Origin: a virus
Virus record (IMG/VR): IMGVR_UViG_3300024518_000712
Location: 1 to 21,822 of that record
DNA: 21,822 nt
Direction: 5' to 3' (one strand)
Part shown: piece after piece, positions 1 to 21,822 of the stretch
How the letters are laid out: every line of letters starts with the position of its first letter
Numbering within the stretch: the first letter of the stretch is position 1
Translations under genes and position numbers: made by a program
The notes under the pieces: model-generated
What the model was told of the DNA's origin: nothing
What the model saw: the letters and a program-made list of their open reading frames with translations, nothing else
The model's database searches: none

Positions 1-547
1 CGAGCACGTCGTAGTTGATGACCACGACATCGGGCTGGCTCGGGAACACCTCACCGCCACCGTTCACGATGTCGATCCGACGCTCATGGACCAGCCACCT
101 CTGAAGCTCGTTGCGCCAGTTCAGCTTGAGGCTGGCTGGGCAGACCACGAGCACCGTCTCGGGGCGCGTGGCGTTGATGACCCCGATGGCCTGAATCGTT
201 TTCCCGAGACCCATCTCGTCACCGAAGAGCGTGGCGTCGCGCCCGAGGGCGTATGCGATCCCGGCCCTCTGGAACGGGAGGTATTGCAGCCCGTCAGGGG
301 AGGGGATGTCGATGGTCGCGTCGGTAGCGCGGGAAGCCTCGACAGCGGCCTCGACCTCGGCAGCGTCGGGCGTCGTCCACTGGGAGACTTGCCACTCGCC
401 CTGGTACTTCGAGACGCCGTAGCCGAGTGCCTTCACCTCGTCCTTGTTATCACGCCACACTTCCCAGAACTCGGGCGTGGGCGTGGCCGAGCGCACGGTG
501 CGCCCGTCTGGCAGTTCCTTGGTCTCTCCCCACGTCAGGTTTAGCAC
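1..547 (-). CDS. SNF2/SMARCAL1-like DEAD-box-type helicase, N-terminal part (runs off window)
   Basis: Superfamily 2 ATPase of the SNF2 type, probably a DNA translocase or annealing helicase used in phage replication or recombination. About 182 residues are present and the frame is open to the left edge. A Q-like motif (LPFQRAGIAYAL, about residues 90-101) is followed by Walker A (GDEMGLGKTIQAI, about 109-121) and motif Ia (VCPASLKLNW, about 135-144). This spacing fits the SMARCAL1-like group common in phages. Motif II (DEAH) and the C-terminal helicase lobe would lie beyond the window. The GTG start at 547 is chosen because GGGAGGAGGG lies just upstream and the preceding gene stops 4 bases away. 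It is the third gene of a leftward operon. Family assignment is firm; the exact role is inference. Confidence 0.9.
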   Translation of the reverse strand, partial: MLNLTWGETKELPDGRTVRSATPTPEFWEVWRDNKDEVKALGYGVSKYQGEWQVSQWTTPDAAEVEAAVEASRATDATIDIPSPDGLQYLPFQRAGIAYALGRDATLFGDEMGLGKTIQAIGVINATRPETVLVVCPASLKLNWRNELQRWLVHERRIDIVNGGGEVFPSQPDVVVINYDVL

Positions 548-551
548 CGTC

Positions 552-836
552 TCAGCCCTCCTCCCGTAGGATGCGGCGATGGGCTTCGAGTCCACCGGAC
601 ATCCCGAGGATGTCGCGGCGGCGCATCGTGATCACTGCGGGGGAGATCCCGCGACCGAACTCTAGGTCGTGGCGTGGATCGGCGGCTATCTCTTGGATCT
701 CGCGTAGGGTCGCCTTGCGCTGGGTCATCAGTGCGAAGACCGTGCTGTAGGTCTCCCACTTGCTGAAGTTCTCAAAGGCGTCGACGATCCGTGAGCGCGT
801 GGCGTCGGTCATCGCGAGCGGGGTGGAGGTGACCAT
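552..836 (-). CDS. hypothetical phage protein, 94 aa
   Basis: Unrecognised small soluble protein, mainly helical in appearance, with a charged C-terminal half. It starts at ATG 836, with GGGAGG about 6 bases upstream. The previous gene ends in TGA two bases before this ATG, and the helicase gene begins 4 bases after its own stop, so the three genes are almost certainly co-transcribed and translationally coupled. A second in-frame ATG at 812 (MTDATRS) is possible but has no comparable ribosome-binding site. No catalytic motif, membrane segment or metal site is visible. Its position before a helicase suggests a replication or recombination role, but nothing in the sequence proves it. Confidence 0.75.
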   Translation of the reverse strand: MVTSTPLAMTDATRSRIVDAFENFSKWETYSTVFALMTQRKATLREIQEIAADPRHDLEFGRGISPAVITMRRRDILGMSGGLEAHRRILREEG

Positions 837-837
837 C

Positions 838-1014
838 TCAGACCTCCCACCGGATGGCGTGATACTCTATCCGGTATGGCGCATCGGCGTCCTGTGCAAA
901 GCGTACCGCTATGTTGGCGGCAGCCGCTTCGGTCTCGAACCGCGCCACGAAGTAGCCATCGTGGAAAAGTTCGTTTCGCCGTGTGATCTCGAAAGTCATT
1001 GCCGTGTCGGTCAT
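838..1014 (-). CDS. small hypothetical protein, first gene of left leftward operon, 58 aa
   Basis: Short acidic-to-neutral protein beginning MTDTAMTFEITRR. The ATG at 1014 has AGGAG about 9 bases upstream. A second in-frame ATG at 1047 would add 11 residues (MDNNLRNRSTE) and would lie at the predicted transcription start, so a leaderless alternative exists. The C-terminal half (HDGYFVARFETEAAAANIAVRFAQDADAPYR, in parts) looks like a small alpha/beta fold, but I recognise no family. The leader and promoter are near copies of those of the other leftward operon, whose first gene also begins MTD. The body of the two proteins is otherwise unrelated by eye. Confidence 0.65.
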   Translation of the reverse strand: MTDTAMTFEITRRNELFHDGYFVARFETEAAAANIAVRFAQDADAPYRIEYHAIRWEV

Positions 1015-1047
1015 CTCGGTGCTCCTGTTGCGAAGGTTGTTGTCCAT
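1015..1047 (-). promoter_or_regulatory. conserved leader / ribosome-binding element, copy 1
   Basis: The stretch between the predicted transcription start and the MTD start codon contains the 17-base block AACCTTCGCAACAGGAG (complement of 1022-1038). This is identical to the leader of the right leftward operon at 20431-20447. The block ends in the Shine-Dalgarno AGGAG. Both leaders also place an in-frame ATG exactly 33 bases before the main ATG. Identity includes wobble positions, which fits an RNA or ribosome-binding element better than conserved coding sequence. Confidence 0.65.
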
Positions 1048-1053
1048 GCAGTG

Positions 1054-1083
1054 AATATGGGGGGACACCTGTCCCCTACGCAA
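1054..1083 (-). promoter_or_regulatory. leftward promoter of helicase operon
   Basis: Minus-strand -35 TTGCGT (1083-1078) and -10 CATATT (1059-1054) are separated by 18 bases. The predicted start is near 1047. The same hexamers occur with 17-base spacing before the other leftward operon at 20490-20462. The spacer is almost entirely filled by a palindrome (1061-1076), so a bound protein would compete directly with RNA polymerase. The hexamers are only moderate matches to sigma-70 consensus; support comes from the duplicated arrangement. Confidence 0.6.
1061..1076. promoter_or_regulatory. palindromic operator, copy 1 (perfect)
   Basis: GGGGACACCTGTCCCC is a perfect 7-2-7 inverted repeat lying between the -35 and -10 of the leftward promoter. 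Related palindromes occur at 20467-20482 and 20504-20519, with an imperfect one at 1172-1187. The shared form is GGGGRCA-NN-YGYCCCC. The position inside a promoter spacer implies repressor binding; the protein is not identified. Confidence 0.65.
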
Positions 1084-1114
1084 GGGATGGGACCACATTC
1101 GTTTCGAGGTCGTG

Positions 1115-1144
1115 TTGACCCGTTGGGCGGTGTCGCCGTAAATT
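1115..1144 (+). promoter_or_regulatory. candidate rightward late promoter
   Basis: TTGACC (1115-1120) and TAAATT (1139-1144) are 18 bases apart, the best sigma-70-like pair I see upstream of the capsid gene. A start near 1151 would give a leader of about 170 bases containing an imperfect operator, an intrinsic terminator and a hairpin before the capsid start codon. The -10 match is partial, so the call is tentative. A phage-specific sigma factor would use other sequences. Confidence 0.4.
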
Positions 1145-1171
1145 GGTGTCAGGATATTAGGAGAGGGTGGC

Positions 1172-1187
1172 GGGGGCAGACGGCCCA
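1172..1187. promoter_or_regulatory. imperfect operator-like palindrome, copy 4
   Basis: GGGGGCAGACGGCCCA matches the complement of the palindrome at 20504-20519 (GGGGGCAGACGCCCCC) at 14 of 16 bases. It lies about 20-35 bases downstream of the predicted late transcription start, where a bound repressor could block elongation. Its symmetry is weaker than that of the other three copies, so it may be a chance GC-rich match. Confidence 0.35.
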
Positions 1188-1237
1188 CGACAACCGGGAC
1201 TCTCTCAGGACAGTGCGTGACGCTTGCTCGAACGCGA

Positions 1238-1291
1238 CTGCCCACAGCGTACCACATTCAGTTCTACGTGGTGCTGGGGCAGTTTTTTATT
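1238..1291 (+). terminator. strong intrinsic terminator upstream of the capsid gene
   Basis: A long rightward stem is formed by CTGCCC/GGGCAG, CAGC/GCTG and ACCAC/GTGGT (15 pairs with a 1-base and a 2-base bulge on the left arm). It closes a 12-base loop at 1256-1267 and is followed directly by TTTTTTATT (1283-1291). No plus-strand gene precedes it in the window. It therefore either ends a short leader RNA from a promoter around 1115-1144 or stops read-through from elsewhere. It ends 28 bases before the capsid start codon, so the late genes must be reached by antitermination or read-through. Confidence 0.75.
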
Positions 1292-1314
1292 CCCCCGGCA
1301 CACATAACCGGGGG
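1292..1314 (+). promoter_or_regulatory. hairpin covering the capsid gene ribosome-binding region
   Basis: CCCCCGG (1292-1298) can pair with CCGGGGG (1308-1314) around the 9-base loop CACACATAA. The right arm is the G-rich tract that must serve as the Shine-Dalgarno for the ATG at 1320. Closing this stem should hide the site, which suggests translational control of the capsid gene, or a structure remodelled by a partner. It follows the terminator T-run directly. Confidence 0.5.
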
Positions 1315-1319
1315 GACCA

Positions 1320-2675
1320 ATGAACATTCGCGAGAAGGCGCGTGAGCTAAAGGCTAGTTGCGAACAGCTTCTGAGCAGCGCCGAATCCGAAGACCGCACC
1401 CTGAGTGCTGACGAGCAGGAGCAATACGACTCCAGCTTCATCGAACTCGAAGGTGCCTTGGCGCAGATCAAACGCGCCGACAACCTTGCGGTAGTATCCG
1501 CAGGGCTCGCAGAACCATCGACGCCGTCAGTTGGGCCGACAGCGGCACTTGAGCCAGAGCAGACCCGCGAGATCGTAGTGGGCCACGACCGCGCAGTCGC
1601 GAAGGGTTTCGACAACATCGGGCAGCAGTTGCAGGCGATTGCCCACGCATCGCACCCTGAGAGCCGCTACGAGAACATCGACAAGCGTCTCTCGTTCTTG
1701 CAGGAGCGTGGCGGCGATCCGAATGGCGAGGTTCGCGCATCGGGTGCAAGCGAAGCCGTCGCATCGGATGGAGGTTATCTGGTGCAGAAGGATTTCAACG
1801 ACCAGATCGCAGAGCGCGTCTACAGCATCGGCGATATCGCTTCGCGGGTCACGCGGCAGGCCATCGGACCAAACGCGAACGGCCTCAAATACAACGTGGT
1901 CGACGAAAGCTCCAGAGCGGCAGGATCGCGCTGGGGCGGCGTGAGAGCCTACTGGGTTGCGGAAGCAGGAGCACTGACCGCCAGCAACCCAACCTTCAGT
2001 CAGCAAGAACTCACGTTGAAGAAGGTTGCAGCCCTGTTTTATGCGACCGAAGAACTCCTCATGGATCAGACCGCACTCGCGGGCATGGTCGAGCGAGTTG
2101 TTCCGCAGGAGATCATGTTCTTGGTCGAGGACGCAATCCTCGGCGGGAGCGGTTCAGGCCAGCCACTCGGCATCAGCAACTCTGCTGCCGTGGTGACGCA
2201 GGCGAAGGAATCTGGGCAGACGGCGACCACGATCAACGCCAGCAACATCGAGAAGATGTGGTCGAGGCTCTGGGGACCAAGCAGGGCGAACGCCGTGTGG
2301 CTGATCAATCAGGACGCAGAGCCTCAGTTGACGGCTCTGGCTGATGCCAACGGGAACGCTCTGTACATTCCGCCTGGTGGGCTGTCAGACACGCCCTACA
2401 GCAGACTGTTCAACCGTCCCGTGATCATGTCCGAGTATTGCTCGACGCTTGGGACCATAGGGGATGTGCAATTGCTCGATCTCTCGCAGTACTTCCTAAT
2501 CGACAAGGGTGGGGTCAGGGCTGACTCTTCCACCAGTGTTCGATTCCTTTATGACGAACGGGCATTCAGGTGGATGTTCAGATGCGACGGCCAGCCTAGC
2601 TGGAACAGCGCACTGACGCCTGCCAACGGCTCGAACACGCTGTCGCCGTTCGTCAACCTTGCGACACGGAGCTAG
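1320..2675 (+). CDS. major capsid protein, HK97 fold, with N-terminal delta/scaffold domain
   Basis: 451 residues, first gene of the late operon. Residues 1 to about 130 are charged and helical (MNIREKARELKAS at the start, with an SADEQEQYDSSFIELEGAL helix), typical of the scaffold-like delta domain removed by a prohead protease. The mature fold begins near GGYLVQKDF (151-159), the usual N-arm start of this family. Later family features are the ATEELLMDQ region (about 243-251), the VEDAILGGSGSGQPLG loop (about 270-285) and the C-terminal YDERAFRWMFRCDG strand. A hairpin precedes the ATG. No protease, portal or terminase gene adjoins it, which is unusual for this family. Confidence 0.95.
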   Translation: MNIREKARELKASCEQLLSSAESEDRTLSADEQEQYDSSFIELEGALAQIKRADNLAVVSAGLAEPSTPSVGPTAALEPEQTREIVVGHDRAVAKGFDNIGQQLQAIAHASHPESRYENIDKRLSFLQERGGDPNGEVRASGASEAVASDGGYLVQKDFNDQIAERVYSIGDIASRVTRQAIGPNANGLKYNVVDESSRAAGSRWGGVRAYWVAEAGALTASNPTFSQQELTLKKVAALFYATEELLMDQTALAGMVERVVPQEIMFLVEDAILGGSGSGQPLGISNSAAVVTQAKESGQTATTINASNIEKMWSRLWGPSRANAVWLINQDAEPQLTALADANGNALYIPPGGLSDTPYSRLFNRPVIMSEYCSTLGTIGDVQLLDLSQYFLIDKGGVRADSSTSVRFLYDERAFRWMFRCDGQPSWNSALTPANGSNTLSPFVNLATRS

Positions 2676-2681
2676 AAGACT

Positions 2682-3161
2682 ATGGCGGCTCAAGGATTTA
2701 GCATAGGCGAGGGGCAAGGCCATCTCGTTCTCGGTGTAGCTCCCGTCGACATCGACGCCGGAGCGCAGACATCGGATGCGTTTTCGATGGCGAACTACTC
2801 CCACGCTTCTATCATCATCGCGTTGGGCGTGACGGGTGCGGCCAGTACGGTCACCGTCAAGGAGAACACTGATGCGTCAGGTAGCGGTGCGACTGCTATC
2901 GCCTTCAGCTACTACGGTGAGGCGACTGCCGCAGGAGACACGACGGGCGCGAGAACAGCCGCGACCTCAAGTGGATTCGCGACAGCCACGACGGACGGCA
3001 TTTTCTACATAATCGAACTCGACGCCACTGAGTTATCTGACGGCTCAGAGTGGGTTACTGTGCATATGTCCGATCCCGGCGTGGCGACGTTTGGGTCTAT
3101 CATCGTGGTGCTCTCAGGTGCTCGGTACGCCGAGGTCGAAGCTCCGACAGCTATCGCCTAA
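2682..3161 (+). CDS. putative capsid decoration (cement) protein, 159 aa
   Basis: Begins MAAQGFSIGEGQG and is rich in Ala, Thr, Ser and Gly, with alternating beta-strand patterns and a terminal GARY-containing segment. I recognise this type from phages, where it follows the major capsid gene; it is small, beta-rich and lacks catalytic motifs. Six bases separate it from the capsid stop, so it is co-transcribed. A GGAG tract within the end of the capsid gene may serve as its ribosome-binding site. A role in stabilising the capsid surface is inferred from position and composition. A tail or head spike function is not excluded. Confidence 0.65.
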   Translation: MAAQGFSIGEGQGHLVLGVAPVDIDAGAQTSDAFSMANYSHASIIIALGVTGAASTVTVKENTDASGSGATAIAFSYYGEATAAGDTTGARTAATSSGFATATTDGIFYIIELDATELSDGSEWVTVHMSDPGVATFGSIIVVLSGARYAEVEAPTAIA

Positions 3162-3178
3162 CGTACCAACGACAATGA

Positions 3179-3210
3179 CTGGCGGGGGGGCCTCAAAATC
3201 CCCCCGTCAG
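3179..3210 (+). other. long GC-rich mRNA hairpin between cement and connector genes
   Basis: CTGGC followed by six G pairs with CCCCCCGTCAG, giving an 11-bp stem with one G-U pair and a 10-base loop. It is not followed by a T-run, so it does not look like an intrinsic terminator. Its place after the two most highly needed head genes suggests an mRNA-stability or processing signal that lets upstream genes outlast downstream message. This is inference. Confidence 0.5.
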
Positions 3211-3238
3211 GTATTGCTCAACTGAGGGAGGACTGCAC

Positions 3239-3529
3239 ATGGGTATCGCGATTGTACGACTCGACGGGCCGACTGCTGGTCAGGTCTATGTCGAGAGGGA
3301 CGATCTCGCGGAAGCGATGATCTCCACGGGTCAGGCGGAGCGAGCGACGTTCGGTCAGCACAACATCTCATCGCCTGCCGCGCCAGAGACGCCAGAGTCG
3401 TCGAAGCCTGTCGGCAAGATGACTCGCGCAGAGCTTGAAGCTGAAGTGAGGCGGAGACGGTTGAACGTCAGCGGCAGCGGCAAGAGCGGCGCTGTGCTCA
3501 AGCGTGACCTCGTCGATGCGTTGAGCTAA
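3239..3529 (+). CDS. small head-associated protein with C-terminal SAP/Rho-N-like helix pair, 96 aa
   Basis: An N-terminal beta-like segment (MGIAIVRLDGPTAGQVYVERDD) is followed by a Pro/Ser linker (about residues 43-58). A C-terminal unit, MTRAELEAEVRRRRLNVSG, then KRDLVDALS, resembles the SAP or Rho N-terminal helix-extended-loop-helix motif. Phages often have such a small gene between capsid and connector genes. GGGAGG about 8 bases before the ATG supports the start. Its stop overlaps the next start (TAATG). Function is unknown; nucleic-acid binding by the C-terminus is possible. Confidence 0.8.
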   Translation: MGIAIVRLDGPTAGQVYVERDDLAEAMISTGQAERATFGQHNISSPAAPETPESSKPVGKMTRAELEAEVRRRRLNVSGSGKSGAVLKRDLVDALS

Positions 3530-4131
3530 TGCATCAGCAGACGCCGTGGAATCGGATCGTCACCACGACGGCGGCAGTCACTGAGCCTGTCAGCCTTGAC
3601 CGCGTCAAGCGCAGCCTCGGGCTCGATAACGTCCGCGACTTCGACACGACGATCCAAGAGCTTATCAAGAGCGCCAGCGGTGCGGTCTCCGCTGACCTCG
3701 GCAGGGCGCTGACGACTACCGTCTACACGCTGCACCTCGACCGTTGGCCGGGACGGCAGATCCAGCTTCCATATCCACCGCTGATCTCGGTCGATTCTGT
3801 GAAGTATTACGGAGACGTGACCGAGACCCTCGACACGTTCTCAGCAAGCAGCTACACGGTGAGCACCGGAGGCGACCCCGGCGTTGTATGGCTGAACGAG
3901 GACGCCGACTGGCCTGACCTCATGGACCGTCCCAACCCTATCGAGATCAAGTTCTCGGCGGGCTACGGTGCGGACGCCGACGATGTGCCTCCGGCGATTG
4001 CTGCTGCCGTCTGCATGACCGCAGCGTACTTCTTCGACCAGCCCATACCCGTCATCACGGGCACGATAGCGACAGAGCTACCGCTGGGCGTGAGTAGGCT
4101 CATCGACTCCGAACGGTTCCAGAGGTACTAG
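3529..4131 (+). CDS. head-tail connector (adaptor) protein, HK97 gp6-like
   Basis: 200 residues. The N-terminal part (EPVSLDRVKRSLGLDNVRDFDTTIQELIKSASGAV) is the helical start typical of gp6/gp15-type adaptors, which form a ring under the portal. A middle section with the pattern YTLHLDRWPG, LPYPPLISVDSVKYYGD and GGDPGVVWLN matches the beta-rich wing of this family. The C-terminal part is again helical (PPAIAAAVCMTAAYFFDQP). It sits exactly where adaptors lie, between head genes and the stopper. Start and upstream stop overlap as TAATG. Confidence 0.85.
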   Translation: MHQQTPWNRIVTTTAAVTEPVSLDRVKRSLGLDNVRDFDTTIQELIKSASGAVSADLGRALTTTVYTLHLDRWPGRQIQLPYPPLISVDSVKYYGDVTETLDTFSASSYTVSTGGDPGVVWLNEDADWPDLMDRPNPIEIKFSAGYGADADDVPPAIAAAVCMTAAYFFDQPIPVITGTIATELPLGVSRLIDSERFQRY

Positions 4132-4132
4132 G

Positions 4133-4477
4133 ATGGCACGTAAGAGCCGCCTCCGCACGAAGCTGATGTTCCAGCGCGACACGCGGACGAAGGACACGGA
4201 CGGCTTCGAGGAAGCTGACTGGACCGATAAGGGCGAGAGGTTCTGTCAGGTCGAGCCACTACAGGGCCGCGAGTACTGGGACGCACACGCAGTGCTCGGC
4301 TCTCAGGGCCTGAAGATCCGTACACATTACGACGCGACGATCACGGACGTGGAGCCTGACCGCTGGCGGATGAAGAACGGCAGCACCATCTACGACATCA
4401 TCTCGATGGTGAACGTCGACGAAGAGAACCGCTGGCTGGAGTTCCTTTGCACGACCGGGACGGGGGTGCTGGACTGA
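4133..4477 (+). CDS. head-tail joining / head closure (stopper) protein
   Basis: 114 residues beginning MARKSRLRTKLMFQR, with the pattern of the Phage_H_T_join family (SPP1 gp16, HK97 gp7 type). These are short beta-barrel proteins that close the filled head: strands around FCQVEPLQGREYWDA, LKIRTHYD, DRWRMKNGSTIYDIISMVNVDEENRWLEFLC. It starts one base after the adaptor stop and its own TGA overlaps the next ATG (TGATG). Position between adaptor and neck protein agrees. Confidence 0.85.
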   Translation: MARKSRLRTKLMFQRDTRTKDTDGFEEADWTDKGERFCQVEPLQGREYWDAHAVLGSQGLKIRTHYDATITDVEPDRWRMKNGSTIYDIISMVNVDEENRWLEFLCTTGTGVLD

Positions 4478-4971
4478 TGGCTAAGTCCTCCCGCATAGGT
4501 GGCACCCGTGTCGAGATCGAAGGCGACGAGGAGTTGATCAAGAAGCTCAACGCCATGTCGAAGGGATTCCGCAGCAAGGCGCTTGTGCACGCATTGACGC
4601 AGGGGGCGGAAATCATAGAGCGCGAAGCGAAGGCGCGGGCACCCAAGAGGAGCGGGCTCCTGCGTCGTGCCATCACGACGATCACGCTGAAGTCTGGCAG
4701 CAAGCTGGCGAAGGTTGCGGTGGGATGGCGCAACAGCAAGGCGTCTCAGTTCCCTGCATTCTACGGGATCATGGTCGAAAAGGGCACCAAGCCTCGACGG
4801 CGCAAGAGGTGGCGCAAGAAGCCACTCAAGACGGGCACTGGCTCGACTGGCTCCGCGCCCTCGAATGCGTTCTTGATTCCCGCCTACGATAGCAAGCGCA
4901 GGGACGCCGACAGGAAAATTAAGGTCGAACTCAGTCGGCTGATCCGCAAAGCAGTGAAGAAGGGTCTCTGA
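4477..4971 (+). CDS. HK97 gp10-like neck / tail completion protein
   Basis: 164 residues from ATG 4477, chosen because it overlaps the preceding stop as TGATG. An upstream in-frame ATG at 4447 would intrude into the stopper gene. Family features: an EGDEELIKKLNAM segment, the helix ALTQGAEIIEREAKARAPKRSGLLRRAI (about 46-73, the AP-x-x-SG-x-L-R/K hallmark), then FPAFYGIMVEKGTKPRR (about 98-114) and the C-terminal helix. The protein is very basic. These proteins join the completed tail to the head connector. Confidence 0.9.
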   Translation: MAKSSRIGGTRVEIEGDEELIKKLNAMSKGFRSKALVHALTQGAEIIEREAKARAPKRSGLLRRAITTITLKSGSKLAKVAVGWRNSKASQFPAFYGIMVEKGTKPRRRKRWRKKPLKTGTGSTGSAPSNAFLIPAYDSKRRDADRKIKVELSRLIRKAVKKGL

Positions 4972-5366
4972 TGGCTAACCAGATCGAGGACGTGATCTAC
5001 TCGCGACTGCAAGCGACATCGGCGGTGACCGATCTCGTGTCGACTCGCGTGTATCCGATTCGACGGCCAGCCGACGCGAGCCTGCCGCTTGTCGTGTTCG
5101 TCAGGACGAGCGAGTTCTGTCCGACAGCGATGGTCGCGGACCCCGGCAACGTGATCGCTCGGTTCCGCTTCAGTTGTCAAGCGGACACCCCAGAGAACGC
5201 ACGCACGTTAGCGGCGACCATCAAGGCAAGCATCGGCTATTATGCCGACAGTGCCACGACTCCGGTGGTCGACGGCTGTTGGCCTGAAAGCGGGTTCGAG
5301 GAGTTCGATCTGGGCGCGGACCTATTTGCCGTTGAAAAAGATTTTTCCATAGCATATCGGGAGTGA
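4971..5366 (+). CDS. tail terminator, DUF3168 type
   Basis: 131 residues. The opening helix (IEDVIYSRLQATSAVTDLVSTRVYPIRRPADASLPLVVFVRTSE) and the RFRFSCQADTPENARTLAATIKASI segment are typical of DUF3168 proteins, the HK97 gp17/lambda gpU-like ring that caps the growing tail tube. It overlaps the neck gene (TGATG) and ends three bases before the first tail-tube gene. Family and position agree well. Confidence 0.85.
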   Translation: MANQIEDVIYSRLQATSAVTDLVSTRVYPIRRPADASLPLVVFVRTSEFCPTAMVADPGNVIARFRFSCQADTPENARTLAATIKASIGYYADSATTPVVDGCWPESGFEEFDLGADLFAVEKDFSIAYRE

Positions 5367-5369
5367 AGA

Positions 5370-6089
5370 ATGGCGACTTTTGTTCAGACAAATGTGGGCC
5401 TTTACTGGGGAGGTTACAGCCTGGCGTCGAGCTTCAACGCTATCGCGCTGAACATGGGCAACTCCCCGCAGGATGATACAGTTTATGGTGACGCATTCAC
5501 CTCCAATGCGAGTGGCCTGTCGTCTGTCAACTGCGAGGCGGAGGGCTTCTGGGAGAGCGCGACTGATTCGGTGCTTCATGCGGGGTTGGCAATCAATGCC
5601 GCTGACACCGTTCTGAGCGTGACCCCGGTTGATCAGGCGGCAGGTTCACCCTCCATATTTAGCAAGGTCACGACCTCGACCTACAACCCCATCAGCGAGG
5701 GTACGGTGGGCAGCATGATGGGGTTCTCGCTCAGTGCTGAAGGTCGCGGCGAGAAAAGCGTGACGGGCGAGATCCTCGTCATTCCGGCGACATACACCAC
5801 GTCGTCAGAGTCGGCGACCAACTCCAGCATCGGCGCAGTCAGCGCCACACAATCGGTGTACAGCGCCCTCCACGTGACCGCCGCGAGCGGCACCCTAGAC
5901 GTTATCGTTGAGAGCGCACCGTCCAACTGGTCTGGCGAATCCACGCGCATCACGCACACGCAGTTCTCGGCTGTCGGCGCTGAGATGAAGTCAACGGCGG
6001 GGGCGATCACCGACGCACACTGGCGAGTGAAGTGGACGATCTCCGGCGGCGGCTCATTCGATTTTGTATGTTCACTCGGGATTACTTAG
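5370..6089 (+). CDS. tail tube-like protein 1, long form with extra C-terminal domain
   Basis: 239 residues starting MATFVQTNVG. The N-terminal part (to about residue 125) parallels the next gene: both start MATFV and both carry DDTxxGDAFTSNAxGL (here about residues 35-50), followed later by a TYNP/SYNP element. The C-terminal 105 or so residues (SVYSALHVTAASGTLDVIV onward) look like an added beta-sandwich domain seen in some siphovirus tail-tube proteins, where it decorates the tail exterior. GGGAG precedes the ATG. Which of the two paralogues forms the tube cannot be decided from sequence alone. Confidence 0.8.
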   Translation: MATFVQTNVGLYWGGYSLASSFNAIALNMGNSPQDDTVYGDAFTSNASGLSSVNCEAEGFWESATDSVLHAGLAINAADTVLSVTPVDQAAGSPSIFSKVTTSTYNPISEGTVGSMMGFSLSAEGRGEKSVTGEILVIPATYTTSSESATNSSIGAVSATQSVYSALHVTAASGTLDVIVESAPSNWSGESTRITHTQFSAVGAEMKSTAGAITDAHWRVKWTISGGGSFDFVCSLGIT

Positions 6090-6103
6090 GGGAGGTGTAA
6101 GAC

Positions 6104-6520
6104 ATGGCTACCTTTGTGCTTTACGATGCCAGCGTGACCATTGGCGGAGTTGATTTGTCGGACCACGTGCGGTCGGTCACCATCGACTCCGGCCAAAATA
6201 TGACGGACGACACCGCGATGGGCGATGCATTCACCTCGAACGCGGCAGGACTCGCCAACTGGTCCATGTCGTTTGAGTTCTTGCAGGACTACGCTACTTC
6301 GGAGGTGGATGCAACGCTAAATTCCTGCCTCGGTATCGGCGTCACGCCAAAGGTGATCGTCGTGAAGCCGACGAGCGCAACAGTGGGTACCGCTAACCCA
6401 TCGTACACAGGCTCGGGCGTGCTCGAATCTTACAACCCAGTCGGCGGTGCAGTGGGCGATCAGGCGATGGCGTCTGCTACGTTTCAGGCAGCGTCGGCGC
6501 TGGTCAGAGCTACATCGTAG
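6104..6520 (+). CDS. tail tube-like protein 2, short paralogue
   Basis: 138 residues starting MATFVLYDASVTIGGVDLSDHVRSV, a start typical of siphovirus major tail proteins. The DDTAMGDAFTSNAAGL motif (about 35-50) and SYNPVGG element align with the preceding gene, showing an old duplication. It lacks that gene's C-terminal domain. A strong GGAGGTG lies a few bases upstream. Position immediately before the assembly chaperone makes this the better candidate for the main tube subunit. Confidence 0.8.
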   Translation: MATFVLYDASVTIGGVDLSDHVRSVTIDSGQNMTDDTAMGDAFTSNAAGLANWSMSFEFLQDYATSEVDATLNSCLGIGVTPKVIVVKPTSATVGTANPSYTGSGVLESYNPVGGAVGDQAMASATFQAASALVRATS

Positions 6521-6562
6521 AATGCAGCACCAAGTCCCTCCCCTCATAGAAAAGGTATTCCA

Positions 6563-6937
6563 ATGGTTTTATCCAAAGACCAGATTTTACAAGCAGACGA
6601 CCTAAAGAAAGAAACGGTGGACACCCCAGAATGGGGTGGCGATGTGCTGGTCCGCGAGTTACGTGGCCGCGAGCGAGACGCGTTCGAGGAAGGCTCGATG
6701 GACAGCAAGCGCAACATCTCGATGGCGAATATGCGTGCGCGACTCGTTGCGATGTCAGCCATCGACGAGGAGGGCCAGAGGCTCTTCTCCAACAAGGAGG
6801 CGGCTGAGTTAGGCGACAAAAGCGCGACGGCACTCAACCGCTTGTTCGAGGTCTGTTGTAGGCTCTCCGGTATCACGAGTGATGACGTAGAGAAACTTGA
6901 AAAAAACTCAGAGACCCATCACGAGCCGAACGGTTGA
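6563..6937 (+). CDS. tail assembly chaperone, zero-frame product (gpG-like)
   Basis: 124 residues. Features of the siphovirus chaperone family: a short N-terminus (MVLSKDQILQADDLKKETVD), a strand around GGDVLVRELRGRERDAFEE and a helical C-terminal half with LSGITSDDVEKLEKN. It sits between tail tube and tape measure, the invariant position of this gene. AAAAGG lies upstream of the ATG. Near its 3' end is a canonical slippery heptamer that would yield the longer product listed separately. Confidence 0.85.
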   Translation: MVLSKDQILQADDLKKETVDTPEWGGDVLVRELRGRERDAFEEGSMDSKRNISMANMRARLVAMSAIDEEGQRLFSNKEAAELGDKSATALNRLFEVCCRLSGITSDDVEKLEKNSETHHEPNG

Positions 6938-7104
6938 TCTGGTTCGAGTTGGCGGAGATGATGGGCTGCCCAGTAGGCGAGTTGCAGGACCGGATGTCGA
7001 GTTCAGAGTTTGCAGAGTGGATCGCCCGTGGCCGGATCAAGGCGGAGCAAAGGGAGCAAGCTGACATGATCGCCAGAGTCGAATCGAAGATGCAGAGCCG
7101 ATGA
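6563..7104 (+). CDS. tail assembly chaperone, -1 frameshift fusion (gpG-T-like), about 180 aa
   Basis: The zero frame reads 115 residues up to AAC at 6905-6907. A -1 slip then continues from 6907 for 65 more residues to TGA 7102-7104. The extension (LRDPSRAERLIWFELAEMMG, later LQDRMSSSEFAEWIARGR and a charged helix) has the W-F-E-L-A-E-M-M-G and E-F-A-E-W pattern of the T domain that recruits the tape measure. It has no start codon of its own near its beginning and ends overlapping the tape-measure ATG. The frameshift is inferred from sequence, but this is the conserved arrangement in siphoviruses. Confidence 0.85.
6901..6907 (+). promoter_or_regulatory. programmed -1 ribosomal frameshift site A AAA AAC
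   Basis: In the zero frame the codons are GAA-AAA-AAC, so 6901-6907 forms the heptamer A-AAA-AAC, a canonical X-XXY-YYZ slip site. The -1 frame downstream stays open for 65 codons. A weak possible stimulatory stem (CGAAC 6927-6931 with GTTCG 6942-6946) lies about 20 bases downstream. Confidence 0.85.
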
Positions 7105-8801
7105 TACTATCTGAGATGAAGGTAGTATTGACTGCGGCCACGTCTGGCTTCGCGAAGTCGATGGACTGGGCGCAACAGCGGACAAAGGGCTTCCGCAAGT
7201 CAGTGGCTAAGGTGGGAGGTGCCCTTAAGGGCATGGCATCTATCGCGCTAAAGGCGGGTGCGGCGTTAGCCGGGATCGGGTGGGGTGCGAAGAAGATCTT
7301 TGACCTTGGAGCGTCCATTGAGGAGACAGGGTCGAAGTTCAACACGGTCTTCGGAAGTGAGGCTGGCGCAGAGGTGTCGGCGTTCCTCGACAACTTCGCC
7401 GCCAAGGCTGGCCTCACGTCTAACGAAGCGAAGGGGTTGGTGGCTACCACAGGTGCTATCACTCAAGGGTTGGGCTTCAGCCAGAAGGCGTCGGGTGAGG
7501 CGGCTATAGCGATCACCAAGCTCGCAGGCGATCTGAGTTCGTTCAACAACTTGCCGACAGAGCAAGTGCTGATGGGCATCAACAGTGCCCTTACAGGCGA
7601 GCGAGAACAGATGAAGCAGTTGGGCGTGGTCATCCTAGAGGCTGATGTTCAGTTCAAGGCGTTCGCCATGACAGGCAAGACCGTAGCGAAGAACCTCACC
7701 CAGCAGGAGAAGGCCACTGCGACCCTGGCGCTGATCACGGAGAAGGCGGGGAGCGCGGTTGGCGACCTCAACCGCACGCAAGGATCTGCGGCGAACGTAG
7801 CCAAGAGGCTGAAGACGCGGTTCTTGGAGATCCGCGATGCCGTCTCTACTGCACTGATGCCAGCGTTCAAAGAGATCCTCACAAGTCTCGAAGAGAACGA
7901 GCAAAAGTTCATCGACCTGAAGGATGAGATCCTTGAGAACTCGGGCGTGATCAGCGCGTGGGCGATGGTATTTGTCGAGTCTGTGAAGTTCGTCGGGATG
8001 TTCATTCTGGGGGTGATCAGAAACATTCAGAACATGGGCGAGATATTTGTGAACGTGGCGGACATGGCGAAGAATGCTGGACGCCTGGACTGGGCGGGAG
8101 TTAAGGCGGAGTGGGAGGAGATCAAGGCAAACAGAGAAGCGATGAAGAAAGTAGATGAAGAGCTATCAGAGCAGGCCGCAAAGATGGGCGCGGCTTTCAG
8201 GTTAGCGTTCAGCGGTGGGATGGCAGCCGCAAGAGACTTCGGGGAGACAGTTGCAAATATCCCACGGATTCTCGATGACACTGGTGACAGTGCAGCCTCG
8301 ACTATTATATCCCTAAGTGACAAGATGGGAGAGTTGGGCACTAGCATCTCCAAGAACTTTGTGGGCCGTATGACGGATGCAGCGCAAGGCGGAAAAGATG
8401 CATTTGATGGGATGTTCGCATCCATCAAGAAGCAACTCGTCGAGCTTGCGATGAGGGCTCTTTTGTTCAAGGCTATCATGGGCGTTGGCGCGAAGTTCGG
8501 CATCGACACAGGCGGCTTCGCTACAGCGATGACTGGCTTCAAGGGAGCGGCAACGACAGCGACGGGCGACACGGCTGGCGGCGTTGCTGGCGGCGCTGGT
8601 ACGCCGATACTCTCGGGCAAGGCGGCGAACGCATCGCGTGGCGGGCTTATCGTCAACCAGAACATCAACTTCAGCGTCTCTGCCATTGACGGCAGGTCAG
8701 CCGCCGCATTCATCAAGCAGCAAGGCGGAACCATCGCGGAGGTTATCGCTACGGCGGCGAAGGACTCGACGGCCTACCGTCGCCAGTTGCAGGGGGCTTA
8801 G
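7101..8801 (+). CDS. tape measure protein, 566 aa
   Basis: Sets tail length and is probably carried inside the tube. The N-terminal helical region is followed by hydrophobic stretches near 45-62 and 283-306. The most diagnostic part (about residues 138-185) is LAGDLSSFNNLPTEQVLMGI, then SALTGEREQMKQLGVVI and LEADVQ, the conserved core of many tape measures. The C-terminus is Gly/Ala-rich, then NQNINFSVSAIDGRSAAAFI. At about 0.15 nm per residue the length would suggest a tail near 85 nm, a rule-of-thumb estimate. The ATG overlaps the stop of the frameshift product (ATGA). Confidence 0.92.
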   Translation: MILSEMKVVLTAATSGFAKSMDWAQQRTKGFRKSVAKVGGALKGMASIALKAGAALAGIGWGAKKIFDLGASIEETGSKFNTVFGSEAGAEVSAFLDNFAAKAGLTSNEAKGLVATTGAITQGLGFSQKASGEAAIAITKLAGDLSSFNNLPTEQVLMGINSALTGEREQMKQLGVVILEADVQFKAFAMTGKTVAKNLTQQEKATATLALITEKAGSAVGDLNRTQGSAANVAKRLKTRFLEIRDAVSTALMPAFKEILTSLEENEQKFIDLKDEILENSGVISAWAMVFVESVKFVGMFILGVIRNIQNMGEIFVNVADMAKNAGRLDWAGVKAEWEEIKANREAMKKVDEELSEQAAKMGAAFRLAFSGGMAAARDFGETVANIPRILDDTGDSAASTIISLSDKMGELGTSISKNFVGRMTDAAQGGKDAFDGMFASIKKQLVELAMRALLFKAIMGVGAKFGIDTGGFATAMTGFKGAATTATGDTAGGVAGGAGTPILSGKAANASRGGLIVNQNINFSVSAIDGRSAAAFIKQQGGTIAEVIATAAKDSTAYRRQLQGA

Positions 8802-8804
8802 GTC

Positions 8805-9425
8805 GTGGCTGTATTCCCTCGCACGGTCCCGCCAGCCAGGGTTACATATCCCAAGGTTGTCGGGTCTCTGATTAGCGTGGGTCAGAGCGGCGCTATCCAG
8901 ACGCGCTCAGAGGCCGCACAAGGCCGGATGTGGCAGGAGGCTTGGCCCGCTCTCCCCGCCGGAAGCGCAGACGTGCAGGCGCTTCTTACGACCATAGAGA
9001 ACCTGTTCAACACGGGCGCGACGTGTACCCTGACGCACTACCTCCTGCCGGGATCGGGCAAGGATGCGCACGGTTCCGGTCCTGGGGCACCGAAGGTGAA
9101 CGGTGCGTCCCAGAGCGGCACGTCGCTTATGACCTACGGTTGGACCGCGAGCCAAACGGGAGTGATGAAGGCTGGAGACTGCTTCACGGTCCCCGGTTGT
9201 GACGTGCTGTTTCGGGTTACTGCTGACGCCAGTTCCGACGGGAGCGGACTTGCGACCCTCGCCATCGAGCCTCCCATCGTCGCAGGCAGTTCTCCCACCA
9301 ATAGCGGGGTGCTGACTATCGCCGGAGCCACGCTCACCGCCGTAGTTCTCGACTACACCGACTCGACCGCAGGGCCTGACGAGTTCATCGGAGGATTGAG
9401 TGTCACTTTCCGTGAGGCTCCATAG
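8805..9425 (+). CDS. putative distal tail / tail-tip protein 1, 206 aa
   Basis: Starts at GTG 8805, four bases after the tape-measure stop, with AGGGGG upstream. N-terminal MAVFPRTVPPARVTYPKVVG, then SEAAQGRMWQEAWPAL and DVQALLTTIENLFNTGATCT, followed by beta-rich repeats of surface type and a final LSVTFREAP. The gene directly after the tape measure normally encodes the distal tail protein that starts tube assembly, and the size is similar. I do not recognise the exact family, so the function rests on position and beta-rich composition. Confidence 0.65.
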   Translation: MAVFPRTVPPARVTYPKVVGSLISVGQSGAIQTRSEAAQGRMWQEAWPALPAGSADVQALLTTIENLFNTGATCTLTHYLLPGSGKDAHGSGPGAPKVNGASQSGTSLMTYGWTASQTGVMKAGDCFTVPGCDVLFRVTADASSDGSGLATLAIEPPIVAGSSPTNSGVLTIAGATLTAVVLDYTDSTAGPDEFIGGLSVTFREAP

Positions 9426-10097
9426 ATGGGACGCACCCTCACCTCTGCGATGCAGACCGCGATCAGCGCGAAAGAGGGCTACGGGGATGTCTGGTTCATC
9501 GAGATCGCGGCATCCAACACCACGCTGCGCTATACGACCGCGCCTAGTGACGTACTGTGGAACTCCCTGACGTGGACGGGCATCGGTGGCCTGATAGAAT
9601 TCGACCCGCCTCCTGAGACCGGAGATCCAGCAGGGCAGAGCCTAGGGCTATCTCTGTCCGGCGTCGATACCGGGATGATCACCGAGGTACTCGACCACAA
9701 CCTCAGGGGTCGCACGTGTCGCCTGTACTGGGGCCAAATCCTGCTAAGTACGGGCGTGGTCGTGGTCGATGCCATCGAAGTTTTCGGTGGCCTGATGAAC
9801 GCCACTTGGCAGATCGAACACACGCCATCAGATCAAGGCACACGGGGCACCGTCAAAGTATCCACGACGATAGTGAGTGAAATGGCTCGCCACCTATTCC
9901 GGCGTATGCTCCGCACCAACCTGACGAGCTTGGCGCTGATGCAAGCACGTGGCGACATAACGCCTGCCACCACCGACACGTTCTTCTCAACTCTCCCGGC
10001 GCTGATGGGCCAGCCCGTCTACTGGGGCAGAAGGGGAGCAACGGCGAATCCCGGCGTCACGCCATACTACTACGGCGGTGAAGGTGGTGGAAAATGA
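9426..10097 (+). CDS. tail-tip protein 2, DUF2163-like, 223 aa
   Basis: Begins immediately after the preceding stop. MGRTLTSAMQTAISAKEG, then DVWFIEIAASNTTLRYTTAP and LTWTGIGGLIEFDPPPETGD, resemble the N-terminus of DUF2163/hub-like proteins of GTA-type tails, where substrate-like turns precede SLGLSLSGVDTGMI. The middle LYWGQILLSTGVVVVDAIEVFGGLMNATW fits a beta-sandwich that packs in the tail tip. The C-terminus is Gly/Tyr-rich. Its stop overlaps the next ATG. The match is from memory of motif style, so the family is moderately sure; a tail-tip role is well supported by context. Confidence 0.65.
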   Translation: MGRTLTSAMQTAISAKEGYGDVWFIEIAASNTTLRYTTAPSDVLWNSLTWTGIGGLIEFDPPPETGDPAGQSLGLSLSGVDTGMITEVLDHNLRGRTCRLYWGQILLSTGVVVVDAIEVFGGLMNATWQIEHTPSDQGTRGTVKVSTTIVSEMARHLFRRMLRTNLTSLALMQARGDITPATTDTFFSTLPALMGQPVYWGRRGATANPGVTPYYYGGEGGGK

Positions 10098-10522
10098 GCG
10101 TCAAGCGCGTTGCTGATTGGCAGTGCGAGCTATTGCTCTGGGGAGCCCGCCAACGTCGGATGAAGTGGGCGTGGGGCGAGACGGACTGCGGAACGCTGAT
10201 GCGTCAGGGCTTGGAGGTTGTGTTCGGGCACCCGCTCATGGACATCGCATACGCCTCGCGGGAGGAGGCTCAAGCCTGGATGAAGGATATGGGCACGAGT
10301 GCGAGCAAATATTTCGAGGGATGCGGAGCGGTACGCCAGCCAGTCAGCGAGTTACAGGGGGGCGATGTCATCGTCAGGCCGGGAATGGTTAACGGGATGC
10401 CGCGACTCGCTCTTGCGCTAGACGCGGAGGTGCTTATCACGAGTGATCCAGTACAGGGTCCGCACTGGATCGGTGCGAAGGATCTGCGGCGGCGGGCACG
10501 TCTCTATCGTTTCGCGCCATGA
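10094..10522 (+). CDS. DUF6950-like tail-tip protein with DC motif, 142 aa
   Basis: VADWQCELLLWGARQRRMKW, then AWGETDC (Cys32) and a helix, is the pattern of DUF6950-like proteins, small relatives of NlpC/P60-type cysteine peptidases that sit just before the tail hub. A GGDVIV strand follows near residue 95. The expected His partner is not obvious: the strand LALALDAEVLITS has none, and the nearest His is in GPHWIGA. It may therefore be structural rather than enzymatic. ATGA overlaps join it to both neighbours. Confidence 0.75.
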   Translation: MSVKRVADWQCELLLWGARQRRMKWAWGETDCGTLMRQGLEVVFGHPLMDIAYASREEAQAWMKDMGTSASKYFEGCGAVRQPVSELQGGDVIVRPGMVNGMPRLALALDAEVLITSDPVQGPHWIGAKDLRRRARLYRFAP

Positions 10523-12471
10523 GTGACTTCGCGAAGGGTGCAGTAAAGTTCGCCGCGATCACTGCCGCCATCTATTTCACGGGTGGACTCGCATCATTTT
10601 CGACTATTAGTTGGACCACTGCTGCGATGGCCGCTGGCGTTGTCCAGTCAGCTATCGCCGCTCGCGGGATAACGGCCCTTATCGACCCCCTAAGTGATGG
10701 AGTCATCCGAAAGCAGGTCGGCATTCAAGCAAATCCGACAGGTACGGAAGTCACCCTCCCCGTTATCTATGGGAAGGCGAAGGTGGGGATGAGCGTGATC
10801 GACGTGCGGCAGGGCGCGAGCGACGTGAACACGCTCGCCCTCGTCGGCGCGATAGCGATTGCACCCGAATCTGGGCTAGGCATCGACGCGGTGACCGATG
10901 TCTACTTCAACGAGCTACGGTCGCTGGAGAATCCGGTGTTCGGCACCAACAGTTCCGGCAACAATCCGCAGCCGTTCACCAACACTGTGGTGAAGTCTCC
11001 GTGGAACGGCAACGTCTCCAGCGGCACCTTCGGGACAGACTTCTTCCTCGAATATTTCCTGCACGATGGGGACGATAGTCAGGCCAAGGACTTCGCGCTG
11101 AATGCCCAGTTCGGCACAGCGTGGCCCACCACGTCTATAGGTGCAGGCGTGGCATATCTGGTCCTCTGGCTTTACTACTCAGAAGCGATCTATACGAACG
11201 GAGTCCCCAACGTCACGATGGAGGTGAAGGGCAACAAGGTGCTTGACTGCCAGAACCTTGGCGCGACGGCGGCGTACAGTGAGAACCCAGCGGACTGCAT
11301 CAGAGACTTCATGACATCGACGAGATACGGAATGGGTATACCCGCCGCCCAGATCGACGCCACGAGCTTCTCTGCCGCCGCCGCCTACTGTGACGAGAGC
11401 GTCACGATCACGATCACTGGCGGGGACGATGTAACGCTTGCTGATCGGTTCACGTGCAACGGCTTCCTCATGCCTGACGATGGGCAGTTGAGTAACCTAG
11501 AGCGCCTGCTCTCATCCTGTTGCGGGCGCATCGTTCGGGAAGGCGGCAAGTACAAGCTCCTCATTCGTAAGGCCCAGTCGGCAGAGACTTTTGAACTGGA
11601 TCGCACCAACATCGTCGGTGACTGGAGCTTCCTTCGGACGGGCGTTGATGAGACGCCCAACACGCTCGTCGCCACGTATGTGGATGTCGATCTCAACTAC
11701 AGCGCCCAGCCCGTCACGTGGCCGGAACCGGATGCGACAAATGCTTATCTAGCTGCTGACAACGCCTACGCAGTCGAGTCGCGCATCGAGTTGAGCTTCA
11801 CCGAGAACCGCTACATGGCGGAGATGATCGCCTCGCAGCAGTTACTAGAACGGCGGGCAGATTTCGGGTGCGCTTTGGTGGCGCAACGCGAGGCGCTGAA
11901 GCTGTCGGTTGGAGACGTGGTCAACGTGACGCACTCAACCCCATCGTGGACAGATGAGAAGTTCTGGGTGGAGGCGATATCGCTGCGGCGTGATGGACTC
12001 GTACAGCTTGCGCTCAAGTCATACGTGGCTGCTACATACACGGTGCCGACGATGACCGTCAAGCCCGATATAGTAGTGGCATCGTTGCCCGCTAGGTATA
12101 CAACGGCGGACGGCCCAACTGTTCAAGTGACGAACTTCGACCCCTACGGGATAGAACAAACGACCGACGTGTGGTGGTGTCGAATGAATCTCGACTTCTC
12201 CGCTGGGATGGGGAGCTACAAAGTTGAGCATGACCCAGCGTCAGGCTCCACATACGACTATTACAAGGACTTCACTGGCACCGTCGACACCGCAGCGAAC
12301 CTTCTGGAGAATCCTAGCTCTGGCACAGACCCGTTCGAGTTCTCTACCGCATCTGGCTCAGAGACGGGGATATCCACTATAACGGTCACGCCATATCCCG
12401 AGGCGGCTAAACAAGGCATCGCGGGGCCTGCGGTCACTGTCACATTCCAGCCCTCGGATGAGGGTGAGTAG
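10519..12471 (+). CDS. tail tip hub / host-attachment protein, phage lambda J-like, 650 aa
   Basis: The N-terminus contains a hydrophobic stretch (about residues 9-50), as in many J-like proteins. The body has VTLPVIYGKAKVGMSVIDV (about 78-96), a FFLEYFLHDGDDSQ segment, and NPADCIRDFMTSTRYGMGIP (about 256-275) followed by DGQLSNLERLLSSCCGRIV (about 317-335) and GGKYKLLIRKA. These last elements are characteristic of the J/tail-tip family (domains that build the hub). The C-terminal part is beta-rich, of fibronectin-like composition. It follows the tail-tip genes and precedes the baseplate/fibre genes, as expected. Confidence 0.88.
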   Translation: MSDFAKGAVKFAAITAAIYFTGGLASFSTISWTTAAMAAGVVQSAIAARGITALIDPLSDGVIRKQVGIQANPTGTEVTLPVIYGKAKVGMSVIDVRQGASDVNTLALVGAIAIAPESGLGIDAVTDVYFNELRSLENPVFGTNSSGNNPQPFTNTVVKSPWNGNVSSGTFGTDFFLEYFLHDGDDSQAKDFALNAQFGTAWPTTSIGAGVAYLVLWLYYSEAIYTNGVPNVTMEVKGNKVLDCQNLGATAAYSENPADCIRDFMTSTRYGMGIPAAQIDATSFSAAAAYCDESVTITITGGDDVTLADRFTCNGFLMPDDGQLSNLERLLSSCCGRIVREGGKYKLLIRKAQSAETFELDRTNIVGDWSFLRTGVDETPNTLVATYVDVDLNYSAQPVTWPEPDATNAYLAADNAYAVESRIELSFTENRYMAEMIASQQLLERRADFGCALVAQREALKLSVGDVVNVTHSTPSWTDEKFWVEAISLRRDGLVQLALKSYVAATYTVPTMTVKPDIVVASLPARYTTADGPTVQVTNFDPYGIEQTTDVWWCRMNLDFSAGMGSYKVEHDPASGSTYDYYKDFTGTVDTAANLLENPSSGTDPFEFSTASGSETGISTITVTPYPEAAKQGIAGPAVTVTFQPSDEGE

Positions 12472-12483
12472 CCGTATTATATT

Positions 12484-12852
12484 ATGAAGAAGAATGCAGT
12501 TGAGTACACTAGCCCTCCGACGAACGGACAGAATACTATGAAGCTCACCAAGCACGAGTTCGAGACGATTTACCGAATCCTCATTACGAGTTCAGTGGAA
12601 TCGGTAGGGGAACAAAGGAACCTGAACGATGTTCTGGCTGCGTTCGAGAACGCTGGGCAGGCCATCGGCGCGGAGTCAAACGGGGTGCCAAGGATGTACA
12701 CGATAGAACGCGACACTGCGCTGGATCTACCCGCAGGGGCACCAGCTACGTTGCGCGACCATCTGGACCGTGGGATCGGGCGCTTCCAGACATGGTCCGT
12801 CAGGTGCATCCCAGACGTGCTGGATAGGTTGGACGGAGCAGCAAAGAACTAG
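12484..12852 (+). CDS. hypothetical protein between hub and fibre genes, up to 122 aa
   Basis: Unrecognised. Two in-frame starts are possible. The ATG at 12484 has no ribosome-binding site and follows an AT-rich stretch. The ATG at 12538 (MKLTKHEFETIYRIL) has a weak GGA about 9 bases upstream and a more natural protein beginning, so the real protein may be 104 residues. It is predicted helical and soluble (NLNDVLAAFENAGQAIG, LRDHLDRGIGRFQTW) with no membrane segment or catalytic motif. Codon use and strand match the late operon. Confidence 0.7.
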   Translation: MKKNAVEYTSPPTNGQNTMKLTKHEFETIYRILITSSVESVGEQRNLNDVLAAFENAGQAIGAESNGVPRMYTIERDTALDLPAGAPATLRDHLDRGIGRFQTWSVRCIPDVLDRLDGAAKN

Positions 12853-12862
12853 GGGGAGAGAG

Positions 12863-13225
12863 ATGGCTACTGCTGGACCAGTACACTTCGAGATTCCGTG
12901 CTACAGCGAGTTCGGCGTGACGATGACGTGGTACGCGACCACGGTAGCGGCGGGCACCAAGAAAGACCTGACGAACTACACGGCGGCACTTGATATACGC
13001 AGGAAGCAGAGCGACTCGACTGCGCTGATCGCGCTCACGAGTTCGAGTGGCATCTCACTTGGCGGCAGCGCAGGCACGATCACGATCAGCCTGACAGACG
13101 TTCAGACGGCGGCGATCACTCCCGGCTTCGGCGTGTGGGATCTTGAGTTGATAAACTCTGAAGGGTCTAACCTTCGCTTGGTTGAGGGCACGTGTGAGTT
13201 CACACCGTCTGTGACGAGGAACTGA
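12863..13225 (+). CDS. baseplate/fibre-base protein, BppU N-terminus-like beta-sandwich, 120 aa
   Basis: Starts at ATG 12863, with GGGGGAGAGAG just upstream; a longer frame from 12770 intrudes into the previous gene. The pattern KKDLTNYTAALDIRRKQSD, ALIALTSSSGISL, AGTITISLTDVQTAAITPG, WDLELINSEG and LVEGTCEFTPSVTRN is that of small phage tail proteins resembling the N-terminal domain of BppU-like upper baseplate proteins, usually encoded just before receptor-binding proteins. It probably links the fibre to the tail tip. The assignment rests on the strand pattern. Confidence 0.75.
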   Translation: MATAGPVHFEIPCYSEFGVTMTWYATTVAAGTKKDLTNYTAALDIRRKQSDSTALIALTSSSGISLGGSAGTITISLTDVQTAAITPGFGVWDLELINSEGSNLRLVEGTCEFTPSVTRN

Positions 13226-13227
13226 TT

Positions 13228-16200
13228 ATGACCGTGCCAACTACACTGGTAATCGACGCTACCCAGCAGACGCTGGAGGTCACCACTTCTCGGGACGCCA
13301 TCTCGCTACGGGGCCGCGACATTGAGACGGGGACGCCCACCAATGGCGAGGTGCTCACGTACAGCACCAGCGCGTCCGAGTGGATTTACCAGAGTGTAGA
13401 CGAGAACGTAGACGACCGCGTGGCGGCGCTTATACAGGACAGCGCAGGCGGTGGGCTGACGTGGACATACGATGACGCTGCCGGGACGCTGACCCCTGCC
13501 TACGTTGGCGACTCGACGTTGGTGACGACCGGGGCGCTCAACTCCGGCAGCATTTCGAGCGGCTTTGGGGCCGTCAATATCGGAAGCTCGGCCCTGACGG
13601 CTGGCGCGGCTTCGTTTACGACCCTAGGTGCTACTGACGACGTGACACTAGCCGCGACGAAGAAGCTGTATCTCGACGGTGGCAATAATACGTTCATCAG
13701 TGAGTCGGCGGCAGATAATATCTCGTTCACTACGGGTGGCATCCAACGGTGGAATATTAACGCCAGCGGCCACCTACTAGCGGAGGGCGATAACAATTAC
13801 GACATCGGAGCCTCGTCAGCCAACCGTCCTCGCGATGTCTATATAGCGGGCACGACCACGGGTGCCGCCGCTTCGTTTACGACCATCAGCGGTTCGACAA
13901 GCCTCGCCCTAGCCAGCGGGGCAACCGTCACGGGCATCGACAACGGCTCGCTTGGGACGAGCGCGACCCTGCTCGCTACGCAGGGCGCGATCAAGACCTA
14001 CGTCGACGCACAGGTCACCGCCCAGGATCTCGACATCATCACCTCGTTGGGCAACATCGACATCGACCTCGACAGTGAGTCGCTGACGCTGACGGGTGGA
14101 ACGGGCCTAGCGTCCAGCGCGACAGGGACCACGGTGACCTTCGCCATCGACGCGACCGTGGCGACCCTGTCGGGTAGCCAGACGCTGACGAACAAAACCA
14201 TCGCGGGCGGATCGAACACGCTGAGTGCAATCGCGAACGGTTCACTCACGAACAGCACGGTGGCTTATGGCGGAGTCACGTTGGCCCTGGGGGCATCTGA
14301 TTCGACGCCTGCGTTCAACCTCTCAGACGCTACTGCGTACACGGGCGACAGTGCGCTCGTAACCGTGGGCACGATATCCAGCGGGACGTGGAATGGCTCG
14401 GTCGTAACGGGGGCCTACATCGACGCGACAAGCTCACCGCTCGCGAACACCAAGATCTGGATCGGTAGCGCCTCGAATGTAGCTGCCGAGTTCGCGCTCT
14501 CTGGTGACGCCACCATGACAGCCGGGGGCGTCGTGACTGTATCGACTGCCGCCGCTTGTACAGGCAACGCTGCGACAGCCACCCTAGCCAGCACCGTAGT
14601 CGTAGTGGACTCGACTGACGCGACCTCGAATATCGCGATGTTTGACTCCTCAACGGGATCGCTGGCAGTGAAGACCGATGACGGAATAACATATAATTCT
14701 AGCACTGCTGCTCTCTCGGCAACTACTTTTATCGGTGCGCTCACGGGCCTCGCCTCCACAGCGACCCTCGCGAGCACGGTTGTCGTGGTGGACAGTACTG
14801 ACGCGACTTCCAATATCGCGATGTTCGACTCCCCGACTGGATCGCTTGCCGTAAAAACGGACTCAGGGATCACTTATAACTCCAGCACTGCGGCGCTCTC
14901 GGCGACCACTTTTGTTGGAGCCCTCACTGGAAACTCGGCCACCGCGACTGCTCTCCAGACGGCTCGCACCATAGGCGGCACCAGCTTCGACGGCACCGCG
15001 AACATCGCGGTGGGCTTATCAGCTACGGCCACAGCCCTCGCGACGGCTCGCGCCATCAACGGGACAGACTTCGATGGGACTGCGGCGATCACCGTTACTG
15101 CCGCCGCCGGGACGGTGACCGGGGCCACGCTGAACTCTGGGGTCACGGCTTCCAGCCTGACGAGCCTCGGCACCCTGACCTCGCTGAGTACTGGGGCTAT
15201 AACTGCTACGGGCGCTCTTACGACTATTTTCCAAGCTGTTAATTCTGGCAACCCCGAGTTCAAATTAGGATCATCGGCGGCAGAATGTCTGCGTATTCAG
15301 ACCGTCTATGACTCCAGCGCCCAGACGCTCAACTATGTCATGTTTGACACGGCGGCGGCGAGCGTCACAGGGAATAAGGGCGAGATTCGATTTCAAGTGG
15401 ACGGCGATGCGAGTAACCTAAGCACCGTCAAGTTTCAAGATGAGGGTGTTGATATTGCCGGGAATCTGGCGCTGGGCACTGTGTTCGCTGTAGGAAGCAA
15501 CCCATCCGGTACTGGCACCATCCGGCTCACCAAGAACTTCGGGATCTTCACTCGCAATAACGCCAACGATGCGAACAAGGCGTGCGTGTCCGAGAACACC
15601 GTTACTGGGAATGGCACTCTCGATTTCGGTGATAACGCTCAGTGGGATGCCCTTCGCTTCCATTGTTCAACTGCCAACGTGATGGAGCTTACCTCTTCAG
15701 CTATCAACCTTAACAAGGCGGTGACAGCTTCTAGCACGAGCACCCTAACGGGCAACGTAGGGATCGGACAGGCTGCTGGTGGACAGGCGCTTGGGGTTCT
15801 ATTCGCGACTGGCGACGAGTACATATCGGACATGGTTCATTCTGACGCCACCACTCCCTTCGGGATACGGATGCGGTTTACTGGCGGTGCGCCAAATGAC
15901 GCTACGCAGGAGTTCCTGAAGTTCACTGACAGCAGCGCAACACGGGCGGTCCTTCGTTCCAATGGAGGGCTCGCGAACTTCCAGAGCAATAACGCGGACC
16001 TCTCAGACGAGCGGCTGAAGACCATTCACAACCCCACGGAATCGAAGTGGGACGCCCACCTGGCGCTTGAAGTGATCGACTATCACTACAACGACAGCCC
16101 CGATACGCGGCTATTAATCGGAGTGGGCGCACATCAAGCTGGAGAGTGCGACGAAAGGCTCTGCAACACTGACGGATGGGAAGAAGACGGCGAGAAGTAT

Positions 16201-16314
16201 CACGGTGTCTACTCCAAGGATCTTTCGTTCTACACGATGAAAACCGTGCAGGAGTGCCAAGCTCGAATCGTCGCCCTTGAGACCACCATCGCAGAGCTAC
16301 AAGGAGCAGCATGA
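13228..16314 (+). CDS. tail fibre with C-terminal S74 intramolecular chaperone, 1028 aa
   Basis: Long Ser/Thr/Ala/Gly-rich fibre, probably trimeric. Residues 1 to about 440 contain fibre repeats such as GSQTLTNKTI and TQGAIKTYVDAQV. Residues about 452-573 are a near-perfect two-copy repeat of 61 residues, followed by two copies of a roughly 28-residue A-T-A-L-x-T-A-R-x-I-x-G-T-x-F-D-G-T-A repeat. The C-terminal region from Ser926 (SDERLK, Ser926 and Lys931) to the end is a Peptidase_S74 domain, which helps trimers fold and then cleaves itself off, leaving a coiled coil (TVQECQARIVALETTIAEL). Host recognition probably lies around residues 670-920. ATGA overlap with the next gene. Confidence 0.92.
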   Translation: MTVPTTLVIDATQQTLEVTTSRDAISLRGRDIETGTPTNGEVLTYSTSASEWIYQSVDENVDDRVAALIQDSAGGGLTWTYDDAAGTLTPAYVGDSTLVTTGALNSGSISSGFGAVNIGSSALTAGAASFTTLGATDDVTLAATKKLYLDGGNNTFISESAADNISFTTGGIQRWNINASGHLLAEGDNNYDIGASSANRPRDVYIAGTTTGAAASFTTISGSTSLALASGATVTGIDNGSLGTSATLLATQGAIKTYVDAQVTAQDLDIITSLGNIDIDLDSESLTLTGGTGLASSATGTTVTFAIDATVATLSGSQTLTNKTIAGGSNTLSAIANGSLTNSTVAYGGVTLALGASDSTPAFNLSDATAYTGDSALVTVGTISSGTWNGSVVTGAYIDATSSPLANTKIWIGSASNVAAEFALSGDATMTAGGVVTVSTAAACTGNAATATLASTVVVVDSTDATSNIAMFDSSTGSLAVKTDDGITYNSSTAALSATTFIGALTGLASTATLASTVVVVDSTDATSNIAMFDSPTGSLAVKTDSGITYNSSTAALSATTFVGALTGNSATATALQTARTIGGTSFDGTANIAVGLSATATALATARAINGTDFDGTAAITVTAAAGTVTGATLNSGVTASSLTSLGTLTSLSTGAITATGALTTIFQAVNSGNPEFKLGSSAAECLRIQTVYDSSAQTLNYVMFDTAAASVTGNKGEIRFQVDGDASNLSTVKFQDEGVDIAGNLALGTVFAVGSNPSGTGTIRLTKNFGIFTRNNANDANKACVSENTVTGNGTLDFGDNAQWDALRFHCSTANVMELTSSAINLNKAVTASSTSTLTGNVGIGQAAGGQALGVLFATGDEYISDMVHSDATTPFGIRMRFTGGAPNDATQEFLKFTDSSATRAVLRSNGGLANFQSNNADLSDERLKTIHNPTESKWDAHLALEVIDYHYNDSPDTRLLIGVGAHQAGECDERLCNTDGWEEDGEKYHGVYSKDLSFYTMKTVQECQARIVALETTIAELQGAA
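14581..14946 (+). repeat. two tandem 183-bp repeats (61 residues) in the fibre
   Basis: Copies 14581-14763 and 14764-14946 encode 61-residue units identical at about 55 positions. By hand count about 29 codons differ synonymously and 6 non-synonymously. The duplication is therefore old and the protein sequence has been held by selection, or the copies have avoided recombination. Confidence 0.85.
14947..15114 (+). repeat. two degenerate repeats of about 28 residues in the fibre
   Basis: Two successive units share A-T-A-L-x-T-A-R-x-I-x-G-T-x-F-D-G-T-A, a repeat common in phage tail fibres, where each unit adds a shaft turn. The boundaries are approximate. Confidence 0.7.
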
Positions 16315-16652
16315 CGACTTATGATTGGGAGTTTGGCGAGTTAGACTGCTACAAAATCTATGAGGGCCAGACCGATGTGGTCTTCGATGTCGCCTGGAGG
16401 CTGAACGCCAGAGATGGTGGTTACTCTGCAAGCGATTGGGGCAATCTGGAGGTGGCCTATGAATTGGGCGATCCGTTCACTCCATTCGCAGATTTGACAG
16501 AGGTGATTGTCCAGGGCTGGTGCGAAGCTGGTCTGGATGTGGATGCCATCAAAACGGCGCTCGACGCGAAGGTCGCTGGACTGAAGAATCCGACGACCGA
16601 GGCGCTAGATCCTCCGTGGGTGCCTAGCCCCGATGACGGTCCCGAAGCGTAG
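16311..16652 (+). CDS. conserved small phage protein after the fibre (DUF7936-like), 113 aa
   Basis: Begins MTTYDWEFGELDCYKIYEGQ and continues TDVVFDVAWRLNARDGGY and LGDPFTPFADLTEVIVQGW, a pattern I remember from short conserved proteins (DUF7936 type) of marine phages. It is soluble, with a C-terminal helix (DVDAIKTALDAKVAGL) and a Pro-rich end. The ATG overlaps the fibre stop (ATGA), so translation is coupled to the fibre. A role with the fibre or tail tip is inferred; no function is established here. A gap of 60 bases with no recognisable feature follows. Confidence 0.7.
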   Translation: MTTYDWEFGELDCYKIYEGQTDVVFDVAWRLNARDGGYSASDWGNLEVAYELGDPFTPFADLTEVIVQGWCEAGLDVDAIKTALDAKVAGLKNPTTEALDPPWVPSPDDGPEA

Positions 16653-16712
16653 CGTCTGCCGCCTAGTCGTATTGGCGGGAGCGATCCACGTAGAACTGGA
16701 CGCGCTTAAACG

Positions 16713-17021
16713 ATGAGGGTCATGGAAACACTTCAGCAGGTAGTACCATCAGCTAAGGCCATCGGCGTCGTGGTTACGATAGCCGCAGGCGCTTTCCTAG
16801 CCGGGGTCGGCGCTGTCTTGAACTGGGGCGAATACACCGATCTGCCAGCCGATGTCTCCCTACTACAGGAGCAACGTGTGGCCGCTGATGGGACTATCGC
16901 AGAGCTTGCCGAGGGCCTTGAGGAAGCTGCACTGGAGCGGGCGCGGATTCTCTGTCTGGTCAGGCTAACGGCTACCGGGGAAACACTCTCACCACTCGAA
17001 GTCACGGAGCGTTGCCCATGA
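16713..17021 (+). CDS. small membrane protein of the lysis cassette (holin- or spanin-like), 102 aa
   Basis: One strong membrane segment (about residues 15-37, IGVVVTIAAGAFLAGVGAVL) is followed by a charged region predicted to form a coiled coil (about 48-80). This topology fits an i-spanin or a single-pass holin. No nested lipoprotein gene was noticed that would complete a spanin pair. A second ATG at 16722 (METLQQ) is an alternative start; neither has a strong Shine-Dalgarno. Its stop overlaps the start of the 3TM holin gene, placing it firmly in the lysis operon. It contains two cysteines near the C-terminal end. Confidence 0.7.
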   Translation: MRVMETLQQVVPSAKAIGVVVTIAAGAFLAGVGAVLNWGEYTDLPADVSLLQEQRVAADGTIAELAEGLEEAALERARILCLVRLTATGETLSPLEVTERCP

Positions 17022-17428
17022 GCGGGCCTCTCAGTTTTATCTCGGGGTTGATCAAGCCCGTCACAGCATTAGTGGACGACCTCCATACATCGGATGAGGA
17101 GCGGCTCGCCGCGAAGGGCGTCCTGCTCGAACTCCAGACAGGGCTGATGTCGCAGACGCTCGCCTACGAGCAGAAGCTGGCGGAGTCTCAGGCCAGCATC
17201 ATCGTCGCTGAGGCCACGGCCAACAGTTGGCTGACGCGCACGTGGCGTCCGATCACGATGCTCACCTTTGTATTTCTTGCGGTCTATTCCCAGTTCACTG
17301 GCACTGAGATCCCGCAGGACATGTGGACAGTGATCAAGATCGGGCTCGGCGGGTACTTAGGTGGCAGATCAGTAGAGAAGTCGGTAGGCGCGATCACTGA
17401 AGTGATGAAACGCAAGGAGCAAGTCTGA
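17018..17428 (+). CDS. holin of the GTA_holin_3TM type, 136 aa
   Basis: Features of the 3TM holin family known from gene transfer agents: an amphipathic N-terminal region, a long helix (about 22-68, with EERLAAKGVLLELQ), then NSWLTRTWRPITMLTFVFLAV (about 69-89) and a second membrane segment ending GLGGYLGGRSVEKSVG (about 109-124). The RTWRP and GGRS-EK elements are diagnostic. ATG 17018 is preferred over an upstream TTG at 17012, because it makes an ATGA overlap and has GGAG upstream. It makes the inner-membrane hole before the endolysin acts. Confidence 0.88.
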   Translation: MSGPLSFISGLIKPVTALVDDLHTSDEERLAAKGVLLELQTGLMSQTLAYEQKLAESQASIIVAEATANSWLTRTWRPITMLTFVFLAVYSQFTGTEIPQDMWTVIKIGLGGYLGGRSVEKSVGAITEVMKRKEQV

Positions 17429-17901
17429 TGGCTCACGATTGGCCGGGAGGGTTCAGCCTCCAGTTCTTCGGTCCCTCCGAGTTCGACCACCCTGATCTGA
17501 TGGACCCGACGTTCCTGCAAGACCTCGACCGCCTGCGGATGAGATGCGGCTTCCCTCTCACGATCACCGACGACGCACGTGATCAAGAAGATCTCGACCG
17601 CATCTACGCGAGGGAGATCGCGAAGGGCTTGTCGTATCCGACAACGTCGGCGCACCTCCATATCGACAACACCTTGGTGAGGTCAGTGGACCTCAAGCCT
17701 GCAACGCCACGAGCGGGCGATGGCTCCGACTTGAACCTGGAGGAGCGCGAGTTGGTGTTGACGTTCCAAGTCCTCAAGCTATGGGAGGATGCCGTGTGGC
17801 CGCACCTTGGGCTCGGCATCGAGACAGCACACTGGCACATCGACGACACGCCGCGCCTCGGCGAGCGTCGGCCAGCGTTCTGGGTTGCCGTCAGTAGATA
17901 G
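17428..17901 (+). CDS. endolysin, peptidase M15-like (D-Ala-D-Ala carboxypeptidase/L,D type fold)
   Basis: 157 residues, directly after the holin with a TGATG overlap. The zinc site fits M15: SAHLHIDNTLVRSVDLKP gives His76 and Asp88, and IETAHWHIDD gives Glu132 and His135 (the ExxH pattern). The RCGFPLTITDDAR segment (about 39-51) before the site is also family-like. It probably cleaves peptidoglycan cross-bridges or stem peptides at the end of infection. There is no signal peptide, so export depends on the holin. The gap to the opposing gene is only 9 bases, and I see no clear terminator between them. Confidence 0.85.
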   Translation: MAHDWPGGFSLQFFGPSEFDHPDLMDPTFLQDLDRLRMRCGFPLTITDDARDQEDLDRIYAREIAKGLSYPTTSAHLHIDNTLVRSVDLKPATPRAGDGSDLNLEERELVLTFQVLKLWEDAVWPHLGLGIETAHWHIDDTPRLGERRPAFWVAVSR

Positions 17902-17910
17902 GGAGTCCGC

Positions 17911-18033
17911 TTAGTTTTTGTCTTCCCTCGCGTCCAGATAAATCTCGACCACAGCGGCCACGCAGAGGAAGAGGAAGAAGCACCATCCCACCATCAAGAC
18001 GAACTCCACGTCGTAGCCGTATGGGCCACTCAT
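17911..18033 (-). CDS. 40-aa membrane protein, last gene of right leftward operon
   Basis: MSGPYGYDVEFVLMVGWCFF, then a continuous hydrophobic stretch (about 10-31) and a charged tail ending LDAREDKN: a single-pass membrane peptide. ATG 18033 has AGGAAG 5 bases upstream and overlaps the preceding stop (ATGA). A longer reading from 18117 overlaps the previous gene out of frame and is rejected. It lies next to, and opposite, the endolysin gene. Function is unknown; small membrane peptides of this type include holin-like proteins, superinfection-exclusion factors and antiholins. Confidence 0.75.
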   Translation of the reverse strand: MSGPYGYDVEFVLMVGWCFFLFLCVAAVVEIYLDAREDKN

Positions 18034-18152
18034 GGCGACTTCCTGAACGTCACCCAGTGGGTGTGCGCGGCCAGCCAGCCGTAGCGGACGCCGTAGCTCA
18101 CCGCGATGACAGCGCACGCTCCCGCGAGGGCGACCAGCGGCCAGCGTTTCAT
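18030..18152 (-). CDS. 40-aa membrane protein, overlaps its neighbours
   Basis: A 41-codon frame, short enough to be missed by length cut-offs. MKRWPLVALAGACAVIAVSY has a basic start and a hydrophobic segment (about 5-20), followed by VRYGWLAAHTHWVTFRKSP. It could be an inner-membrane protein or carry an uncleaved signal anchor; there is no clear lipobox, although AGAC is weakly similar. GGAGG lies 5-6 bases before the ATG. Both ends overlap neighbours as ATGA, the arrangement used throughout this operon, which strongly supports it. Confidence 0.7.
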   Translation of the reverse strand: MKRWPLVALAGACAVIAVSYGVRYGWLAAHTHWVTFRKSP

Positions 18153-18400
18153 AGTGACCTCCTCACCGCATCACGGCAGTCCGCACCTGTGTCTTCTTCC
18201 GGCGTCTCGTATAACACGTCGAAGTCTGGGTGGTTCGACCTGTACCATCGAAGAAGCTCCGTCAGATATTCGGCTCCCTTGTACAACTCATGGAGCCCAT
18301 CGCGACCCTCGTAGCTGTAGTCCCCAACGAGGCAGTCAGCGTGATTGCCGATTATGCGGAGCCCCCTCACAACGCTCGGCGTCAGCGGCGGGCGTCTCAC
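18149..18400 (-). CDS. hypothetical protein, 83 aa
   Basis: Unrecognised, helical, soluble. Starts at GTG 18400 with GAGGAGG about 6 bases upstream and overlaps the preceding stop as GTGA. Visible segments: SVVRGLRIIGNHADCLVGDY and GLHELYKGAEYLTELLRWYR, then a short acidic section (ETPEEDTG). No membrane segment or catalytic motif. The position in a tightly coupled early-type operon suggests an accessory host-modifying protein, without proof. Confidence 0.75.
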   Translation of the reverse strand: MRRPPLTPSVVRGLRIIGNHADCLVGDYSYEGRDGLHELYKGAEYLTELLRWYRSNHPDFDVLYETPEEDTGADCRDAVRRSL

Positions 18401-18651
18401 GGTGTCCTCCTCTTCAGCGGGTCACGCTCGCGGAAGCCCTGGAGCGTGACGCCATGCTCGTGCGCCACCTCGCGGATCGTCTGTGGCACGAGTTCGTCGG
18501 TGAACGGCGGCTGATACTTCGAGCGCGAGGATGTGCGCTCGACCGTCCCGTCTGACCAGAGCCTCCACGACTTGCGGTAGCGGCCATCTCCGTTGTGTGT
18601 GGCTTTGCCTTTGCTCGACTTTACGAGGATGTGGCCTGTGGGGATCGTCAT
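18397..18651 (-). CDS. hypothetical basic protein, 84 aa
   Basis: Starts at ATG 18651 (MTIPTGHILVKSSKGKATHN), overlapping the preceding stop. A much longer reading from 18960 is the shadow of other genes. Strongly basic, with RYRKSWRLWSDGTVERTSSR resembling a small beta-hairpin unit and a C-terminal helix (DELVPQTIREVAHEHGV). No known family recognised. Nucleic-acid binding is possible from the charge; nothing more can be said. Confidence 0.75.
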   Translation of the reverse strand: MTIPTGHILVKSSKGKATHNGDGRYRKSWRLWSDGTVERTSSRSKYQPPFTDELVPQTIREVAHEHGVTLQGFRERDPLKRRTP

Positions 18652-18848
18652 GCTGTCTCCTTCGGCCACGTCAGTGGCTGGGGGTTCTCTAGGAAGGCCC
18701 GCTGAAGCGGCGGGATAGGCGTGTACGCGCCCTTCCAGCGTCTCAGGGTGCGAGGGTGTACCCTCATCACCTCTTGGGCGAAGCGGGCGTCTGTCAGCTT
18801 CGACTCCTTGATGCGAGCGTGGAGCAGGATCACGTGCTTGTTCTTCAT
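18648..18848 (-). CDS. small helix-turn-helix DNA-binding protein, 66 aa
   Basis: Residues about 18-44 (LTDARFAQEVMRVHPRTLRRW) fit a helix-turn-helix of the XRE/Cro class: a first helix, an alternating turn and the recognition helix PRTLRRW, followed by a basic loop. The protein is little larger than a single HTH domain, like Cro. ATG 18848 has GAGGAG upstream; its stop overlaps the next start. It is the only clear transcription-factor-like gene in the window, so it is the first candidate to bind the palindromic operators. This link is inference. Confidence 0.75.
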   Translation of the reverse strand: MKNKHVILLHARIKESKLTDARFAQEVMRVHPRTLRRWKGAYTPIPPLQRAFLENPQPLTWPKETA

Positions 18849-19210
18849 CGTGCTCTCCTCTCTCTGGCTTTGGCGTAGCGTTCTTGGTTTCTAGTGAAGC
18901 GTGGGAGGTGCTCCTCGCAGACCTTCCAATCGTCTGCGTTACCCCGAATGTCGAGCCCATTACGGAGCGGCACCGAGTCGTAGGGATGCACCGGGGCGTT
19001 CATGCCAACGCAGTAGTCGCAGTAGTCGGTGCGGATGCTCCAGTGACCCTTGTCCTTCACCTCGCGGAAGCCGCTGCCGCCGAAGGTCAGAATCGTCATA
19101 CCCCACGAGATCGGAGCGGAGCAGTGCGGGCAGAAGTCGCCGTCCACTTCCCCGTAGGCGACGGGCTTGCGGCACTTGGGGCACGGCGGTCGGTGGGCCT
19201 TGGCTGTCAT
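18845..19210 (-). CDS. double zinc-ribbon protein, 121 aa
   Basis: Two metal sites are visible: Cys10-Pro-Lys-Cys13 with Cys27-Pro-His-Cys30, and Cys64-Asp-Tyr-Cys67 with Cys98 and His101. The first is a classical zinc ribbon. The middle region (WGMTILTFGGSGFREVKDKG) is beta-like and the C-terminus is a basic helix (RNQERYAKARERRAR). Starts at ATG 19210 after GGAGGG and is coupled to the following gene by ATGA. Such proteins may bind RNA polymerase, nucleic acid or other proteins; the role is unknown. Confidence 0.8.
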   Translation of the reverse strand: MTAKAHRPPCPKCRKPVAYGEVDGDFCPHCSAPISWGMTILTFGGSGFREVKDKGHWSIRTDYCDYCVGMNAPVHPYDSVPLRNGLDIRGNADDWKVCEEHLPRFTRNQERYAKARERRAR

Positions 19211-19423
19211 CTATCCCTCCTGTGTGCGAACACGCTTCGGGAGGCGAGGCATCGCAAGCTGGGAGTCACAGTCAATGCAGTAGGCTAGTCCACCCTCCCT
19301 GCTGAGGATCTCTTCGACGGTGACGTAAAGGCTCCCGTCTGGCCCTACGACTTGGGCCTCGGGGCCACAGTCAGGGCAAGTAAGCTCGAAGCAGACTGCT
19401 GTCGCGATCTTGGCGGTCTTCAT
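19211..19423 (-). CDS. small zinc-ribbon protein, 70 aa
   Basis: Starts at ATG 19423 (MKTAKIATAVCFELTC), with AGGAGG about 7 bases upstream, and overlaps the preceding stop. Cys16-Pro-Asp-Cys19 and Cys49-Ile-Asp-Cys52 make a zinc ribbon, with a GSLYVTVEEILSREGG strand-helix between. It has a basic tail (RLPKRVRTQEG). It lies directly before the double zinc-ribbon gene. The frame from 19576 in some readings is not coding. Function unknown. Confidence 0.75.
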   Translation of the reverse strand: MKTAKIATAVCFELTCPDCGPEAQVVGPDGSLYVTVEEILSREGGLAYCIDCDSQLAMPRLPKRVRTQEG

Positions 19424-19818
19424 GGCGTTACCTCCTGCCTCGGAAGGATCACTGCCCAGTTCATCTTGCCACGGCGGGGGCAGTAGCCGTTGTCCTCTAC
19501 GACCTCGCCCCCCTTGACTACCATCGCGTGATGACCCGCCGCGACCATCGCGTCCCTGCCGTCCTCTCTCAGCCACCTCGCCAGAGTTGGGTCATCGGAC
19601 CAGTGATACCAGATGATCTTGGCGTCTGGGATATACTCCCTGACCACGGCCAGCCACGCCCTGTCGTTGCACCAGCCCCGCTTGCCCTTGTTGGAGGGGT
19701 GATGGCGGACCAGATCAGCCGCCTCCTCCTTGGAGACATCTCCGTAGCCCATGAGGGTCAGGACATAGGCCAGCGCGGTCGGCACACAGTACCTCGCCCA
19801 CGTTGCTCGGTCAGCCAT
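19420..19818 (-). CDS. papain/C39-like protein with Cys-His-Asp/Asn motif, 132 aa
   Basis: From ATG 19818 (MADRATWARYCVPTALAYVL). Cys11 is in a Y-C-x-P-T-A-L-A helix start, the usual nucleophile context of C39/papain-like peptidases. GHHAMVV (His96/97) and EDNGY (Asp109/Asn110) can supply the base and third residue in the right order and spacing for a minimal papain-like domain. Between them are helix and linker sections (SKEEAADLVRHH and GWCNDRAWLAVVREY). It lacks a signal peptide, so it probably acts in the cytoplasm, on unknown targets. The start overlaps nothing; TGA of the upstream gene is 1 base away. The active site is inferred. Confidence 0.7.
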   Translation of the reverse strand: MADRATWARYCVPTALAYVLTLMGYGDVSKEEAADLVRHHPSNKGKRGWCNDRAWLAVVREYIPDAKIIWYHWSDDPTLARWLREDGRDAMVAAGHHAMVVKGGEVVEDNGYCPRRGKMNWAVILPRQEVTP

Positions 19819-19819
19819 C

Positions 19820-20134
19820 TCAGGCCCCCTTCGAGCACATCCACTCCAGTGCTCTCTCATGGTGGATGGACACGCCGCGCTTCGGCAGGCGTCCGCGCCA
19901 TGCCACTGCCTCGCGGATCTCCTGTGGCGCTCTGGTGGCCTCATAGCCCACCTTGACGGCTGGCCCCTTGGGGGTGAGTCCGTTGTGGGTGACCCATGCG
20001 AGGTAGGCAAGGCATCCGCCTGCCGTCATCATCCGGTCGCCCATCTCGAAGTCGGTGCGGCTCTTGGCTCCGCGCCCGCGAAGGTTGTGGACCCTGTACA
20101 TCCCCCGGTTCTCGCCACGCTGGATCGGCGTCAC
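19820..20134 (-). CDS. hypothetical protein, start uncertain, about 104 aa
   Basis: The frame ending at 19820 looks coding (GAKSRTDFEMGDRMMTAGGC, then LAYLAWVTHNG and RGVSIHHERALEWM), but no good start codon fits. A strong GGGAGGTGG at the end of the previous gene leads to GTG 20190, which is in the wrong frame and stops after 19 codons. In the right frame, protein-like sequence (TLRQAIERLAGYHPK) extends up to about 20188 without ATG, GTG or TTG. The GTG at 20134 is the first usable start, although its ribosome-binding site is weak. Possible explanations: a one-base indel, a non-standard start or a real late start. No family recognised. Confidence 0.55.
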   Translation of the reverse strand: MTPIQRGENRGMYRVHNLRGRGAKSRTDFEMGDRMMTAGGCLAYLAWVTHNGLTPKGPAVKVGYEATRAPQEIREAVAWRGRLPKRGVSIHHERALEWMCSKGA

Positions 20135-20192
20135 CCTGATCTTGGGGTGATAGCCCGCCAGCCGTTCGATGGCCTGTCGTAGAGTGACACGA

Positions 20193-20423
20193 TCAGGCCA
20201 CCTCCCGGTTAAGGATGTGCCTGACGGACTCTTCGAGTTCGTCGATGGAGGCCATGCGGGAGGCGATCCCGCCATGCTTCTCGGCGAGGGCGTTGGCCCG
20301 CTCTTCGGTGATGCCGAAGTGGCGTTGGGACACCCACTCGCCGATCCACTGCCAGTCGGTCGGCTCGGCGGGTGCCATCGCGGCGGCGAGGTTGCCAAAG
20401 TGCTCTAGTACGGCGTCGGTCAT
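20193..20423 (-). CDS. first gene of right leftward operon, 76 aa, unknown
   Basis: MTDAVLEHFGNLAAAMAPAE from ATG 20423, with AGGAG about 9 bases upstream. An upstream in-frame ATG at 20456 would add MTINLRNRSAQ and would start at the predicted transcription start. The protein is helical: WQWIGEWVSQRHFGITEERA, NALAEKHGGIASRM and a final helix DELEESVRHILNREVA. No family recognised; the first position in the operon behind a regulated promoter suggests an early accessory function. Its leader is shared with the other leftward operon. Confidence 0.75.
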   Translation of the reverse strand: MTDAVLEHFGNLAAAMAPAEPTDWQWIGEWVSQRHFGITEERANALAEKHGGIASRMASIDELEESVRHILNREVA

Positions 20424-20456
20424 CTGGGCACTCCTGTTGCGAAGGTTAATTGTCAT
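20424..20456 (-). promoter_or_regulatory. conserved leader / ribosome-binding element, copy 2
   Basis: Contains AACCTTCGCAACAGGAG (complement of 20431-20447), identical over 17 bases to the leader at 1022-1038, and keeps the same 33-base distance between upstream and main ATG. A looser third version is on the plus strand at 20557-20573. Confidence 0.65.
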
Positions 20457-20461
20457 GAACC

Positions 20462-20490
20462 AATATGGGGACAGATGCCCCCACACGCAA
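20462..20490 (-). promoter_or_regulatory. leftward promoter of right small-gene operon
   Basis: -35 TTGCGT (20490-20485), 17-base spacer, -10 CATATT (20467-20462), predicted start near 20455. Same hexamers as at 1083-1054, and again a palindrome fills the spacer. The duplication makes this more convincing than the hexamers alone. Confidence 0.6.
20467..20482. promoter_or_regulatory. palindromic operator, copy 2
   Basis: GGGGACAGATGCCCCC: an inverted repeat with one mismatched pair in the 7-base arms, lying in the promoter spacer exactly as copy 1 does. Confidence 0.6.
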
Positions 20491-20503
20491 GGCCATCCCC
20501 AAG

Positions 20504-20519
20504 GGGGGCGTCTGCCCCC
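20504..20519. promoter_or_regulatory. palindromic operator, copy 3
   Basis: GGGGGCGTCTGCCCCC: 6-base arms pair perfectly. Its centre is 37 bases from that of copy 2, upstream of the leftward -35 and on the side facing the rightward operon. It may serve as a second site for co-operative binding or act on a rightward promoter. Confidence 0.5.
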
Positions 20520-20556
20520 TAGCACGGCGGCGGCGGCTGGGGTTACCTTGACTCGT

Positions 20557-20573
20557 GACCTTCGACACAGGAG
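20557..20573 (+). promoter_or_regulatory. diverged third copy of the leader element, plus strand
   Basis: GACCTTCGACACAGGAG matches the leader block at 14 of 17 bases, and AGGAG lies 7 bases before an ATG at 20580. A TTGACT at 20548-20553 is close, but I find no good matching -10, so the promoter of the rightward operon is not identified. Confidence 0.45.
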
Positions 20574-20579
20574 TCCAAG

Positions 20580-20765
20580 ATGCAATTCCCGCCAAAGCAC
20601 CATATCCAACACGTCGACACCCTCGTGTCGGTGGCCTCTATGTTGAGGAGCTATGCCGAAAGGTGCTCCCGGCGAGTCACTCCTTCGTCGAAGGCGGCTA
20701 AGGGGGTCACCACACGTTCAACCTTCAAAAGGAGAACCCATGACTACAGAGGAACTGCTGCATAA
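20580..20765 (+). CDS. possible small leader protein, up to 61 aa
   Basis: MQFPPKHHIQHVDTLVSVAS begins at ATG 20580, with AGGAG 7 bases upstream inside a copy of the conserved leader. The first 30 residues look helical and protein-like; the rest is basic and low in complexity. It overlaps the start of the nuclease gene by 26 bases in another frame. A 6-bp hairpin (CGACAC/GTGTCG, 20615-20630) lies within it. It could be a real small protein, a regulatory leader peptide or chance. Together with the control elements, it occupies the 316-base stretch between the divergent genes. Confidence 0.35.
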   Translation: MQFPPKHHIQHVDTLVSVASMLRSYAERCSRRVTPSSKAAKGVTTRSTFKRRTHDYRGTAA

Positions 20766-21606
20766 GCTCTTCACCGCGACGAAACACGCGAGGGAAGTCG
20801 TCTACTCCGTAAACAAGATGGGGTACACGATTGACGCGAAGCTCTACCGCCGTGTGACGAGTATGCTCGGCGGTGGCATCCCGAAGCCAGCCTTGGTCGG
20901 CTGGGGGATTAAGGCGACTAGCGAGTATGCTTGGGAGCATCGCGAGGTCTGGTCGAAGCTGAACAAGACGGACGCGATCAAGCTGCTCAAGGGCTCGCCG
21001 TACAGCCAGCGCGACGATGCCGCCGCCCGTGGCACGGCAGTCCACAAGACGCTGGAAGCCCTGCTGGGCGACACGGAGATGCCGCAAGACCTGACAGAGG
21101 ACGAGCAGGCGTGTGCCGATGCTGCCGCTGACTTCCTCGCCTTGCGCGACTCGAAGCACCTCGGGACCGAGATCACGGTGTTCAACGACTCGCTGGGCAG
21201 AGGCTACGCGGGCACCCTCGACCTCTGGGAGGTCGACCGGGACGGCCAGACTTGGATTCTGGATTATAAAACATCCAAGAGCGGGGTCTTCCCCGACATG
21301 GCGATCCAACAGGTGGCCTACCAACGCGCAGAGTATGCGCTGGTCAAAGCGAGGCCGCTCGGTGATGGGAAGTCTGTCGCGAAAGTCATACCGTGGGGGC
21401 CTGAGTACGCAGAGCGACTCGGCATCGTCCACGTGAGCCCAGAGGGTGCCGTTCTCCATCCGATCAAGAACCCCGACAGCCTCGTGCCGATCTTGGAGTC
21501 GGCGGCGACGATCTCGCAGTGGCTGTCGGATACGAATTCGTTTCGCAAGACACCCCGCGAGCGAGTGTATGAAGATCCAATCACTTTGAAAGGAGTCGAG
21601 CAATGA
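20740..21606 (+). CDS. PD-(D/E)XK nuclease, Cas4/RecB-like exonuclease, 288 aa
   Basis: The ATG at 20740 is chosen because AAAAGGAG lies 6 bases upstream; a longer frame from 20653 adds a basic, implausible start. Nuclease core in order: RGTAVH (His102), GTEITVF (Glu144), AGTLDLWEV (Asp161), ILDYKTSK (Asp175, Lys177) and the QxxxY motif IQQVAYQRAEY (Gln190, Tyr194). This is the RecB/Cas4 group, which in phages processes DNA ends for recombination or replication. No four-Cys iron-sulphur cluster of true Cas4 is seen. Its rightward operon faces away from the leftward one. The stop overlaps the next ATG. Confidence 0.88.
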   Translation: MTTEELLHKLFTATKHAREVVYSVNKMGYTIDAKLYRRVTSMLGGGIPKPALVGWGIKATSEYAWEHREVWSKLNKTDAIKLLKGSPYSQRDDAAARGTAVHKTLEALLGDTEMPQDLTEDEQACADAAADFLALRDSKHLGTEITVFNDSLGRGYAGTLDLWEVDRDGQTWILDYKTSKSGVFPDMAIQQVAYQRAEYALVKARPLGDGKSVAKVIPWGPEYAERLGIVHVSPEGAVLHPIKNPDSLVPILESAATISQWLSDTNSFRKTPRERVYEDPITLKGVEQ

Positions 21607-21822
21607 GCAGAACAGATGAGTTGAAGGCCAGCGGAGCGGTGGCACGGACCAAGGAGGTCAGCGGAGACGCATCGATGGAGCCTGCCGCATACGTTAAGTG
21701 GGGCGACGAGTACGCCTACGTGGAGGGTCAGGTCATGGAGTTGTGGGACTCGCCGAAGGGCTACGGCGAGAGCGTCTCGATGGCACTCACCAGTTGCTCT
21801 GATGGTCTCATGGGCAAGCTGG
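21603..21822 (+). CDS. unidentified protein, N-terminal 73 residues (runs off window)
   Basis: Begins MSRTDELKASGAVARTKEVS at an ATGA overlap with the nuclease, with AAAGGAG upstream. After a charged N-terminus the segment AYVKWGDEYAYVEGQVMELW and the following GESVSMALTSC look like beta strands, perhaps of an OB-like fold. With a recombination nuclease upstream, a single-strand DNA-binding or recombination partner is one guess. Too little is visible to assign it. Confidence 0.7.
   Translation, partial: MSRTDELKASGAVARTKEVSGDASMEPAAYVKWGDEYAYVEGQVMELWDSPKGYGESVSMALTSCSDGLMGKL

Follow-up and report, generated by a model that had tools for sequence, protein, structure and literature searches.

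A promoter, an operator-like palindrome and a short leader that recur together ahead of changing sets of genes probably form a conserved head for exchangeable expression cassettes, early or accessory, of an uncultured family of tailed phages. This module occurs twice in the stretch of DNA analysed here (hereafter the window), a 21.8-kb linear virus record, and seven times in its relatives, which makes nine copies in six viruses. The head appears to combine a sigma70-like promoter, whose two hexamers enclose an operator-like dyad, with a short leader that has a Shine-Dalgarno sequence of its own.

Architecture of the module in the window

Read on the minus strand, copy A is TTGCGT-AGGGGACAGGTGTCCCCC-CATATT-CACTGC-ATG-GACAAC-AACCTTCGCAACAGGAG-CACCGAG-ATGACCGAC and copy B is TTGCGT-GTGGGGGCATCTGTCCC-CATATT-GGTTC-ATG-ACAATT-AACCTTCGCAACAGGAG-TGCCCAG-ATGACCGAC. 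The elements that the initial annotation had listed as shared by the two copies (the -35, the spacer palindrome, CATATT, the upstream ATG, the 17-nt block and ATGACCGAC) all lie where it had placed them.

1083-1012, minus strand: module copy A, whole
1078-1083, minus strand: -35-like hexamer TTGCGT, copy A
1061-1076, minus strand: operator-like palindrome GGGGACAGGTGTCCCC in the promoter spacer of copy A, GGGGACA-GG-TGTCCCC, with perfect 7-bp arms
1054-1059, minus strand: -10-like hexamer CATATT, copy A
1045-1047, minus strand: upstream ATG of copy A, at the predicted transcript start; the main ATG follows 33 nt on, in frame (MDNNLRNRSTEM)
1022-1038, minus strand: 17-nt leader block AACCTTCGCAACAGGAG of copy A, which holds the Shine-Dalgarno sequence AGGAG and whose CUUC can pair with GGAG
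1012-1014, minus strand: main ATG, copy A
20490-20421, minus strand: module copy B, whole
20485-20490, minus strand: -35-like hexamer TTGCGT, copy B
20467-20482, minus strand: operator-like palindrome GGGGGCATCTGTCCCC in the promoter spacer of copy B, GGGGGCA-TC-TGTCCCC
20462-20467, minus strand: -10-like hexamer CATATT, copy B
20454-20456, minus strand: upstream ATG of copy B, at the predicted transcript start and in frame with the main ATG (MTINLRNRSAQM)
20431-20447, minus strand: 17-nt leader block of copy B, identical to that of copy A
20421-20423, minus strand: main ATG, copy B

The identity of the 17-mer between copies A and B is far beyond chance: the exact sequence occurs twice in the window, while shuffles give 0.07 matches even at ≤3 mismatches. 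Likewise, TTGCGT-N16-19-ATATT is found twice in the window against 0.03 expected from shuffles. Copy B is accompanied by further elements of the same kind, one of which differs in the relative G003 (3300031800_000019).

20504-20519, minus strand: second operator-like palindrome GGGGGCAGACGCCCCC, upstream of copy B; its left arm is degenerate in G003
20557-20573, plus strand: weaker third match to the leader block, GACCTTCGACACAGGAG, with 3 mismatches and without the module's promoter
20722-20734, plus strand: CCTTC-AAAA-GGAG leader ahead of the PD-(D/E)XK nuclease gene (ATG 20740), the CTTC/GGAG arrangement without the module's promoter

The open reading frame behind the third leader-block match is doubtful, because its ATG at 20580 reads ATT in G003. 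A small palindrome, CCTTCGTCGAAGG, is also present between the divergent operons, ahead of the nuclease gene (20682-20695, plus strand).

As the window is a single metagenome contig, one repeat misjoined twice during assembly could in principle mimic such a pair. This explanation is refuted by the finding of an identical copy A in an independent fragment of the window's own virus from another metagenome (L005), by the syntenic, diverged counterpart of copy B in G003, and by two further copies in the relative G001 (IMGVR_UViG_3300035199_000056).

Copies of the module in related viruses

The window has no DNA-level relative among isolated phages, and its capsid protein reaches at most ~35% identity to isolates among the matches listed. 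Relatives were drawn solely from metagenome viral contigs, all of which are incomplete, and only three viruses (the window, G001 and G003) have the module at two loci each. Scanning these relatives with the module, as the initial annotation had recommended, gave seven further copies at three loci: two in G001, two diverged ones in G003, the same single copy on two contigs of one virus (L054 and L059), one in L082, and one in L093, in which promoter, upstream ATG and leader are present and the palindrome is absent. The other six carry the full module. The eight palindrome-bearing copies scored 1e-14 to 1e-18 in nhmmer, and the L093 copy was recognised by reading the site. That annotation had named loss of palindrome and leader with retention of the genes as one outcome that would speak against it; the opposite is seen, with the module conserved and the genes behind it changing.

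Scans with the exact 17-mer and IUPAC patterns returned only the few true copies from viral contigs. A palindrome-plus-ATATT scan gave 17 stretches, L036 being the sole new true copy, and a CCCCATATT-uATG-CCTTC scan gave 35 stretches with two new true ones (L054 and L059). The palindrome-plus-ATATT matches in A+T-rich contigs look terminator-like by eye and were discounted. The module had 0 matches in isolated phages and one weak match in plasmids, which we put down to chance; an Rfam search matched nothing, and scans of genome contigs gave no relative and hence no host. On a 41-kb contig not otherwise tied to this phage family, L024:2051-2073 (minus strand) reads TTGACA-T-GGGGGCATATGCCCCC-ACATATT; this palindrome in a promoter spacer resembles that of the module and may be due to chance.

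Insertion sites in the phage genome

The copies occupy three loci. Locus A separates the prohead protease gene from the major capsid gene, and the module there runs antisense to both; locus B is the head of the leftward early operon and adjoins the divergent PD-(D/E)XK nuclease gene; locus C comes after the final gene of that operon. On these incomplete contigs the window has the module at A and B, G001 at A and C, and G003 at B and C, and locus A is also the site used in L054/L059, L082 and, without the palindrome, L093.

17902-17910, no strand: locus C in the window, 9 bp between convergent genes, without a module; G001 and G003 have the module and different genes here
1115-1144, plus strand: divergent sigma70-like promoter TTGACC-N18-TAAATT toward the major capsid gene

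Eight contigs, from about five viruses, have an empty locus A; the gap between protease and capsid genes is ~190-270 nt there and widens to ~600 nt in G001, ~1120 nt in L059 and ~2460 nt in L082 with the cassette in place. In these three viruses the cassette is thus inserted between genes that are adjacent in relatives; in G006 a rightward open reading frame is found there instead. The window's own protease gene would lie beyond the left contig end. The earlier suggestion that the module flanks the whole late operon does not hold, as in relatives the locus A module sits inside the structural cluster, between protease and capsid. On the capsid side, many relatives, with or without the cassette, retain a divergent promoter, TTGAC-N17/18-TANATT, ~200 nt upstream of the capsid gene, so module A forms one arm of a divergent promoter pair.

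The capsid gene leader itself (window 1240-1319, plus strand) contains a terminator-like hairpin followed by a T-run (CTGCCC...GGGGCAG TTTTTT) and a second hairpin, CCCCCGG...CCGGGGG, directly before the ATG; by eye, similar hairpins are present in G001, L059 and L082. Locus A of L094 (5100-6730, minus strand) holds a series of promoter-gene-terminator units whose own promoter repeat is unlike the window's module.

Genes behind the module

838-1014, minus strand: first gene behind copy A, 58 aa, no known family
552-836, minus strand: second gene behind copy A, 94 aa
2-595, minus strand: SNF2-type helicase, cut by the window end
20193-20423, minus strand: first gene behind copy B, 76 aa, no known family

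The coding sequences behind the two window copies are unrelated, as first noticed by eye: both proteins start MTD and then diverge. When the cargo proteins were compared, only two clear related pairs emerged. One is the SNF2-type helicase: the module of L082 is followed directly by a relative with 90% identity. The other is the 94-aa protein, with a 59% identical homologue at locus A of L094, located behind a different promoter within one promoter-gene-terminator unit. The first gene product of copy B gave marginal, chance-level matches only (E 0.006 and 0.012, to the long helicase). Apart from the helicase of the window and L082, the cargo consists mostly of small proteins without known families, one of which matches a PHROG of unknown function. 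A 132-aa protein of operon B (window 19423-19818, minus strand) has a weak, below-cutoff match to Peptidase_C39_2.

The boundaries at which homology ends fall in or next to the head. Between the window and G001, 77% DNA identity extends from 7963 to 1006, across the promoter and the leader, to end after the first nine bases of the gene (ATGACCGAC). Between L059 and either of these viruses, homology stops inside the leader and restarts at the protease gene. At locus B, the window and G003 share 85% DNA identity, which breaks off at the copy B -10. Past the cargo, terminators were found behind G001-A, G001-C and L059-A and are visible in the sequence behind G003-C and L082-A; for the copy A cassette of the window no terminator was found, and its operon continues past the contig end. 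Several cassettes of the relatives have the terminator expected of a moron, and, at the level of sequence, each cassette also has its own promoter, with sigma70-like hexamers 16-18 nt apart. The GC content of the cargo lies within ~1-5 percentage points of the contig, short of the deviant base composition that marks many morons and is not a strict requirement. A head that is conserved in relatives and portable, with separate and changing gene sets behind it, agrees with the initial annotation's proposal of a duplicated or mobile regulatory cassette.

The spacer palindrome and a candidate regulator

The dyad is 5/7 to 7/8 complementary in the eight copies that carry it, at three loci, and its centre switches between ACA-NN-TGT and CATATG forms across copies. 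The same dyad thus lies inside promoters at several loci, the arrangement expected of a repressor-operator regulon, and a shared regulon under a common repressor would account for it. A repressor bound at the spacer dyad, between -35 and -10, would exclude RNA polymerase. One candidate is encoded in the window.

18648-18848, minus strand: 66-aa HTH-like protein in the operon behind module B, candidate regulator of the palindrome; 97% identical in G003

This protein is found downstream of module B in both the window and G003. Its signals are weak (Pfam E 0.075, pLDDT 57); no relative turned up in phages, and none among solved structures scored better than E 1.5. If this HTH-like candidate is the regulator, operon B would be self-controlled.

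In the sequences at hand, module variants track the virus rather than the locus. The window and G001 have one leader type across A, B and C, and the L059-A leader is closer to G003-C (identity 0.85) than to W-A (the window's copy A) and G001-A at its own locus (0.66 and 0.62). Two accounts fit this pattern: the head may move or be homogenised inside one virus, or it may be selected to match a single trans-acting factor; viruses with two copies (n=3) are too few to choose between them.

The same data bear on a simpler account, in which moron-like insertions are headed by an ordinary early promoter and a good ribosome-binding site and the copies are alike by descent, without a common regulator. 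We consider this possible but unlikely. It is consistent with L093, which retains promoter and leader without the palindrome, and with the different promoter repeated ahead of the moron-like units of L094, but it leaves unexplained why dyad symmetry is maintained in eight copies at three loci, why the 17-nt identity reaches beyond the Shine-Dalgarno sequence and why variants follow the virus.

The upstream ATG and the leader

In 9/9 copies, 5-6 nt separate the -10 from the upstream ATG; because this spacing is kept while the six bases that follow the ATG vary, the ATG itself seems to be constrained. The spacing also predicts the transcript start and thereby suggests mRNAs with a 5'-terminal AUG ahead of a Shine-Dalgarno start. 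Messages of this kind can be translated from both starts in E. coli (PMC4965119), and for ptrB, altering the 5' AUG brings downstream expression under 8% (PMC4965119).

The upstream ATG is in frame with the main start, with no stop between them, in 8/9 copies at spacings of 30, 33 or 36 nt; in G003-B it is out of frame, at 35 nt. The in-frame upstream ATG and the palindrome are therefore each not universal, with G003-B and L093 as the exceptions. Three in-frame lengths would suit a conserved block that is coding, namely a mobile N-terminal tag, MxxNLRNRSxxM, fused from the upstream ATG to different proteins. This reading is improbable: the wobble positions of the block are invariant in the four window and G001 copies while flanking codons change amino acids, the inner ATG has a good Shine-Dalgarno sequence, the leaders of G003, L059, L082 and L093 encode different peptides, and G003-B falls out of frame.

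Folding of the leader gives the CUUC/GGAG pairing as one of several options, with GGAG often paired elsewhere, and the stem offers no covariation, its bases being invariant. A CsrA site was considered and dropped, since ACAGGA lacks the A-N-GGA order. GGAG is also where the T4 endoribonuclease RegB acts, and on early mRNAs a phage RNA-binding protein or endoribonuclease could recognise CUUC/GGAG, making the main role of the module post-transcriptional. The leader loop varies while CTTC and GGAG are fixed, as such a target would predict, and CTTC-N3-8-GGAG precedes 4/14 early and 0/22 late starts in the window (p 0.017, which includes the defining copies). However, this falls to 2/12 early starts once the two defining module copies are removed, no RegB-like gene was identified and Rfam returned nothing, so that we regard a mainly post-transcriptional role as quite improbable.

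Proposed mechanism

Based on the above data, we favor a conserved head that serves interchangeable cassettes. Host RNA polymerase would transcribe early from the head, and one dyad-bound regulator would block the promoter at every copy; newly acquired genes would thereby fall under existing control. Cargo would be swapped by recombination between heads, or between the head and conserved neighbouring genes. With less assurance, transcription may start at the A of the upstream ATG, giving an mRNA with a 5'-terminal AUG that would yield an N-terminally extended isoform and/or place a ribosome so as to open the CUUC/GGAG hairpin over the Shine-Dalgarno sequence.

A fuller version is speculative and rather unlikely to hold in every part. 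The head would work at two levels, with a regulator at the spacer dyad acting on DNA and the 5'-terminal, mostly in-frame AUG with its Shine-Dalgarno hairpin acting on translation, the two being matched within each virus. Captured genes would at once enter the early programme, and operator and leader types would mark separate exchange groups.

The head resembles a preformed slot through which accessory genes could be traded. It offers an entry route for small genes of no known family that has a recognisable head, three fixed loci and one phage family, so that accessory-gene capture and early control become directly testable. The head may also serve as a search key for accessory genes, for example anti-defence genes, in uncultured phages.

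Relation to known systems

Lambda operators and mycobacteriophage stoperators place the operators of one repressor at several promoters of one phage, and the module resembles them in having one palindromic site that recurs at several phage promoters. It differs in that the palindrome travels with promoter and leader, and its repressor is a candidate only. The likeness to the E. coli mRNAs with a 5' upstream AUG (PMC4965119) lies in an AUG at the 5' end of the transcript, here predicted, followed by a Shine-Dalgarno-led gene start. In the module, by contrast, the upstream ATG is mostly in frame and conserved in a repeated phage element, with a predicted start.

Morons of lambdoid and P22-like phages are genes that sit in a phage operon as insertions and are expressed independently, having a promoter and a terminator (PMC2629481, PMC1524935). 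The cassettes described here share with them their own promoter and terminator and a variable presence between relatives, but unrelated genes here have one regulatory head in common at several loci, and the base composition of the cargo hardly departs from that of the contig.

In T4-type phages, mobile regulatory cassettes were reportedly described by Arbiol et al. in 2010 (cited in PMC4177764) as promoter early stem-loop (PeSL) elements, said to be repeated early-promoter elements between genes that are thought to promote the shuffling of novel genes while the early programme is kept. The module is similarly repeated (nine copies at three loci) ahead of mostly unrelated cargo, with a putatively early timing. 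Unlike PeSL, it carries an operator-like dyad between the promoter hexamers, ahead of the predicted start, extends through the leader to the start codon, has its terminators at the far end of the cargo rather than a terminator stem-loop within the module, and belongs to an unrelated phage family. Morons and the T4 mobile regulatory cassettes are the closest known kinds; the module is a variant of both, set apart by the operator-like dyad and the conserved upstream ATG of its shared head.

Follow-up and report, generated by a model that had tools for sequence, protein, structure and literature searches.

The window analyzed here, the whole 21,822-nucleotide (21.8-kb) stretch of virus record IMGVR_UViG_3300024518_000712, is a linear fragment that carries short palindromes of one kind at more than one of its promoters, and this raises the question of whether these are operators and, if so, of which protein. 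The virus has no cultured relatives. DNA comparison found neither a cultured relative nor a host, capsid identity to the phage collection was at most 35.4% among the matches listed, and a search of genome_contigs returned no relative of the capsid protein.

An HK97-type capsid gene is found at 1320, and other genes resemble tail and lysis genes, as judged by their order and content. The 58-aa and 94-aa proteins of the leftward cassette (Table 1) belong to no known family, while its helicase is of the SNF2 type (SNF2-rel_dom, E 8e-12) and is truncated by the edge of the window. This helicase gene (2-541, leftward) sits between the protease and capsid genes, an order seen in the related contig L006; the content of the protease-capsid interval varies among relatives. 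At the other end of the window a small-gene operon and an exonuclease gene are divergently transcribed. Distant relatives of the exonuclease are found in L068-L092. The stretch ahead of the exonuclease gene (20555-20740; about 9820-10000 in L004) is highly similar between the window and L004; it contains a hairpin, GACACCCTCGTGTC, and may be another structured leader.

Table 1. Coordinates of the palindromes, promoters, genes and leader RNA discussed in the text
Feature	Position	Strand	Remarks
Operator 1 (proposed), GGGGACACCTGTCCCC	1061..1076		Perfect 7+2+7 palindrome; L006 and L007 have a counterpart there, changed in sequence
Operator 2 (proposed), GGGGACAGATGCCCCC	20467..20482		Same place in L004 (9726), changed sequence
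Operator 3 (putative), GGGGGCGTCTGCCCCC	20504..20519		Between divergent transcription units
Promoter around operator 1	1054..1083	-	-35 TTGCGT 1078-1083, 18-bp spacer, -10 CATATT 1054-1059
Promoter around operator 2	20462..20490	-	-35 TTGCGT 20485-20490, 17-bp spacer, -10 CATATT 20462-20467
Accessory cassette under operator 1	2..1014	-	58-aa and 94-aa proteins, helicase
Small-gene operon led by operator 2	17911..20423	-	Includes the HTH gene
66-aa helix-turn-helix (HTH) protein, best candidate for the regulator	18651..18848	-	In the operator-2 operon; 97% identical in L004
Exonuclease gene, divergent from the operator-2 operon	20740..21606	+	phrog_298, E 1.4e-29
Capsid-gene promoter	1115..1144	+	TTGACC-N18-TAAATT; no operator
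Conserved structured RNA, capsid leader, about 87 nt	1157..1243	+	Covariation; no Rfam match

Palindromes in the promoter spacers

The original prediction described a family of four 16-bp palindromes, to be checked by a search for their consensus. When the window was searched with GGGGRCANNYGYCCCC, exact matches on at least one strand were found at exactly three places, 1061-1076, 20467-20482 and 20504-20519. This is far above chance: an order-1 Markov model predicts approximately 0.001 exact matches on one strand and 0.002 on both, and none was found in 600 simulated sequences of order 1, 2 or 3. The consensus was derived from the sites themselves, which makes this estimate post hoc, a doubt that recurrence in relatives removes for 1061 and 20467. 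The three palindromes, nearly identical to one another, are real, and their origin by chance is very unlikely. Matches with up to three mismatches, in contrast, are at chance level (19 observed versus 16.6 expected), and the supposed fourth copy, at 1172-1187, is such a chance-level match and forms an RNA stem. The centre of the putative operator 3 is 37 bp from that of operator 2; its minus strand fits the consensus exactly and its plus strand with one mismatch, and L004 keeps the left half alone (GGGGGCGTCTGGCCGC).

Two of the sites were also predicted to sit inside promoter spacers, and this proved correct, those at 1061 and 20467 each being located between a -35 and a -10 hexamer on the minus strand. 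The palindrome occupies the whole interval between the hexamers, and operator 2 shares one base with its -10, the former ending and the latter beginning there. Read on the minus strand, the two units are CTTGCGT-A-GGGGACAGGTGTCCCC-CCATATTCACTGCATG (1061) and CTTGCGT-GT-GGGGGCATCTGTCCCC-ATATTGGTTCATG (20467), and they share the order TTGCGT, palindrome, CATATT, start near ATG, CCTTC, GGAG. The conserved ATG, about 7 nt downstream of the -10, marks the region in which the transcript is expected to start (near 1047 for the operator-1 promoter), and is followed by CCTTC and the ribosome-binding site GGAG. These leftward hexamers are imperfect; they were identified by eye and by alignment, and a simple consensus scan misses them.

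Recurrence in related and unrelated phages

The promoter-operator unit can be aligned at six places in four phages, two of them in the window and four in three uncultivated relatives (L006 at 7571; L007 at 2517, also present in L027; L004 at 9726 and 8598); L005 duplicates the window sequence. Each unit heads a different leftward cassette, the genes behind it being the SNF2 helicase and two small genes in the window, the helicase alone in L006 and two other genes in L007, while L004 possesses an additional cassette beside the lysis genes with its own operator copy at 8598. Within the clade of the window, the capsid-locus cassette and the site occur together in the window/L005, L006 and L007/L027; L036-L042 have no leftward cassette before the capsid gene and no operator site. 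Since the presence of the site tracks that of leftward cassettes among relatives, the unit goes with these cassettes. The arms change in a paired, symmetric manner, position 5 being A-T in 1061 and L006 and G-C in 20504 and L007. Operators of dimeric phage repressors (Cro/CI type) are expected to be palindromes of some 14-18 bp that overlap a promoter more often than chance would have it, and to be shared by different promoters within a phage and by corresponding positions in related phages; the 16-bp palindromes agree with both expectations. In genome_contigs the operator pattern gave five isolated matches. Matches to the pattern in viral_contigs (L025, L026, L028-L030, L098, L100-L105) were set aside by eye, as the promoter arrangement was incomplete or the site was terminator-like.

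In more distant relatives the promoter frame is kept and the palindromes differ (TAGACG-TTT-CGTCTA, TAGGTG-TTT-CACCTA). The unit reads TTGCGT-AG-TAGACGTTTCGTCTA-TATAAT in L043 and L044 and TTGCAT-AG-TAGGTGTTTCACCTA-TTATTATT in L046. The 24-kb contig of L046 repeats its palindrome imperfectly, as TAGCAGTTTCACCTA, between the hexamers of an early promoter (TTGACA-N17-TATACT), that of the leftward operon beside the exonuclease. A different palindrome at the same two places is the pattern expected if repressor and operator have diverged together. L009 and L045 contain leftward genes and show no clear palindrome.

A similar plan is found in phages unrelated to the window. In L106 (AGGGGCATTTGCCCCT) and L099 (AGGGGCAGTTGCCCCT) a palindrome of the form GGGGCA-NN-TGCCCC within a promoter spacer is followed by small genes and an HTH gene, the latter encoding proteins of phrog_14076 (72 aa in L106, 68 aa in L099); both contigs were retrieved via the operator pattern and are thus not independent tests. 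The unrelated contig L031 carries up to four such sites within one region. Two cultured phages, Pkon1 of Paracoccus and DSS3-P1 of Ruegeria, were chosen by protein similarity only; the former has TAGCGCCATTGGCGCTA between TTGACA and TAAATC ahead of its HTH operon, and the latter GGTCCAAATGGACC in the spacer at the corresponding place. The spacer palindrome of the HTH operon is clear in Pkon1, L099 and L106, moderate in DSS3-P1 and weak or absent in 16-3, phiA005, IKEMa6-1 and AsaM-56. Where Aeromonas and Rhizobium phages encode similar HTH proteins, a palindrome was either weak or not found. In a single-site shuffle test 1061, Pkon1, L099 and L106 stand out, and 20467, DSS3-P1 and others do not.

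Palindromes resembling AGGGRCANNTGYCCCT occupy promoter spacers in L031 (3810, 5217, 5693, 6664), L099 (5801) and L106 (5145). Each of these promoters is followed, close to where transcription would begin, by a short inverted repeat that is similar among them (GGGGCAATCAAGCCCC, AGGGCAATGAAGCCC), with GGGCAATGAAGCCC as the counterpart in Pkon1.

A candidate repressor and competing readings

We lean toward the view that a Cro-like dimeric repressor, most likely the 66-aa HTH protein, has its operators at 1061 and 20467 and would silence the leftward cassettes. The sites, their promoter frame, their recurrence, the linkage to cassettes and the position of the HTH gene are read from the sequence; binding, repression rather than activation, the identity of the protein and the timing are what we infer. 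A dimer seated on the spacer palindrome would block access of RNA polymerase to both the -35 and the -10. Since the unit travels with leftward cassettes, one regulator would govern all cassettes of one phage and, its gene being under operator 2, would limit its own synthesis, the cassettes presumably being shut down following a burst of early expression. The spacers, at 16-18 bp, are of normal length, so that the leftward promoters should work unaided unless blocked, and self-working promoters together with a dimer covering the interval between the two hexamers make repression with self-limitation the best reading. The six units in four phages, the changed palindromes and the HTH gene within the operon support the proposal that one regulator acts on early or accessory promoters through several sites. 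Five partial records yielded no integrase, S24 peptidase or HTH_3 domain, which makes shut-off of early and accessory genes likelier than an immunity switch; the CI-type repressor and integrase by which a lambdoid immunity region is recognized were not seen in these records.

The HTH protein is a plausible candidate for the regulator by virtue of its location and of its conservation in L004, and the unrelated phages with a similar plan lend it support by analogy. A search for its sequence relatives found only that of L004, which is also the only relative that covers the HTH region and has the same operator. The HTH gene was looked for and not found in the L046 contig, which has the other operator, and the link between HTH gene and operator hence counts two phages with it and one without. 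Profile matches of the protein are weak and under the cut-offs (PF13384, E 0.075; VC1465 family, E 0.022), and its predicted structure is a low-confidence four-helix model (pLDDT 60) for which no fold match was found. The phrog_14076 profile did not match it, and phrog_8898 did so at E 0.16 only. Direct comparison with the phrog_14076 proteins gave an hhalign probability of 6% (P 0.006; 26% over 46 columns), and kinship with them is doubtful and not established.

It is rather unlikely, yet deserves consideration, that the sites are operators for some other protein, either a host regulator such as a stress or SOS repressor or a phage regulator encoded outside the sequenced part. Neither a host nor a cultured relative was found by DNA comparison, the HTH protein is weakly characterized and, the genomes being incomplete, a further regulator could lie beyond the records. 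The absence of integrase, S24 and HTH_3 from the five partial records argues against a lysogeny repressor, though not against a host protein; differing palindromes in the same frame are more easily explained by a phage regulator that diverges along with its sites, even if the relatives may have other hosts. Binding of an activator, MerR-like from within the spacer or class-II-like from operator 3 on the exonuclease promoter, seems improbable. It would suit the rightward exonuclease unit, for which no good -35/-10 pair was found and in which operator 3 lies about 40 bp upstream of the start given by a possible weak -10. MerR-type activation, however, requires spacers of 19-20 bp, compared with 16-18 bp in units of the window type, and only one half of operator 3 exists in L004. 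Very improbably, the unit is mainly a recombination module for cassette exchange and the palindrome is incidental: promoter, operator and leader are indeed similar across different cassettes, but symmetry is kept despite changes of sequence, and homologous exchange does not need a different palindrome in the same frame, as the distant relatives have. That the palindromes act as RNA hairpins, in terminators or leader structures, is true of the copy at 1172-1187 and hardly credible for 1061 and 20467, which precede the points where transcription from their own promoters should begin and around which a scan found no terminator-like site.

Repressor operators of this kind have precedents. Cro of the telomere phage PY54 is a lytic repressor that recognizes a 16-bp palindromic operator (OR3), and the operators of relatives differ at peripheral base pairs which set specificity (PMC4488713). 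PY54 is temperate, with a cI gene, and its Cro reportedly binds a single site and probably does not control its own gene. The window likewise has 16-bp palindromes that differ among relatives, but several of them, one of which heads the operon of the candidate gene, and neither an integrase nor an S24/HTH_3 repressor is seen in the partial records. L099 and L106, with their phrog_14076 proteins, share with Pkon1 and DSS3-P1 the common plan of spacer palindrome, small genes and small HTH gene; the half-site GGGGCA of the former two resembles that of the window, whereas the palindromes of Pkon1 and DSS3-P1 differ.

In phage lambda the Cro and CI operators overlap promoters and form a paired CI/Cro switch with triple operators. 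The window is similar in that a palindrome overlaps the promoter of the operon encoding the candidate repressor, and differs in having single operators in the spacers of separate cassettes, with no CI/Cro pair and no triple operators. The stoperators of mycobacteriophage L5 gp71 are asymmetric 13-bp sites at many intergenic places; several dispersed sites for one phage regulator, as proposed here, are a common feature, while the sites of the window are palindromic and within promoter spacers. Judged by sequence, the predicted operators belong with those of phage repressors, an established kind that had not been known from this clade. For phages that lack cultured members they would supply a regulator-operator pair open to testing, and they suggest common control of accessory cassettes inserted at different places in the genome.

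The capsid leader

The copy at 1172-1187 had been placed just after a candidate late promoter and taken as a sign that late genes might be under the same control. It lies about 21 nt past the point where transcription from the capsid promoter is expected to begin, and the site is a covarying RNA stem and no operator. It differs from the consensus at 2-3 positions and contains stem P3 (GGGC-AGACG-GCCC) with the conserved loop AGACG. The chance-level match and the covarying stem rule it out as an operator, and the proposed control of late genes finds no support, as this is a base-paired element with compensatory changes located downstream of the start.

The RNA is found in the capsid leader of the window (1157-1320) and in L006, L007, L009 and L036-L046. 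Across 12 distinct sequences, standard pairs fill 93.8% of the cells in helices P2-P4 versus 77.5% in shuffles; 12 of the 19 pairs are changed on both sides, which none of 500 shuffles reached, and shifting the partner by one column lowers pairing to less than 40%. A covariance model detected the RNA in 17 of the 46 sources searched, the window included (E <1e-11), and nowhere else convincingly; the 12 sequences on which the model was trained, as well as near-duplicates, are among these matches, and the search is thus not an independent test. A search of Rfam 15 gave no match.

An alternative helix of 6-8 bp, between the 3′ strand of P4 and a downstream segment, could form in nine of the 12 sequences (for instance GACTGCCC with GGGCAGTC, GCCACCC with GGGTGGT, and GCTGCCT with AGGCAGC), and several of these have a hairpin over the likely ribosome-binding site. 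These features suggest a two-state leader controlling capsid translation. Neither the operator motif nor the leader RNA was reported in the titles and abstracts that the literature searches listed. The RNA may be the more novel of the two, and a covarying RNA before a capsid gene would add a new class to the cis-regulatory RNAs of phages.

As a tentative picture, about which we have more doubt than confidence, cassettes among the structural genes would bring their own promoter-operator, one autoregulated HTH protein would govern them all, and its recognition sequence would be swapped blockwise between related phages; the capsid gene would in addition be headed by an undescribed class of RNA, in which two exclusive pairings and a hairpin at the ribosome-binding site exert riboswitch-like control.

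The capsid promoter itself (TTGACC-N17/18-TARATT) is retained in several relatives; the L007 version has a further palindrome, GGGCGGTGCCGCCC, in its spacer, and in the window this palindrome is weaker.
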